DNA from: SAR202 cluster bacterium
GTDB lineage: Bacteria; Chloroflexota; Dehalococcoidia; Lucifugimonadales; UBA3495
Assembly: GCA_013204585.1 (NCBI GenBank)
Contig: JABMNL010000039.1
Coordinates: 1 to 56,279, forward strand
Length of the DNA: 56,279 nucleotides
Reading direction: 5' to 3'
Notes under the pieces: generated by a model
What the model was told of the DNA's origin: nothing
The model's database searches: none
Seen by the model: only the letters and a program-made list of their open reading frames with translations
Program-made: the position numbers and the translations under genes
Shown here: positions 1 through 56,279 of the stretch, in pieces
Layout: each line of letters starts with the position of its first letter
How positions within the stretch are numbered: position 1 is the stretch's first letter

Positions 1-352
1 CCTGAGCGTAGCGAAGGGTCTGCCAAGGCAGTGCTTGTAAGATTCTTTCCCGATGCGTCGGGACTTAACTCCTCAGAATGACAGTTTTGAGGCAAAGCCT
101 CTGAAAGGGGGAAGGGGCCAGTTCTCTCCCCCTACATGGGGAGAGTTAGAGTGGGGGCGTTGCGTTAAACATCACGCCCGTTTGGAGTTGGAACTCACCC
201 TTCTGGGACGCTGCCCAACATCCCGGTACTAGGCCGAAAGGCGCACCGTCACGTAGATAATTGTGGCTTCGCCTCTCGGCCTTTGCATTTAGAAGATATA
301 TGAATAGCCACCTGTTACATCACCCTGGCCGTCCCTGTTTGGTGCAGGCTCT
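1..352. repeat. intergenic region with dispersed-repeat sequence
   Basis: No gene was found here. The stretch has the look of dispersed intergenic repeats: an imperfect palindrome with core CCCGATGCGTCGGG at 49-62, a GAGCGTAGCGAAGGGTC segment at the very start, and runs of CCCC/GGGG pairs around 100-160. A relative of the first segment (CCCTTCGACGGAGCTCAGG) recurs in inverted orientation near 51511-51529, and the palindrome core recurs at 24374 and 51426, which is why I call it a repeat rather than unique sequence. Confidence 0.5.
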
Positions 353-1621
353 ATGAGCAGAACCGAAGCGGGACGGTACGCAGACCTTCCCCGCAGCTAC
401 CACATCTTTAAGTGGCGGGTATTGCTGGCCTTTGCGGGCTTCTATCTCTTCCTCTATCTAGGCCGGTTTAATTTCTGGCCCGTGGCCCCGTTGGTCAAAG
501 AAGATTTGGGGCTCACTCACTTTGAGATTGGCCTGATAAACGCCATGCTCCTGTGGGGCTTTGGTCTTGGCGACCTGGTTCATGGCCGACTCAGCGAGAG
601 CTATGGTCTGCGGTTGTGGGTATTAATTGGTGCCATCCTCACAACTGTATTCAATTGGATTACCAGCTTTGCCACTTCAGCGGTCACCATGGCCATTCCA
701 TGGGGTATTGCGGGCTTTGTGAACGCCGCCTGTTGGGCCCCCGGTATTAGCATGGTTTCTCAGTGGTGGCCCCGCCAGAACCGGGGCATGGCCATGGGCA
801 TCGTGGGCACTGCTGCGGGTGGGGCGATGGTGATGATGTGGTGGATCTCTGGATACGTGGGCGCAGAGTGGGGCTGGCGGGCGTCTTTTCGCTACCCACC
901 GCTGATAATCGCCGTGCTGGGAGTCGCGTTCTATTTCATCGCTCGGGATCGGCCTTCGGACGTCAACCTACCCGAGTACGTAGAAGAAGATGAGGTTTCA
1001 GCCACCCCCGAAGCGATAGACCCCGAACGACTCAAGGGCTTTGGCCCCTACAAAGAATTGTTGTCCAACCCCAGGTTTCTGTTGGCCAGCCACGTGAAGG
1101 GACTGGAGAACGTTGTTCGTTATGGACTAACAACTTGGGTGCCCATCTACTACTTTGAAGAGGGCGGCCATTCGATAGAGTCCACCATCTTGCTCACCAT
1201 CTTGCTGCCGGTGGGCTACCTGCTTGCGCCGCCAATCGCGGGGATATTTTCCGACCGCTACTTGGGCAGCCGACGTCAGCCCATGGTAATTTTTTCCTGC
1301 GCCGTGAGCGCCGTTATCCTCGTTTGTATCGCTTTGGCTCCGCCGGTAAACGTGACGCTTGGCGCGGTTTTGTTGCTGGTTGGTGGGTTCTCCATGGGTA
1401 TGTCTCCCATGTCCACCGTGGCTGTCGACATCGCGGGACGCCACATGTCGGGCACTTCTTCTGGCCTGATGGATGCCCACGGCTACGCTTACGCCGGAGC
1501 CCAGGCCATCATTTTTAGCGTGGTGCTGGACATGGCCGGCAGTCCCTGGCCAATAGTATTTGTCGCCATGGCGGTTACCAGGGTAATCTCGGGCGTCATG
1601 ATTTCCCGCGTCAAAGTTTAG
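353..1621 (+). CDS. MFS transporter
   Basis: A 422-residue inner-membrane secondary transporter of the major facilitator superfamily. The protein is hydrophobic throughout, with about twelve predicted membrane spans, a first span after about 20 residues, a charged central loop at roughly residues 200-235, and an MFS-like segment GDLVHGRLSESYGLR between the second and third spans. The N-terminal half resembles the glycerol-3-phosphate/sugar-phosphate and anion:cation symporter groups (GRFNFWPVAPLVKEDLGLT), but the substrate cannot be read from sequence. It stands alone, ending 126 bases before the next gene, which has its own promoter. The start has no obvious ribosome-binding site. Confidence 0.85.
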   Translation: MSRTEAGRYADLPRSYHIFKWRVLLAFAGFYLFLYLGRFNFWPVAPLVKEDLGLTHFEIGLINAMLLWGFGLGDLVHGRLSESYGLRLWVLIGAILTTVFNWITSFATSAVTMAIPWGIAGFVNAACWAPGISMVSQWWPRQNRGMAMGIVGTAAGGAMVMMWWISGYVGAEWGWRASFRYPPLIIAVLGVAFYFIARDRPSDVNLPEYVEEDEVSATPEAIDPERLKGFGPYKELLSNPRFLLASHVKGLENVVRYGLTTWVPIYYFEEGGHSIESTILLTILLPVGYLLAPPIAGIFSDRYLGSRRQPMVIFSCAVSAVILVCIALAPPVNVTLGAVLLLVGGFSMGMSPMSTVAVDIAGRHMSGTSSGLMDAHGYAYAGAQAIIFSVVLDMAGSPWPIVFVAMAVTRVISGVMISRVKV

Positions 1622-1659
1622 CTTCTAACCCCAATCCCGCTGCTCCCTTTAGATTCCGA

Positions 1660-1687
1660 TTGACAACCCACACTACAGTGCTAGAAT
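1660..1687 (+). promoter_or_regulatory. sigma70-type promoter of the Fur1/metal-importer operon
   Basis: TTGACA at 1660-1665, a 16-base spacer and TAGAAT at 1682-1687 preceded by TGC (extended -10). The expected transcription start is near 1694, about 50 bases ahead of the TTG start at 1747. Confidence 0.65.
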
Positions 1688-1695
1688 AAGTTTCC

Positions 1696-1707
1696 GCAAA
1701 CGTTTGC
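1696..1707. promoter_or_regulatory. palindromic operator candidate at the Fur1 operon start site
   Basis: A perfect 12-base palindrome GCAAACGTTTGC lies just downstream of the -10 hexamer, over the expected transcription start. That position would suit a repressor, plausibly autoregulation by the Fur-family protein encoded next. The core resembles LacI/PurR-type operators more than classic Fur or Zur boxes, and no LacI-family gene is in the window. Confidence 0.45.
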
Positions 1708-1746
1708 AATAACTTTCATTCGCACTGATATTCCTGCACTAGAAAT

Positions 1747-2214
1747 TTGACGATTAAGCACGAAAAAGCCATTGAAACCCTTCGCCTTAAGGGACATCGC
1801 CTAACGCCGCAACGGCTGATTGTGCTGTCAATTATTGCCTCTGGCGATGGGGCCTCGGGCGATGGTCACATGGGCGTTGACGAGGTTTTCCAGGCTGCTA
1901 AAAAGGCCTATCCCTACATGGACATCGCCACGGTCTACCGTACCCTGCATTTATTCAAGGACTTGGGAGTGGTGACCGAAGTGGCCATCGGCGACCGGCT
2001 GCATTTCGAACTCACCGACCCGAATGGGCGTCATCATCACATGGTCTGCCGGGTATGCAACGGCGCGTTCAATCTTAGCCCCCACTACCTGGCGGAGTTC
2101 CGTGACACCTTGAACAAGGAATTCGGCTTTGAGCCAGACTTAGAGCATTTCGCCGTCAGCGGCGTGTGCGCCGAATGCCAAGAAAGCAGTCAAGAGCAAC
2201 AGATTCAAGATTAA
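1747..2214 (+). CDS. Fur-family metal-responsive transcriptional regulator (Zur-like)
   Basis: A 155-residue cytoplasmic DNA-binding repressor of the Fur/Zur/PerR family. The N-terminal winged helix runs to about residue 85 (LRLKGHRLTPQRLIVLSII, then DIATVYRTLHLFKDLGVV, the recognition-helix region typical of Fur). The C-terminal dimerisation half carries a His cluster (GRHHHMVC) and two CxxC pairs (CRVC and CAEC) expected to hold structural zinc. Translation starts at TTG. The gene is first in an operon with a TroA/ZnuA-type binding protein, ATPase and permease, so it probably represses that importer when Zn or Mn is plentiful. The exact metal is not settled by sequence. Confidence 0.88.
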   Translation: MTIKHEKAIETLRLKGHRLTPQRLIVLSIIASGDGASGDGHMGVDEVFQAAKKAYPYMDIATVYRTLHLFKDLGVVTEVAIGDRLHFELTDPNGRHHHMVCRVCNGAFNLSPHYLAEFRDTLNKEFGFEPDLEHFAVSGVCAECQESSQEQQIQD

Positions 2215-2231
2215 GAGGTGCAATTCGTTCG

Positions 2232-3260
2232 ATGGAGAACATCTTTGCTGGCGTAAAACTATGGGCGCTATTGTTCACGGTATTGGCCATCGCAGCCTGT
2301 GGCGGTGGAACGGCAGACCAGTCTCAAGATGGAAACCAGGAAGACCAACTCTTGACGGTGGTAACCACGGTGTCGCCAATCACCAGCATTGTTGAGAACA
2401 TTGGAGGTTCGCGGATACGATTGGAGGGCGTGGTGCCCGAGGGCGTAAATTCCCATACATTTGAGCCGGTCCCCTCCATGGCCAAGCTAATGTCCGAGGC
2501 CGACCTAATCATCATAAACGGGCTCTTTCTTGAAGAACCGACTTTGGCCTTGGCCGAATCCAACAAGCGAGACGACGCCGTGATTCTATCGCTGGGAGAC
2601 CAGGCAGTCACCAAGGAAAATTGGCAGTTTGACTTCACATTTCCCGAGGCTGCGGGCCACCCCAACCCCCATCTTTGGCCGGATCCCAACCTGGGACTGC
2701 GTTACGCAGAGTTGGTCTACGACCAATTGGTCGCCATGGACCCGAAGAATGCCGAATATTACGCGAAGAATCTGGCCGGGTTCCGCGTCAGGGTCAAACA
2801 GTTGGACGAGGCTATCAGAGCGGCGGTGGCGACGGTCCCAGAACAAAACCGCAAGTTGCTAACCTACCATGACTCCTGGGCCTACTTTGCCAAACAGTAC
2901 GGTATGGAAGTTATCGGAGCGGTTCAGCCGTCTAACTTCTCCCAGCCTTCTGTGAAAGAAGTTGCCGGACTGATAGATCAAGTGAAATCGCTGGGCCTGC
3001 CGGCCGTATTTGGTTCGGAAGTATTTCCCAGTGATGTGCTCGAAGCCATCGCCCGCGAGTCCGATGCCCAGTTCGTTGATGATTTGGCCGATGACGATCT
3101 GCCAGGGAAGCCTGGCGACCCGGAGCATTCTTACTTGGGGTTAATGCGACAGAATTTGGTGGTGATGATTCCGGCCCTGGGCGGAGACGCCAGCGTGATG
3201 GCCGACGTTGATGTCAGGAACGTGTTCGACGGTCCCAGCGGGGCCATTTACCCACAATAA
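2232..3260 (+). CDS. zinc/manganese ABC transporter substrate-binding lipoprotein
   Basis: A 342-residue cluster A-I (TroA/ZnuA) metal-binding protein, anchored as a lipoprotein. I place the start at ATG 2232, after AGAGGTG, rather than at an upstream frame overlapping Fur1, because this gives a clean signal peptide ending LAIAAC with the lipidated Cys at residue 23. Family metal ligands are visible: His in SHTFEP, His in NPHLWPD, His in TYHDSWAYFAKQYG, and an acidic residue in the FGSEVFPSD region. There is no long His-rich loop of the ZnuA type. It follows Fur1 by 17 bases and precedes the ATPase by 43, in one operon. Confidence 0.88.
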   Translation: MENIFAGVKLWALLFTVLAIAACGGGTADQSQDGNQEDQLLTVVTTVSPITSIVENIGGSRIRLEGVVPEGVNSHTFEPVPSMAKLMSEADLIIINGLFLEEPTLALAESNKRDDAVILSLGDQAVTKENWQFDFTFPEAAGHPNPHLWPDPNLGLRYAELVYDQLVAMDPKNAEYYAKNLAGFRVRVKQLDEAIRAAVATVPEQNRKLLTYHDSWAYFAKQYGMEVIGAVQPSNFSQPSVKEVAGLIDQVKSLGLPAVFGSEVFPSDVLEAIARESDAQFVDDLADDDLPGKPGDPEHSYLGLMRQNLVVMIPALGGDASVMADVDVRNVFDGPSGAIYPQ

Positions 3261-3303
3261 ATCCGGACAATTGCGTCCGTTTACCAAATAATAAAGGAAG
3301 ACA

Positions 3304-4227
3304 ATGCTACATCCCCTGCCCCACAAACGAGGGCCCGGAGAGCCCGTAGTTGAAATTATCAACGTCACCTGCGGTTACGAGAAGCAGCGAGTGCTAACTG
3401 GCGTTAGCCTACGGATAATGCCCGGAGATTTCGTTGGACTGCTTGGCCCCAGCGGCTCGGGCAAGACCACTCTGCTGCGTACCATTCTAGGGGCGGTTGA
3501 CGTCTATGAAGGCGAGTGCCTGGTTAACGGCGTCGCCACCTCGAAGAAGCGGCCCAGGGTTGGCTACGTGCCCCAATTGGAGACCATCGATTGGAACTTC
3601 CCGGTCACTGTCCAAGAAGTTGTAATGATGGGCCGCACCATGGAGAACCGGTTCTTCCCCTGGTACCGCAAAGAGGAGAAGGACCTGGCCGCCGAAATGA
3701 TGGGCCGGTTGGGCATCCTCGACCTGGCGGAACGTCATATTCGAGAGCTTTCTGGCGGGCAGCAGCAGCGGGTGTTCTTGGCACGCGCTCTGGTTAGCAA
3801 CCCAGAACTGTTGCTCTTGGATGAACCAACCTCTGGAGTCGACATTAAGACCCGTGACGATGTGATGCATCTGCTCCACGACCTTAACCACCAAGGTGTG
3901 ACCATCATCATCACCACCCACGAGATAAATGCGGTGGCGGTACACCTGCCCTGGGTCGTGTGCTTGGCGGGGCGGATATTGGCCGAGGGGCCGCCGTCCG
4001 AGGTGATAACAACCGAGGTCTTGAAGATGACCTACGGCGCAGAGATGCCGGTCATCCACTACGACGGCATGACCATCGTGGCCGAGAGCCCCCACTCTTA
4101 CGCAGTCAACGGGAAGACAACTGCGCCTCCAGTCCATGTCCATCAGCCAGGCGGCGACCCAGAAGAAGAAATTAGTCACGTTCATGATGCTGGCGGAGAG
4201 ACCGAACAAGGGGCCAGCCATGTTTGA
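3304..4227 (+). CDS. zinc/manganese ABC transporter ATPase with His-rich tail
   Basis: A 307-residue ATPase powering the metal importer. Walker A GPSGSGKTT is at residues 48-56, the signature LSGGQQQ at 149-155 and Walker B LLLLDEP at 169-175. The first ~250 residues match the ZnuC/TroB/MntB type. The last ~50 form an added tail rich in His and acidic residues (PPVHVHQPGG, EEEISHVHDAGG, GASHV), which could bind metal and sense cytoplasmic Zn or Mn; that role is inference. AAAGGA precedes the ATG. The 3' end overlaps the permease start by 8 bases, so translation is probably coupled. Confidence 0.9.
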   Translation: MLHPLPHKRGPGEPVVEIINVTCGYEKQRVLTGVSLRIMPGDFVGLLGPSGSGKTTLLRTILGAVDVYEGECLVNGVATSKKRPRVGYVPQLETIDWNFPVTVQEVVMMGRTMENRFFPWYRKEEKDLAAEMMGRLGILDLAERHIRELSGGQQQRVFLARALVSNPELLLLDEPTSGVDIKTRDDVMHLLHDLNHQGVTIIITTHEINAVAVHLPWVVCLAGRILAEGPPSEVITTEVLKMTYGAEMPVIHYDGMTIVAESPHSYAVNGKTTAPPVHVHQPGGDPEEEISHVHDAGGETEQGASHV

Positions 4228-5095
4228 GCCCTTTGAATATGAATTCTTTGTCCGTGGCCTCATTGCCGCGACCTTGGTTGGCGGACTGTGCGGCATGATT
4301 GGCGTCTACATCGTGCTCAAGCGAATGGCCTACATCGGGCATGGCCTGTCCCATGCCGTGTTAGGCGGGGCGGTGGTCAGTTTCGTTCTGTCCATCAACT
4401 TCCTGGTTGGAGCGACGATATGGGGATTCCTCTGCGCCCAGTTGATTACCTTGACTGCCAAGAAGCAGAAGATAGCCGCCGACGCCGCCATCGGCGTGAT
4501 AACCACGGCCAGCTTTGCCTTGGGTATCGTGCTTATCAGCCGGTACAAGAGCTTTACGCGGGACTTTGAAGCTGCCCTCTTCGGTAACATCCTGGGGGTA
4601 AGTGGGGGAGACCTGTTGGCCATCGTCGTCGTGACGATTGCTACCGCAACGGTGCTGTTCGTAGCCTACAAACATTTCCTGTTTGCCACATTTGACGGTG
4701 ACGTGGCCCAGTTCTACGGAGTCCCCACCGGCTGGGTTGAAACCCTATTCTCGCTGGTCTTGGCCGGGACAATTGTGGTTTCGATGCAGGTATTGGGAGT
4801 GCTGCTCATCGCTGGGGCCACTGTGATACCGCCCATCATTGCCCGCATGCTGAGCGACCGGTTCCAGGCTGTGTTGCTGCTTTCGACGATGCTGGGCGCT
4901 GCCTGCGGGTTTGTGGGAATCTATGTCAGTTATTTCATCGACGTTTCCTCGGGGGCCAGTGTGGTATTGGTGGAAGCCGCGTTGTTCGCGCTGGTCATGG
5001 CCTACACCAATCTCAGGCCGCGCCGGGTGCCCAGCCCGCTACAGAACGCTGAGCCGGTTCGTGCGGGTCAGCCAAATCCGGGAGAATCCGATTAG
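4220..5095 (+). CDS. zinc/manganese ABC transporter permease
   Basis: A 291-residue integral membrane subunit of the ABC-3 family (ZnuB/TroC/MntC), with about eight or nine spans. The start is taken at ATG 4220, which overlaps the ATPase stop; an in-frame ATG at 4136 lies inside the ATPase gene. Family features include the N-terminal pattern MIGVYIVLKRMAYIGHGLSHAVLGG and the later VLGVLLIAGATVIPPIIARML. The gene ends the four-gene operon Fur1, binding protein, ATPase, permease. Confidence 0.88.
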   Translation: MFEPFEYEFFVRGLIAATLVGGLCGMIGVYIVLKRMAYIGHGLSHAVLGGAVVSFVLSINFLVGATIWGFLCAQLITLTAKKQKIAADAAIGVITTASFALGIVLISRYKSFTRDFEAALFGNILGVSGGDLLAIVVVTIATATVLFVAYKHFLFATFDGDVAQFYGVPTGWVETLFSLVLAGTIVVSMQVLGVLLIAGATVIPPIIARMLSDRFQAVLLLSTMLGAACGFVGIYVSYFIDVSSGASVVLVEAALFALVMAYTNLRPRRVPSPLQNAEPVRAGQPNPGESD

Positions 5096-5149
5096 CAGAT
5101 ACAGTTGAGGCCGAGATATACTTATAGGTGATAGTGAAGGGAGGCAGAT

Positions 5150-6031
5150 ATGTCAATTGAATCTTTAGCCATACTTAGCCCCGGCGACATGGGGCATGCC
5201 ATAGGGCAACTGCTTAGAGAAAATGAACTGCGGGTTTTAACCTGCCTAGCGGGCCGCAGTGGACGGACCCGCGAGCTTTCTGAAAAAGCTGGAATCATCG
5301 ACGTGCCAAACCTGAATGACTTGGTTGAGCAGTCCGACGTGATAATGTCGGTGACTGTCTCCGAGGCCGTGCCTGGCCTGTGCCACGAGATTGCCGATGC
5401 CGTGAAGGCCACCGGGACCGACATGCTATTTGCTGAGTGCAACGCCATCGCCCCGACTTTGAGCCAGGAGATGGCAAAGGTGTTGCAGGAAGGCGGCGCT
5501 CGATATGTCGATGCTTCGATTATCGGCCCTCCGCCTCGGAACGGCTCTAGCCCCAGGGTCTACGCATCCGGCGACAACGTGGCCGAGTTTGAACAGCTCC
5601 GCGACTTTGGGTTGGACGTCCGTAACCTTGGCCCCAAGTTGGGCCGGGCGTCGGGCATTAAAATGTGCTATGCCGCCATGACCAAGGGCACTACGGCCTT
5701 GCAGGCAGAACTCCTGATTGCCGCCGAGAAAATGGGCTTGACCGAGGAGCTAATGGCCGAGTTCGCCGGTAGCCAACCGGCGGTCATTGAGCGGATGGAA
5801 GGTTGGATGCCGGGAATGCCGGCTAAGTCACGCCGTTGGGTTAGTGAGATGGAAGAGATTGAGGCCACATTCCGTGATCTTGGTCTGACTCCCAACATAT
5901 TCAAAGGCGTGGCCGACATGTACCGCATGATTGGTGGTACCCCGTTGGGCAATGAGAACCCAGAGAGCAGGGACAAAGCCAGAAACCTGGCCGAGACCAT
6001 CAAGCTGATAGCCGAACACACCAGCGAATAA
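5150..6031 (+). CDS. NAD(P)-dependent dehydrogenase, DUF1932 / 6-phosphogluconate-dehydrogenase-like
   Basis: A 293-residue cytoplasmic protein with an N-terminal Rossmann fold (LAILSPGDMGHAIGQLL, a variant of the GxGxxG dinucleotide site) and an all-helical C-terminal domain typical of DUF1932 (KMCYAAMTKGTTALQAELL, residues ~170-190). The family belongs to the beta-hydroxyacid dehydrogenases; the substrate is unknown here. It has a strong GGGAGG ribosome-binding site and is followed by a good terminator. It may be co-transcribed with the metal importer (54-base gap) or have its own promoter. Confidence 0.8.
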   Translation: MSIESLAILSPGDMGHAIGQLLRENELRVLTCLAGRSGRTRELSEKAGIIDVPNLNDLVEQSDVIMSVTVSEAVPGLCHEIADAVKATGTDMLFAECNAIAPTLSQEMAKVLQEGGARYVDASIIGPPPRNGSSPRVYASGDNVAEFEQLRDFGLDVRNLGPKLGRASGIKMCYAAMTKGTTALQAELLIAAEKMGLTEELMAEFAGSQPAVIERMEGWMPGMPAKSRRWVSEMEEIEATFRDLGLTPNIFKGVADMYRMIGGTPLGNENPESRDKARNLAETIKLIAEHTSE

Positions 6032-6057
6032 GTCGGTTCACCACAAACTCTAAAGAA

Positions 6058-6095
6058 AGAGCCCTAGACACGGCGACCGTGTCTGGGGCTCTTTT
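6058..6095 (+). terminator. Rho-independent terminator after the DUF1932 dehydrogenase
   Basis: Sixteen-base-pair hairpin with arms AGAGCCCTAGACACGG (6058-6073) and CCGTGTCTGGGGCTCT (6077-6092), one G-T pair, and a short TTTT tail. Confidence 0.8.
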
Positions 6096-6257
6096 GTATT
6101 TAATTTTACCGAGTTGGAAGGGCTGTATTTCTCAAATAGCGGCCAACCCGCACGGTGGTTTGGAGTCCGCTTTAGTACCATCTTTAGGTTCAGCCGGTCT
6201 CACAACGGCAGGAATTAGTTGGGCAGATGCCCGCTGTGCAACTTCTGAGAATCAGCG

Positions 6258-6911
6258 TTATCGGCTGAATCCGCGCTGAGGGACACTTCCTTGAATCGCC
6301 AATCTGCGCAACTCGCTTACCGCCAACCTCACCACATGAACCGCCGACCTCATGAATACCACCGCAATCAGCAATCCTATGGCTAGATCCGGCCACCTGG
6401 AGCCGGTGGCAAAAACAGCGGCTGCCGCCACCAAGATTCCAACGTTGGCGATGATGTCGTTACGAGAGCATATCCAGGTTGAATTCATATTCAGGTCATC
6501 GTTCTTGTGCCGCGTCAGCAACAGTAAACAAACGACATTGGCCGCTAGGGCCAATGCTCCAATAATTCCCATCAACCGGAAATCCGGGACTTCTGGCGAA
6601 GTGAGGTGATAGCCCACTTGGGCTAGTATCATCAAACCGAACCCCGCCATTATGATTCCTTTAAGCAGGGCAGCACTGGCCCGCCACCGGGGGCTACGGG
6701 CTACCACATACAGGCTGAACCCGTAGACCATGGCATCCCCCAGCATGTCCAGAGAGTCAGCCAACAGTGCCGTGGAACCGGCCATCAACCCTACAATCAC
6801 CTCCAGCCCGAACATGGTCCCGTTGATGCCCAGCACCATCCAAAGGGTACGAGACCGCTGTTCTCGCAGTGATTCCAGTTCGCATTCTTTGTCCTGGCAA
6901 CAGTTGTCCAT
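6258..6911 (-). CDS. cation diffusion facilitator family transporter, short form
   Basis: A 217-residue membrane exporter of divalent metal ions (CDF family). It starts with a Cys-rich segment MDNCCQDKEC and has about six spans. The metal-site motifs are LLADSLDMLGDA (DxxxD) in the second span and CSRNDIIANVG in the fifth. It lacks the usual C-terminal cytoplasmic domain, so it is shorter than the ~300 residues of most members. The first-span DxxxD (rather than HxxxD) is seen in members not specific for zinc; specificity cannot be fixed. It is a single gene, separated from the cupin gene by a terminator. Confidence 0.8.
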   Translation of the reverse strand: MDNCCQDKECELESLREQRSRTLWMVLGINGTMFGLEVIVGLMAGSTALLADSLDMLGDAMVYGFSLYVVARSPRWRASAALLKGIIMAGFGLMILAQVGYHLTSPEVPDFRLMGIIGALALAANVVCLLLLTRHKNDDLNMNSTWICSRNDIIANVGILVAAAAVFATGSRWPDLAIGLLIAVVFMRSAVHVVRLAVSELRRLAIQGSVPQRGFSR

Positions 6912-7055
6912 GCCGCACGGTCCATTTAGCTGGGATTCAATATCTGGGCTGGAGTTTCTAATTTTAGGTTAATTCTCCTGGTGCGACAACATATGATGGC
7001 TGAGTCAATAGCGGAATCCTCCGGCGCATGGACTTGCTCGATATAAACGGAAAAA

Positions 7056-7092
7056 AATAGCCCCGGATACGATTACCGTATCCGGGGCTATT
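7056..7092. terminator. bidirectional terminator
   Basis: A perfect 16-base-pair hairpin with arms AATAGCCCCGGATACG and CGTATCCGGGGCTATT and a five-base loop. An A-run flanks it on the left, which on the minus strand is a U-tract, so it should end the cupin transcript coming from the right. Confidence 0.75.
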
Positions 7093-7118
7093 TATGATTC
7101 TGCCTGGCCGAAGGGGCC

Positions 7119-7490
7119 CTAGGCTTCGGTCTGCTCGGTTTGGCTGCCCTTTACGGTGATGGTGATGTGGGCCATCGATGTGGCGTCGGGCGCGCCGTGC
7201 CAGTGGTTCTCACCGGCGGGGATGACGACAACGTCTCCCTCGGTTACGGTTAGGGACTCGGTGTCGTTGGCAACCGTGCCGGTGCCTTCGGTGACGACCA
7301 GGATTTGGTCACCGGAGTGCTTGTGGAACTTGTTCCTGGAACCGGCGTCGAAAGCAACAATGGCGAAGTTGAAATTGCTGCTGTCTTCGGGAGCCAAGAT
7401 GGACTGGCGCCAGACCTGGGTCCCGGTCATCAGACCTCCGGTCATTGGAGCCTTGGTCTTCTCCACGCTGCTCATAGTAACTTTTTTCAA
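7119..7490 (-). CDS. cupin-domain protein
   Basis: A 123-residue single-domain cupin. The two cupin motifs are visible: the His-containing FHKHSGDQILVVTEGTG and later GDVVVIPAGENHWHGAPD. I place the start at TTG 7490, five bases after AGGAGG; the ATG at 7475 is the alternative. Small cupins of this kind bind a metal and often act as sensors, isomerases or dioxygenase-like proteins; no substrate is evident. It ends at the bidirectional hairpin at 7056-7092. Confidence 0.75.
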   Translation of the reverse strand: MKKVTMSSVEKTKAPMTGGLMTGTQVWRQSILAPEDSSNFNFAIVAFDAGSRNKFHKHSGDQILVVTEGTGTVANDTESLTVTEGDVVVIPAGENHWHGAPDATSMAHITITVKGSQTEQTEA

Positions 7491-7603
7491 GATGTCCTCC
7501 TGCTGTTGGCCCACCTATAGTGGGTGATTTAGCCGGACATAATAATACAATCCAGTCTGGGGTAAGTCTACCGCCCCGCGACGTACTAAATTCTCCGGCT
7601 GAC

Positions 7604-7978
7604 TCACCCGGAATTGCGCATCTCGTCCAGGGTTTCCGCAATGGTCCGGGCTAAGTTTCTGGGGCGATTGGCAAACTCGGGTGTGGGATACCATTCGTAA
7701 TCGAAACTGCGGAGAACGGTGCCTTCAATGCTGCACCGAAGATTGGACACGATAACCTTGAAACCCAGTCTCTCGGTGGCCCGGTCGGCCAGCATCTCTA
7801 GCACCACTTCCGGGCAGTCGAAGACCACCAGGAACCCGCCTTCTTTCTTGCCGTCAGTGACGCGGGCCCGGAAGACCTGACCAACCCGCTCCTCTTCCAC
7901 GATGATGTAGTCCCGCTCCGGCACGTCATGGTCGGGCCATCCAATGCCAATGGGCCCGCCTTTCTCCCAATGGTGCAT
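7604..7978 (-). CDS. hypothetical protein, 124 aa
   Basis: I do not recognise this family. The protein is soluble and mixed alpha/beta in appearance, with the sequence HHWEKGGPIGIGWPDHDV at the start, a beta-rich middle (GFLVVFDCPEVVLEML) and a helical C-terminus (NLARTIAETLDEM). Its start codon lies five bases after the amidohydrolase stop, so the two are surely co-transcribed and translated together. The tight pairing is the best hint that it works with or beside the amidohydrolase. Confidence 0.65.
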   Translation of the reverse strand: MHHWEKGGPIGIGWPDHDVPERDYIIVEEERVGQVFRARVTDGKKEGGFLVVFDCPEVVLEMLADRATERLGFKVIVSNLRCSIEGTVLRSFDYEWYPTPEFANRPRNLARTIAETLDEMRNSG

Positions 7979-7983
7979 GACTT

Positions 7984-9285
7984 CTAGCCCAGACCTGCCC
8001 GTTCTTTACCTGCCCGTTCTTTAACGGTAGGTACCCGAACTCCACCCTTGAAGACGGCGGCGACATCTCGAAGCTGTTCAAGGTTTTGGCTGGGGTCGCC
8101 GTTCACCACCAACAGGTCGGCTTCTTTGCCCGGTTCGATGGTGCCGATGGAATCCTTGATGCCCAGGGCTGCCGCAGGACTGCGCGTCCCGGCGTAGATG
8201 GCTTCAAGGGGCGATAGGCCAGCCTCGTGAAGGGATAGGACTTCACCCTGGAAGTCGCCGAACGGGTAATAGCTCCAACCGCAATCGGAGCCACCGACCA
8301 GCTTCACTCCTGCTTTAACCAGGGTGCTGAACTGTGCCAGGGAGTTCCCACCCGAGATGGTTGACCGATCGAGTCGGGTCTCTTCGTCTGAAGTGAGGGA
8401 GCGCTCTTCCTTAATTTTAATCAGCCGGTTCCGGTTGGCCCGTCCCAGGCCCATAGTTGGATTCAGCCATACTTCGGAAGCTGCCAATCGGTCGGCAGTT
8501 TTCTGGTCGAACCGATAGGTGCCGTCGTTGTCGTAGAAGGAGCAATGCAAAATTGCGTCAACCCCAGCATCCAGGGCCGAGTTAATGGCGTCGGTGCAGC
8601 GGCAATGGGCCAGAACGGAGCGGCCCCGGTTGTGGGCCTCGTTAACAATAGTCGTCAACTCTGGGACTGAGTAGGCCGCCCGGTAAGGATCGCTGGTCGA
8701 GGTGCTCCCGCCTGAGGCAGCAATCTTAATGAAATCGGCCCCCTGCTTAATCATGTTACGCACTCGCGTACGCACCGCTTCAATGCCGTCGGCTTCGCCG
8801 CCCATGTACCAGAGATGGCCGCCGGTCACGGTTAGCGGTGGCCCAGATACCAAGACTCTAGGGCCTTCGACGATGCCCTGGGCCAGTCCTTCTTTCAGCG
8901 CGAATCCGGTGCGGTTCCAAGAGCCGCAATCGCACATTGTAGTGACTCCGGATGCCAAAGCGGCGGCGACGTTGCGCGCTGCCCGTAGCAGGCGAATTTC
9001 ATCGTTGTCGTCTTCGTTAACCTGTTCGCCGGTGCGGCCGTCGCCGGGCATGTTGGTGTGGGTGTGAATGTCGAACAGCCCCGCCAACAAAGTAGCGTTG
9101 GGAAATTCCAGTGTCTCCCGTTCAGCTCCGGCGCTGTCTAAACTCTCGGCTTGGGATGCCGGGCCAATCCATTTGATGACGTTTCCCTGGATTGCCACTG
9201 CCGTGCCTTCCATGACATTGTCATGCACGCCGTCGATGAGTTTGCCGGGCAGAATAACTCTGAGGGTGTTGTCAGTCTGAGGCAA
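7984..9285 (-). CDS. amidohydrolase-family protein (imidazolonepropionase/prolidase-like)
   Basis: A 433-residue cytoplasmic metal-dependent hydrolase. The metal-site residues of the amidohydrolase superfamily are in order: HTHTN (HxH), the Lys of DFIKIAASGGS, His in VLAHCRC, His in ILHCSFYDND, and Asp in GGSDCGW. The N- and C-terminal ends form the usual small beta domain (LFDIHTH; IEPGKEADLLVVNGDP). These enzymes cleave cyclic amides, dipeptides or related C-N bonds; the substrate here is unknown. A 15-base in-frame duplication at 7994-8023 adds KERAGKERAG at the C-terminus. SD-like sequence GGAGTGC precedes the start. Confidence 0.85.
   Translation of the reverse strand: MPQTDNTLRVILPGKLIDGVHDNVMEGTAVAIQGNVIKWIGPASQAESLDSAGAERETLEFPNATLLAGLFDIHTHTNMPGDGRTGEQVNEDDNDEIRLLRAARNVAAALASGVTTMCDCGSWNRTGFALKEGLAQGIVEGPRVLVSGPPLTVTGGHLWYMGGEADGIEAVRTRVRNMIKQGADFIKIAASGGSTSTSDPYRAAYSVPELTTIVNEAHNRGRSVLAHCRCTDAINSALDAGVDAILHCSFYDNDGTYRFDQKTADRLAASEVWLNPTMGLGRANRNRLIKIKEERSLTSDEETRLDRSTISGGNSLAQFSTLVKAGVKLVGGSDCGWSYYPFGDFQGEVLSLHEAGLSPLEAIYAGTRSPAAALGIKDSIGTIEPGKEADLLVVNGDPSQNLEQLRDVAAVFKGGVRVPTVKERAGKERAGLG
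7994..8023. repeat. 15-base tandem duplication at the amidohydrolase 3' end
   Basis: Two exact copies of CCTGCCCGTTCTTTA, in frame with the amidohydrolase and duplicating five residues just before its stop codon. Confidence 0.8.
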
Positions 9286-9354
9286 TGCACTCCTCCTGAA
9301 TCTTGTTGAACGAATAGGCCGGGGAACGATTGGGCCAAGTCGGGTAGATTATAG

Positions 9355-9432
9355 CCTACTGGCGTTCTCGAAGCATGAGACCTACCGGCGTTCTCGAAGC
9401 ATGAGACCTACCGGCGTTCTCGAAGCATGAGA
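9355..9432. repeat. 26-base tandem repeat, three copies, over the permease stop codon
   Basis: Three direct copies of a 26-base unit at 9355-9380, 9381-9406 and 9407-9432; the first differs by one base (ACTGGC for ACCGGC). The third copy contains the last eight codons and stop codon of the iron permease (stop at 9408-9410); the other two lie just past it. The length is not a multiple of three, but extra copies fall beyond the stop and do no harm to the protein. Confidence 0.85.
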
Positions 9433-11021
9433 AATGACAAAGGCACAGCCGACGCCGCGATAAGTAACAGGGCAGGTAGTGCAGCGCGGGCAAAGAATGC
9501 CTCCGATGCCGCCGACCAGATGGATGTGGCCAGGGTGTTGAAACCCGTGGGACTGAGGATGAGTGTCGCTGGCAACTCTTTCATCACCAGAAGGAAAACC
9601 AAGGCCGCTCCGGCCATAATCCCTGGTCTGGCAACCGGTAATGTGACCGAAGAGAAGGCGCGCAACGGACTGTTGCCCAGACCCCGGGCCGCTTCCTCGA
9701 TTCTGGGATTAATTTGCAACAGAGAAGTGCGCACCGCGCCCAACGCCGGCGACAAGAACAACACCACGTAAGCCAATAACAACAATCCGGTGGTCTGGTA
9801 GATTGCTGGGGCATAGTTGGCCCCGAAGAAGACCAATGCCAACGCAATGGCAATGCCGGGCAGGGCAAAGCCCACGTAGCTGAGCCGCTCCAAGAATCCG
9901 CTTAAGACGCCGGGATAGCGCACCGAGAGGACAGCTACTGGCAAGGCAGCAATCACAGCGGCCACCGCCGCCAAAGCTGAGATGTAGACCGAGTTTCTGA
10001 CCGCTTCCCAGACTAGGTTCAACGGTTCGCCAGCAGAGATTCCCCGGGCTGCCCAATAGACCAATACGGACATGGGTGCGGCCAGGGAGAAGGCTACCAC
10101 TGTGGCGCAGAATGCCAACGCCGGCCACCGCCAGCGGCCAAGCGGGACTATTGAAGGCGGACGGGACGCGGAAGACGAGCTGCTGTAATAACGGGCGCGG
10201 CCGCGGCTGTACACCTCTAGGCCCACAATGGCCAAGGCCAGCACAACTAGGGATAAGGACAGTCCGGCGCCCAATGTCCGGTCCAAGGCCGACTCGTACT
10301 GCACGAAGATGGCCCAGGTAAAGGTTTCGTAACGCAACAACGACACCGCACCGAAGTCGGAGAGGGCATACAGGGCGACCAGCAGGCCCCCAGCGGCAAT
10401 TCCGGGCCGTAGCAGGGGCAGGGTAACCGAGAAAAAGGTGGTCCAATTGTTGTGACCCAGGCCCCGGGATGACTCCTCCAGGGATGGGTCGATGCGGAGC
10501 AAGGCCGCCCGTACAGTCAACACCACATAAGGAAAGCTCAGGAATGTGAGGGTCAGCAACGCACCCGCGAAGCCGTGAATATCGGGCAGACGATCAATTC
10601 CGAATGGTCCGTCCAAGGCCTGTTGGAGCATGCCTCTTGGACCAAGGGCGGCGATTACGATAAACCCGGCCACGTAACTGGGAATAACCAACGGCAGGGC
10701 GGACAGGACGACCCAGGCCCGGCGGAACGGCAGGTCGGTGCGCGTGGTAAGCCAGGCCAAGGGTAGCGCCAGCATCACGGATGCTCCGGTGACCGTTACT
10801 ACCAAGAGAATTGTCCGGCCCAGTATCGCTGCCACCCGTTGGCGGAACAGCAGGTCCCAGACCTCGCCGCCAGAGTCAAAAGTCCGCACCACCAAGTAGA
10901 CCAGCGGCAGCAAGAGCACGGCTCCCACAGCCACTGCAGGAGCCCAGATTACCGCTGGTGGGGTGTTCGCGCCGCCGGTCAATGACCGCAGCCCAGCTGC
11001 CGTCAGGGACGAGATACTCAC
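9408..11021 (-). CDS. iron(III) ABC transporter permease (FbpB-like)
   Basis: A 537-residue inner-membrane permease made of two fused binding-protein-dependent transport domains, each with the EAA loop that contacts the ATPase: EESSRGLGHNNWTTFFSVTLP in the first half and EEAARGLGNSPLRAFSSVTLP in the second. About twelve membrane spans. The duplicated form is typical of FbpB/SfuB/AfuB ferric-iron permeases. Translation starts at GTG 11021, 21 bases after the stop of the binding-protein gene, with which it forms an operon. The partner ATPase is divergently encoded at 12539. The C-terminal codons lie inside a tandem repeat. Confidence 0.88.
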   Translation of the reverse strand: MSISSLTAAGLRSLTGGANTPPAVIWAPAVAVGAVLLLPLVYLVVRTFDSGGEVWDLLFRQRVAAILGRTILLVVTVTGASVMLALPLAWLTTRTDLPFRRAWVVLSALPLVIPSYVAGFIVIAALGPRGMLQQALDGPFGIDRLPDIHGFAGALLTLTFLSFPYVVLTVRAALLRIDPSLEESSRGLGHNNWTTFFSVTLPLLRPGIAAGGLLVALYALSDFGAVSLLRYETFTWAIFVQYESALDRTLGAGLSLSLVVLALAIVGLEVYSRGRARYYSSSSSASRPPSIVPLGRWRWPALAFCATVVAFSLAAPMSVLVYWAARGISAGEPLNLVWEAVRNSVYISALAAVAAVIAALPVAVLSVRYPGVLSGFLERLSYVGFALPGIAIALALVFFGANYAPAIYQTTGLLLLAYVVLFLSPALGAVRTSLLQINPRIEEAARGLGNSPLRAFSSVTLPVARPGIMAGAALVFLLVMKELPATLILSPTGFNTLATSIWSAASEAFFARAALPALLLIAASAVPLSFLMLRERR

Positions 11022-11042
11022 GTGGAGATGCTCAAGGGATAA

Positions 11043-12068
11043 TCACGGAATAATTCCAGCCTCACGGAGCAAAGTTTGGGTGCCCTCCAAGTCGGCCAGG
11101 TCGGCGGACGATAGGTCGGGGTTATTAACTTCGGACAGTGGAGTAACGCCTTTAGCCACGGGTATTCCGGCGGATAAGGGGTATTCGAAGGTTTCGCTTA
11201 CGAAATATTGCTGCGACGGCTCAGACAGCAAGAAGTCTACGAACCGTTGGGCGTTATCCTTATTATCTGATGCCGATAGTATACCAACGCCCGATACCAT
11301 CACGATGGCTCCCGGCCCTCCGGCGTTCGGATGATAGTTGCGGGCAGTAAATGAATCGCCCTCTTCGGCCAGGAACCGGTGGAGGTAATAGTGGTTCACA
11401 AAACCTACGTCAATCTCGCCTGCTGCGGTCGCTGCGACGATGGGAGTATTTTTTGGGTAGACCGAAGGGTTGTTAGCCTGGATGTCCTTTAACCATTGGA
11501 GGGTCTTGGCTTCGCCCCACATAGAGCGCATGGCGGTAACCATGGTCTGGAACGAGGCGTTGCTGGGAGCCCATCCGATGCGGCCCTTCCATTTGGGGTC
11601 GGTAAACCCGGCCATATCTGCCGGTAAGTCATCTGGGGTTAACCGTTCTGTGTTGTAGACAACGGTGCGGGCCCGTCCAGAAACGCCCACCCAAACGCCA
11701 GTGGGAGAAGAAGCCCATTCGGGCACCATTCCCAAAGTGCTAGCTGGCAACGGCACTAATAGCCCGGACACGGCGCTAAGGCCGCCTGGGTCCTGAGCAA
11801 AGAACACATCAGCAGGGGTGTTGCCGCCTTCTTCCAATAGCGTGGCGGCAAGTTGTGGCGTGCCGGCGTACTTCACCGAGACTGTAATGTCGGTTGCCTC
11901 TTCAAACCGTTGCATCAACGGGCCGACCAGAGTTTCGCTACGTCCTGAGTATACCGTTAGAGACCCGGGACCGTCGTCCGAACCTCCGCAGGCTGCCATT
12001 AATACTGGCACCAGCAATGACAGCAGAATTGTCCAGAAGATGGCCCGATTTCGATTACGTGTATCCAT
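11043..12068 (-). CDS. iron(III) ABC transporter substrate-binding lipoprotein (FbpA/FutA-like)
   Basis: A 341-residue periplasm-facing binding protein. The signal peptide ends VLMAAC with the lipidated Cys at residue 27. The mature part is the ferric-ion class: the N-terminal LTVYSGRSETLVGPL strand, and NHYYLHRFLAEEG containing the paired tyrosines that bind Fe(III) in FbpA/FutA proteins. It heads the minus-strand operon with the permease; TTTGCTCC upstream reads as GGAGCAAA on the coding strand. The 470-base region to the divergent ATPase gene must contain its promoter, and a duplicated segment lies right upstream at 12082-12133. Confidence 0.88.
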   Translation of the reverse strand: MDTRNRNRAIFWTILLSLLVPVLMAACGGSDDGPGSLTVYSGRSETLVGPLMQRFEEATDITVSVKYAGTPQLAATLLEEGGNTPADVFFAQDPGGLSAVSGLLVPLPASTLGMVPEWASSPTGVWVGVSGRARTVVYNTERLTPDDLPADMAGFTDPKWKGRIGWAPSNASFQTMVTAMRSMWGEAKTLQWLKDIQANNPSVYPKNTPIVAATAAGEIDVGFVNHYYLHRFLAEEGDSFTARNYHPNAGGPGAIVMVSGVGILSASDNKDNAQRFVDFLLSEPSQQYFVSETFEYPLSAGIPVAKGVTPLSEVNNPDLSSADLADLEGTQTLLREAGIIP

Positions 12069-12081
12069 GTTTGCTCCTTAC

Positions 12082-12133
12082 GCTTGGCTTACGAGAAAAT
12101 CGTTTGTCTTGGCTTACCGTTAAAATCGTCTGT
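12082..12133. repeat. imperfect tandem duplication upstream of the iron-binding protein gene
   Basis: Two adjacent copies of about 25-26 bases (12082-12107 and 12108-12133), both with CTTGGCTTAC followed by AAAATCGT and TGT. They sit 14-65 bases ahead of the start codon at 12068, between it and a minus-strand TATAAT at 12139-12144, so they are in the 5' untranslated region and could be a doubled operator. Confidence 0.6.
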
Positions 12134-12396
12134 ATTGCATTATATTAAATGGGTAGACTAATAATAATAAAACGTATGCACGACAAACTGCCAATGAGCA
12201 TACGACTCCAGGTCTTCAGTGTCAATGGGGTACCGTGTGATGTACGCCTACCTAGACTGAGGATAGCTACTGGCTAAATAGATGCTTTACTTACGGCGGC
12301 CCTAGCGTAATTGGCATAACGTAGAGCCGGTATTTTGCTCATGGTTAAGTATATAGATTGGCAAGAAATCGCACACTGATAATCGAGATATATACA

Positions 12397-12425
12397 TTGA
12401 CATTGTAAATCACTACACCTACACT
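12397..12425 (+). promoter_or_regulatory. sigma70-type promoter of the iron ATPase gene
   Basis: TTGACA at 12397-12402, a 17-base spacer, and TACACT at 12420-12425. It would give a leader of about 105 bases ahead of the ATG at 12539. Confidence 0.5.
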
Positions 12426-12538
12426 TATCTTAATTCGCAGCGGTGGCTTTTCTGAGCGTGCGAGGCGGGTTTTTACCAGATTTATGATTTGGTTAGTTTC
12501 GGATTTACTGGGTTTAAGGCTTGCGGTTTAGGGCTTAA

Positions 12539-13684
12539 ATGAAACAGGCGGACTTAAAACAGACTGACAGCCAAGGTGTCATTGCTCCGGCGCTAGAGTG
12601 TATCGGACTGGTCAAGCACTTTGGCGGCGCGCAAGCAGTCGCCGGGCTCGACCTGACCCTTCCTGAGGGGCAGGTAATGGCCTTGCTGGGGCCCAGCGGT
12701 TGTGGCAAGACCACTGCCCTACGACTCATAGCCGGTTTTGAAGAGCCTGATGACGGCTTCATAAACATCGGTGGCCACACCGTTAGTGGAGCAAACCAGA
12801 ACACCCCTCCCGAACGTCGCCGCGTCGGCATGGTTTTTCAGGAAGGCGCATTATTCCCCCACCTCTCGGTTGAACAGAATATTGCTTACGGCCTGACGAA
12901 AGGCCAAGGGCGGGACGAGCGCGTTGGTGAAGTCCTCGAATTAATCGGACTAAGCGCCCTGCGGGAACGGATGCCCCATGAATTATCGGGTGGTCAACAG
13001 CAGCGAGTGGCCCTGGGTCGAGCCTTGGCTCCCCAACCTGAAATTCTGCTGCTAGACGAGCCCTTCTCCAACCTTGACCCTAAGCTAAGAGAACAGGTTC
13101 GGCGCGACGTCATGGGCATTCTCAAGGCCAGTCACGCTACCGCAATCTTTGTAACCCACGACCAAGAAGAAGCCCTATTTGTGGGGGATGTGGTCGCCGT
13201 GATGAACGGGGGCAAGGTTGAGCAGGTCGGTTCCCCTGAGTCCATCTTCCACCATCCGGCCACCAAATTCGTGGCCCAGTTTATTGGCATGGTGGACTTT
13301 CTACCTGCCAGCCACGATGCCGGCAGACTGAGCACCGAGGTTGGTTCTGTAGAGTGGCCGGAGCTTGAGTTAGAAGAACTGGCCGGTGTGAACCGCAATG
13401 GCTTTGCCCAACTTGAAGTAATGGTCCGGCCCGACTGCTTGAACTGCCTGCCCGCCGAAGATGGCTTGGGTGTGGTCGTGGAAAGAGAATTCCGGGGTGC
13501 CTTCTACCTGTACCGAGTCCAATTGCCATCGGGCGCAACGGTCCGGTGCCTGCTATCCCACACTGCTGAGTATCCCTTGGGGGCCAGCGTTTCGGTCAGT
13601 CTGCGGGACGGTCATCATTTGCGACCGTTCATCGGAGACCATCTGGTGGCGGTTTCCCACAACGGGAATGCCCCAGGTCATTAA
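12539..13684 (+). CDS. iron(III) ABC transporter ATPase (FbpC-like)
   Basis: A 381-residue ATPase of the CUT1/FbpC/PotA class. Walker A is GPSGCGKTTALRL, signature LSGGQQQRVALGRAL, Walker B ILLLDEPFSNLDP, and the switch His lies in FVTHDQEEALF. After ~240 residues comes a TOBE/OB domain (VEREFRGAFYLYRVQLPSG), which in this group often regulates transport. It is transcribed away from the permease and binding-protein genes; the three together make a complete ferric importer. AGGG is seven bases before the start. Confidence 0.88.
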   Translation: MKQADLKQTDSQGVIAPALECIGLVKHFGGAQAVAGLDLTLPEGQVMALLGPSGCGKTTALRLIAGFEEPDDGFINIGGHTVSGANQNTPPERRRVGMVFQEGALFPHLSVEQNIAYGLTKGQGRDERVGEVLELIGLSALRERMPHELSGGQQQRVALGRALAPQPEILLLDEPFSNLDPKLREQVRRDVMGILKASHATAIFVTHDQEEALFVGDVVAVMNGGKVEQVGSPESIFHHPATKFVAQFIGMVDFLPASHDAGRLSTEVGSVEWPELELEELAGVNRNGFAQLEVMVRPDCLNCLPAEDGLGVVVEREFRGAFYLYRVQLPSGATVRCLLSHTAEYPLGASVSVSLRDGHHLRPFIGDHLVAVSHNGNAPGH

Positions 13685-13708
13685 CCTAGACTTCGACCTG
13701 GACTTCTG

Positions 13709-13732
13709 GAAGGGCGAACGTGGCCCTTCTTA
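13709..13732 (+). terminator. weak terminator-like hairpin after the iron ATPase gene
   Basis: Arms GAAGGGC and GCCCTTC with a seven-base loop, followed by only a short T-run. It may be an attenuating hairpin rather than a full terminator. Confidence 0.35.
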
Positions 13733-13808
13733 GCAATCCATTAACTCTTTAATTTTTAGTAGCCAATTCGCCGTGCATATCCCGCACAGTAAAAGATATA
13801 AGGTACCA

Positions 13809-14576
13809 ATGGCCCCACCAAGAAAACAAAACGGCAACGGTCACTCCCATGACAGTGACCTGCGGCTGTCTCCAGGCACCGAGAACTACCTGCTGTGCCT
13901 CTACAAGCTATGGGAAGACGATGAGATTCCCACCATCACCCAGTTGACCGACACCCTGCGTCAATTGCCCGAGACGGAAGGGCTGGGAACTTCCGTGCCT
14001 TCCGTTGCCGGTATGATTCGCCGGATGCAGCGGCAGGACTTGGTTGAAGTTGGTTCCGACAAACGGATTCGTTTTACCAAACAAGGTATGGCAGGGGGAG
14101 AGGACATCGCTCGGCGGCACCGGTTGGCCGAATGGCTAGTTGTGAAGCTGCTGGGAATGGAACTGCACCAGGCCCATAACGAGGCCCACCGGCTAGAACA
14201 CGGCATGTCCTACGACTTCCAGGAGAAGTTGGTGGAGCGGCTGGGCTATCCCAAGCGTTCCCCATTTGGGCGGCCCATCCCCGGCACCGGCGAGCCCAAG
14301 ATGCCAGCCAATGGTCTAACCCTGGACGCGGCCCAGACCGGCGAGGCCTATGTGGTGGATAGAGTGCCCGAGGAAGATTCTCAGTTGCTGAAGTTCCTGG
14401 CCGACTCGATGATTATTCCGGAACAAACGGTCACCGTGGCCGAGGCTACTCCATATCTGGGGGTCATGGAAGTTACTACCCAGCACGACCGGGTTTCTAT
14501 TGGTTATAACGTGGCCCGGCAGATAGTGGTCCGGCCCAACAAAGGCACGCCAAATGGTGGGGTGACCGGGGAATAA
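13809..14576 (+). CDS. DtxR/MntR-family metal-dependent transcriptional regulator
   Basis: A 255-residue repressor. The start is ATG 13809 (AAGG five bases before) rather than GTG 13773. Domains: winged helix at ~15-85 (PSVAGMIRRMQRQDLVEV), a helical dimerisation and metal-binding domain (ARRHRLAEWLVVKLL, then HNEAHRLEHGMS), and a C-terminal SH3/FeoA-like domain (TGEAYVVDRVPEEDSQLLKFL). In EAHRLEH the position of DtxR Cys102 or MntR Glu99 is occupied by His, so the metal preference is unclear. Its place behind the ferric ATPase gene suggests it controls the iron importer. Confidence 0.85.
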   Translation: MAPPRKQNGNGHSHDSDLRLSPGTENYLLCLYKLWEDDEIPTITQLTDTLRQLPETEGLGTSVPSVAGMIRRMQRQDLVEVGSDKRIRFTKQGMAGGEDIARRHRLAEWLVVKLLGMELHQAHNEAHRLEHGMSYDFQEKLVERLGYPKRSPFGRPIPGTGEPKMPANGLTLDAAQTGEAYVVDRVPEEDSQLLKFLADSMIIPEQTVTVAEATPYLGVMEVTTQHDRVSIGYNVARQIVVRPNKGTPNGGVTGE

Positions 14577-14587
14577 GGGGAGTACCG

Positions 14588-15211
14588 TTACTCCGGATTT
14601 TTCCCCGCTGGGTTTTCTTCCAATGGATTCCGGATTTCCTTGACTGCTGGTGCTCCCTCTAATGGACTGAGGCTTTCCTTAACTTCGGCCCAACCCTCGG
14701 CCATCGACCGCTCTGGGAATGGAAGTTGGATACCGTCCCGGAAGACCTTCACCCGGACGAACACTGGCCCAGTCTGCCGCATCACATCTTCCAGGCCAAT
14801 CAGAAACTCTTCCAGCCGGTCAAACTCGTAGGTCTTGGCGTAACCCGAGCTTTTGGCTATCTGCACCAAGTCCAGGTTATCCATTTCTCTGATTGGTAGG
14901 CCGGATGTGGAGACACTGGACACGTCGTCGAATACGAAGTGGACGAGGTTTTCAGGGCTGGACTCGCCAATGGTTGCCAGGCCGCCCAAGTTGGTTCTGA
15001 TTGTGGAATCGCAGTCTAAAACCAAGACTTTAGCCTCGGGCCGGGCGAGCGCCAGTCCCAGGCCCACTGCCGGAGCGCGGTCCATGCAATCGGACATATC
15101 GACGTCCAAGTCGCGGCGTTCCGACACCTGGCTCCATTCTCGTAGCGCAGATGAAGTAGAAACCACCAACGCGCCGTTACGGTGGTAGTTGACCGCCTTG
15201 GTCGCTTCCAT
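14588..15211 (-). CDS. sulfopyruvate-decarboxylase-beta-like protein with degenerate TPP motif
   Basis: A 207-residue paralogue of the TPP-binding subunit encoded at 15629. The fold pattern aligns through the whole length (RAPAVGLGLALARPEAKVL against KASNVALGLALAQPDRKIF). The cofactor motif is broken: DGDGS of the neighbour is DCDST here (66-70), and the FNN that completes the Mg-TPP site is FDD (94-96). I chose ATG 15211 because it aligns with other beta subunits; GTG 15259 would give a longer form. The gene overlaps the small membrane protein gene by 35 bases. It may be a non-catalytic structural or regulatory partner. Confidence 0.7.
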   Translation of the reverse strand: MEATKAVNYHRNGALVVSTSSALREWSQVSERRDLDVDMSDCMDRAPAVGLGLALARPEAKVLVLDCDSTIRTNLGGLATIGESSPENLVHFVFDDVSSVSTSGLPIREMDNLDLVQIAKSSGYAKTYEFDRLEEFLIGLEDVMRQTGPVFVRVKVFRDGIQLPFPERSMAEGWAEVKESLSPLEGAPAVKEIRNPLEENPAGKNPE

Positions 15212-15497
15212 CGATGGAATTACCGGTCCCCCCGGTAGTGTCCTCCGGTGTGTTGTCACTGGGCCTGGTCTCCTTTGGTATCTTGTAGCTTCTTGCTGGC
15301 TGCTTTGGGCCTCCGCCGAACCGGGCGAAGGTATCGCGCCAGACCCCGGTCATCAGATACATTCCCACCAAGACGATAACACCGCCCAATATGCCGATTA
15401 ACAGATGGGAGCGTTCGAAGGCCTGGAAGAGCAGGTAGAACCCCAACGCCAGTACAGCGTAGGCCCCAATCCTTGGAAAAAGTCCTTTACCAAGCAT
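15177..15497 (-). CDS. small membrane protein, 106 aa
   Basis: The start at ATG 15497 follows AAGGAG at good distance. The protein has two hydrophobic segments (IGAYAVLALGFYLLFQAF and LLIGILGGVIVLVGMYLMTGVW) joined by a short loop, then a ~45-residue soluble tail rich in Pro, Gly, Asp and Thr. I do not recognise the family. It overlaps the start of the TPP-like gene that follows, and lies behind a terminator hairpin, so the two probably form their own unit. Confidence 0.65.
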   Translation of the reverse strand: MLGKGLFPRIGAYAVLALGFYLLFQAFERSHLLIGILGGVIVLVGMYLMTGVWRDTFARFGGGPKQPARSYKIPKETRPSDNTPEDTTGGTGNSIDGSDQGGQLPP

Positions 15498-15565
15498 ACG
15501 CCTCGAACTCCTTAATTTATGCCGTCCTATTGGGGTTAACTGAAAATAGACCAGTGCAAAAGTAA

Positions 15566-15596
15566 ACCGGGGCAAGCGATATTACGCTGCCCCGGT
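15566..15596 (-). terminator. terminator between the TPP beta subunit and the small membrane protein
   Basis: Hairpin with arms ACCGGGGC and GCCCCGGT, extended inside by AGCG/CGCT with one bulged A, followed on the minus strand by TTTACTTTTG. It should end most transcripts from the alpha/beta pair. Confidence 0.65.
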
Positions 15597-15628
15597 AGTT
15601 CGTCCCAATTGTGACGTTGGCCTCTTGC

Positions 15629-16222
15629 TTAGCGTTTTACGCCCAGAGTCTCTGGCAGGTCGGCAATTGCGGTGTGCACGTTGCGCTTGGCCGGTGTGCG
15701 GAACTGCACGGGAGTGTTCTCAATCTCAGGCTTGACGACTAGGTGGATGAAAACCGGGCCGACTGCGGCCATGGCTTCGTCGATACCGTTGGTCAAGTCT
15801 TCCAGATTGTCGAAGGAGAACACATTGGCGTAACCGGCCGATTTGGCCATGCCTTCCCAGTCAGACTTTTCGGCGCCTGGGATGGGTTGCCCGCCGGTGA
15901 CTGCGTAGACCTTATTGTTGAACAAGACGTGAATCAAGTTCTTTGGCGCCGTGTTGCTGATGGTTACCATGGAACCCAGGTTCATCAGCAGACTGCCGTC
16001 GCCGTCCAGGCAGAAAATTTTGCGGTCGGGTTGGGCTAGGGCCAGTCCCAGAGCAACGTTTGAAGCCTTGCTCATTGCGCCGGAGATGGGAAAGTCCAAC
16101 TTCTCGTTCGAAGTGATGGTGGGCAGTCCAAAGTGGACGTTGTTGGCGTTCATGGTGGCCACGAATACTGCGTTGCCGCGCTTACTGTCCAGAAGTTTTA
16201 CTGCGTCAATGTTGTCAATCAT
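15629..16222 (-). CDS. TPP-dependent decarboxylase, beta subunit (sulfopyruvate/phosphonopyruvate type)
   Basis: A 197-residue TPP-binding (PP) domain protein. The Mg-TPP motif is intact: DGDGSLLMNLG at 73-83, ending at FNNKVYAVTGGQ (101-112). The short split form, paired with a separate Pyr-domain protein 64 bases upstream, matches ComDE-type sulfopyruvate decarboxylases, which turn sulfopyruvate into sulfoacetaldehyde, and related phosphonopyruvate decarboxylases. The substrate is not decided by the motif; an organosulfonate role would be in keeping with marine Chloroflexota but is inference. Confidence 0.8.
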   Translation of the reverse strand: MIDNIDAVKLLDSKRGNAVFVATMNANNVHFGLPTITSNEKLDFPISGAMSKASNVALGLALAQPDRKIFCLDGDGSLLMNLGSMVTISNTAPKNLIHVLFNNKVYAVTGGQPIPGAEKSDWEGMAKSAGYANVFSFDNLEDLTNGIDEAMAAVGPVFIHLVVKPEIENTPVQFRTPAKRNVHTAIADLPETLGVKR

Positions 16223-16286
16223 AAATTTCTCTCTTTATTGGGACTGATCGGGAACCAGGTTCAGTGCCCAAATATAAATCGGAGGC

Positions 16287-16793
16287 TTAGGACCCGAATT
16301 CAGTTCCGACCAAGACGGCCACGGGTTTCGACGTCCGTTCGGCCTCCTCGATGGCTAGGCTGATACGGTCGGCATCCTCGTCGGTCTCAATCAGGTAGTA
16401 GCTGATGCCCCAGGCGTGAAGAATGTGTTCGATGAACCGGGCGGCCGAGTCTTTGGTCAAACCGTGTCGGCTCCAACCCCGGTAGCCCACCAGCATCACC
16501 AGAGGCTGGTTAATGTCCAAGCCCAGGCCGCGGATGGAGTCGCCGGATTCGAAGATGCCGGTGTTCTGGATTAGGACTATGGGACGCTTCCCGCCCACCC
16601 AAAGTCCGGCGGAAACAGCCATGGTCTCGCCTTCGCGACAGACCGGGACTAATGAGAGAGACGGCTCGTTGGTCAACAGTTGGAACATGAAGTTTGTCTC
16701 GCTGTCTGGAAGCCAGACAACGTGACTGATGTTGTTCTTTTTTAACTCCGCGACTACCGACGCGGGATGCAGTATGACCTCTTGAGTAGTCAT
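16287..16793 (-). CDS. TPP-dependent decarboxylase, alpha subunit (sulfopyruvate type)
   Basis: A 168-residue Pyr-domain protein. The catalytic Glu that activates TPP is in VCREGETMAVSAGLWVGG, and the strand NTGIFESGDSIRGLGLDINQPLVMLVGYRG is characteristic of the ComD/phosphonopyruvate decarboxylase group. It is first in the operon with the beta subunit. AAGGAGC precedes the ATG. Together they should form an alpha/beta enzyme with the active site at the interface. Confidence 0.8.
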   Translation of the reverse strand: MTTQEVILHPASVVAELKKNNISHVVWLPDSETNFMFQLLTNEPSLSLVPVCREGETMAVSAGLWVGGKRPIVLIQNTGIFESGDSIRGLGLDINQPLVMLVGYRGWSRHGLTKDSAARFIEHILHAWGISYYLIETDEDADRISLAIEEAERTSKPVAVLVGTEFGS

Positions 16794-16901
16794 TTTAGCT
16801 CCTTACCAGTGAAAGCTGACTGGGGAATTCCAGCCTGTCCAGCTACGGTGAGAGGACAGCGTATTATATTCGCCTGCGGGAAATTGCGTCAAATAAGGCA
16901 G

Positions 16902-18452
16902 TTAAGGGCCTTCAGTTACTCGAAGCGATGGCTTGGCATCGGCCCAAGAGCTATTGTCGGGAATTGGGCCTCCGGTTAGTTCGAGGTTGGCTCGTTGCTC
17001 GGCGCCGGTGACTATGCCGGTGACTATGAGGCAAGTATCAGGCAGCACGGCTTCCAGACGAACCAATCGCCGTCCTGCCGAGGCAGTAGCGGCCTCATTA
17101 CTTGTCATAACCATTGCCGCCCGTCCTTGTGGTGCCAGGTACAGGCCAGAGCACGATTCAAGAAGGGCTACTGTACCGCGACCAGCCAATAGGTCGAATC
17201 GACGACGGGAGAAAATTGCCGGTGCCGCGTAATTTTGAACCGCGTGTAGCCAGAGAGTGCCCTCGCCTTGGATGTGTAGCTTTACCAAACTGCGGGCGGT
17301 TTCCAACAGGATGTCGGCATCGGCCGGTGTCAGCGGGTCTGGGACTGGAGTGCGTGCTTTTGGAGCGGTCAGGTAGTTGTAGTAGGCGTTCATCACCTCC
17401 TGCACCGCCTCTTCTTCCGACTGCATGTGCAGCCGCAACTGGGCTCCGCCCATGTAGTTGGTCAGCCGTCCCAGAATCCAGTCGAGCATCATGGGGTTTT
17501 CGATGATGGGGGCGGGCAAAGGGAAATCACCGGCCGGCGTTGATAAGGATACCGCCCCATCCTCTGACCCAGTCGGATGGGAGGCCGGAATTTGGGAGGC
17601 GTCGGCCAAATACACCGGCACCAAGATTGGTGGATGTTGTTCTTGGACTAGACTCCCCAAGGCCAGGAGGTAGTTGAGCCTGGCCATGGCAACAGCCAAC
17701 GGGTCGCTATCCATTCCCCGAACCATGGTCGGTACTTCGAAGAACACGTCCAACTGGTCGCTGCCCCGTTCCATCATGGTCCGCGAAATCGCTCTAACGG
17801 CGGCGGCTAGAAAAGCGCCGGTGCCGCAAGCTGGGTCAAGAAGCGACTGGCCAGGATTTCCGCCCAGCGGATTATCGTCCGCCAGTCCTAATTCCTCTTC
17901 AACGATGTACTCTGCTAGCCAGCGGGGCATTGAATGTGAATCGGGAACAGTTTGGCGGTACAGGCCGTCCAAGATTCCGGGAGACGCCTGGGTGAAGTCG
18001 TAGGGAGCCATGGCATCCACCAGACCCCGTACGGTTTCCAAGACCCGTGATTCGAGACCCAACTCCCACCGGTCTTCCAAAACGACCCAAGAAAAGAAAT
18101 CACCTTCCCCGTAATTGCCAAGACCCTGACGGCTGAAGTAGTCGCCGCTGATAATCTCTTGTAGTTCCTCGGCGGTGGCGATTGGTCGTCGGGGCACAAT
18201 GAATCTTCGGGCGACAAGTCGGGCCAACAATGCCAGGTATGTTTGGTGGATGAAAAGCGACTCATCGGGAGTCTCTTGACCGTGGGTGCCCGCCCAAAAT
18301 CGCTGCCGCTCGCGGAGCCGGGCCGCGACGGGCGGGACGTGGCCAGCCTGGGAGAAGATGTGGCTGAGCCGCTCCATGGTCTGGTTGAAGACGGGGCTGC
18401 CGAGGCCAAAGGCGGCATCCATATCTGCGGCCGACGGACCCTGGTTAGGCAA
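16902..18452 (-). CDS. N6-DNA-methyltransferase-like protein lacking the catalytic motif
   Basis: A 516-residue protein resembling the Eco57I/PglX type of adenine methyltransferases. The SAM-binding motif I DPACGTGAFLAAA is intact (206-218), followed by GMDSDPLAVAMARLNYLLAL. The expected catalytic motif (FDVVxGNPPY/W) aligns with RRFDLLAGRGTVA at 418-428, where NPP is replaced, and the segment that normally follows is missing before YLAPQGRAAMVMT. It is also much shorter than typical members. No restriction subunit is nearby. Starts at TTG 18452 without a clear SD; the ATG at residue 11 is possible. It may be a catalytically dead SAM-binding protein or a decaying gene that still has an open frame. 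Confidence 0.7.
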   Translation of the reverse strand: MPNQGPSAADMDAAFGLGSPVFNQTMERLSHIFSQAGHVPPVAARLRERQRFWAGTHGQETPDESLFIHQTYLALLARLVARRFIVPRRPIATAEELQEIISGDYFSRQGLGNYGEGDFFSWVVLEDRWELGLESRVLETVRGLVDAMAPYDFTQASPGILDGLYRQTVPDSHSMPRWLAEYIVEEELGLADDNPLGGNPGQSLLDPACGTGAFLAAAVRAISRTMMERGSDQLDVFFEVPTMVRGMDSDPLAVAMARLNYLLALGSLVQEQHPPILVPVYLADASQIPASHPTGSEDGAVSLSTPAGDFPLPAPIIENPMMLDWILGRLTNYMGGAQLRLHMQSEEEAVQEVMNAYYNYLTAPKARTPVPDPLTPADADILLETARSLVKLHIQGEGTLWLHAVQNYAAPAIFSRRRFDLLAGRGTVALLESCSGLYLAPQGRAAMVMTSNEAATASAGRRLVRLEAVLPDTCLIVTGIVTGAEQRANLELTGGPIPDNSSWADAKPSLRVTEGP

Positions 18453-18483
18453 AGAGCCGTCATTGGGATTTGGCGGTGTCAGT

Positions 18484-19869
18484 CTAGAACTCCGCGTTTT
18501 TGGGCGTTCTGGGGAAGGGGATAACGTCCCGGATGTTGGGAACCCCGGTCACGAACTGCACTGTGCGCTCAAACCCGAGGCCGAAGCCAGCATGGGGAAC
18601 GGTACCATAGCTTCTGAGATCCAGGTACCAGGAGTAGGCGTCGTGGGACATCCCAGCCTCGGTCATACGAGTCGCTAAAACGTCCCGGCGTTCTTCGCGC
18701 TGGCTGCCGCCGATAATTTCGCCAATCCTGGGCACCAATACGTCCATGGCCCGGACGGTCTCCCCGTCGTCGTTCATCCGCATGTAGAAGGCTTTGATGC
18801 CTTTGGGGTAGTCGGTGACAATCACTGGCTTCTGGATTTTCGTTTCAGTCAGATAGCGTTCGTGTTCGGACTGAAGGTCGATACCCCAGGTGACCGGGAA
18901 TTCAAATTTCTCGCCCGACTTCTGCAATAAGTCTACGGCTTCGGTGTAGGTGATGCGCTCGAAATCGGCGTTGGCGATGCCCTTCAGAGTGGCAATGGTC
19001 GTGTTGTCATACCACTTGTTGAAGAACTCCATGTCCTCCGGGCATTTGTCCAATACGTGGCCACACAGGTGCTTCAAGAAATCTTCGGCCAGCTCGGTTA
19101 ATCCATCCAACTGGCAGAACGCAACTTCGGGCTCCACCATCCAGAACTCGGCTAGGTGGCGTGAGGTGTTAGAGTTCTCAGCCCGAAAAGTTGGGCCAAA
19201 GGTGTACACGTCTGACAGGGCTAGGGCGAAAATCTCCGCTTCCAGTTGGCCGCTCACAGTTAAGAAGGCCGGCTTCCCGAAGAAGTCCTCTTCGTGGTTA
19301 ACCACATTGCCATTCTTGGGCGGGTCGTTTAGGTCGAGGGTGGTTACCTGGAACATTGATCCTGCGCCCTCGGCGTCGCTGGCGGTGATGATTGGCGTTT
19401 GAATAAACTGGAATCCCCGCTCTTGGTAGAAAGAGTGAATGGCGTACGCCATGGAGTTTCGTATCCTGGCCATGGCGCCAAAGGTGTTGGTGCGGGGCCG
19501 CAGGTGGGCAATCTCCCGGAGGAATTCTGGGGAGTGGCGTTTTTTCTGTAGGGGGTAGGTTTCGGGGTCGGAGCCGCCCAAAACTTCCAGGGTTTTGGCC
19601 TGGACTTCGTACTTCTGACCCTGGCCTGGAGAGTCGACTAACATGCCTTCCACACTCACGCTGCAGCCGGTGGTCAGGCCAGCTGCCTGTTCGTGGCCGG
19701 GATTGGACTCGTCGACAACAATCTGCAAGTCCTGCAGGGTCGAGCCGTCGGTGATCTGGATGAAGGTGACCGACTTGGACGTCCGGCGGGTCTTAACCCA
19801 TCCTTGGACCAATACATCGCCACCGGCTTGGCCGCTGCTGAAAATATCTTTAATCTTGGAGCGCTTCAT
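18484..19869 (-). CDS. asnS: asparagine--tRNA ligase
   Basis: A 461-residue class IIb aminoacyl-tRNA synthetase charging tRNA-Asn. The N-terminal OB anticodon-binding domain covers about residues 15-105 ([21 protein letters not shown]). Motif 2 is [20 protein letters not shown] and motif 3 [15 protein letters not shown] near the end. Length fits bacterial AsnRS, and AEFWMVEPE is typical of AsnRS rather than AspRS. Starts at ATG with AGGAGG upstream. It sits beside gatC/gatA, the amidotransferase genes. Confidence 0.93.
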
Positions 19870-19970
19870 CAGCGCCTCCTAGCCTGAACTTCTTAATACC
19901 TGGCTAAAGTCTAATATCGGTCGCGCCCATGAGTCTACTGTTTAGCGCCCCGTTAAGGGCTCGCACCCGA

Positions 19971-21428
19971 TTAAAGGGCGGCCCTGGCTTGGCTCCACTG
20001 GGTGGCCGATTCGTAAGCATGGGCAGTCCGGAGCAGAGTTTCTTCCGAGAAATGGGGGCCGATTAACTGCATCCCCACCGGCAGACCGTCGGAGAACCCG
20101 CAAGGCACCGACAACCCAGGTAGCCCAGCGATGTTGACTGGCAATGTGCAAACGTCGGTCAGGTACATCTGGACGGGGTCGTCGACCATCGCCCCAATCT
20201 TGAAAGCTGTGACCGGAGAAGTTGGCGTCACCAATGCGTCCACATCTTGGAACACCCGCTCGAAGTCCTGTCTAATCAGCGTCCGGGCCTGCTGGGCCTT
20301 TAGGTAATAGGCGTCGTAATAACCGGTGGATAAAGCATATGTTCCCAGCATTACCCGGCGAGTGACCTCTGGCCCGAACCCGTATTCGCGGGTCTTCTCC
20401 ATGGCCTCCCACATATCGGTGGTGCCCTGATAGGAATAGCCGTATTTAACGCCGTCGTAGCGGGCCAGGTTGGCCGAACATTCCGAGGGCGCGATGATGT
20501 AATAACAGGCCAGCGCGTAGCGGGTGGTGGGGAGGGAAACCGGTCGCACCGAAGCACCTAGCCCCTCCAGGGTGGCCAAGGCATCATCAATGGCCTTCCG
20601 AATGCCGGGCTCCATCCCGTCCACGAAATACTCTTCGGGGACTCCCAGGCGCATTCCCTTAATATTCTGGCCCAGATTGGCCGTGTAATCCTGGGGCTCT
20701 CTGGCCACCGATGTTGCGTCCCGTGGGTCGTGCCCGGCGATGGCGTTGAGCACTGTGGCGCAGTCTGCTACGGAGCGTCCGACTGGGCCAATCTGGTCCA
20801 AAGAAGACGCGAATGCGATGAGTCCGTAGCGGCTCACCAGCCCGTAGGTCGGCTTTAACCCAACCACACCGCAGAATGCTGCGGGCTGCCGGACGCTGCC
20901 GCCAGTGTCTGACCCGAGAGCATAAATGGCCTCTCCGCTGGCAACCGAAGCCGCCGCGCCGCCGCTACTGCCGCCGGGAACCCGGTCCAAATCCCAGGGG
21001 TTGTGGGTCGGATGGAAGGCCGAATTTTCACAGGAAGACCCCATGGCGAATTCGTCCATGTTGCCCTTGCCAAGCATCACTGCGCCCTGGGTCGTGAGCC
21101 GCTCGACGACGGTGGCGTCGTAGACCGGCACGAAATTCTCCAACATGCGGGAAGCGCAGGTTGTGGTCACGCCCTTGGTGCACATCACGTCCTTAATCTG
21201 CACCGGCACTCCGGTCAACGGCCCGCCCTCGCCCGCCGCCAGCATGCGGTCGGCTTCCTTAGCTTGGGCTAGGGCAATTTCAGGAGTCAGGGTTAGGAAA
21301 GACTGGACGCGGTCTTCCACCGCGTCGATGCGGTCCAAACAGGCCTGGGTAAGCTCCACCGAGCTAATCTGGCGCGATGTTAGTTGGTCGTGGGCTTCTT
21401 TGATGCTGAGCCAGTTGAGTTCGGTCAC
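19971..21428 (-). CDS. gatA: glutamyl/aspartyl-tRNA amidotransferase subunit A
   Basis: A 485-residue amidase of the GatCAB complex, which converts misacylated Glu-tRNA-Gln (or Asp-tRNA-Asn) to the correct form. The amidase Ser-cisSer-Lys triad is visible: Lys in PVQIKDVMCTKG, and the serines in VPGGSSGGAAASVASG and GSDTGGSVRQPAAFCG. Begins at GTG 21428, with GGAGG seven bases upstream, three bases after the gatC stop. Since asnS is present, GatCAB probably serves Gln-tRNA formation; gatB is not in the window. Confidence 0.95.
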   Translation of the reverse strand: MTELNWLSIKEAHDQLTSRQISSVELTQACLDRIDAVEDRVQSFLTLTPEIALAQAKEADRMLAAGEGGPLTGVPVQIKDVMCTKGVTTTCASRMLENFVPVYDATVVERLTTQGAVMLGKGNMDEFAMGSSCENSAFHPTHNPWDLDRVPGGSSGGAAASVASGEAIYALGSDTGGSVRQPAAFCGVVGLKPTYGLVSRYGLIAFASSLDQIGPVGRSVADCATVLNAIAGHDPRDATSVAREPQDYTANLGQNIKGMRLGVPEEYFVDGMEPGIRKAIDDALATLEGLGASVRPVSLPTTRYALACYYIIAPSECSANLARYDGVKYGYSYQGTTDMWEAMEKTREYGFGPEVTRRVMLGTYALSTGYYDAYYLKAQQARTLIRQDFERVFQDVDALVTPTSPVTAFKIGAMVDDPVQMYLTDVCTLPVNIAGLPGLSVPCGFSDGLPVGMQLIGPHFSEETLLRTAHAYESATQWSQARAAL

Positions 21429-21430
21429 CC

Positions 21431-21721
21431 CTATTCCTCCAGAACCGCGTTCACCCGGAAGAATTCCCCTTCCCGGTTCGGCGCATTTTTTAGCACGTCT
21501 TCCGAGTCCAGAGAATCTTGGGGAACGTCTTCGCGCATCACGGTCTGAAGCCCTCCGGCGTGGCCGGTGGGGGCAACTCCGGTGGTGTCGAGTTCTTCAA
21601 GAACTTCGAACTGCTCTAGGATGTGGGACAGTTGCTCACCAAACATCAGGATTTCTTCTTCGGTGAGACCGATGCGGGCGAGGGCGGCGATGTGTTCAAC
21701 CTGCGACCGTTCTAGGGGCAT
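21431..21721 (-). CDS. gatC: glutamyl/aspartyl-tRNA amidotransferase subunit C
   Basis: A 96-residue subunit that steadies GatA in the GatCAB complex. The pattern VEHIAALARIGLTEEEILMFGEQLSHIL and the C-terminal LREDVP-like MREDVPQ and NAPNREGEFFRV are typical. I use ATG 21721, behind GAGG, rather than TTG 21736. Directly followed by gatA. Confidence 0.93.
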   Translation of the reverse strand: MPLERSQVEHIAALARIGLTEEEILMFGEQLSHILEQFEVLEELDTTGVAPTGHAGGLQTVMREDVPQDSLDSEDVLKNAPNREGEFFRVNAVLEE

Positions 21722-21736
21722 GGAACCTCGGTTCAA

Positions 21737-22789
21737 TTAATTATGGGAATGGCCGTGCCCATGCTCGTGTTCACGGGTATCGACCTGTTCATCTTCGTGC
21801 TCGGTGTTGCCGACACCGTGCCGGTGGTGTTCCTCGCCAGCCAGACCTACGGGGTCAACGTGCACCGTGGCGTTGGAAAGATATTTCAGTTGGTGGAGCA
21901 GCCGGTGATGCACGTCTTCGGCGATATCGTGCCCGGCCTCCACTGAAATATCGGCGTCTACGGATATGTTCACTTCCGCCAACATCTTATGACCCAGCCA
22001 GCGAACCCTGACCTCGGCGACTTCCTGCACTCCGTCGGTGACTGCGGCCACGCTGCGGACCTCGTCGGGAACCTCGGGTTCTACGCCGTCCAGCAGACGG
22101 GAGAACACCGATTTGGAGGTCTCAACAACTATACGCAAAATGGCGACGGATATCACCAGGCCCACAATTGGGTCGGCCAGGGGGTATCCTAGCCAAACGC
22201 CGATGGCTCCGAACAATACTGCCAAGCTGGTCAACCCGTCGGCCCGGGCGTGGTGACCGTCGGCAATCAGGGCTGCGCTGCCAATTTCCTTACCTATTTT
22301 AATGCGAAATAGGGCCACCCCTTCGTTCCCCGCGAACCCAATAATAGCGGCCAGCGCCACGATCCAAACGTAGTCAATCTCTGGTGGGTCGCTCAAGCGG
22401 TTGAAGGACTGGTAGGCCGCGATGATTCCGCTGGCCAAGATGGCAACCACGATAAGCAACCCAGCCAAGTCCTCAGCCCTACCGTAACCGTAGTTGAAAC
22501 GTTTGGTGGGGAGTCTTCGGGACAGTGTAAAAGCCGCCCACAATGGGAGGGCGGTGGCAGCGTCGCCGAAGTTGTGGATGGTGTCGGCCAAGAGGGCCAC
22601 GCTGCCGGTGAACCAGACAATCACCAACTGGGCAATGGCCGTCGCCAGTAGGACGGCCAGCGAAATTTTGGTGGCCCAGATTCCCCGTTCGCTGGACAAT
22701 ACTTCGCCATTCACGGCGCCATGGTTATGGCCGTGGTTGGCGGGAGTAATATTTTCTGGTTGGTTGTGGGAGTGCATCTGCTCTGACAC
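21737..22789 (-). CDS. cation diffusion facilitator transporter with His-rich ends (zinc-type)
   Basis: A 350-residue metal exporter of the CDF family. Six spans are followed by a cytoplasmic C-terminal domain (VRWLGHKMLAEVNISVDADI). Metal-site motifs are LLADTIHNFGDAA (HxxxD) and ADGHHARADGLTSLA (HxxxD), the arrangement linked with zinc selectivity. Both ends are His-rich (MHSHNQP, NHGHNHG at the start; EEHHRHG and HEHGHGHSHN at the end) and probably bind zinc. It is 15 bases from gatC and could be read through into gatCA. Confidence 0.88.
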   Translation of the reverse strand: MSEQMHSHNQPENITPANHGHNHGAVNGEVLSSERGIWATKISLAVLLATAIAQLVIVWFTGSVALLADTIHNFGDAATALPLWAAFTLSRRLPTKRFNYGYGRAEDLAGLLIVVAILASGIIAAYQSFNRLSDPPEIDYVWIVALAAIIGFAGNEGVALFRIKIGKEIGSAALIADGHHARADGLTSLAVLFGAIGVWLGYPLADPIVGLVISVAILRIVVETSKSVFSRLLDGVEPEVPDEVRSVAAVTDGVQEVAEVRVRWLGHKMLAEVNISVDADISVEAGHDIAEDVHHRLLHQLKYLSNATVHVDPVGLAGEEHHRHGVGNTEHEDEQVDTREHEHGHGHSHN

Positions 22790-23007
22790 CTACAGCTCCA
22801 ATTTATCACTTGGCGGACCCGCGACCGTAGCCGAGACTGAGACCGGAGCGGGGCATTACGGTGTTCTGTCGGGAACGGTCGGATTCGTTCGTGGCTGGCC
22901 GGTATGGTTTGCTGTATTATTCGAAGGTTAACCTGACAAGGGTCTGGGACAAGGGCTAGGCTCGGCGGTGTCAGGCAATTCTCCAAGCCTGCGATTCTTC
23001 ACAATAA

Positions 23008-24315
23008 ATGCTTAAATCGATATTTAACTGGCGTCTAAAGACGCCTTTTTATTATGGGTGGTTGGTGCTGGGCATCACCGCTCTGGCCACTTTTGCTGCC
23101 AGTGGACTAACCCAGGTGGTGTTGGGCGGCGTGCAGGTTTACATAACCGATGAAACGGGATGGGACAAAGGCAGTCTGGCCTTCGCCGCCTCCATCGGAA
23201 CCTGGGCTTCGGGGATGGTGGCCCCGCTAATCGGTCGGTTGGCCGACCGGTTTGGCCCACGGTGGCTCATGCCCTGCGGACTGGTGATTGCCGGGGTCAG
23301 TTTCTTCGTCCTCTCCGGCTCCAGCGCGGTCTGGCAGTTCTACATCGGCTATATTGTGGGACGGGCGGTGAGCAACCCGGTATTAGTCGGGTTGGTGCCC
23401 CGGACTGCGGCGGTCAACTTCTTCCGGCGACGGCGCAACATGGCATTGGCGATGGTCTCGGTGTTTCGCCCTGCGGCGGGCGCGATTAACATCCAGATAA
23501 TCTCATTGATTGCCATCCACCATGGTTACCGGGCAGCCTACCGCTACCTGGGCGTGTTGAGCCTGATTCTGGTCCTGCCAGTGGTGGTGTTCATGCGCCG
23601 CAGGCCCGAGGATATTGGTCTATTGCCCGACGGGGCCAGTCCAGAAGAAGTTACGGACTCTGGCGGGGTAGCCAGGCCCCGAGCAGTCATACCCGAGTTT
23701 AGCTGGACGGCTAAAGAAGCAGTCAGGACGCGCGCCTTCTGGCTGATGGTAATCATCGCCTGCTTGGGGACGATGGGTTCCAGCGCTACGAGTTTCAGCT
23801 TAGTGCCTTTCTTGGTTGAGGATGCCGGGTTGTCCGTTGCCGCCGCCGCCGGTGTGTTGAGTTTGGGCACATTCCTGGCGGTTGCCAATATTCTTTGGGG
23901 CTATCTTTCGGACCGGTTCACGCCCCGCCGATGTCTGATGGTCATGATGATTGGCTCCGGAACAATGATGGCCTACCTACTTTCGGTCCACTCGCTGTCT
24001 GCTGCGTTGGTGTTCGCCCTAATTTGGGGGGTATTTTCCGGGGGACTTGGCTCACTGGAGAACATGGTGCTGGCCGAATACTACGGTCGCAATTCCTACG
24101 GGACCATCCTGGGAATATTTTCGCCCCTGCAAATGGTCGCCCTAGGTTTGGGGCCAGCCCTGGCTTCGACGGTCAAACTGATGGCTGGCAACTATTACGT
24201 TCTGTACGTTGCTATGATGATTGCCTATTTCGCCTCGGCGGTGCTGATGTACATTGCCAGGCCGCCCCGGCGTCCCCTGAGGGCAGCTGCCGAGGCGGTT
24301 TCCGCTGGGGACTAA
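23008..24315 (+). CDS. MFS transporter
   Basis: A 435-residue major facilitator with about twelve spans. The loop motif after span 2 is PLIGRLADRFGPRWLMP, matching the MFS GxLaDrxGrr signature, repeated in the second half as WGYLSDRFTPRRCLM. The overall pattern (FYYGWLVLGITALATFAASG at the start) is that of the monocarboxylate/oxalate-formate antiporter-like MFS members. Substrate unknown. No clear SD; upstream 218 bases hold no gene. Confidence 0.85.
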   Translation: MLKSIFNWRLKTPFYYGWLVLGITALATFAASGLTQVVLGGVQVYITDETGWDKGSLAFAASIGTWASGMVAPLIGRLADRFGPRWLMPCGLVIAGVSFFVLSGSSAVWQFYIGYIVGRAVSNPVLVGLVPRTAAVNFFRRRRNMALAMVSVFRPAAGAINIQIISLIAIHHGYRAAYRYLGVLSLILVLPVVVFMRRRPEDIGLLPDGASPEEVTDSGGVARPRAVIPEFSWTAKEAVRTRAFWLMVIIACLGTMGSSATSFSLVPFLVEDAGLSVAAAAGVLSLGTFLAVANILWGYLSDRFTPRRCLMVMMIGSGTMMAYLLSVHSLSAALVFALIWGVFSGGLGSLENMVLAEYYGRNSYGTILGIFSPLQMVALGLGPALASTVKLMAGNYYVLYVAMMIAYFASAVLMYIARPPRRPLRAAAEAVSAGD

Positions 24316-24329
24316 AACCCAGATTGGTC

Positions 24330-24450
24330 TACGCCAAGCCCTACGCCCCCATCTCCGACAATGTCGTGAGTCTCCCCGATGCATCGGGGGACCTAACCTT
24401 CCCCCGCGCCGGGGGAAGGGACTCCCCCGGCATGGTTCAGTCTCACACGA
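24330..24450. repeat. intergenic palindrome-rich repeat
   Basis: Contains a perfect 16-base palindrome CCCCGATGCATCGGGG (24374-24389) and a second one of CCTTCCCCCG/CGGGGGAAGG type right after it. The first shares its core with palindromes at 49-62 and 51426-51439, suggesting a dispersed element. Confidence 0.55.
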
Positions 24451-24475
24451 ATCTGCTACCGGCTTTAGGGGCTAC

Positions 24476-25324
24476 CTAATTCATCTCCGAGCCGCCAGAC
24501 ACGCTGATTGACAGTCCGGTGACGTAATCGGATTCGCCGGAGGCCAAAAATACCGCCATCCGTGCGATGTCGTCGCCTTGGGCGATGCGGCCCATGGGAA
24601 CCCTAAAGGCCCGCTCTTGCACCATGCCCGCCCGGTACTCTTCGGAAGATTCGCCTTCAGGGGCAAGGGCGCTGGCGATGAAGTCCACTCGTTCGGTGTC
24701 CACCAGCCCAGGACAGACGGCGTTCACGTTAATCCTGTGTTCGGCCATCTCTTGGGCCATGGCTTGAGTGAAGCCGATGACAGCGAACTTGGAGGCGCAA
24801 TAGGCGGCGTACCGGGCGATGCCCTTTTTGCCTGCGCCGGAAGATATGTTGATTATCTTGCCGCCGCCGCCCCGATTGACCATGTGCGTTGCCACCGCCC
24901 GTGACACCAGATAGGTGCCGCGCACGTTGACCCGTTGCACCTCGTCGAAAGCCTCTTCCTCCAGTTCCAATACCGGCACCCGGTCTTTTCCCGGCCTGGA
25001 CCCGGCGTTGTTGACCAGGATGTCTATCTTCCCGAACTGGTCCAGGGTCTTGGCCACCATGTCGGCCACCTGTGCGCCGTCGGAGACATCCGAGAATAGG
25101 CCCAGTGACTGACGGCCCTTGGACTCAATCTCTGCCACCACGCTGGGCAAGCCAGCCCAACCGGCCTGTCGGTCCGCGGCTCGGATGGCGTTTAGGCTAG
25201 CTTCAACATCGGTTACCACCACGTCGGCCCCTTCTTCGGCCAGACGCACAGCAATGCTACGGCCAATGCCGTGCCGCCCGCCTGCGCCGGTTACCAGGGC
25301 TACTTTTCCATTCAGGTCGTACAT
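24476..25324 (-). CDS. short-chain dehydrogenase/reductase
   Basis: A 282-residue SDR. The cofactor site is TGAGGRHGIGRSIA (a three-residue-longer variant of TGxxxGIG), NNAG is present, and the catalytic Ser and YxxxK are in ISSGAG and YCASKFAVIGF. The acidic residue in VVVTDVEAS suggests NAD(H). The insertion of residues around 48-70 (IRAADRQAGWAGLPSVVAEI) is typical of a subgroup acting on terpenoid or polyol substrates; the real substrate is unknown. Start set at the second ATG, six bases after GAGG. Confidence 0.85.
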   Translation of the reverse strand: MYDLNGKVALVTGAGGRHGIGRSIAVRLAEEGADVVVTDVEASLNAIRAADRQAGWAGLPSVVAEIESKGRQSLGLFSDVSDGAQVADMVAKTLDQFGKIDILVNNAGSRPGKDRVPVLELEEEAFDEVQRVNVRGTYLVSRAVATHMVNRGGGGKIINISSGAGKKGIARYAAYCASKFAVIGFTQAMAQEMAEHRINVNAVCPGLVDTERVDFIASALAPEGESSEEYRAGMVQERAFRVPMGRIAQGDDIARMAVFLASGESDYVTGLSISVSGGSEMN

Positions 25325-25400
25325 CATTTTCCTCACAAAAGCATGCAGCTTCGAAAGCTAATGCAGTTTAGCGAATGGAGGCGGTGTGTGCCAGGGGTGG

Positions 25401-25480
25401 CCGGACTTAGCCGGACTTAGCCGGACTTAGCCGGACTTAGCCGGACTTAGCCGGACTTAGCCGGACTTAGCCGGACTTAG
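25401..25480. repeat. 10-base tandem repeat, eight perfect copies
   Basis: Eight exact head-to-tail copies of CCGGACTTAG. The last copy contains the stop codon of the metal permease (25477-25479, minus strand); the rest lie just past it. No spacers and no match to a CRISPR layout. Confidence 0.95.
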
Positions 25481-26343
25481 ATGGAATTGTCTATAGGAAG
25501 GGGAGAGGAGCGCCATAGGTTCCAGACGACTCCCTTGCTGGGGGAAAACAACATCGCCGCGAGGAATAAGCCGGTGGCGACAACCACAATGCTGGGACCG
25601 GCGGGAAGATCGGCATGGAAGGACAGGTAGAGCCCGGCGACGGTTGCAATCAGCCCCGTGAGCACGCTGTAGGCCATGATTCCGGGGAGTCGGCGGGCCA
25701 ACAAAGCCGCGGTAGCCGCCGGGGTTACTAGTAGCGCTAATACCAAGACAATACCCACCGCTTTGAGAGACGCGACAGTCGTGATGCCTACTAGCAAGGG
25801 CAGCAGATACTGCATGAATCGCACGGGGATGCCCGACGCAGCGGACATGGTGGCGTCGTAGGCGGTGAAAAGCAGTTCTTTGTATAAAGCGGCGATTGTT
25901 ATCACCACTCCACCGGCGACCAATCCAATTAGAGCAACCTCGCCCCACGACACACCCAGAACATTGCCGAAGAGCAGTCCAAACAAGTCGGCGGTGTAGT
26001 TACTAACCTGGCTCATCAAGATAATTCCGACGGCAAACCCGCTGGCGAAGATTATCCCGATGGCTGTGTCCAATCGCAGGTTGGCGCGGCGGCTGATGAA
26101 GGTGATGGCCAACGATGCAGGCACTGCCCAGGCAAAGGCGCCCCAAAAGACGCTGCCGCCGAAGAAATAGGCCACCGACATTCCGGCCAAAGACGAGTGC
26201 GCCACGGCATCGCCCATGAAGGCCATGCCCCGGAGCACCACAAAAACGCCGACCACCGAGCAGACCAGCGCGGCGAAGGATGCGGCGAGTAACGCCCGCT
26301 GCATGAATTCGAATTGCCAGGGTTCGCTGATGAAATCAATCAT
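25477..26343 (-). CDS. zinc/manganese ABC transporter permease (second system)
   Basis: A 288-residue ABC-3 family permease with about eight or nine spans. Family patterns: VGVFVVLRGMAFMGDAVAHSSLAG near the N-terminus and KAVGIVLVLALLVTPAATAALL later. It is the last gene of the second Zn/Mn-type importer operon, seven bases after the ATPase. Its stop codon lies in the last unit of a 10-base tandem repeat. Confidence 0.88.
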   Translation of the reverse strand: MIDFISEPWQFEFMQRALLAASFAALVCSVVGVFVVLRGMAFMGDAVAHSSLAGMSVAYFFGGSVFWGAFAWAVPASLAITFISRRANLRLDTAIGIIFASGFAVGIILMSQVSNYTADLFGLLFGNVLGVSWGEVALIGLVAGGVVITIAALYKELLFTAYDATMSAASGIPVRFMQYLLPLLVGITTVASLKAVGIVLVLALLVTPAATAALLARRLPGIMAYSVLTGLIATVAGLYLSFHADLPAGPSIVVVATGLFLAAMLFSPSKGVVWNLWRSSPLPIDNSI

Positions 26344-26350
26344 GGTCGGC

Positions 26351-27181
26351 TTACCCTTCTGCCTGAAAATCAGACGGAGAGCCGTCAGGGTGGGTGTGAT
26401 GCTGGTAGGCGTAGGCCTGGCCGTCTAGGTGCACCATTAGCAGGTGGGTGCCGAACGTGTCGCCCAGTACTTGTTCGTTAAGAATTTCAGAAGGCTTGCC
26501 GAAGGCAATCAACCTTCGGTTGAGGCAGGCCGCTTTGTCGCAGCGTTGCGATACACAGGACAGGTCATGGGTGCTGAGAACTACCGTTGCGCCCTTGGAC
26601 CGCAGGTCGTCCAGCAGGTCTAACAGTTGGTGTTGGGCGGTGGCATCCAACCCCGCCATTGGCTCGTCCAATAGCAGCAGTTCCGGCTTGTGGGCCATGG
26701 CCCTGGCCAGGAGTACCCGACGTCTTTGACCGCCGGACAACTCGCCAATTAGTCGGTCCCGCAGGTCAAACATTTTGACCATTTCCAGTGCGTCGTCGGC
26801 GGCCTCGCGGTCCTCTTTGGTCGTCCACCGGAACAGCCCGCGTCGGGAATAACGGCCCATCAACGCCACGTCGGCGACGGTCACAGGGAAGTCCCAATCC
26901 ACCAGTTCCGTTTGCGGCGTGTAACCCACCAGATGACGTTCCGATCCGCCTTCGCTGCCAAGCACCGATATCTCGCCGCGCATCGGTTTTATCAGTCCCA
27001 AGATGGTCTTGATGAGAGTAGATTTTCCTGAGCCGTTGGGGCCAATGACGCCGACCATGTCGCCCCGGTCAACCTGGAAGTTCACCGCCTCCAAGACGGG
27101 CTTGCCGTTGTAACCGGCCCACAGATTGCGGACCGCCAAGGCTGGTTTGGTTTGTTTTTTCTCTTTAATGTCAGTGCTCAT
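26351..27181 (-). CDS. zinc/manganese ABC transporter ATPase (second system)
   Basis: A 276-residue ATPase: Walker A GPNGSGKSTLIKT, signature LSGGQRRRVLLARAM, Walker B LLLLDEPMAGLD, and the switch His in LSTHDLSCV. The C-terminal tail has a small His cluster (YQHHTHPDGS), weaker than in the first system. Sits between the binding-protein and permease genes with short gaps, so all three are one operon. Confidence 0.9.
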   Translation of the reverse strand: MSTDIKEKKQTKPALAVRNLWAGYNGKPVLEAVNFQVDRGDMVGVIGPNGSGKSTLIKTILGLIKPMRGEISVLGSEGGSERHLVGYTPQTELVDWDFPVTVADVALMGRYSRRGLFRWTTKEDREAADDALEMVKMFDLRDRLIGELSGGQRRRVLLARAMAHKPELLLLDEPMAGLDATAQHQLLDLLDDLRSKGATVVLSTHDLSCVSQRCDKAACLNRRLIAFGKPSEILNEQVLGDTFGTHLLMVHLDGQAYAYQHHTHPDGSPSDFQAEG

Positions 27182-27202
27182 AATCTTATGACGTGTTCCA
27201 AT

Positions 27203-28129
27203 TTATCTGAGATACCTGGCCAGGCTTTTGGCATTGAAGAGCATCATGTCGATATAGCTGGTTACCTCGCCGTCTAACACGTCGGAATAGATGAGTCCAA
27301 CTTCGACACCCGCTTCTTGGGCAGTGTTCTCCAGCACGTCGGCGCGGAATTGGGGCTCGGCGAAGACTGCGGGTATACCCTGGTCCCGCACTTTCTCCAG
27401 TATCTCAACCACCGCGCCGGGAGAGACCTCGCTGCCGTCGCTGGCGGAGAAGGCAGTAATCTCCCAGTCGTAACGCCGGGCGAAGTGGCCAAAGGCGTCG
27501 TGGAAGGTAATCAAGTGGCGGAGCGCGGGATCAACCGTGTCGAGTGTGCTGGCGATGTCGAAGTCCAGCTTGGTTAGCTCATCTTTGTATGAGTTGAAAT
27601 TTTCTTCGTAGGCGGCTGTGTTCTCCGGATCAGCGGCGGTCAGCCCGTCCCTAATCTCCGCCACGTATTTCACTGTGAACAACGGGTTCTGCCAGAAATG
27701 GGGGTCCGTTTCGTCCTGGTCTAGGAGCTGTGCGGCCGCCACCGCCCACACCGCGCTGTCTGCTATTGAGCCTTGTATTAAAGGGTCCAAGAATTCGTCC
27801 AGTTCGCCGCCATTGGAGACCACCAGGGCGGCCCGGCTGATGGCCACACTGTCAGCCGGAGTGCTCTGAAATGAATGCACCTCGGTTCCCGGTGGCACCA
27901 GAGGAGTCACTTCCACCAAGTCACCGCCAACGTTTCGCACCAGGTCCGCCAAAAGAGCGGTCGTGGTGACCACCAGCAGCGCGTTTTTATCGGTAGTTTG
28001 GGCGGGTTGAGACGAGCCGCAGGCAATGACCGGCAGAACCGCTAGTATTACGGCGAAGAACGCCAAGATTGTTGTGCGGCGGCGGCGGCGATTCCACCTG
28101 ACCGCCCGGTTAATTAGACTAAGTATCAA
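27203..28129 (-). CDS. zinc/manganese ABC transporter substrate-binding lipoprotein (second system)
   Basis: A 308-residue TroA/ZnuA-type binding protein. The signal segment starts with a strongly basic stretch (RWNRRRRRTT) and ends VLPVIAC, lipidated Cys at 37. Likely metal ligands: His in VHSFQ, His in DPHFWQNP, His in TFHDAFGHFARRY, and an acidic residue in the FAEPQF region. The start appears to be TTG 28129, seven bases after AAGGA; that codon lies within one copy of a repeated ATTGATACTTA motif thought to be an operator. Confidence 0.85.
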   Translation of the reverse strand: MILSLINRAVRWNRRRRRTTILAFFAVILAVLPVIACGSSQPAQTTDKNALLVVTTTALLADLVRNVGGDLVEVTPLVPPGTEVHSFQSTPADSVAISRAALVVSNGGELDEFLDPLIQGSIADSAVWAVAAAQLLDQDETDPHFWQNPLFTVKYVAEIRDGLTAADPENTAAYEENFNSYKDELTKLDFDIASTLDTVDPALRHLITFHDAFGHFARRYDWEITAFSASDGSEVSPGAVVEILEKVRDQGIPAVFAEPQFRADVLENTAQEAGVEVGLIYSDVLDGEVTSYIDMMLFNAKSLARYLR

Positions 28130-28159
28130 TTGGGATTCCTTTTGAGATTAAGTATCAAT
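28120..28159 (-). promoter_or_regulatory. repeated ATTGATACTTA motifs at the start of the second metal operon
   Basis: On the minus strand ATTGATACTTA occurs at 28159-28149 and again at 28130-28120, 29 bases apart; the second copy includes the TTG start codon. A related ATTGATACTAGGTATC lies upstream of the Fur-family gene at 28671, so the motif is a candidate Fur2/Zur site. Confidence 0.45.
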
Positions 28160-28176
28160 AGGGGTAAAAAAAGAGA

Positions 28177-28620
28177 CTAGACCGCCGCTAATTCTCCAGA
28201 GCTGCATGATTTGCAGCGTCCGTAGACCTCAAGCCAGTGGCCGCTAAGTTCAAACCCATGGCTGGCGGAAGTCTGTTTCAATACGGCCTCAATGTCGCAG
28301 CCAAGCAAATCTTGGGATGCGCCGCATTCGACGCAGAGCAGATGATGGTGGTGTCCTCGGTGGCTCAACTGGTAATGCAAATCGCCGTCTTCCAGCAGCA
28401 CCCGGCAGACCACGCCCGTTTCAACCAGCAGTTTCAGTGACCGGAAGATGGTTGCCCGTCCCAGCGAGGGCAGTTGCTCCCGCAGGTCTTCGGCGGTGAA
28501 GTGCTTGTCCTGGTTGGCAATGGCCTGGGCCACCGCCCGCCGGGGCGACGTGGACCGGTAGCCCTGTTCTTCCAGGGTTTCCAACAGTTGTTCGGCCAGG
28601 GCGTTTACCCGCGTCGGCAT
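28177..28620 (-). CDS. Fur-family metal-responsive transcriptional regulator (Zur-like, second)
   Basis: A 147-residue Fur-family repressor. Winged helix at ~10-85 (EEQGYRSTSPRRAVAQAI and LGRATIFRSLKLLVETGVV), then the metal and dimer domain: RGHHHHLLCVECG with a CxxC, and GRCKSC near the end as the second CxxC. AAAAGGA precedes the ATG. It heads the second Zn/Mn importer operon, 47 bases before the binding-protein gene, mirroring the order of the first operon. It differs greatly from Fur1, so the two may sense different metals or set points. Confidence 0.88.
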   Translation of the reverse strand: MPTRVNALAEQLLETLEEQGYRSTSPRRAVAQAIANQDKHFTAEDLREQLPSLGRATIFRSLKLLVETGVVCRVLLEDGDLHYQLSHRGHHHHLLCVECGASQDLLGCDIEAVLKQTSASHGFELSGHWLEVYGRCKSCSSGELAAV

Positions 28621-28670
28621 CTAATCCTTTTCGCTATCAGTTGGGGTACCTAGTCTCGGAATTGAGGCTT

Positions 28671-28710
28671 ATTGATACTAGGTATCTATACGCTATCAAA
28701 ATGTTATCAC
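28671..28710. promoter_or_regulatory. candidate Fur2 operator region
   Basis: Dyad GATAC-TAG-GTATC at 28673-28685 inside ATTGATACTAGGTATCTA, followed by TATCAAAATGTTATCA. The ATTGATACT part repeats the motif at 28120-28159. It lies 50-90 bases upstream of the Fur2 start, where its promoter should be. Confidence 0.45.
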
Positions 28711-28758
28711 AGGAATATTTGGGAGTCAATTTGCGGCAATACCGCGCCGAACTGGAGC

Positions 28759-29682
28759 CTATTCCAGGTGCCAGGTATCTCCGGCGGGAGGCCAGGGGTT
28801 GCCGTCTGCCAGCACCTGGGACAGTTGCGTAAAGGCCCCTTTCATTCCGGCGGGATGAAGCCAGATGCTGTTGAAGCCCAGGTTTACGTAGTTCGAGGTC
28901 ACCCGTGACGATGTGTAGCGGGCGTCTTGTCCTTTGAGGTAATCGTCCATGGCCAGGGAGTCTGCAATCTCGTAGATGGTTAGGTAGATGCCCTCGCCGT
29001 ACCGCTCTAAGAACCGGGCCGACGGTACATCGTCGCCGGTGGGCTGGGCCAGTTCGATGAAGGTATCCTTGCCGCTCAGCGGGAGGACGGCAATCTCCAG
29101 GTCGGTGAAGCTGACATGAAAGCGTTTGGTGGCTTTTATCCCGAACATCTCTTCCCACCGGGCCACTGCCTGGTCCAGGTCTCGCACTAAGACCGCCATT
29201 TGGCGCACCTGCTTGGTTAGCGGTTGGTGTTCCAAAGACTGCCAGTCCGGCCCAGCGAGGGGCCAGGGGTTGCTTTCACTGGTGACTTCGACAATCTCAA
29301 GCAGTGCGCCGTTGGCCGATGCGGGGAAGATAAAGGCGTGCCGATATTCGCCCCCGATGGTCTTTTCTGAGGTCTCTTCGGCGAATTGCACGTCCAATGA
29401 TTTTAGGTGGGGGATTAGCCGGTCATAATCACGGGTCTCAAAAACCAACATGTAGGGGGCTTCGCCGCGCTTTCCCAAATAACGTTCGGTGGAATCGGCG
29501 GTGGTTGGCTGTAGAAGCTCGATGAATGTCCCGTTGCCCGCTGGTAAAACGGCGTTTTGCAGCCCGTACTGATTTATGCCTACTGAGTGGCAGGTCTCCA
29601 TGCCTAGATTCCGCCGGTAAAGGTCTTTGGCGTCTTCCAGGTCTTTTACTACGAACGCCACCTGGCGCAGCCGTTCCAGCAT
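28759..29682 (-). CDS. VOC-family protein with two glyoxalase/dioxygenase-like domains
   Basis: A 307-residue protein with two vicinal-oxygen-chelate domains in tandem: the first starts RLRQVAFVVKDLEDAKDLYRRNLG (about 4-130), the second QVRQMAVLVRDLDQAVARWEEMFG (about 160-290). Each shows the beta-alpha-beta pattern and ends with the acidic LLEIVEV or FTQLSQV strand. Metal ligands are only partly preserved, so it may be a lyase, isomerase or binding protein rather than a dioxygenase. A minus-strand operon with MaoC and PHP genes is possible. Confidence 0.75.
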   Translation of the reverse strand: MLERLRQVAFVVKDLEDAKDLYRRNLGMETCHSVGINQYGLQNAVLPAGNGTFIELLQPTTADSTERYLGKRGEAPYMLVFETRDYDRLIPHLKSLDVQFAEETSEKTIGGEYRHAFIFPASANGALLEIVEVTSESNPWPLAGPDWQSLEHQPLTKQVRQMAVLVRDLDQAVARWEEMFGIKATKRFHVSFTDLEIAVLPLSGKDTFIELAQPTGDDVPSARFLERYGEGIYLTIYEIADSLAMDDYLKGQDARYTSSRVTSNYVNLGFNSIWLHPAGMKGAFTQLSQVLADGNPWPPAGDTWHLE

Positions 29683-29755
29683 TTATCTACCTGCCAAGTG
29701 TCGGATGGAATAACTATTCGGGAATAGTAGACCCCATGAAAACGCGGCGAGCCGC

Positions 29756-30175
29756 TTAGCGGCCTTCTAGGGCTACGATGGCTTTACCGCCGATATAACG
29801 CTCACCCTCGGTGCCGGTCATGAGGATGTCGCATTCCACCAAGTTTTGACCGTCTTCTTCTCGAAGGTCGGTGATGGTGGCGGCCATGGTCAGGGGCCGG
29901 TTGTGGGGCACCGGCTGCCGGAAAACCAAGTCCAGGTCTTTGAGGGAACCGGGGCCGCCCCAGTCGGTGAGAAGTTGGGCCATCATCGCCATGGTCATGA
30001 TGCCGGGAACAATGGTTCCCTTCATGCCAGACTTGGCTGCTGTGTCGGCGTCGGTGAAGCGGTTGGGTTTGGGAGCGCCCCAGATATCGCAGAAATTGAC
30101 CACGTCATCATCGGTGGCCACCTTCTCCACGGGTCCAATCTCGTCTCCCAGTTCTATTTCATCGTAATAGGGCAA
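29756..30175 (-). CDS. MaoC-like (hot-dog) dehydratase
   Basis: A 139-residue single hot-dog domain of the MaoC/(R)-enoyl-CoA hydratase type, acting on enoyl-CoA or acyl-thioester double bonds. The start is TTG 30175 (MPYYDEIELGDEIGPVEKVA), six bases after GGGAG. The helix region reads PGIMTMAMMAQLLTDWGGPG. It is paired with a second hot-dog gene 61 bases upstream, as in two-subunit hydratases of MaoC_N plus MaoC_C type. Confidence 0.75.
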   Translation of the reverse strand: MPYYDEIELGDEIGPVEKVATDDDVVNFCDIWGAPKPNRFTDADTAAKSGMKGTIVPGIMTMAMMAQLLTDWGGPGSLKDLDLVFRQPVPHNRPLTMAATITDLREEDGQNLVECDILMTGTEGERYIGGKAIVALEGR

Positions 30176-30236
30176 AATTTCTCCCAGTCAAATCCTGCTA
30201 AATATCAGTCAATATCTATTTGGATGCTGTGCCGGG

Positions 30237-30686
30237 TCACTCCCGTCGGGCAAATGACTCTTGGACTTCGGCGACCACCTGGCCGTCTTGGTTGCTGAAT
30301 GTGGTCTCCCAAACGACGAAGACCATGGTGCCGGAGCGTCCAGTTTTGGTGTAGACGTCTTTCAGGTGGGATGACGCGGTAAGTTGGTCCCCGGCGTACA
30401 CCGGGGCTTTGGGTTCTACCCGTTGGCCGGCGTGCATCTGCGTCTTGCCGAACTGGACTTTAACATCGGGTAGGGCAACTTGGCGTACAAGGATGCAGCA
30501 GAGTGTCGGTGGTGCAATCCTGCCCCGGTATCCGGCCTCTTTGGCGCCGTCGTCGGAGGAGAAGGCAGGGCCAGATTCGCCAATGCTGCTGTTGGCCCGG
30601 TCAATAATTTCGTCGGTGATTTCAAAGGGACCGGCTTGGTGTTCAACCCCGTATAATGACCGGTCGTATTCCAGTTCCATGGCCAT
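30237..30686 (-). CDS. MaoC N-terminal-domain-like dehydratase (FAS1-type hot-dog)
   Basis: A 149-residue hot-dog protein. FEITDEIIDRANSSIGE at the start and AGDQLTASSHLKDVYTKTGRSGTMVFVVWETTFSNQDG later are characteristic of the MaoC N-terminal half found in mesaconyl/hydroxyacyl-CoA dehydratase-like proteins. GGAGATATACCC precedes the ATG. It probably works with the MaoC-like partner at 29756 as a heterodimer. Confidence 0.75.
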   Translation of the reverse strand: MAMELEYDRSLYGVEHQAGPFEITDEIIDRANSSIGESGPAFSSDDGAKEAGYRGRIAPPTLCCILVRQVALPDVKVQFGKTQMHAGQRVEPKAPVYAGDQLTASSHLKDVYTKTGRSGTMVFVVWETTFSNQDGQVVAEVQESFARRE

Positions 30687-30698
30687 GGGTATATCTCC

Positions 30699-31361
30699 TT
30701 AAGCTTGGGAAGAGCCGTCTAGAGTGTCTTCCAGCCAAACCGGCTGAAATTCTTTGCTGAGCAGGGCATCGACCAGATCGTTGGCATTTTTGATCCCGGC
30801 CTTGAAGTTGGTCATACAGGTGCCAATGTGGCTGGTAAGGTGGGCGTCGCTGCCGCCAATGCCCAGCAGATTGTGGCTTTCGCAGAGTTCGTCGGCCCGT
30901 TCATTTTCGCCCTGTCGGCTGCCGCCGTTGAACCGTTCGACTATTTCCACATCTTCGAAGGTCTCGCCCTGGGCAATGTAGTCGGTTAATCCGATGCCAA
31001 AGCGACCGGGGTGAGCGGGGAGGGCAATCGCGTCGTGTTGGCGGGCCGCCTGCATCAAGGCTCTGGCGTCCATGCGGGTGTCGGCGAAGTCAATTGCTCT
31101 GGTCAGCCCCTGGCTAACGCCGTAGACCAGAAAATGTCCGTAGCGTGTGTCCAGTTCGGAGCCCTTGATAATCAGCACATTGTACTGGTCGGCCAAGGCG
31201 GAATAGTCTTTGTCAAAGTCGAACTTTCGGTGCTCGGTAAGCACAATGCCGTCGACTTGGTGACCCCGTTTTCGCAGCACTTGAATCCATTTTACGTACT
31301 GTTCCACCGTGGCCCGGGAGTCGTCGGACGACACGGAATGGCTATGCATGTCGAGGTACAA
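30699..31361 (-). CDS. PHP-domain metallophosphoesterase-like protein
   Basis: A 220-residue stand-alone PHP domain. Metal residues appear in the usual order: DMHSHS (HxH), Glu in KGSELDTRYGHFLVYG with its His, PAHPGRFG, and GGSDAHLTSHIG (DxH). Family members hydrolyse phosphoesters, such as histidinol phosphate or nucleotide 3' phosphates, or act as nucleases; the substrate is unknown. Starts at TTG 31361. It is 12 bases ahead of the hot-dog gene, so co-transcribed. Confidence 0.8.
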   Translation of the reverse strand: MYLDMHSHSVSSDDSRATVEQYVKWIQVLRKRGHQVDGIVLTEHRKFDFDKDYSALADQYNVLIIKGSELDTRYGHFLVYGVSQGLTRAIDFADTRMDARALMQAARQHDAIALPAHPGRFGIGLTDYIAQGETFEDVEIVERFNGGSRQGENERADELCESHNLLGIGGSDAHLTSHIGTCMTNFKAGIKNANDLVDALLSKEFQPVWLEDTLDGSSQA

Positions 31362-31605
31362 GCTGAGGGGGTTCTCCCGTTTATGGAGTGGCTCTGGCCC
31401 AGGTAATCACCGCAGTATTTGGCTGGTAATCACGAATTAAAGGGCAGTAAAGGTCTGCCAAGGGTCGGCCAAGAGCCTGGGACAATCATAATAGCTGCCG
31501 CCGGAATCATCAACTGCTTGCTTTGAAGACAGCCGAATTGCGAAGTCGGGACACTCCGGGTAGCGTGTGGCAGCCCTACTGGAGCGTGCATTGGGTAGGG
31601 TAGAT

Positions 31606-32048
31606 GGAGGGGTGCTGCAGACCTGTAAGCCGGGTTTTGTATCCTTCCGGTTAAGGAAGGACGGTGACCATCTATCTAGCCCTTCCGACGGCGGTGAAGC
31701 CAGCAGAAGTCCGCTTTTGGCGGAGCGGCGTTGCCGCCGCAGTCAAGCAGCCAACCCGGGGACGGGCCAGGCGCCTATGTCCCCCTATTTGGCCTTGCTC
31801 CAGGTGGGGTTTAGCCGCCGCTGCGTCACCGCAGACGGCCGGACGCTCTTACCGTCCGATTTCACCCTGGCCTCGACGAGTCGAGGTGGTATGTTTCTGT
31901 GCCACTTTCCGTCCCCCAACGGGACCCCGATGGAATCGGGGCCGTCGCCAGAGGCCTGGGAGTTACCCAGCACCATGCCTAGAGGAGCCCGGACTTTCCT
32001 CCCCCACGACGAATCGAGGCGGCGGTCACCCAGTCTGCATTACCCTCC
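31606..32048 (-). ncRNA. rnpB: RNase P RNA, class A
   Basis: The catalytic RNA that trims tRNA 5' ends. On the minus strand, GAGGAAAGTCCGGGCTCC (P4 and conserved region I) is near the 5' end, followed by CAGAAACATACC, CCAGGGTGAAATCGGACGG and, close to the 3' end, ACAAAACCCGGCTTACAGG. P1 forms between GGAGGG...TGCAGAC at the 5' end and GTCTGCA...CCCTCC at the 3' end, which sets both ends. About 443 nucleotides. Open reading frames crossing it are not real genes. Confidence 0.93.
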
Positions 32049-32055
32049 GATTCGA

Positions 32056-32084
32056 ACTCTAGCATAGGCCCTATGGAGGGTCAA
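32056..32084 (-). promoter_or_regulatory. rnpB promoter
   Basis: On the minus strand TTGACC (32084-32079), a 17-base spacer ending TATGC, and TAGAGT (32061-32056). Start expected at about 32049, matching the end of P1. Confidence 0.7.
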
Positions 32085-32138
32085 ACAAACGTAATTGTGC
32101 CGTTGGCCGGTAATCTGCGGCCGGGTGTCGGAAAAAGA

Positions 32139-32164
32139 AAATGGTCGGCGTAAGCCGACCATTT
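32139..32164 (-). terminator. terminator after the zinc-ribbon protein gene
   Basis: Eleven-base-pair hairpin AAATGGTCGGC/GCCGACCATTT with a four-base loop, followed on the minus strand by TTTCTTTTTC. It separates the zinc-ribbon gene from rnpB downstream. Confidence 0.8.
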
Positions 32165-32197
32165 CCACAATCAAATTCGACCTGGGCTTGTTATGTG

Positions 32198-32899
32198 TTA
32201 ACTCAGAAAGAGTATTCTTCCGCAACTGCTGCAGAGCACCGTTTGGCGTCCGCTGCGTACGCTTTGTTGCTGATGAGTCGGGAGAGACATTCGGCAACCC
32301 TGGCAAAGGCCGCGTTCCACCTTGGCCACCGCCAGACCGCCCTTGGATTTCCTGAGTGTCTCGTAATGCTGAAGCGAAGTAGGATCCAAGACTTCGGTCA
32401 ACTTGGAGCGTTGGCTCTCGAACCCCGAACATTCTTCGTTCAGTGCCTTGATTGCCGCCTGTAATTCGGACTGGCGAATTTGCCAAGCAGCCCGAGCTTC
32501 GTTGAGCTTGCTCTCTAACTCGCTCCGCTTATGGTGGGCGTCGTCTATTCGAACAGTAATCTCAATGAGGGTGTTCTCGTGCTTTTCTACCAGTTGGCGG
32601 ACATTGTTAGCTTCCCGTTCTAAGCTTTCCAAATCCCGGGGATTGCTGACTTCTCCGCCGTATAGCTGGGTGTTGAGGGTCTCGGACCGTTCTTTCTGGG
32701 TTTCCGCTTCCAGCCTGGTGGTCTGTCGCTGGGTCTCACTTTCTTGCAGCCGTTCGGAATCTCGTTCCAGTTGTGATTCAAGCATTCCTACCGAGTCGCC
32801 GTTGTTTAATTCGGTTTCGGCTTTCGTTCGTTCGTTCTGGACTCGGTCCAGAATGATGTCCAATTCTTGTAGCGCAAACATTTGTCTAACGGTAGTCAT
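32198..32899 (-). CDS. coiled-coil protein with C-terminal C4 zinc ribbon (CT398/DUF164-like)
   Basis: A 233-residue protein. Residues ~5-170 are a long antiparallel-type coiled coil rich in Glu, Gln, Arg and Leu (QNERTKAETELNNGDSVGML and onward). The C-terminal domain has two Cys pairs, CQGC and CSSC, in the pattern of a C4 zinc ribbon. Family members resemble CT398/HP0958-type proteins, some of which bind sigma-54 or RNA; the role here is unknown. Start chosen at ATG 32899, eight bases after AAGGA; an open frame extends farther upstream but lacks a ribosome-binding site. Confidence 0.8.
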   Translation of the reverse strand: MTTVRQMFALQELDIILDRVQNERTKAETELNNGDSVGMLESQLERDSERLQESETQRQTTRLEAETQKERSETLNTQLYGGEVSNPRDLESLEREANNVRQLVEKHENTLIEITVRIDDAHHKRSELESKLNEARAAWQIRQSELQAAIKALNEECSGFESQRSKLTEVLDPTSLQHYETLRKSKGGLAVAKVERGLCQGCRMSLPTHQQQSVRSGRQTVLCSSCGRILFLS

Positions 32900-33155
32900 T
32901 AACGCCATCCTTACATCTGAACCATTTCTTGTCACAGCACCACCCCCGATTCTAGGAATGCAACGGCCCGTTGTCAAATTTGTGCGACCCCGTCCTCGGC
33001 GAATTGGGAAATGGCGGCTCTTCCGTGAGGCCGCTAATCTTGGCGGACCCTCCCCTTGTTTCTTAGACCCCCTAGCCAACATAATCCTTGCCGTGACACG
33101 TTGTGCATCTGCATGAACAAGCGCCAGTCAAGGCTGCAATAGGGCTATTGAGCTA

Positions 33156-34409
33156 ATGAGAGTCCTTCATTTTTCTGACCTACATATTGGCGTGGAGAAT
33201 TACGGTCGGATTGACCCGGAGACCGGACTTTCCACTCGGTTGGGCGATTTTTTGGATTCCCTCGACCAGGTTGTGGAATTCGCACTCAACCAAGGTGTCG
33301 ATCTGGTTTTGCTGGCTGGCGACGTGTACAAAGGCCGCGACCCGTCCCAAACTCACCAACGCGAATTCGCCAAGCGGCTGAACCGTCTGTCCCGATCTGG
33401 AATACCCACATTTATCTTGGTTGGGAACCATGACTTGCCCGCGGCATCGAGCCGGGCCACAGCCGTGGACATCTTCCCCACGCTGGAGGTTGCCAATGTC
33501 CACGTGGGCAGCAGCCTGAAGACCTATACCGTGGACACACCGTCTGGGCCGTTGCAGATTTTGGCGGTTCCTTGGCCTCGACGCAGCGCCATTCTCAGCC
33601 GCGATGATTCGCGGGGACTTTCCATCGAGCAGGTGCGTCAGGCCCTGGAAGAGCGGTTGACCAACGGGATTGAGATGGAAGCCCAGGGTTTGGACCCGAA
33701 TGTTCCGGCGATTCTCACCGCCCATGTAACGGTGAACGGTGCGACAGTTGGCACCGAACGCTCCATGATGCTGGGCAACGATCATGTGCTATTAGTCAGC
33801 GCATTAGACCGTCCCCAGGTTGAATACGTTGCCTTAGGACACATTCACAAACACCAAATATTGCGCCCCAATCCTCCCATGGTTGTCTACTCCGGCAGCC
33901 TGCAACGGGTAGATTTCAGCGAAGAAGGCGACGAGAAGGGGTTCTGCGTTGTGGACCTGGACGCTACGGCACCCCAAGGTCAGCGGATGACCAATTTTGA
34001 GTTCCACAAATTGAGCGCCCGGAGTTTTGTTACGGTGGACGTTTCGGTGGAATCCCAAGATGCCGACCCAACAACTACGGTGGTCAGGGCTATCGCCCGT
34101 AAAGAAATTGCCGACGCGGTGGTCCGGGTGCGCATCTCGTTGCCCGCCGAAGCCAATGCACATCTGAGGGAGACCGAGATTCGCGCGGCCTTGGAGCCAG
34201 CCCATTTCATTGCCGCTATTTCGAGAGAAGTGGCCGATGCCCGGCGAACTCGTATATCCCCCAGCGAGGGCGAAGACCTCCAGCCGATGCAGGCCCTGGG
34301 TCTTTACTTGGACAGCAGAAATATAGAGGGCGAGCGCCGAGAAAAAATCATGAGGAAGGCCGAGGAGCTCATTGAATTAGACTCGGCTGAATTGGAAGAG
34401 ACGCAATAG
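33156..34409 (+). CDS. sbcD: DNA repair exonuclease SbcD/Mre11-like
   Basis: A 417-residue metallophosphoesterase that, with an SbcC/Rad50 ATPase, trims DNA ends and hairpins. Phosphoesterase motifs: HFSDLHIG at the N-terminus, LLAGDVYKGRDP, LVGNHDLPA, LTAHVTVNG, and ALGHIHKHQ. The C-terminal ~130 residues correspond to the capping domain. No sbcC follows: the next gene is on the other strand. Confidence 0.85.
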   Translation: MRVLHFSDLHIGVENYGRIDPETGLSTRLGDFLDSLDQVVEFALNQGVDLVLLAGDVYKGRDPSQTHQREFAKRLNRLSRSGIPTFILVGNHDLPAASSRATAVDIFPTLEVANVHVGSSLKTYTVDTPSGPLQILAVPWPRRSAILSRDDSRGLSIEQVRQALEERLTNGIEMEAQGLDPNVPAILTAHVTVNGATVGTERSMMLGNDHVLLVSALDRPQVEYVALGHIHKHQILRPNPPMVVYSGSLQRVDFSEEGDEKGFCVVDLDATAPQGQRMTNFEFHKLSARSFVTVDVSVESQDADPTTTVVRAIARKEIADAVVRVRISLPAEANAHLRETEIRAALEPAHFIAAISREVADARRTRISPSEGEDLQPMQALGLYLDSRNIEGERREKIMRKAEELIELDSAELEETQ

Positions 34410-34445
34410 TCGAACCTATTCAGCTTTCGAGCTAGCCAGTACGTT

Positions 34446-35408
34446 TTAGACTAGTTTGCGGGCCAGCGACAGTCTGCCGTCAATCAGTTCTTTAAATACT
34501 TCGGGCACTGTGAGAATCTCGGAGATTAGTCCAGCACCCGCGCCCATGTAGGCCACGCCAGCATCAAAGTCGCCATCTAAAAATGCCGCTCTCGTCCGGT
34601 CAATACCTAGCTGTTGGTCCCAAGCGGTCATGTCGTCTTCAGGCGCGCCCATGCTGGACTCCCGCATCTGTAACGCTGTGCCCTGTTTTAGTACTCTGGT
34701 TGGCCATTTGTCGCCGCCAACCACTACAGTTCCGCTGTCGATTGAGGCCACCATTGCTGCCTTGTAGTTCTGGTGGGAGATACATTCTTTGGTGGCAGCG
34801 AAACGGGAGCCCATCTGCACGCCCATCGCACCCAAAGCCATCGCGGCCAGGTAGCCACGAGAGTCAACGATGCCGCCGGACGCTATGACCGGTATGGCGA
34901 CGGAACTCACAACTTGGGGCACCAGCACCATGGTGGAAACCTTATCGACGCCGCGTAAGCCACCGCCTTCAAATCCTTCGGCGATGACCATGTCGACACC
35001 CTGGGCTTCGGCACCTCGGGCATGGCGGACGGTCGAAACTTGATGAATGACCGTCATGCCATGTTCTTTCAGAGAACCGGTATACAGCGCGGGACTGCCG
35101 CCGTAAGTGATGGCGATGTTGACGCCCTCTTGGGCCGCGGCCTCAATCAATTGTTCTATCTGGGGATGAGGTAGGTAGAAGGCGACGCCAAAGGGTTTTT
35201 GAGTCAACCGCTGTACCTTGCGAATCACGGCATGGAGGTTGGCCACGGGGTCGGCGCCAGGCTCGATTCCAGACGTATGGTGTAAAATCCCCAACCCGCC
35301 GGCGGTCGACACAGCTGCGACTAACTCTGGGTTTGAGACCCAGGGTAGTCCGGCCTGTAGGATTGGATATGAGATTCCAAGTGCTGTGCTAACCGGGGTG
35401 CGTTTCAT
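34446..35408 (-). CDS. nitronate monooxygenase / FabK-like flavin enzyme
   Basis: A 320-residue FMN-dependent TIM-barrel protein of the 2-nitropropane dioxygenase group. Seen: YPILQAGLPWVSNPELVAAVSTAGGLG at the start, VIAEGFEGGGLRG (phosphate-binding Gly-rich turn), and PVIASGGIVDSRGYLAAMALGAMGVQMGSRF, the standard FMN site. These enzymes oxidise nitronates or reduce enoyl-ACP (FabK); the present one is nearer to nitronate monooxygenase in length. Single gene. Confidence 0.85.
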   Translation of the reverse strand: MKRTPVSTALGISYPILQAGLPWVSNPELVAAVSTAGGLGILHHTSGIEPGADPVANLHAVIRKVQRLTQKPFGVAFYLPHPQIEQLIEAAAQEGVNIAITYGGSPALYTGSLKEHGMTVIHQVSTVRHARGAEAQGVDMVIAEGFEGGGLRGVDKVSTMVLVPQVVSSVAIPVIASGGIVDSRGYLAAMALGAMGVQMGSRFAATKECISHQNYKAAMVASIDSGTVVVGGDKWPTRVLKQGTALQMRESSMGAPEDDMTAWDQQLGIDRTRAAFLDGDFDAGVAYMGAGAGLISEILTVPEVFKELIDGRLSLARKLV

Positions 35409-35752
35409 CTATTCCGTCCGAATTAAAATTGGCTGCTGTTTATCTTGTTGCCTCACTCAAAATTCGAGAAATTTGGGCGTGAGCGCAGATTCGCCGCTTG
35501 ATTTACGTTTCTAATCAGGCGGGCCAGGAAGTTTGCCCGATTGTACGGCCACGCCTGAGTGGTGTCAACTGAATTCGGATGCCGTCGCCGCCTTATTTTC
35601 TTTGGTTTGCGCGTTTTAAGGGTCCCTTACCGGAGTCACTATCGAGCCGTTATAAAAGAAAGATTGTCGTTTGGTGCCGGTCGCGCAATTGTGGCCAAAT
35701 TCGGTAGCGGTTTGCGTTCGCTTTTTATTCGCGGCGTTCCTATAATTTTTTT
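35409..35752. other. intergenic region upstream of the cysteine-repeat lipoprotein gene
   Basis: 344 bases without a recognisable gene, holding the divergent promoters of the nitronate monooxygenase and the lipoprotein. The only clear site is the TATAAT at 35741-35746. Confidence 0.5.
35741..35746 (+). promoter_or_regulatory. -10 element for a probably leaderless lipoprotein transcript
   Basis: TATAAT ends six bases before the ATG at 35753, so transcription should begin at or very near the start codon. No -35 of good quality, and no ribosome-binding site. Confidence 0.45.
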
Positions 35753-36646
35753 ATGAAAATGTTATTCGTTACTTTGATTGCTGGCTTATCCGTCTTAGCC
35801 TTCGCAGCTTGTGGTGGTTCCTCTGAACCGGAACCGGAACCGACCGCTACACTTGTGCCAACGCCAAGTGTTGCGGTTTCTCTGGGTGATGAAGTTGCTA
35901 CCTGTCTGGATGCGCGGATCGGAAAAGACGGAGCGGAAGCCGCTTTGTCCAATTTGATAACCAACACAGCCGAGCAGGAAGCGGCCCTTCAGGAATGTCT
36001 GCTGGCTGCTTCGTTGGCGGGTGGTCAAACTTCTGAAGCTCGCGCACTGGCCTGTCTAACTGAGAAGTTGGGCGCAGAAGTGGCCAAGGTTGTTGCTTCG
36101 GGGCTTCTTCCCCTCAGTGACGAAGAGTCGGCCATATTAGGAGAGTGTGTACTCTCTGCAATAACTTCTTCCGCATCTTCCATCGTGAAGAGTGACCCGA
36201 TTGTTACCTGTCTGGAAAAAACTTTGGACTCCAATCTGGCTAAGGCTGTTGCTTCAAAGGCAATTCCTTTGACCGCTGAACAAGAATCCCTATTGGCAGG
36301 CTGCGAGTTTTCCACCAGCCTTGGTGGTGGCAACAGCTCGACTCTATCGGACAGCGTAATTACCTGTCTCGAAAACTCTCTGGGGGCTGAATCGGCACAG
36401 GCGGTGGCGTCGGGGGCCACCAACTTAACCGACAAACAGCAGGCTGCTTTAGGCGGCTGTAAGCTTGGCTCGGCATTGGGTACGAGCAGTAGTACGGTAT
36501 CGACCGGTATTATGGACTGCCTGACAAAGGAGTTAGGCGCTGACGTGGCCCAGGTGGTGGCTTCTGCCGTGCTACCGCTGAGTGCAGCCGAAGAACAGGT
36601 CATGGGCAACTGTGTCCTACTGGACGCATTGGGGATTGCACCCTAG
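35753..36646 (+). CDS. lipoprotein with five cysteine-pair repeats
   Basis: A 297-residue exported protein of unknown function. The signal peptide ends VLAFAAC (lipidated Cys 20), followed by a Pro/Glu linker (SSEPEPEPTATLVPTPS). Then come five repeats of about 51 residues, each with a Cys pair in the form C-x30-C (51/82, 101/132, 153/184, 205/236, 256/287). The consensus is CLxxxLGAxxAxxVASGxxPLTxxE..LxxC: two short helices joined by a loop, pinned by a likely disulfide. I do not recognise the family. A gene of similar design lies tail-to-tail with it at 36745. Confidence 0.75.
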   Translation: MKMLFVTLIAGLSVLAFAACGGSSEPEPEPTATLVPTPSVAVSLGDEVATCLDARIGKDGAEAALSNLITNTAEQEAALQECLLAASLAGGQTSEARALACLTEKLGAEVAKVVASGLLPLSDEESAILGECVLSAITSSASSIVKSDPIVTCLEKTLDSNLAKAVASKAIPLTAEQESLLAGCEFSTSLGGGNSSTLSDSVITCLENSLGAESAQAVASGATNLTDKQQAALGGCKLGSALGTSSSTVSTGIMDCLTKELGADVAQVVASAVLPLSAAEEQVMGNCVLLDALGIAP

Positions 36647-36669
36647 CCCGAAGTTGAATTAGTTGACCT

Positions 36670-36709
36670 AATAAAAATGGCGCTCCAATTTGGGAGCGCC
36701 ATTTTTATT
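36670..36709. terminator. bidirectional terminator between the two repeat-protein genes
   Basis: A perfect 17-base-pair hairpin (36670-36686 with 36693-36709), GC-rich at the top and A/T-rich at the base, with T-tracts in both directions. It serves both convergent genes. Confidence 0.9.
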
Positions 36710-36744
36710 TGTTGTACGTTCAGTCCCCTCCTGGGATTGGTTAG

Positions 36745-38622
36745 TTACTTGGTTGGAACCGGTGTTAAATTCGGGTCGGTGGGGATCTCGTCTAGTAAGT
36801 CACCGGGGATCTCATCGGGAAACTCTCCAGGGAAGTCGCCGGGAAGCTCACCGGGGAATGCACCAGGGAACTCGCTAGGGAACTCACCAGGGAATGCACC
36901 AGGGAAGTCGCTGGGAAGCTCACCGGGGAATGCACCAGGGAAGTCACTAGGGAACTCACCGGGGAATGAGCCGGGTATCTCAAGTCCTTCCAGGCAGTTC
37001 TGCGTGATCTTCGCCATTTCCTCGGGACTTAAAGCGCCCGCATCGGTGGGTGTGTAACCCAGCGTTTTGGCGGCGCACTCGGCCAGTTCGGGTATCCCTC
37101 CGGGCATGATAGCGGAGAAATCACCGGAGAAAGGGCCGAGGAAAAACTCGGGGTTTTCGTCCGGTTTTTCACCGAAGTTACCATTAGGATTACCGCCGGG
37201 AACACTGTCGGGGCCATCGTAAGGGATTCCGTATTCTTGGTTAAAGCACTCTTTTCCAATCAATATTTGCTGCTGATTGCTTAGGTCATTCGGCCCGGTG
37301 GGCAGGAAGCCAAGTACATCCATGATGCACTGGTCTATTTCACCAACCATGCCGGAGTCATCTCCGACGTTTCCAACGAACTCCTCGCCGAAACATTCCT
37401 GGTTAACCTTGTCTTTTTGGTCTGGGGTCATGTCATCGGGGCTGGCAGGTAGGTAGCCGAGCAAATTAGTAATGCAGGCTACGGCTCCGCCGCCCAAATC
37501 GTCAGCGTTACTCAGGTCTAGTCCGAAGCACTCTGCTCCAACTCTGGTCTTGTCGTCGTAAGACAGGTCCTCGGGGTTAGTGGGCAGGTGTCCCAGAATG
37601 CCGATGATGCATTGATTGATTTCTTCGTCCTCGGCGTTACGAATTTCATTCCCGTTTCCGAAGCAGGCCCGTCCAATCTCGATTTGCTGTTCTTGAGAAA
37701 GGTCCTGAGGCCCTTTGGGCATGTAGCCGATGGTGTCGATGATGCACTGAGCTTGCTCGTCGTCCGGTGCGTTTTCATCTGGGAAGCAAGTCCGGCCAAC
37801 CTCAATCCGTTGCTCGTCGGTGAGATCATCTGGGTTGCTTGGCAGGGACCCGAGAACGCCAATGATGCACTGGGTGACCGGGTCGTCCAAATCAGCTTGT
37901 ATCTGTTGTCCTCCGAAGCATTCGCGCCCGACCAGTTCCTGTTTTTCTACGCTTATCTCTTCCGGGCCGTTGGGCAGGTATCCCAGAATCCCGACGATGC
38001 AGTCGATTGTTACTTGGTCCAGGTCATTGGCGCTGCCTCGTTCATCGGCGAAACACGCCTGTCCAAGCTCAATTTGCTGAGTTTCGGACAGGTCTTCCGG
38101 GCCGTTGGGCATGTAGCCGAGGGTGTCGATGATGCACTGGCGGGTAGCATCGTCCAGCCCGTCGCCTTGGGGTTCTTGGCCGTCCGGGCCGCGCTGGTCG
38201 GCGAAGCACGCTTGGCCCAGGGAGATTTTTTGGTTTTCGGTCATGTCCTCGGGGCCCTCGGGCATATAGCCGATGGTGTCGATGATGCATTGGCGAGTCA
38301 CATCGTCAATTTCGGGTCCTTGTTGGCCCTGGTTTTGGCTGCTATTTCCGGGTCGACCGCAGTTCTGGCCGATTGATTGAATCTGTTCGGGAGAAAGCTC
38401 AGATAATGAGCTAGGCATAAATCCAACAATGTCAATTACGCATTGTTTGAGTTCGTCATTACCAAATCCGCTCTGTCCGTCAGCATGTTGGTCAGCGGAA
38501 GCAGTCGAAATCGAAGCCGCCCAAATTAGCGGCAATGCGATTCCGAACGCCAATATTAAGAAGATTGGGCTCCCAGCCAGGGACATAATCGCCGATGTTG
38601 TAGAAGTACGTGCCTGTGCCAT
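36745..38622 (-). CDS. secreted protein with ten cysteine-pair repeats and a Pro-Gly-Phe tail
   Basis: A 625-residue exported protein of unknown function. The start is ATG 38622, six bases after AGGAG. A signal peptide (hydrophobic ~18-38) probably cleaves after ASTASA/DQ. Ten repeats follow, each with Cys in the exact spacing C-x26-C (pairs at 61/88, 112/139, 163/190, 208/235, 252/279, 293/320, 338/365, 383/410, 432/459, 516/543). Consensus: QCIIDxLGYLPxGPEDLSxxQxxxxGxxCF. Linkers are acidic and rich in Gly, Asn, Asp. Residues ~550-610 are a low-complexity FPGEFPSDFPGAFPGE-type tail. Likely a disulfide-stabilised surface or cell-wall protein, by inference. Confidence 0.75.
   Translation of the reverse strand: MAQARTSTTSAIMSLAGSPIFLILAFGIALPLIWAASISTASADQHADGQSGFGNDELKQCVIDIVGFMPSSLSELSPEQIQSIGQNCGRPGNSSQNQGQQGPEIDDVTRQCIIDTIGYMPEGPEDMTENQKISLGQACFADQRGPDGQEPQGDGLDDATRQCIIDTLGYMPNGPEDLSETQQIELGQACFADERGSANDLDQVTIDCIVGILGYLPNGPEEISVEKQELVGRECFGGQQIQADLDDPVTQCIIGVLGSLPSNPDDLTDEQRIEVGRTCFPDENAPDDEQAQCIIDTIGYMPKGPQDLSQEQQIEIGRACFGNGNEIRNAEDEEINQCIIGILGHLPTNPEDLSYDDKTRVGAECFGLDLSNADDLGGGAVACITNLLGYLPASPDDMTPDQKDKVNQECFGEEFVGNVGDDSGMVGEIDQCIMDVLGFLPTGPNDLSNQQQILIGKECFNQEYGIPYDGPDSVPGGNPNGNFGEKPDENPEFFLGPFSGDFSAIMPGGIPELAECAAKTLGYTPTDAGALSPEEMAKITQNCLEGLEIPGSFPGEFPSDFPGAFPGELPSDFPGAFPGEFPSEFPGAFPGELPGDFPGEFPDEIPGDLLDEIPTDPNLTPVPTK
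36793..36972. repeat. degenerate DNA tandem repeat coding the Pro-Gly-Phe tail
   Basis: Roughly 12- and 36-base units coding FPGEFPS/FPGAFPGE patterns in the 3' part of the ten-repeat protein gene, with closely alike copies of GGGAA(T/C)GCACCAGGGAA and GGGAAGCTCACCGGGGAA. Confidence 0.7.
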
Positions 38623-38660
38623 TTTGTTCTCCTGCGTATGCCCCTGAGGCTGCGGCGGAA

Positions 38661-38676
38661 CCATTTGGTCAAATGG
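38661..38676. promoter_or_regulatory. inverted repeat in the leader of the ten-repeat protein gene
   Basis: CCATTTGGTCAAATGG has seven-base arms (CCATTTG/CAAATGG) and lies between the promoter and the start codon, 39-54 bases upstream of the ATG. Candidate operator or RNA hairpin. Confidence 0.35.
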
Positions 38677-38697
38677 CAGCCGTTACCCGCCTAGTCA

Positions 38698-38726
38698 ATT
38701 CTATCTGGCATAGGTGTTAATTCCAA
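38698..38726 (-). promoter_or_regulatory. promoter of the ten-repeat protein gene
   Basis: On the minus strand TTGGAA (38726-38721), a 17-base spacer and TAGAAT (38703-38698). Confidence 0.5.
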
Positions 38727-38879
38727 CGAACACGAGGGCTAAATTGTTAATCCTTAGTGCCCCTTTACAGACTTGGGCTTGGGTTGCCCACGCCGCTTTG
38801 GTAGTGGATAATACGGCCCCAGGCACGACTGGTACGCCTGCGCTCGGTGATATGAACAGGTAACGAAAGGATAGACGCC

Positions 38880-39968
38880 ATGAAGGCAGCAGTACTGTAC
38901 GAAGCGTTTAAACCGTTGGTGGTGGAAGACCTGGAACTCGAACGCCCCAAGGAACACGAGGTCTTGGTTAAGCTGACCGCCAGTGGCGTGTGCCATAGTG
39001 ATTTGCACTACATGAAGGGCGACCGCGAACACCCAATGCCGGTGGTGCTGGGCCATGAAGGGGCAGGCATTGTGGAAGAAATTGGCCCCGGCGTGACCTA
39101 CGCCCAGCCTGGCGACCACGTGGTGTTGTCATTTGTGCCCACTTGCGGTAAATGCTCCTACTGCGTCAAAGGACGGCAGAACCTGTGTGAAGCTCGGTAC
39201 GGGCTACGCGGGAACATGCAGGACGGCACAACTAGACTCCGCAAAGGCTCCCAAGAGATTCACCACTTCAACGGCCTGTCCACCTTTGGCGAGTACGCCG
39301 TGGTGCCCGAGGACAGCCTGGTGAAAATTAGAGAGGATGCTCCGTTGGACCGGGTGGCCCTAATTGGCTGTGGCGTGCCCACCGGCGTTGGCGCAGTAAT
39401 CAACACCGCCAAGGTTAGGCCGGGCAGCAGCGTCGTTGTGATTGGCACCGGCGGCGTGGGTCTAAACGTCGTTCAGGGTGCCGTGTTGGCCGGGGCGGAG
39501 GCGATTATTGGTGTGGACATTCACGGCGGCAAACTAGAGCATGCCCTACAGTTTGGCGCCACCCATCTGATTAACGCCGCCACCGAAGACGTAATGGAAA
39601 AAGTTCGGGATATCACCCGAGGCGAGATGGCTGACTACGCATTTGAGGTCATCGGCTCCACAGAGGCCATTAAGCAGGCCATGATGACCACCAAGCGTGG
39701 CGGAACCACCGTTGTGGTGGGCGTTACCCCGGCGGGCGCGGAACTGACCATCGACCCCGACTTCTTGCACCTGGACCGGGTGCTGATGGGCTGCACTTAC
39801 GGCTCTTGCTACCCACGCGCCGATATGCCCATGCTAATCGACCTCTACATGGCCCGACGCCTAAAGCTGGACGAGCTAATCAGCGCAACTTTCAAGATTG
39901 ACGATATCAATACCGCCTTCGAGGCATTGGACCAAGGGGAAGTGGCGCGGAGCATTATTCGTTACTGA
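38880..39968 (+). CDS. zinc-dependent alcohol dehydrogenase (MDR family)
   Basis: A 362-residue medium-chain dehydrogenase. Catalytic zinc ligands Cys in GVCHSDLHY, GHEGAGIVEEIG, and Cys in IGCGVPTG; structural zinc Cys cluster CGKCSYCVKGRQNLC; nucleotide site VVIGTGGVGLNVVQGAVLAG. This is the class III/NDMA-type group, acting on alcohols or S-hydroxymethyl adducts; substrate unknown. AGGTAACGAAAGG precedes the ATG. Single gene. Confidence 0.9.
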   Translation: MKAAVLYEAFKPLVVEDLELERPKEHEVLVKLTASGVCHSDLHYMKGDREHPMPVVLGHEGAGIVEEIGPGVTYAQPGDHVVLSFVPTCGKCSYCVKGRQNLCEARYGLRGNMQDGTTRLRKGSQEIHHFNGLSTFGEYAVVPEDSLVKIREDAPLDRVALIGCGVPTGVGAVINTAKVRPGSSVVVIGTGGVGLNVVQGAVLAGAEAIIGVDIHGGKLEHALQFGATHLINAATEDVMEKVRDITRGEMADYAFEVIGSTEAIKQAMMTTKRGGTTVVVGVTPAGAELTIDPDFLHLDRVLMGCTYGSCYPRADMPMLIDLYMARRLKLDELISATFKIDDINTAFEALDQGEVARSIIRY

Positions 39969-40159
39969 GAGGGCGGAAATCTGTCAGGGTATGCGATTAC
40001 CCCAAAGGGTACTAAATTATCGTGAACCGTACTGCCGTGTTCGTAGCTGTTTGTAGTAAAATTACCCAAATTAAGGCATGTTGGTTCGCTGCAATAATTC
40101 CTTGCAGTCAGCCAAGTTACTGCAAGGCATATTTAGATTTTGGGCGTACTTAGGTTTTA

Positions 40160-40921
40160 ATGGGCAATGCAATACGAATTATTTGTAAGCACACTTTTGA
40201 ATTAACGAATCAGGAGATTAGCGACACACTGTTCGTATTGAATTCCGCATTTCCCGGTTGGGATGACAAGTCAATTTTCGACTGGAAGTATTCACAAAAT
40301 CCGTATGGCGATTCGCTCCATGTGATTGTCTACGATGGCAGAGCACCTATCGCCTCGGTAAGTTTCTGGCGAAATGATGTTAGCAATCAACCAGCCTATC
40401 AGTGTGTTGATCTTGGTGTTGTTCCAGGATATCAAGGACGAGGCATCTTTAGAGAAATGGTCACAAATGGAGTTAAACACCTAGACGGTGCCTACTTGTA
40501 CACATTCCCGAACTGGCAGTCTCGTCCTGGATTTTTGAGCCAAGGTTGGGTGATTAAGCGAAAAGTCCCCGTAACCGTTCATTCAGTCTCTGGCGCAATC
40601 AAAAATTACCAAGATGCCGGCGATATACCACAAGAGTTTGCCAATTGGCGGTTCGCGCAGCATCCTGCAAAAAAATACTATGTTTGCCGGTCAAACGGGC
40701 AGGTTTTCCTTTTAGCCAAGCGCCGGGAAAATTGCTACGCCGTGGGCGGAGTTTTGGCTGGGGATTTGGGTCTGGAAGAGGTCAAGCCCCGGTTCCTGCT
40801 CTCCTACGACTTCCCCAATCGGCTTCTAACTGTGCCTCGCCATACGGGCTGGATGCTGGAGAACACAGCGTATGATAACCATGCCGAGTTTATTGGTGGG
40901 TATCGGTCCGACGGCTGGTAA
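40160..40921 (+). CDS. GNAT-family N-acetyltransferase-like protein
   Basis: A 253-residue protein. The acetyl-CoA motif A is CVDLGVVPGYQGRGIFREMV (residues ~96-115), and the GNAT core is in the first 150 residues; the C-terminal ~100 residues (FANWRFAQHPAKKYYV) are typical of GNAT proteins found in surface-polysaccharide clusters. The gene is visibly richer in A and T than its neighbours. It precedes a deacetylase gene by 97 bases. Acceptor unknown. Confidence 0.65.
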   Translation: MGNAIRIICKHTFELTNQEISDTLFVLNSAFPGWDDKSIFDWKYSQNPYGDSLHVIVYDGRAPIASVSFWRNDVSNQPAYQCVDLGVVPGYQGRGIFREMVTNGVKHLDGAYLYTFPNWQSRPGFLSQGWVIKRKVPVTVHSVSGAIKNYQDAGDIPQEFANWRFAQHPAKKYYVCRSNGQVFLLAKRRENCYAVGGVLAGDLGLEEVKPRFLLSYDFPNRLLTVPRHTGWMLENTAYDNHAEFIGGYRSDGW

Positions 40922-41018
40922 TCAATCTGAAGCTAAGTGATAGGTATTTGCACTCTCTGATTACTGGTGGGTAACGGATTCGTAGGCTCTTGGCTGCAAA
41001 TATCTGGGGAATCAAAGC

Positions 41019-41801
41019 ATGCGAAATGTCGTTAATATTATCGTTAATGCAGATGACCTTGGTGCGACTCCTAAGGTGAACGACGATACTTTTGAGTTGA
41101 TTGGTCAAGGGAAAGTCACGTCCGCAACTATGATTGCCAACGCGCCACATTTGGAGGACGCATTTCATCGAATCGGCAGCTATGACTCATGCTCGTTTGG
41201 CGTACACCTGAACCTTACTGAATTTCGTCCATTGGTCCAGACCGAGGCGATTCAGCCGCTATTGGATGAGAATGGCCAGTTCTCTGGTTACGGTAGGGTC
41301 TTGTCCGTAGCCAATAACGCGGCACTTACGGATGCAGTGTTCACGGAATTTTGCGCTCAAATGAAACGGTGTATTTCGGCGGGAGTTGAAGTTAGTCATA
41401 TAGATTCCCATCATCATGTACATACAATTCCTTGGGTATTTCGGGCGCTAAAAAGAGTCGAGAAGAAGTTCAATATCCGGCGGGTTAGAATCAGCAAAAA
41501 CATATACGGACCCAGACAGCATGCGTCTGTCCAGTTAAGAGTCAAAAAAACAGCTTATAACTTCTTGCTTCGGCATTACGTCAAAACAGCTACGACCAAC
41601 GGCTTTTGTGAATTCCAAGCGTTTCATGAAATTGCGACGACTACCGTGTTGAAACACAAAATCATCGAACTTATGATTCATCCCGGAGCAATCGATTACG
41701 AAGGCAACGAGGAAGAGACGAATCTGCTGAAAACTGATTGGGAAAATCAACTAACGTTTCCGGTCAAGTTAATCAGCTACAATGATTTGCCGCTCCGCTA
41801 A
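41019..41801 (+). CDS. ChbG/YdjC-family carbohydrate deacetylase
   Basis: A 260-residue polysaccharide/diacetylchitooligosaccharide deacetylase-like protein. Metal-site motifs: IVNADDLGATPKVND at the N-terminus, SHIDSHHHVHTIPWVFRAL, and MIHPGAID near the end. AT-rich like the acetyltransferase upstream. It ends at a good hairpin terminator. Substrate unknown; a role with the acetyltransferase in surface glycan modification is inference. Confidence 0.82.
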   Translation: MRNVVNIIVNADDLGATPKVNDDTFELIGQGKVTSATMIANAPHLEDAFHRIGSYDSCSFGVHLNLTEFRPLVQTEAIQPLLDENGQFSGYGRVLSVANNAALTDAVFTEFCAQMKRCISAGVEVSHIDSHHHVHTIPWVFRALKRVEKKFNIRRVRISKNIYGPRQHASVQLRVKKTAYNFLLRHYVKTATTNGFCEFQAFHEIATTTVLKHKIIELMIHPGAIDYEGNEEETNLLKTDWENQLTFPVKLISYNDLPLR

Positions 41802-41830
41802 TAGATTGTTTTAGGTGTGTCCGGAAAAGG

Positions 41831-41860
41831 AAAAGACTCCCAATTTGTAGGGAGTCTTTT
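41831..41860. terminator. bidirectional terminator
   Basis: Perfect 11-base-pair hairpin AAAAGACTCCC/GGGAGTCTTTT with an eight-base loop; T-tracts in both directions. Shared by the deacetylase gene and the AtzG-like gene. Confidence 0.85.
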
Positions 41861-41884
41861 GTACGTTTTGGCCAGTTCAAAAAA

Positions 41885-42067
41885 CTAAACTGGCGGCAGA
41901 ATAATCGGCAGCGGCTCAACGTCGTTCAGGCCTGGCGGGTTGATAGCGTCCAGCGACTCTAGCAGGGCGTTTAGGCTGTAGGTCACTTCGGTTAGTTCTG
42001 GGTCTTTAATCTCCAGATTAACAGCGTGGCCCATGGCGCGAATTTCGTCTTTGGTCAGGTCAGCCAT
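41885..42067 (-). CDS. AtzG-like small protein (GatC-like amidase partner)
   Basis: A 60-residue protein. The start is ATG 42067, six bases after GGGAGG; the longer open frame upstream has no support. The pattern MGHAVNLEIKDPELTEVTYSLNALLESLDAINPPGL ending EPLPIILPPV matches the AtzG/GatC-like family, whose members brace amidase partners (as in AtzG-AtzE) and have the C-terminal acidic-Pro-Pro ending. No amidase is adjacent here; the partner must be elsewhere or diffusible. Confidence 0.7.
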   Translation of the reverse strand: MADLTKDEIRAMGHAVNLEIKDPELTEVTYSLNALLESLDAINPPGLNDVEPLPIILPPV

Positions 42068-42245
42068 TGGAACCTCCCGAGCCTTTTCTAATTCCAGCAC
42101 ATATTGCTGTATAAAGCCTTCGCCGTCAAGATTGGCGTCATCTAATGGTCGCCTGCCTTGAGGCCAAATACACCGTCGGCTATACTGGCCGTGACCCGCA
42201 ACCGGGCCCCGCTGCATAATCGGGGGTAAGGTAGAAATTAAGCCA

Positions 42246-42584
42246 ATGGCTACGTATAAGACCGTCAACATTGACCTAGGACTAGTGTCCGACTTCGCCA
42301 AGCTGCCCGCACCGGTGGAGGTGCGGGACTGGTCGTACTTCTTGGTGCAGAGTAGGAAGGGCGTTTACCAACTGCTGTCGAATGTCTGCCCACACCAGGC
42401 CAAGTCAGTCGTGGACTGGAACGGCGTTTTCATGTGCCCAGACCACGGGTGGCGCTTTGAATACACCGAGGGTGTCTGCGTCAACGGCCCCAATGCCAAG
42501 ATGGTGGGATTTCCGGTGACAATTGAAGACGGGCGTCTAATCGCCGAACTCCCCGACGACTACGGGCCAAAAACCGAAAGCTAA
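42246..42584 (+). CDS. Rieske-type 2Fe-2S protein
   Basis: A 112-residue single-domain ferredoxin. The cluster motif is CPHQAKS and CPDHGW (C-x-H ... C-x2-H), with two Cys and two His as for Rieske clusters. It lacks the oxygenase alpha domain, so it is either the small electron carrier of a dioxygenase or a nitrite-reductase-like small subunit. The 3' end overlaps the convergent SDR gene by four bases (CTAA). Confidence 0.85.
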   Translation: MATYKTVNIDLGLVSDFAKLPAPVEVRDWSYFLVQSRKGVYQLLSNVCPHQAKSVVDWNGVFMCPDHGWRFEYTEGVCVNGPNAKMVGFPVTIEDGRLIAELPDDYGPKTES

Positions 42585-43351
42585 ACTCCCCACGTCTCCC
42601 CGAAATCGGACCGGTTTACCAACTGGCCGGTGAACGCCGCGGCGTCTTGCACGGCGAGGTAAACGGCGCTGGGGCCAACTGCTTCGGGTTCGACTCGCCG
42701 TTCCCAGTCTCCTTGAGTCCAGGGGATGGCCGCCGAGCCCTCAGTCTTTAGTCCCCCTGGCGACAGGATATTCACCGCAATGTTGTGCTCTCGCACCTCT
42801 TCAGCCAGGCAGAGGCTAAACATGTGAACCGCAGCCTTGGTGGCACTGTAGAGAACACCGCCCGCCTGCTCGTGACTGCTTCCCATGCGTGAGCCAATGT
42901 TGATGATGCTGCCTTTCTTCTGCTCAATCATCGTTGGCAGGACTGCCCGACTGCATAGGTACGGCCCCCGTAGATTGGCGGCCACGCTTTCATCCCATTC
43001 TTCGGGAACGATGTCCAAAAGAGTCTTGCCCAGCACCATGATTCCGGCGTTATTCACCAGTACGTCAATGCGCCCGTAAATATCGAGAGTCTGGCCCACC
43101 ATGAACATGACCTGTTCTTCGTTGGACACATCGCAGGTCAGGGCCGTCGCTTCCCCTCCCCGCAACCGGATTGCTTCCGCTGTCTCCACGGCAGTTCCGG
43201 CCAACCCGGTCGGCGAGTTTCGGCGGGCGGAGACCATTACTTTGGCACCCTCTGCGGCGAATTCTTTGGCGATGGCCCGACCCAGGCCCCTGCTGGCCCC
43301 GGTGACGATAGCCACCATTCCGTCCATTTTATTGGTGTAGTGATCAACCAT
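42581..43351 (-). CDS. short-chain dehydrogenase/reductase
   Basis: A 256-residue SDR. TGASRGLGRAIA at the N-terminus is the cofactor motif; NNAG, a Ser in NIGSRMGS and YSATKAAVHMF (YxxxK) are the active site. VSARRNSP after beta-2 with the two Arg suggests NADP. Substrate unknown. Ten bases behind a second SDR, with which it is co-transcribed. Confidence 0.88.
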   Translation of the reverse strand: MVDHYTNKMDGMVAIVTGASRGLGRAIAKEFAAEGAKVMVSARRNSPTGLAGTAVETAEAIRLRGGEATALTCDVSNEEQVMFMVGQTLDIYGRIDVLVNNAGIMVLGKTLLDIVPEEWDESVAANLRGPYLCSRAVLPTMIEQKKGSIINIGSRMGSSHEQAGGVLYSATKAAVHMFSLCLAEEVREHNIAVNILSPGGLKTEGSAAIPWTQGDWERRVEPEAVGPSAVYLAVQDAAAFTGQLVNRSDFGETWGV

Positions 43352-43360
43352 GCTGTGTTC

Positions 43361-44137
43361 CTAAATGGCCGTCCAGCCGCCGTCAATTAACAGCAGGTGT
43401 CCGGTGGTGCCAGCCGAGGATTTGCTGGCCAAATAAATTACCGCGCCGACCATTTCCTCCGGGTCCATGCGGCGTCCCAGAGGCAGGTGGGCCGCGAGGT
43501 CGGCCTGTACTTCTTCGGGGGTTTTGGTGCTGGCCGCCAGCATCCCCGGAGTATTGGTTGGGCCGGGGCCGATGGCATTAACCGTCACGCCGAAGGGCGC
43601 CCATTCGACGGCCAAGACTTTGGTTATACCGGCCACGCCAAACTTGCTGGCGCAGTACGAGGCCCGCTCTCTGGACGCGGTTACCGATAGCTGGGAACCC
43701 AGGTTGATGATTCTTCCGTATCCCTGGTCCACCATGTGTCGTCCGGCGGCCTGAGCACAAAAGAACACACCTTTGAGGTTAATATCGATGGTGGCGTCCC
43801 AGTCCTCTTCGGTAACCTCCAAGGCGGGCTTGGGTATCCGTATCCCAGCGTTATTGACCAGAATGTCCAACCGTCCAAAGTCCTTTACGACCTGGTCGAT
43901 GGTCTTTGGGATGCTGGGCAAATCCAATACATCCAGGGCGTAGACGCCGCTTTTAACACCTTCGGCTTCCACCTTGCGCTTGGTCTCTTCGGCCAAGTCG
44001 AGTCGGTCGGGTCGGTCCGACACCGCCACCGACGCGCCAGCTTGGGCCAGTCCCACCGCCAGCGCCGCGCCGATACCACGGCCTGACCCGGTAACGAGCG
44101 CGACTTGGCCCGCCAGATTTAGTCCCTCGTAGGGCAT
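43361..44137 (-). CDS. short-chain dehydrogenase/reductase
   Basis: A 258-residue SDR. TGSGRGIGAALA, NNAGIR, NLGSQLSVTAS and YCASKFGVAGI (YxxxK) are the motifs; Asp in AVSDRPDR favours NAD. First of a two-gene SDR operon; GGAGG precedes the ATG. It shares only family-level likeness with the next SDR. Confidence 0.88.
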   Translation of the reverse strand: MPYEGLNLAGQVALVTGSGRGIGAALAVGLAQAGASVAVSDRPDRLDLAEETKRKVEAEGVKSGVYALDVLDLPSIPKTIDQVVKDFGRLDILVNNAGIRIPKPALEVTEEDWDATIDINLKGVFFCAQAAGRHMVDQGYGRIINLGSQLSVTASRERASYCASKFGVAGITKVLAVEWAPFGVTVNAIGPGPTNTPGMLAASTKTPEEVQADLAAHLPLGRRMDPEEMVGAVIYLASKSSAGTTGHLLLIDGGWTAI

Positions 44138-44476
44138 GGGGTTCCTCCAGTGTTATTGCCAAAGTGTTGGGGCCGCGCAATCTAGGAAGGCTGCGCCAGA
44201 TTGACGCATAGATTGTCTGATTATTGATGGCCTAATCGGCCGACAATGACGGGTCTGCCAGGCTCGTTGGTCGGCAAATCCGCCGTAGCATAGCACACTG
44301 CCCGCGAGCCTGGAATCAGCCAGGAAATCGGACGCGCCTAGGTGTTTGTCGGGCTGCACCTAACGGATTCCAAATGTAATCTGGCGGTATCAGACTTGCA
44401 TGCCCCAAGTGGAGACCTTAGAATCAGCCGTGGCCTGGTGCCTCGGCCTGGCCGTAACATCCCAGCAAAGGACTTG
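44138..44476. other. divergent intergenic region, SDR operon / MFS gene
   Basis: 339 bases with no gene that I can support. It must contain the promoters of the SDR operon and the MFS gene. No strong promoter or palindrome stood out. Confidence 0.4.
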
Positions 44477-45739
44477 ATGGCAGAAGCGATACAGAAACCG
44501 GCGAGCCGTCGGCAGAGCCGGAACTTCATCCTCGGTAGCCTTTCCTTTGGTCACGGAATCTCCCATCTTTATGATCAGGGATTCCCGGTCTTTATGCCTG
44601 CCATTCAGGCGGCCATGGGCCTGACTAACTTCCAAGTGGCGTTCCTGCTGGGCATTCGGCAGGGCGGCTTCGGACTGGTCAACCTAATTGGCGGGGCAAT
44701 TGTCGACCAGATGAAAGCCAGCTGGGGGCCAATCCTGATTGGGTGCATGATCTGGGCCGCCTTGGGTTTTTTGGTGGTCGCTGCGTCCCCCAATCTGTGG
44801 GTTCTGACTCTGGCGGTGGTAATGGTGTCCATCCCCGGAGCCCTCTGGCATCTGCCTTCCACTGCTGCCCTTTCTCGGCGATTCCCTGACCGTCGCGGGT
44901 TCGCCATATCGATACACGGCTTTGGTTCCAACGTCGGTAACGTGATGGCTCCGCTGGTCGCCGGTGGGCTTTTAACCTTCATGCTGTGGCGGCATATCTT
45001 GCTGATTTACACCATCCCCGCCGCCATCATGGCCGTGTTTGTTTGGTGGTCATTAAAGGATCTTGGGGTTGAGGACGGAGACCAACCGGGGGATGCAAAA
45101 CCCAAACGTCAATTGATGACCGGTTACCGGGATGGCATGGCCCTGTTCAAGAACCCGGTGGTCGCGGCGCTGGTGCTGGCCGCCGCCATCCGTGGAGTCG
45201 GCAACAACGCTCTCTTCCAATGGGCCCCATTTTACTTGAGGAAAGCGACTGACGGCGGATTGGAAATGGACTATTTCACCGTTGGAATCCACTTATCGTT
45301 GTTGACGGGGATGGGGATTGTGTCCGCTCCGATCCTTGGCTATCTCTCCGACAAATTTGGGCGTAAGCAGGTCTTGGTGCCCGGTTTGATTCTGGCTTCG
45401 ATTTTGACCTTTTTTGTGGTTAGCGCCGGGGACAGTTTGATGCTGGCGGTTCTGCTCGGTGGTATCGGGCTGTTCAGCTTCGCCCTGCAGCAGATTATCT
45501 TGGCTGCGGTACTGGACTCAGTCCCTAGAGGGACTGAAGCCACTGCCTCTGGTCTGATTTTTGGGATTAATGGAGTTTTGGGGTTCGGGTCGCCGTTCCT
45601 GGCTGCATTCATTATCGAAGTTCTTGGCGGCTACGGCTCCATTTTCTACTACGTGGGGATATTGACCGTTATATCGGCGGTAATCATCGCTTTTATTCCC
45701 TTTCCCAATTACCGGGTAGTTAAGCCTGCTGCAGCCTGA
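44477..45739 (+). CDS. MFS transporter
   Basis: A 420-residue major facilitator with about twelve spans. Start at ATG 44477, four bases after AAAGGA; an open frame goes farther upstream without support. The inter-domain and loop motifs read VNLIGGAIVDQMKASWGP and LGYLSDKFGRKQVLVPG (MFS signature in the second half). Single gene, divergent to the SDR pair; may carry the substrate or product of those SDRs, by context only. Confidence 0.82.
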   Translation: MAEAIQKPASRRQSRNFILGSLSFGHGISHLYDQGFPVFMPAIQAAMGLTNFQVAFLLGIRQGGFGLVNLIGGAIVDQMKASWGPILIGCMIWAALGFLVVAASPNLWVLTLAVVMVSIPGALWHLPSTAALSRRFPDRRGFAISIHGFGSNVGNVMAPLVAGGLLTFMLWRHILLIYTIPAAIMAVFVWWSLKDLGVEDGDQPGDAKPKRQLMTGYRDGMALFKNPVVAALVLAAAIRGVGNNALFQWAPFYLRKATDGGLEMDYFTVGIHLSLLTGMGIVSAPILGYLSDKFGRKQVLVPGLILASILTFFVVSAGDSLMLAVLLGGIGLFSFALQQIILAAVLDSVPRGTEATASGLIFGINGVLGFGSPFLAAFIIEVLGGYGSIFYYVGILTVISAVIIAFIPFPNYRVVKPAAA

Positions 45740-45804
45740 GTTCACGAGCCTATTCCACGGTAGCCAAACCGATATCTCATCCGACTATGGTATATTTCGG
45801 CATT

Positions 45805-45990
45805 ATGAAAACTCTTAAATGCGACCTATGCGAAGCAACAGCAGAAGGTGAAACATTCGAAGCCTGGATGGAAGCACTTTTCCCTCATTACCGGGACGCT
45901 CACGCTGAAGTAATGGCCGATTCTAGTAAGACCAAGGAAGACGGCGAGAAATGGATGGCTGAAAACAAAGTAAGGTTTGACGCTGCCTAG
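45805..45990 (+). CDS. small Cys/His protein (DUF1059-like)
   Basis: A 61-residue protein. CDLC at the N-terminus and HYRDAH at the centre form a C-x2-C ... H-x4-H set that could bind zinc; the helix EAWMEALFPHYRDAHAEVM recalls DUF1059 small proteins. Start at ATG 45805, weak SD. A lone gene ahead of the leader region of the P1 peptidase. Confidence 0.55.
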   Translation: MKTLKCDLCEATAEGETFEAWMEALFPHYRDAHAEVMADSSKTKEDGEKWMAENKVRFDAA

Positions 45991-46041
45991 TTCGTTCGCA
46001 AAATAGTACCGGCCATGAGTGCTATTTGATTTAAGTTTCGT

Positions 46042-46070
46042 TTGACACCTATTTGGGGCCAGCTTAGAAT
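46042..46070 (+). promoter_or_regulatory. strong sigma70-type promoter of the leader RNA
   Basis: TTGACA (46042-46047), 17-base spacer, TAGAAT (46065-46070). Confidence 0.75.
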
Positions 46071-46076
46071 GTAGGT

Positions 46077-46226
46077 GCCATCTACCCGAGAGGGAGGTGA
46101 GCGCCACGGACGAGCACGACCGTAGACCGGTAAACGAATACGCCGCTGGGATCTGAGATGACCGAGACGGCCAAAAATATGAAGCCCATAAAAAATTATG
46201 CCCCGCTGCGTCGGGGTCTTTATTTT
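46077..46226 (+). ncRNA. structured leader or small RNA ending in a terminator, upstream of the P1 peptidase
   Basis: A ~150-nt transcript is implied by the promoter at 46042-46070 and a terminator CCCCG-CTGCGT-CGGGG followed by TCTTTATTTT (46201-46226). It is GC-rich with a Shine-Dalgarno-like GGGAGGTGA at 46092-46100 and short possible hairpins. The terminator is 50 bases before the TTG of the hydrolase gene, so it may be an attenuation leader controlling P1 peptidase and panC. No known riboswitch class recognised. Confidence 0.5.
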
Positions 46227-46276
46227 GCCTGGAATCAGGCTCCTTCTCCTAGCCAATTGACTTACGGTATGCCCAC

Positions 46277-47242
46277 TTGAACCAGACAATCACTGCTGTG
46301 ACTGGGCTGGAAGTGGGCCACTACACCGACTTGGAACACGCCACCGGCTGTACCGTGTTCCTTTGCCGCAATGGCGCAGTTGGTGGCGTGGACGTTCGCG
46401 GCGGCTCACCAGGCACCAGGGAAACGGACCTGCTACGTCCGGTACACCGTGTAGACCAGGTTCATGCTGTCGTCCTCAGCGGAGGCAGCGCGTTTGGCCT
46501 GGACGCCGCATCCGGCGTGATGGCCTATCTGGAGTCTGAGGGGATTGGGTTTAAAGTCGGACCGGCCATCGTTCCCATCGTATCCGCTGCAATCTTGTTC
46601 GACCTTGGACTGATAACGTCAGATGTCAGGCCCGGCCCAGAAGAGGGCCGTAGCGCCTGCCTAGCAGCCAGTACGGCTCCCATGGCCGAAGGCAGCATTG
46701 GGGCGGGCACCGGCGCCACCGTGGCCAAACTCGGTGGCGCTGACCGCGCGGTAAAGGGCGGCATCGGTTCATCATCCATCACCCTATCCAGCGGCCAAAC
46801 GGTCGCTGCCGCAGTGGCGGTGAACGCGGTTGGCGGTGTTTGGGATTACAACAACGGACAAATTCTTGCTGGACCACGGCGGGCCGAAGGCGGATTTGAC
46901 GACCCAGTGGCGATGCTGCTGGCAGACCAGTCCAAAGCGCCGGAAGGCCCAGTGAACACAACTATCGGAGTGGTGGCTACCGACGCCCAGTTATCCAAAG
47001 AAGACGTTAATTATCTGGCCCGGCTGAGCCACGACGGCCTGGCCATGTCCATTCGGCCCTGCCACACGGTTCGGGACGGCGATACAATGTTTGCATTGTC
47101 CACCGGACACAATCAGGCTCCAGCCGACCTGACTGCCCTGGGCGCAGCCGCAGTGGAGGCCACGGCTCAGGCGGTATTACGGGCCATCAGGCAGGCCACC
47201 GGCTTGGGGGGAATTCCTAGTATCAGCGAGCTAGCAGCTTAA
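46277..47242 (+). CDS. P1-family peptidase (DmpA/BapA beta-aminopeptidase type)
   Basis: A 321-residue N-terminal-nucleophile hydrolase of the DmpA/NylC group. These are made as one chain and self-cleave; the site here is N227-T228 in PVNTTIGVVATDAQL, giving an alpha and a beta chain with Thr228 as catalytic residue. Other family marks: VVLSGGSAFGLDAASGVM, IGAGTGATVAKLGG and PCHTVRDGDTMFALSTG. Known members release beta-amino acids, such as beta-alanine from beta-alanyl peptides, or cleave amide oligomers. Starts at TTG 46277. panC follows 50 bases later. Confidence 0.85.
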   Translation: MNQTITAVTGLEVGHYTDLEHATGCTVFLCRNGAVGGVDVRGGSPGTRETDLLRPVHRVDQVHAVVLSGGSAFGLDAASGVMAYLESEGIGFKVGPAIVPIVSAAILFDLGLITSDVRPGPEEGRSACLAASTAPMAEGSIGAGTGATVAKLGGADRAVKGGIGSSSITLSSGQTVAAAVAVNAVGGVWDYNNGQILAGPRRAEGGFDDPVAMLLADQSKAPEGPVNTTIGVVATDAQLSKEDVNYLARLSHDGLAMSIRPCHTVRDGDTMFALSTGHNQAPADLTALGAAAVEATAQAVLRAIRQATGLGGIPSISELAA

Positions 47243-47292
47243 TTAGTCTCGGTTCAATAGCGAAATCAACCTGAAATTACAGGTGTTGCCAA

Positions 47293-48159
47293 ATGGCACA
47301 AGCGCAGACAATTTCGGACAGCATGCGGGTAATCAGCACTAACAGCGAGATGTCCCAGGCTTGCCGCGAGGCTGTGAAGCCAATCGGACTGGTGCCGACC
47401 ATGGGGGCTCTTCATGCTGGTCATCTAAGCTTGGTTGACCGGGCTCGGGCGGATAACCTCACGGTGGCCGTGAGCATCTTCGTTAACCCGACCCAGTTCG
47501 GTGATAAAGCCGACTTGGAGCATTATCCCCGCGACTTGGAGGGTGACCTGGAACTACTGCGCCGCCACGGCGTGGACTTGGTCTACGCTCCCACGGTGGA
47601 CGAGGTCTATCCCGATGGCTTTGACACCTGGGTGGACGTCGGGCCTTTGGCAGAGAAGCTGGAAGGCCTGCACCGCCCTGGCCATTTCCGTGGAGTCGCT
47701 ACCGTGGTCACCAAGCTGTTTAACGTGACCCAACCCAACCGGGCCTACTTCGGCCAGAAAGACGGCCAGCAGACCGTGGTGATTCAAAAGTTGGTCCGCG
47801 ACCTGGATATGGGCGTGGAATTAATTGTGATGCCCACGATTCGGGAACTGGATGGCCTGGCTCTAAGCAGCCGGAATGTTCAACTCTCTCCGGAACAACG
47901 AGAAGCGGCACCCGTGCTGTACCGGGCGTTGTGCCAGGTACATACGCTATGGATGAACGGAGAACACAACGGGGATACTCTAAGAGATGCTGCCAGAGAA
48001 TTATTGCGGGCTGAGGCTAGAGTAGACCTGATTGACTACGTGAGCGTAGCCGGCATGATGACGCTGAGCGAGTTGAAACGGGTTGATGGCCGGGCGATGG
48101 CCTCGGCGGCGGTGCGCATGGGCTCCATCCGACTAATTGATAATATCATCCTGGAGTAG
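47293..48159 (+). CDS. panC: pantothenate synthetase
   Basis: A 288-residue ATP-dependent ligase joining pantoate and beta-alanine to make pantothenate, the precursor of coenzyme A. Nucleotidyltransferase motifs: VPTMGALHAGHLSLVDRA (HxGH), IFVNPTQFG, FGQKDGQQ, and LALSSRNVQLS (KMSKS-like). Length and motifs fit PanC. It is behind the P1-family peptidase gene, whose family can supply beta-alanine; panB and panD are not in this window. AGGTG seven bases upstream of ATG. Confidence 0.95.
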   Translation: MAQAQTISDSMRVISTNSEMSQACREAVKPIGLVPTMGALHAGHLSLVDRARADNLTVAVSIFVNPTQFGDKADLEHYPRDLEGDLELLRRHGVDLVYAPTVDEVYPDGFDTWVDVGPLAEKLEGLHRPGHFRGVATVVTKLFNVTQPNRAYFGQKDGQQTVVIQKLVRDLDMGVELIVMPTIRELDGLALSSRNVQLSPEQREAAPVLYRALCQVHTLWMNGEHNGDTLRDAARELLRAEARVDLIDYVSVAGMMTLSELKRVDGRAMASAAVRMGSIRLIDNIILE

Positions 48160-48180
48160 AAAACTCAGCGACTCTTCTAT

Positions 48181-48237
48181 TCAAAAATAGTCACTGAGTA
48201 AGACGAGCCCCGGTCAAAAATAGTCACTGAGTAAGAC
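48181..48237. repeat. 24-base direct repeat, two copies, between panC and etfA
   Basis: Two exact copies of a 24-base unit (48181-48204 and 48214-48237, period 33 bases), containing AAAAATAGTCACTGAGTAAG. They lie just past the panC stop and just before the (convergent) etfA stop. Confidence 0.85.
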
Positions 48238-48250
48238 AGGTTCCGGTTTA

Positions 48251-49249
48251 CTAGCCTTGAGTCAGTTCTTTGACTGCTGCGGTCAACGCCGGAAGAACGC
48301 TTTCCCAGTCACCCACCACGCCGTATCGGGCTTCTTTGAAGATGTTGGCCTCGGCGTCCTTGTTGATGGCCACAATGACCTTGGCACCCGAACATCCCGC
48401 CATGTGCTGGCTGGCGCCGGAGATGGCGACGGTGATGTAAAGGTCTGGGGTAATGGTCTTTCCGGTTAGCCCCACCTGATAGTTGGATGGCACCCAACCA
48501 GAGTCCACTGCGGCCCTTGAGGCTCCAACCGCGCCTCCCATAATCTTGGCCAGTTCTTCCAGGTGAGCAAATGGCTCCGGGCCACCGAGTCCACGGCCTC
48601 CAGAAACCACGATAGTCGCGTCCTCCAGCTTCACGCCTTCGGCCTCTTCAATGACCGTATCCACTACCATGGTGCGGGCCAAAGAGGCGTCCAGTTCCAC
48701 CGGGAAAGAGATGACCTCGCCCTGCCGCGAGGAGTCGGCGGCGGTGGGTTCGTAGGCTTTGGGGCGGATGGCGGCAATCTGGGGTGTTTGGTCGCAGCTC
48801 ACCACGGCGATGGCGTTGCCACCGTATACCGGCCGGTTGGCCAGCAACCGCTTTTCGGCGGCGTCCACTGATACTTCCAAGCAGTCTTGGGCCAGACCGA
48901 CTCCCAATCGGAAGGCCAATCGTGGTGCCAGTTCACGACCTTCGGAGGTGCGGGCTACCAGCACTACCCGGGGCGCGATTTCTTTGCAGAGGGCTTCCAA
49001 GGCTGATAGGTGAAAGTCAATCTGGTATTTGGCCAGCAGCGGGTGGTTTACCGCATAAACCTTCTGAGCGCCGTGGGCGATAGCTTGTTGGGCCGCCGTG
49101 TCTAGGGTGTCTCCCAAAAGGGCTACCGACAGTTCTTCGCCCAAATCGCTGGCGATTGTTTGTCCGGCAGCCAGCAACTCTTGGGTGGTGCTGCCCAGTT
49201 CTCCGCCCGTGGCGTCGCCCAGTATCAGTACTCCGGTGCCATCAGCCAT
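48251..49249 (-). CDS. etfA: electron transfer flavoprotein alpha subunit
   Basis: A 332-residue ETF alpha subunit that binds FAD and takes electrons from acyl-CoA and other dehydrogenases. The C-terminal FAD domain is clear: [82 protein letters not shown] precedes the ATG. Operon with etfB, 118 bases upstream. Confidence 0.95.
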
Positions 49250-49367
49250 TACGGCCTCCCGTGCCTTTGAAATTTAAGCCTGGAATTTAAGTCGGGCTGC
49301 GGTCAACTTGGCCGCAGACACATAGCCACAGCCGGTCCATCTTTTCTAATGAACATGGTGAAGGAGA

Positions 49368-50168
49368 CTAAATAACCTTGTCTTCCCGCAGTTTCAGGGC
49401 CAGTAGTCGGCCCGAGTCAGCCGCATTTTCACCCTCAATAATTTCGCACTTTTGATCCCTAACCGGAACGAAGAGGTCGCGCAGTGTAATCCGCGGTTCC
49501 GATTGGGCAGCGTCCAGATCCAGGTCTGCCGCGCTCCAAATGGTCGGCTTTTTCCGGGTGGCCGCCATGATGCCGCGCAGTGTCGGGTAACGGGGTTGAC
49601 CGAGTTCGTTACTCACAGTCACCAAAGCTGGCAACGACGCTTCAACGACTTCGTAGCCGTCGGGAATAATCCTTTCCACTCGGACCTTGCCGTCTTGAAC
49701 GTCGACCTTCTTGCCCAGTGAAATGCTCGCCATCCCCAGAATCTCGGCCACGCCAAGGGGTACCTGGGCATTGTCCCAGTCCGAAGCTTGGCGTCCGCAA
49801 ATAATGAGGTCGAACCCGCCCAGCTTGCGAATCGCCGCTGCCAGCAGTTGAGCGGTTAGGAAGCTGTCGATAGTATTCTCAAAGGCGTCATCCTGGAGCA
49901 GCACCAACTCGTCAGCGCCCATGGAAAGTGGTTTCTTCATGACGTCCAAAGCGAATGTGGAGCCGGCCGAGATGACGGTTACCGTGGCTTCCTGGGCGTC
50001 TTTAATCTTCAGTGCGGCTTCCACCGCGTTCTCGTCGAACCCGTTAACCACCGGCGGAATGTTTGGCGGTGGCACAACTTTTTTGGAACCAGCATCGATT
50101 CGGAACGCCGCCATGGGCATCTCCGGGTCGATTACTTGTTTTGCTAGAACACCTATCTTGACAGCCAT
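49368..50168 (-). CDS. etfB: electron transfer flavoprotein beta subunit
   Basis: A 266-residue ETF beta subunit. Typical: MAVKIGVLAKQVIDPE, the NGFDENAVEAALKIKD helix, LLQDDAFENTIDSFLTAQLLAAAI and DLIICGRQASDWDNAQVP (the AMP/nucleotide region). AGGAG precedes the ATG. Pairs with etfA; the electron acceptor (ETF:quinone oxidoreductase) is not in the window. Confidence 0.95.
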   Translation of the reverse strand: MAVKIGVLAKQVIDPEMPMAAFRIDAGSKKVVPPPNIPPVVNGFDENAVEAALKIKDAQEATVTVISAGSTFALDVMKKPLSMGADELVLLQDDAFENTIDSFLTAQLLAAAIRKLGGFDLIICGRQASDWDNAQVPLGVAEILGMASISLGKKVDVQDGKVRVERIIPDGYEVVEASLPALVTVSNELGQPRYPTLRGIMAATRKKPTIWSAADLDLDAAQSEPRITLRDLFVPVRDQKCEIIEGENAADSGRLLALKLREDKVI

Positions 50169-50299
50169 AGCTCTCCTAATGGCAGGGCTTGAAATCGGCC
50201 TGCCGGAACGTTGTGAAACATATCACCAAGCATCCCAGGTGTCAATTGAAACCGAGACTGGCCAGGCAGGCGTAGTATGAACGAACAGCCTAATCAAAA

Positions 50300-50308
50300 T
50301 GCTATAAT
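50300..50308 (+). promoter_or_regulatory. extended -10 promoter of htpX
   Basis: TGCTATAAT at 50300-50308; no convincing -35. Start about 70 bases ahead of the ATG. Confidence 0.45.
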
Positions 50309-50386
50309 TTGGGGTGCGAATTAGGGAGATTTTCTGGCAAGTTTTGGATATTACGGAAGTCTGCGATTAACGAGGTCTTATTAGCC

Positions 50387-51238
50387 ATGAATACTGTTAA
50401 AACATTTTTCTTGATGATGGTCATGTCGGCGCTGCTGTTGTTAGTTGGCGCAATGCTTGGGGGTATCGGCGGCATCTTATTTGCCCTGGTATTGGCTATC
50501 GCCATGAATATGGGGGCCTATTGGTTCTCTGACCGTATCGCTTTGAGCATGACCCACGCCAAGCCAATTACTGAAAATGACGACCCGGAGTTATACAGCA
50601 TCGTCAGCGAACAGGCGATGTTGGCCGGTCTGCCCATGCCGAAGGTCTACGAGATAGAGTCTGACTCGCCCAACGCATTTGCTACCGGTCGCAACCCCCA
50701 GCACGCCACCGTGGCGGTCACCACCGGCATTCGAAGTATCTTGAACCGTCAGGAGTTGGGCGGCGTTCTGGCCCACGAAATGGCCCACGTCGGCAACCGA
50801 GACACGCTGATAATGGCGTTGGTTGCTACGGTGGCCGGGGCCATTTCCATGTTGGCCTTCTTTGCCCAAATATCGGCGATGTTCGGCGGGATGGGCGGCC
50901 GAGGCCGGGGCGGCGGCGGAAACATTATTGGGCTGCTAATAATCGCATTCGTGATGCCCCTTGCTGCCGGCCTAGTGCGAGCCGCAGTTTCAAGGACTAG
51001 GGAGTACCAGGCAGACGCCACCGGCGCACGGACTTGCGGCAACCCGTTGGCCCTGGCCAGCGCACTGCAAAAGCTTGAGGTGGGAGTTCAGAAGCGACCC
51101 ATGAAGGTGGCCGAAGGTGCTTCCCATTTGTTCATCGTCAACCCGCTCAGTGGCGCGAAAATGGCCAGTCTGTTCTCCACCCACCCGCCGATGGCAGAGC
51201 GAATTCGGCGACTACAAGAGATTAAGCCCAACTACTAG
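50387..51238 (+). CDS. htpX: HtpX-like M48 membrane zinc protease
   Basis: A 283-residue inner-membrane metalloprotease that degrades damaged membrane proteins. Two N-terminal spans (residues ~5-47), zinc motif HEMAH at 130-134, two more spans after it, and the third ligand Glu in REYQADATGA. Start at ATG 50387 with GAGG about a dozen bases before. Ends LFSTHPPMAERIRRLQEI, the usual HtpX C-terminus. Confidence 0.92.
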   Translation: MNTVKTFFLMMVMSALLLLVGAMLGGIGGILFALVLAIAMNMGAYWFSDRIALSMTHAKPITENDDPELYSIVSEQAMLAGLPMPKVYEIESDSPNAFATGRNPQHATVAVTTGIRSILNRQELGGVLAHEMAHVGNRDTLIMALVATVAGAISMLAFFAQISAMFGGMGGRGRGGGGNIIGLLIIAFVMPLAAGLVRAAVSRTREYQADATGARTCGNPLALASALQKLEVGVQKRPMKVAEGASHLFIVNPLSGAKMASLFSTHPPMAERIRRLQEIKPNY

Positions 51239-51862
51239 ACGGCTTTCGTCCGAGGGGCTCGCAAGACCCTCAACGTTATTCCGGAGCATGCTGGAATCCA
51301 GGATGTTCAGGGGAGATGATGATTGGTTGCTGCAGCCAATCTAGATTCCGGTGCAGGCCGGAATGACGGTGTTGGTGGCGAGCCTCGCTATATCCCGTTC
51401 GTGATGAGCTCCGACCGGCGGTTGACCCGACGCGTCGGGGGATGAAAGCGGACCTGTCGAACCACCGTTTGGGGGCATCATTTCCCATCATAAACCTGGC
51501 TAGTGCAGGCCCTTCGACGGAGCTCAGGACGAGCGTTTGCGTGGTTGATCTACAACTCGTTGGTCAGCGATTCGTCATTCCAGCTGGCACCGGAACGATA
51601 GGGACTAAGCCGCACGATGGCAGCCAGCCACCAGTCCGTTCATTCTGAGATTCAACTTATGGCCGCGAGTCTGGACCGAATCGGACGTGTCGAAGAACGC
51701 TCCGTAATCTTTTGCTTTGCCCCGTAGCGGTCAATCTTGTGGCGTGAGTTAGCGAATACCCCATGCTAGAATCGGCGATACGGGCTTGAAACGGGCTGAT
51801 TTCGGCCCAACCGCGATCATTCCTGAAAATTTCGGAAAAATTTCGGAGAATCGTAGCTAGAT
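51239..51862. repeat. long intergenic region made of dispersed-repeat sequence
   Basis: About 620 bases with no gene I can support. Palindrome core CCCGACGCGTCGGG at 51426-51439 matches those at 49-62 and 24374-24389; CCCTTCGACGGAGCTCAGG at 51511-51529 is related to the first bases of the window in inverted form; GCTGGAATCCAGG and CCGGAATGACGG pieces (51290-51370) look like further dispersed intergenic repeats. TAGAAT at 51767-51772 with TGC before it is a probable extended -10 for the next gene. Confidence 0.55.
51767..51772 (+). promoter_or_regulatory. extended -10 element upstream of the unknown membrane protein
   Basis: ATGCTAGAAT; -35 poor. Gives a leader of ~85 bases. Confidence 0.35.
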
Positions 51863-53161
51863 ATGGGCTGTATTTTTTCAATCTTCCGCGCCGGGGCTAC
51901 CTTGGTTCTGGGGGTAGTCGTTTTTGTCGGGTTCTTGTTTTTCCTAATCCTGAACAACTTCTCCGACAAGCTGCTCAATGCCGATTTCTACAAGGACACC
52001 ATTACCGGGCAGGACACCTACAACCGCATTTACGATGATGTTCTGGTGGACGACGAACTACTAGACAGGACCGCCGAGTTACTGGGGGACATTAAGATTG
52101 TCACCCATCAGGAAATAGTTGACCTGACGCGCCAGATTATTCCTCCCGCCTACATCCAAGCACAGGTGGAAGGAACCATTAACCGGACGATTGCCTACGT
52201 AAATGACGACGTGGAGACACTGAATGCTTATATCGACCTGTCCGAACCTTTAAAGAACGTCAAGCCAATCATGTTCGCCTACATTGACGGGCGGATAGAC
52301 GAATTAGAGGAAGAAGACCCCGGGACCACGACCTGCACAATCAATGGAGTAACCGTGCTAGCCACGAGTTACGTAGACAAGTTCAGTGGCATCGCCAACG
52401 GTGAAGTTCCCACATCTGTGCCGTCGCTAAAGGCCTTGGACCCGCTTTGCCGCCAAATACTGTTCGCCTCATCGTTTGACCTGTTGCTGGCGTCGAGCAC
52501 CCTAAGCGCCGAGACTACGCAACAGTTCGCTGATAGCCGCGATGAAATGCGGGGGCCATTCGAGGCTGGCGACACCATTGCCATGCTGAAAATTGCCGCT
52601 CGAGCTCTGGCTGGTCCACTTATGGATGATGCCATCGACCGTGTTCGGGAAAACCTGAGCGCGGGCGACCGTTTTGACCTGATTCAACAGATTGCTAAAT
52701 GGAATCCCAACACGTCGGAAGCGCAGATACGGTCCGACTTGGATGAAGGCCGAGGTTGGCTAACCAAAGCCCGTGCCTTTGGTGAATTGACAACCTTGAT
52801 TATGGTCATTGGCGGGTCAGTCTTGATTGGGCTGGTTTACCTACCTAGCCTGGCCGGGATGTTGCGGTATCCGGGAATTGTGCTGCTGTTCACGGGTGTG
52901 GTGTTCTTCGTCATCGGCAAAATTGCCGAAAGCGAGGTTCCTGACCGGCTGACTTCTCTGATAGAGACTGGCGCTGATAAGGCCTCTGATATCCCGCCAT
53001 CGGTAACCGACTTGGGCGGGGACATCATGATTTCCTTCGGATCACAGTTGACTAACGGATTTGCGGGGCCGTCCCTGTCGCTGCTAATCATTGGGGCCAT
53101 CTTGTTCGGTGCATCGTTCTTCGTGTTCCCCATCAAACGATTTATACCGTTCGTTAAATAG
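51863..53161 (+). CDS. membrane protein of unknown function, 432 aa
   Basis: I do not recognise the family. There is one N-terminal span (residues ~10-32, ATLVLGVVVFVGFLFFLILNN), a long extracytoplasmic region of ~270 residues rich in Asp, Glu and Thr with only two Cys (TTTCTING and DPLCRQ, which could make a disulfide), and three C-terminal spans (ELTTLIMVIGGSVLIGLVYL, IVLLFTGVVFFVIG, SLSLLIIGAILFGASFFVF). Ends in a good terminator. Single gene. Confidence 0.7.
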   Translation: MGCIFSIFRAGATLVLGVVVFVGFLFFLILNNFSDKLLNADFYKDTITGQDTYNRIYDDVLVDDELLDRTAELLGDIKIVTHQEIVDLTRQIIPPAYIQAQVEGTINRTIAYVNDDVETLNAYIDLSEPLKNVKPIMFAYIDGRIDELEEEDPGTTTCTINGVTVLATSYVDKFSGIANGEVPTSVPSLKALDPLCRQILFASSFDLLLASSTLSAETTQQFADSRDEMRGPFEAGDTIAMLKIAARALAGPLMDDAIDRVRENLSAGDRFDLIQQIAKWNPNTSEAQIRSDLDEGRGWLTKARAFGELTTLIMVIGGSVLIGLVYLPSLAGMLRYPGIVLLFTGVVFFVIGKIAESEVPDRLTSLIETGADKASDIPPSVTDLGGDIMISFGSQLTNGFAGPSLSLLIIGAILFGASFFVFPIKRFIPFVK

Positions 53162-53190
53162 CAGCCAATTTAACCCAGGCCAACAAAAAA

Positions 53191-53222
53191 GGGCGGGATT
53201 ATTTCCCGCCCTCTTTTTTTGT
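53191..53222. terminator. terminator after the unknown membrane protein
   Basis: Hairpin GGGCGGGA/TCCCGCCC with a five-base loop and CTCTTTTTTT tail; A-run on the other side, so it can also serve the convergent cyclase gene. Confidence 0.88.
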
Positions 53223-53242
53223 TTTCGGACTGACTTGTTTCC

Positions 53243-54202
53243 TTAGAACATCGCAATCGGATTTACGGGCGACCCGGTCACGTTGCGGAGGCGTAGGGGA
53301 GCCAGGGTTAGCATGAACTCGTAGCGGTTCCGCTCGGCGCAGGCGGCGGCCAGTTCTTCTAGGTTGGCATTGTCGATTAGCCACAGGCCCAGGGTTACCA
53401 GGCACATGGTGTGGAGCGGTGAGCCGATTCCGCTGTAATGAGAGGGTCGGAAGTCGTTGGAGGTGTCGGTGCCTAACATGGCGACACCGCGCTCTTTAAA
53501 CAGTGGCGTACAGGCCACCTGGCAAGCGGTCATGGGCGCACCGGCCTTGGCGGGTGGATTGTCCAAACGCATCCGGTAGTTTCCGGTGCGGACAAACAGA
53601 ATGTCCCCTTCTTCAACCTTCACACCCTGGGCTTCTTCGGCCTCCAGTAGGTCGATTGGCATCACCGGTTCGTTGGGGTCTAGGTAGTCGACGCCCCGCA
53701 ACTTGGGCAGGTCCAGCAAAACTCCTCGGGTGACGATGCCAGCAGCAGCCGCCTCGATGGAGTGGGTCTGAGCGCCCTCCCTAGAAGTAATCAGGCTGGA
53801 CGGTTTGCCGTTGTACAGGTGGCCCTGCCAGGAGTAGTGGGACATGGCGTCGATGTGGGTGATGGACTGACCATGAAAGACCATGCCGATGAACTCGGCA
53901 GCGCCCCGTCGGGTGTATTGGCGCTCCGGTGAGTCTTCATTACGGCCCTCGCCGCTGTCGACCATGAAACGTTGGACTTGGAAAGTGACATCGGCGTGCA
54001 TGTCGGTGCTGATTGGGCGGGCGCAGCTAACCGGGATGCCGTCCTTGACCAGGGCCGCAGCTTGCTGGCGTTTGGCGGGAGTAATTAGGTTTAGACAGCC
54101 AAGCTGGTCGTCGTCGCTCCAGCGGCCCCAGTTGCTGAGCGACTCCATCCATTCCAACACCTGGGCTTCGTCGGGTATCTGCCGGGAAGTTGCTTGCGCC
54201 AT
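53243..54202 (-). CDS. cyclase-family protein (kynurenine-formamidase-like metal hydrolase)
   Basis: A 319-residue hydrolase of the cyclase superfamily. The metal-site motif is THIDAMSHYSWQGHLYNG (HxDxxxH), preceded by FHGQSI; the later DILFVRTGNYRMR and FRPSHYSGIGSPLHTMCLV segments complete the fold. Members cleave formamides or cyclic esters/amides (kynurenine formamidase, isatin hydrolase). AGGAGTTTGAGTA precedes the ATG. Single gene. Confidence 0.8.
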   Translation of the reverse strand: MAQATSRQIPDEAQVLEWMESLSNWGRWSDDDQLGCLNLITPAKRQQAAALVKDGIPVSCARPISTDMHADVTFQVQRFMVDSGEGRNEDSPERQYTRRGAAEFIGMVFHGQSITHIDAMSHYSWQGHLYNGKPSSLITSREGAQTHSIEAAAAGIVTRGVLLDLPKLRGVDYLDPNEPVMPIDLLEAEEAQGVKVEEGDILFVRTGNYRMRLDNPPAKAGAPMTACQVACTPLFKERGVAMLGTDTSNDFRPSHYSGIGSPLHTMCLVTLGLWLIDNANLEELAAACAERNRYEFMLTLAPLRLRNVTGSPVNPIAMF

Positions 54203-54312
54203 TACTCAAACTCCTGCGTTTAACTCTGGTTGATATTCTCGTTCAATCGGCGTGTGCCGCCGTTTAACGACGACCAATTCTACAACGGGATTTGGGCCGG
54301 TCAACCGTTGGA

Positions 54313-55251
54313 TTAGAGGCGGGCGCCGATAAATGCGGGAGCTCCGCGCAGAAAATCGTCGATGGCGACGGCTCGTTTGCCTTCTAGTTGAATAGTTTTC
54401 AGACCTAGCAGCCCTTGCCCGGTCGCCACCGCCGCCGGAGTGGCCGGGTCGCCGGTATCAACCACTTCGCCTGGGTTTTTGTCGGTGGCGTCGGTGGAAA
54501 ATACCGATACCTCGACAAGTTTGACCCCGCTGCCGTCCCAGTTGGTGAAAAGCCCTGGCCAGGGAGTGAATGCCCTAGCCCGGCGTTCCAGTTCTTCGGC
54601 GGTTAAGGTCCAGTCGGCCAGGCCATCCGCCCGTTCCAGTTTCCGCGTCACCGTGGCCAGGGAATCGTCTTGGGGAGCGGCCTTTAGTTCGCCCGACTGC
54701 CAGCGGGGAAGGTTTGCTTGGAGGAGGGTGCCGCCAATCTCAAAGAGGGTGGTTGTCAGTCCCTCGGCAGTTTCGGTCCCATTCAGTGGATATTCCGTTT
54801 GTGCGATTAGCGGCCCGGTGTCCATGCCTTCATTCAGCAGCATCAACGTAACCCCGGTTACTTGGTCGCCTACAAGAATGGCGGTGGCGACCGGAGAAGG
54901 GCCACGGTGTCGAGGGAGTAGTGAAGGGTGGATGTTCAAACAGCCCAAGGGTGGTAGTTCCAAAACTGGCGACGGAAGCAGCTTGCCGTAGGCGGCGACG
55001 ATTATCGCGTCGGGGGCCAGCGCCGCCAATTCAGCTTGTGACCCTGCGGGTCGGAGGCTGGCTGGCTGGAATACCGGAAGGTCGTGTTCTAGGGCGAACT
55101 CTTTCACGGGTGAGGCTTGCGAACGGCGGCCTCGGCCTGCTGGGCGATCGGGAGGGGTATAGACCCCAGCTATTTCAAAACCGTCTTGATTGGTTAAATC
55201 GGCAAGCACCGGGACGGCGAAAGCGGGGGTTCCCATGAATACCAGTCGCAT
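54313..55251 (-). CDS. fmt: methionyl-tRNA formyltransferase
   Basis: A 312-residue enzyme that formylates initiator Met-tRNA. Seen: RLVFMGTPAFAVPVLADL at the N-terminus, the catalytic NIHPSLLPRHRGPSPV (SLLPxxRG loop), GVTLMLLNEGMDTGPLI (folate/Asp site) and the C-terminal OB domain (RARAFTPWPGLFTNWDG). Length normal. No def gene next to it. Upstream is a small-RNA candidate on the other strand. Confidence 0.95.
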   Translation of the reverse strand: MRLVFMGTPAFAVPVLADLTNQDGFEIAGVYTPPDRPAGRGRRSQASPVKEFALEHDLPVFQPASLRPAGSQAELAALAPDAIIVAAYGKLLPSPVLELPPLGCLNIHPSLLPRHRGPSPVATAILVGDQVTGVTLMLLNEGMDTGPLIAQTEYPLNGTETAEGLTTTLFEIGGTLLQANLPRWQSGELKAAPQDDSLATVTRKLERADGLADWTLTAEELERRARAFTPWPGLFTNWDGSGVKLVEVSVFSTDATDKNPGEVVDTGDPATPAAVATGQGLLGLKTIQLEGKRAVAIDDFLRGAPAFIGARL

Positions 55252-55346
55252 TAAGGCAAGGACCTCAGGGCATTTTTCGCGCTATATTCAAGCTATAGAC
55301 GGGCCGCGATGTCGGCATAATTAGCAGCTACACCATCGTAATTGTC

Positions 55347-55376
55347 TTGACACTCAAAAATAGAGGTTGCTAGAAT
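55347..55376 (+). promoter_or_regulatory. promoter of the small-RNA candidate
   Basis: TTGACA (55347-55352), 18-base spacer ending TTGC, TAGAAT (55371-55376). Confidence 0.7.
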
Positions 55377-55420
55377 ACATTAACCGCTTGGCGGGAATAA
55401 AAAAAGGAGGTGAATGCGAT

Positions 55421-55492
55421 ATGGATAGTTATTTATCACTTAGGGGCGATGGTAGGCATCAGTCTGGACACGACGAGGTGATTGTTTCGTAG
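55421..55492 (+). CDS. possible 23-residue leader peptide
   Basis: ATG 55421 stands ten bases after the near-perfect GGAGG at 55406-55410 and opens a 23-codon frame (begins MDSYLSLRGDGRH, ends TAG). The frame overlaps the 5' arm of the long RNA stem (55443-55459), so translation would break that stem. Whether it is translated cannot be told from one sequence. Confidence 0.3.
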   Translation: MDSYLSLRGDGRHQSGHDEVIVS

Positions 55493-55620
55493 CATTACTG
55501 CTCGAAATAAGAACCCGTACGTCGGGCCCAGGCCAATGTCTACCATCGTCCCTCGACCCCGGAATGTACCTAAATAGGACGAAAAGCAACCCAGGAGTTG
55601 GCCGGGCCCGATATTTTTGC

Positions 55621-55646
55621 CCGGCAGAGTTGCCGGTTTTTTTATT
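55621..55646 (+). terminator. terminator of the small-RNA candidate
   Basis: CCGGCA/TGCCGG with a four-base loop and a TTTTTTTATT tail; a second GCCGGGC/GCCCGGC hairpin just upstream overlaps it and may compete. Confidence 0.8.
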
Positions 55647-55715
55647 TAATTTTCTATTTAAACCGAATGGTGCGTTTGGAATAGATGCATTTAGCATAAA
55701 GGGCATTTTGGACAC

Positions 55716-55727
55716 GGACAATTGTCC
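55716..55727. promoter_or_regulatory. palindrome upstream of rpsP (1)
   Basis: Perfect 12-base palindrome GGACAATTGTCC, about 64 bases ahead of the rpsP -35. Confidence 0.3.
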
Positions 55728-55768
55728 AACGGTCATCCCGGACCTGAAATTGGAGTACACTAACAGGA

Positions 55769-55783
55769 GCCTGTCTGACAGGC
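55769..55783. promoter_or_regulatory. palindrome upstream of rpsP (2)
   Basis: GCCTGTC-T-GACAGGC, seven-base arms, eight bases from the rpsP -35. Candidate operator or activator site. Confidence 0.35.
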
Positions 55784-55790
55784 CGTCTGT

Positions 55791-55820
55791 TTGACAATAA
55801 ATTACCACTCCCCTTAAAAT
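55791..55820 (+). promoter_or_regulatory. rpsP promoter
   Basis: TTGACA (55791-55796), 18-base spacer, TAAAAT (55815-55820). Start expected about 35 bases before the rpsP ATG. Confidence 0.65.
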
Positions 55821-55862
55821 CGCCACGCACATGTGTCGCAATAGTGGAGACTCGGAGAATAA

Positions 55863-56279
55863 ATGATTCGGATTCGGCTTACTAGAGTCGGCAAAAAAGG
55901 CCGACCTTCTTACAGGATTGTGGTCGCGGAAGTAACCGCGCCCCGGGACGGTGCCTACCTAGAGTGGATTGGAAACTACGATCCGATGGCAGACCCACCC
56001 CTTATTACCCTTAAAGAGGACCGTGCCGCCCATTGGCTTAAGATGGGCGCATTGCCCTCCGATGCCGTTTCCAGAATCCTGGACAAAAACGGTCTTATGG
56101 TGCGTACCCAGACCATCAGGACTCGGGGCAGCAAACCGGTAGTCGCGGAAGCAGCAGCCGTCGAAGCCCCGGTCGCAGTCGCTGAAGTGCCTGCTGAAGA
56201 AACCGTTGCAGAGGAAATCACAGCCGAAGAGGCTCCTGCCGACGAAGCCCCTGCCGACGAAGCCCCTGCCGACGAAGCC
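55863..56279 (+). CDS. rpsP: 30S ribosomal protein S16, partial at the window edge
   Basis: The first 139 codons of S16, an RNA-binding protein of the small subunit. The S16 core is intact in the first ~85 residues: MIRIRLTRVGKKGRPSYRIV, AYLEWIGNYDPM and RAAHWLKMGALPSDAVSRIL. Bacterial S16 is commonly about 80-100 residues; here an extra acidic Ala/Glu/Pro tail begins near residue 95 and ends in repeats of EAPAD that run off the window, so the stop codon is not seen. GGAG six bases before the ATG. It normally heads an operon with rimM, trmD and rplS, which would lie beyond the edge. Confidence 0.93.
   Translation, partial: MIRIRLTRVGKKGRPSYRIVVAEVTAPRDGAYLEWIGNYDPMADPPLITLKEDRAAHWLKMGALPSDAVSRILDKNGLMVRTQTIRTRGSKPVVAEAAAVEAPVAVAEVPAEETVAEEITAEEAPADEAPADEAPADEA

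Follow-up and report, generated by a model that had tools for sequence, protein, structure and literature searches.

The window, a stretch of 56,279 nucleotides from a SAR202 cluster bacterium, carries two convergent genes, A and B, encoding proteins that are built from cysteine-paired repeats (Table 1). A tail-to-tail pair with five C-x30-C and ten C-x26-C repeats around one shared terminator had been proposed from the sequence. The genes and their repeats were confirmed, with none of 5000 shuffles matching the cysteine spacing, and a terminator-like palindromic hairpin with A/T flanks, which folds on both strands, lies between the two stops. The 71-base segment around it has folding energies of −31 kcal/mol on one strand and −27 kcal/mol on the other; a simple terminator scan did not list the 36670-36709 hairpin. 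Hairpins of differing sequence were seen by eye in the A–B gap of the three other genomes that carry the pair (G488, G492 and G479, see below).

Table 1. Coordinates of the features at the gene-pair locus, as positions in the window.
Feature	Position	Strand	Description or basis
Nitronate monooxygenase (PF03060), conserved A-side neighbour	34446..35408	-	Pfam and locus comparison
Gene A	35753..36646	+	297 aa; lipoprotein-type N-terminus (Cys20), Pro/Thr/Glu stem, five C-x30-C helical repeats
A repeat 1, Cys51-Cys82	35903..35998	+	Cys-spacing list
A repeat 2, Cys101-Cys132	36053..36148	+	Cys-spacing list
A repeat 3, Cys153-Cys184	36209..36304	+	Cys-spacing list
A repeat 4, Cys205-Cys236	36365..36460	+	Cys-spacing list
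A repeat 5, Cys256-Cys287	36518..36613	+	Cys-spacing list
Shared two-way terminator-like hairpin between convergent stops	36670..36709	.	Read, then folded
Gene B	36745..38622	-	Signal-type N-terminus, ten C-x26-C helix-turn-helix beads, Pro/Gly/Glu-rich tail
B tail, FPGEFPSDFPGAFPGE-type repeats	36748..36993	-	Sequence inspection
B repeat array, Cys75 to Cys557 (639-aa ORF numbering)	36994..38442	-	Cys-spacing list
Zinc alcohol dehydrogenase (PF08240/PF00107), B-side neighbour	38880..39968	+	Pfam and locus comparison

Elsewhere in the window, a full-length RNase P RNA of bacterial class A is found at 31610-32041 on the minus strand (RF00010, 223.7 bits).

Both proteins are predicted to be exported, based on signal sequences read by eye, and each gene is present as a single copy in its own genome. 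The hydrophobic N-terminus of A is followed by LAFAAC-GG (read by eye) and this lipobox Cys after a hydrophobic signal predicts a bacterial lipoprotein; position −3 is occupied by F in the window protein, and the 10 A homologs having that part read AAC, VAC or MGC, followed by GG (by eye). The spacing from Cys20 to Cys51 is also x30, which we regard as a coincidence since in the 10 homologs with a lipobox Cys the next Cys follows at a spacing of 40-50. There are six equal Cys spacings in A, or five without this coincidence, and the best of 5000 residue shuffles reached four. In B, all 20 cysteines fall into pairs with x26 spacing (10/10), separated by linkers of 13-56 residues, and the 10 equal spacings compare with a best of 6 among 5000 residue shuffles. 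We define the bead family by a signal-type N-terminus followed by C-x5-G-x20-C helix-turn-helix repeats in tandem, and B has both. Its start is given as 38664 in the list of open reading frames and as 38622 by the end of the original prediction; we prefer 38622 because an ATG is found there with AGGAGA about six bases upstream, and this start gives a length of about 625 aa.

A protein search returned 20 B homologs with 6-11 x26 pairs each, a count that includes fragments and leaves out linkers that are 26 long by chance, and an alignment-based search (E ≤ 0.001) gave 24 B proteins, namely 19 of the first 20 and five new ones (P0034, whose start is cut, and four of 268-316 aa). The A search gave 13 rows including the protein of the window itself; these have 3-5 x30 pairs if a further x30 spacing, which precedes the lipobox in P0031, is left out. 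The bead profile matched 214 times in B and its 20 close homologs, and both Cys residues are present in 202 of these matches; the other 12 are four alignment scraps, seven matches cut by the protein end and one lost Cys (P0008). The 202 B repeats share, in addition to both Cys, Gly at +6 (nearly all), Pro at +9 (96%), an L-T/S-x-E/D-E/Q motif and Phe after the closing Cys (90%). In 60 A repeats we find Cys-Leu (95%), L-G, Ala at +10 (97%), Ser at +15 (92%), L-T-x-E-Q/E and Leu-Gly-x ahead of the closing Cys; this set includes the mis-registered Cys20-Cys51 stretch, whose removal left 59 repeats for the profile comparison. The FPGEFPSDFPGAFPGE-type repeats in the tail of B were not seen in the other homolog tails, which were inspected by eye: 15 B homologs have in common a terminal domain of about 75 residues that B of the window lacks, P0001 and P0004 stop after the last bead without this domain, and the remaining tails belong to fragments.

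The structure prediction suggested for one repeat was carried out with AlphaFold2, and each B repeat was confidently modelled as a helix-turn-helix (H1, short turn, H2) with a block-mean pLDDT of about 79-91. The linkers are acidic and mostly disordered in the model; most of them have a pLDDT below 50, and the pTM is 0.26. The rigid beaded rod that had been envisaged is therefore not supported, and the model predicts a flexible string of small, probably disulfide-pinned beads. The number of beads varies from 2 to 11 among family members with two Cys per bead, and this, together with the conserved Cys pairs, argues for pairing within the bead; we infer one disulfide per bead. It speaks against enzyme-made disulfides that VKOR and DsbB were not found in the window's genome, which is 92% complete; three DsbA-type (Thioredoxin_4) matches were found there, two of them over the cut-off, and each lies in a frame that is opened by an in-frame TGA where the first active-site Cys would be. 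The disulfides of A and B could possibly form by spontaneous oxidation outside the cell.

A shared repeat design, diverged in spacing by four residues, had also been put forward for the two proteins, and profile comparison aligned the repeats in register, with modest significance. Alignment by hhalign of 195 B versus 59 A unique repeats gave a P-value of 0.0009 and a probability of 22%, and 24 B versus 22 A repeats gave 0.0004 and 35%. In the alignment, which spans 32 columns, the Cys, LG and T-x-E positions of the two repeats coincide. The difference between x26 and x30 is indeed a net four, made up of five extra residues in the first loop of A and one fewer before the closing Cys. The score of 17.3 compares with a mean of 7.8 in column permutations with the Cys columns fixed, none of which (0/300) was as high; it was reached by 0/300 full column permutations, 0/47 reversed rotations and 1/200 block shuffles with each of the 4-column and 7-column blocks. 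HMMER cross-searches between A and B were weak, with best E-values of 0.0015 (13 sequences) and 0.012 (21 sequences). A common origin of the A and B repeats is thus likely but not shown. It is a doubtful but serious alternative that A and B are independent exported tandem Cys-hairpin scaffolds, brought together by linkage only and alike in their repeats by convergence; the hhalign probabilities, the HMMER searches and the block shuffles are in its favour, whereas the agreement in the Cys, LG and T-x-E register and the failure of every Cys-fixed permutation to reach the score speak against it.

In the order, the B profile matches 15 of 247 genomes at 1e-6, of which the four strongest have E-values of 1e-79 or better and the next has 6e-36. 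The A repeat profile matches 4/247 genomes, exactly the four with strong B matches: the window's genome (G000), G488 (taken as Chloroflexi bacterium isolate SP22), G492 (taken as Dehalococcoidia bacterium isolate UWMA-0337) and G479 (taken as Dehalococcoidia bacterium UBA1141). Co-occurrence, which had been named as a check, was therefore found, and A and B are adjacent and convergent in 4/4 of these genomes, with order and orientation kept between two genera; the copies in G488 and G492 sit at contig ends, and A of G492 begins on a second contig. The A side holds a nitronate monooxygenase gene and then an SbcD-like phosphoesterase gene in all four (SbcD is our label; the Pfam name is Metallophos). 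Within the genus, own genome included, the pair is present in 3/12 genomes and neither gene is found in 9/12. The monooxygenase gene is detected at 1e-100 in 8/12, three with the pair and five without, and in four pair-less genomes (G489, G493, G494 and G495) it adjoins a Rieske oxygenase gene, as labelled by Pfam on the G493 copy and by the likeness of their start in the other three; the junction of the fifth, G486, lies outside these cases. Joint presence and absence and the fixed convergent adjacency at one site mark the pair as one unit. The same pattern could result from linkage and common descent alone and is hence no independent proof of joint function, and if A and B were independent, their joint absence could be a single deletion at the monooxygenase/Rieske junction; conservation of order and orientation across two genera argues against independence.

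Compared with G488, A has a pN/pS of 0.31 over 257 codons, B one of 0.36 over 217 codons of the N-terminal side, and the neighbour enzyme one of 0.077; the respective omega values of 0.08, 0.16 and 0.03 are rough, since synonymous change is near saturation. A and B are constrained, yet evolve faster than the neighbour enzyme. In G492, the B frame has in-frame stops (L006 10010-11710) and one A repeat lacks its first Cys; in G479, a frame change and a stop interrupt the B frame (L008 9953-12393), and A has a stop near the first repeats. The sequence flanking both B interruptions is still repeat-like. With the B frame interrupted in 2/4 pair genomes, these two either can do without the pair or have faulty assemblies, and the interruptions may reflect either decay or assembly error; related proteins with unbroken frames exist.

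Weaker B-type matches, with E-values from 6e-36 to 9e-9, occur in 11 further genomes of the 247 and are without A, a distribution that would fit independent scaffolds. No A partner was found by the A-profile search for the bead proteins L044-L054, L058 and L059, and A repeats were seen only beside B in the order-wide searches. These proteins resemble B in having the C-x5-G ... L-T-x-E ... C bead, in 2-4 copies, but differ in that it is set in lipoprotein-type, hydrophobic-segment or large proteins. L048-L050, L053 and L054 are small lipoprotein-type proteins with 3-4 beads, L046, L047 and L058 have a C-terminal hydrophobic segment, and L044, L051, L052 and L059 are large frames, whose non-bead parts are Ig/PKD-like by eye; L045 adjoins another long frame. 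A match to eCIS_core (PF13699) above the cut-off lies ahead of the beads in L052 (422-2680, minus strand) and L059 (1006-3240, minus strand). Given its occurrence in several protein types of the order, the bead is a reusable module. L045 (985-2628, minus strand), L051, L052 and L059 also have, near the C-terminus, another Cys-pair repeat, F/L/Y-C-x-x-N-P-x-D-x-x-C, in about 2-5 copies per protein by eye. G488 additionally encodes a B-type protein of three beads that stands alone and has a signal-type start (L009 10004-10639), and no A gene was seen within the surrounding 20.6 kb.

In light of these data, we tentatively favour the reading that A and B act as one envelope unit, in which A would be anchored in the membrane by its predicted lipid and B, outside the cell, would be held at the surface by A. 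The net charge is −37 to −121 in the 20 B homologs, some of which are fragments, and −13 to −31 in the 13 A rows, which include A of the window; since both are acidic, simple charge attraction cannot join them, and contact may instead be made through the related beads. The acidic linkers would keep the string extended, possibly bridged by cations, and the role could be structural, cation-binding or adhesive in a monoderm envelope. PMC10284905 and PMC12488501 contain passages in which Chloroflexota are described as monoderm, with S-layers in some, and in which peptidoglycan-containing envelopes are given as ancestral within Dehalococcoidia and lost before a marine radiation. Against the one-unit reading stand the B-type beads without A in 11 genomes, the solo protein of G488, the failure to find VKOR or DsbB, the interrupted B frames and the possibility that joint presence comes from linkage and descent alone, as well as the modest hhalign probabilities and the block shuffles that reached the score.

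The statement that A and B lie outside known families held up, as both proteins of the window stay below the cut-off of every Pfam and NCBIfam model, no solved structure matches them in sequence comparison with the PDB and neither the repeat family nor the gene pair was seen among the papers that a literature search listed. A and B do not qualify as SLH-anchored S-layer proteins, since Pfam gave no SLH match for the window proteins or the B family members. Alpha-hairpinins and CHCH/twin CX9C proteins are likewise helical hairpins pinned by cysteines, but each of their hairpins has two disulfides, and its pairs are C-x3-C or C-x9-C, whereas the repeats of A and B have one Cys pair of x26 or x30, with no C-x3-C or C-x9-C in the spacing list and no sequence match in Pfam or the PDB. 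The surface proteins with thrombospondin type 3 repeats (PF02412) resemble the beads in being acidic and Cys-paired. The bead differs in its predicted helical fold, and A and B of the window have no PF02412 match and so do not belong to this class.

It seems unlikely that the beads or linkers serve to bind a ligand, with DD/EE-rich loops that would chelate calcium or other cations and form a surface store or a calcium-gelled coat rather than a tether. The strongly negative charge of the B homologs would suit such a role, and thrombospondin type 3 repeats are found in 2 of 20 B family members, with weak EF-hand matches in the same set (EF-hand_7 in three, best 0.052; EF-hand_8 in two, best 0.00015), which may come from the same region as the thrombospondin type 3 matches; the NCBIfam MtsC and Omp28_seleno models match 2 of 20 members, probably through this repeat. 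However, no metal-site model matches the window proteins up to an E-value of 1, and Cys pairs need no metal.

A more specific version of the one-unit reading, which we regard as a long shot, is that A and B form a dedicated membrane-to-coat tether of monoderm Chloroflexota built on one new disulfide-pinned helical module: the lipoprotein and the ten-bead polyanionic string would click together bead to bead and keep a surface layer in place where the peptidoglycan is thin or has been lost, and the module would be reused in secreted proteins of the order. If true, this would provide a molecular handle on outer-coat organisation in monoderm cells. It is very improbable that the Cys pairs stay reduced or bind haem or metal in electron-transfer or redox proteins. 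In favour of this are the failure to find VKOR and DsbB and a weak match of the SorU c-type cytochrome profile (NF052248) in 5/20 B members (best 3.2e-05), a local likeness to the C-terminal part of small c-type cytochromes. Against it, neither A nor B has a CXXCH haem site and so neither is such a cytochrome, the match in window B scores 18.9 bits against a cut-off of 100 over 30 residues of one bead in a unit that is repeated ten times, and we know of no haem or Fe-S site with single Cys pairs 26-30 residues apart. The novelty is modest, a new repeat family of a known general kind and a new gene pair. The work defines an undescribed module of about 30 residues with one Cys pair, predicted to be secreted and reused in different proteins by several families within one order of Chloroflexota. 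It also defines a conserved unit of two short genes that is testable in vitro.

The window's genome also has three DsbA/FrnE-like genes (FrnE is our label): L097 (G000:C27:31979), L098 (G000:C29:51333) and L099 (G000:C30:148010). In each, an in-frame TGA replaces the first active-site Cys, in the context Y-T/V-[TGA]-P followed by H-S, Y-C or W-C. This position of the TGA suggests selenocysteine, and a short hairpin can form downstream of each TGA.
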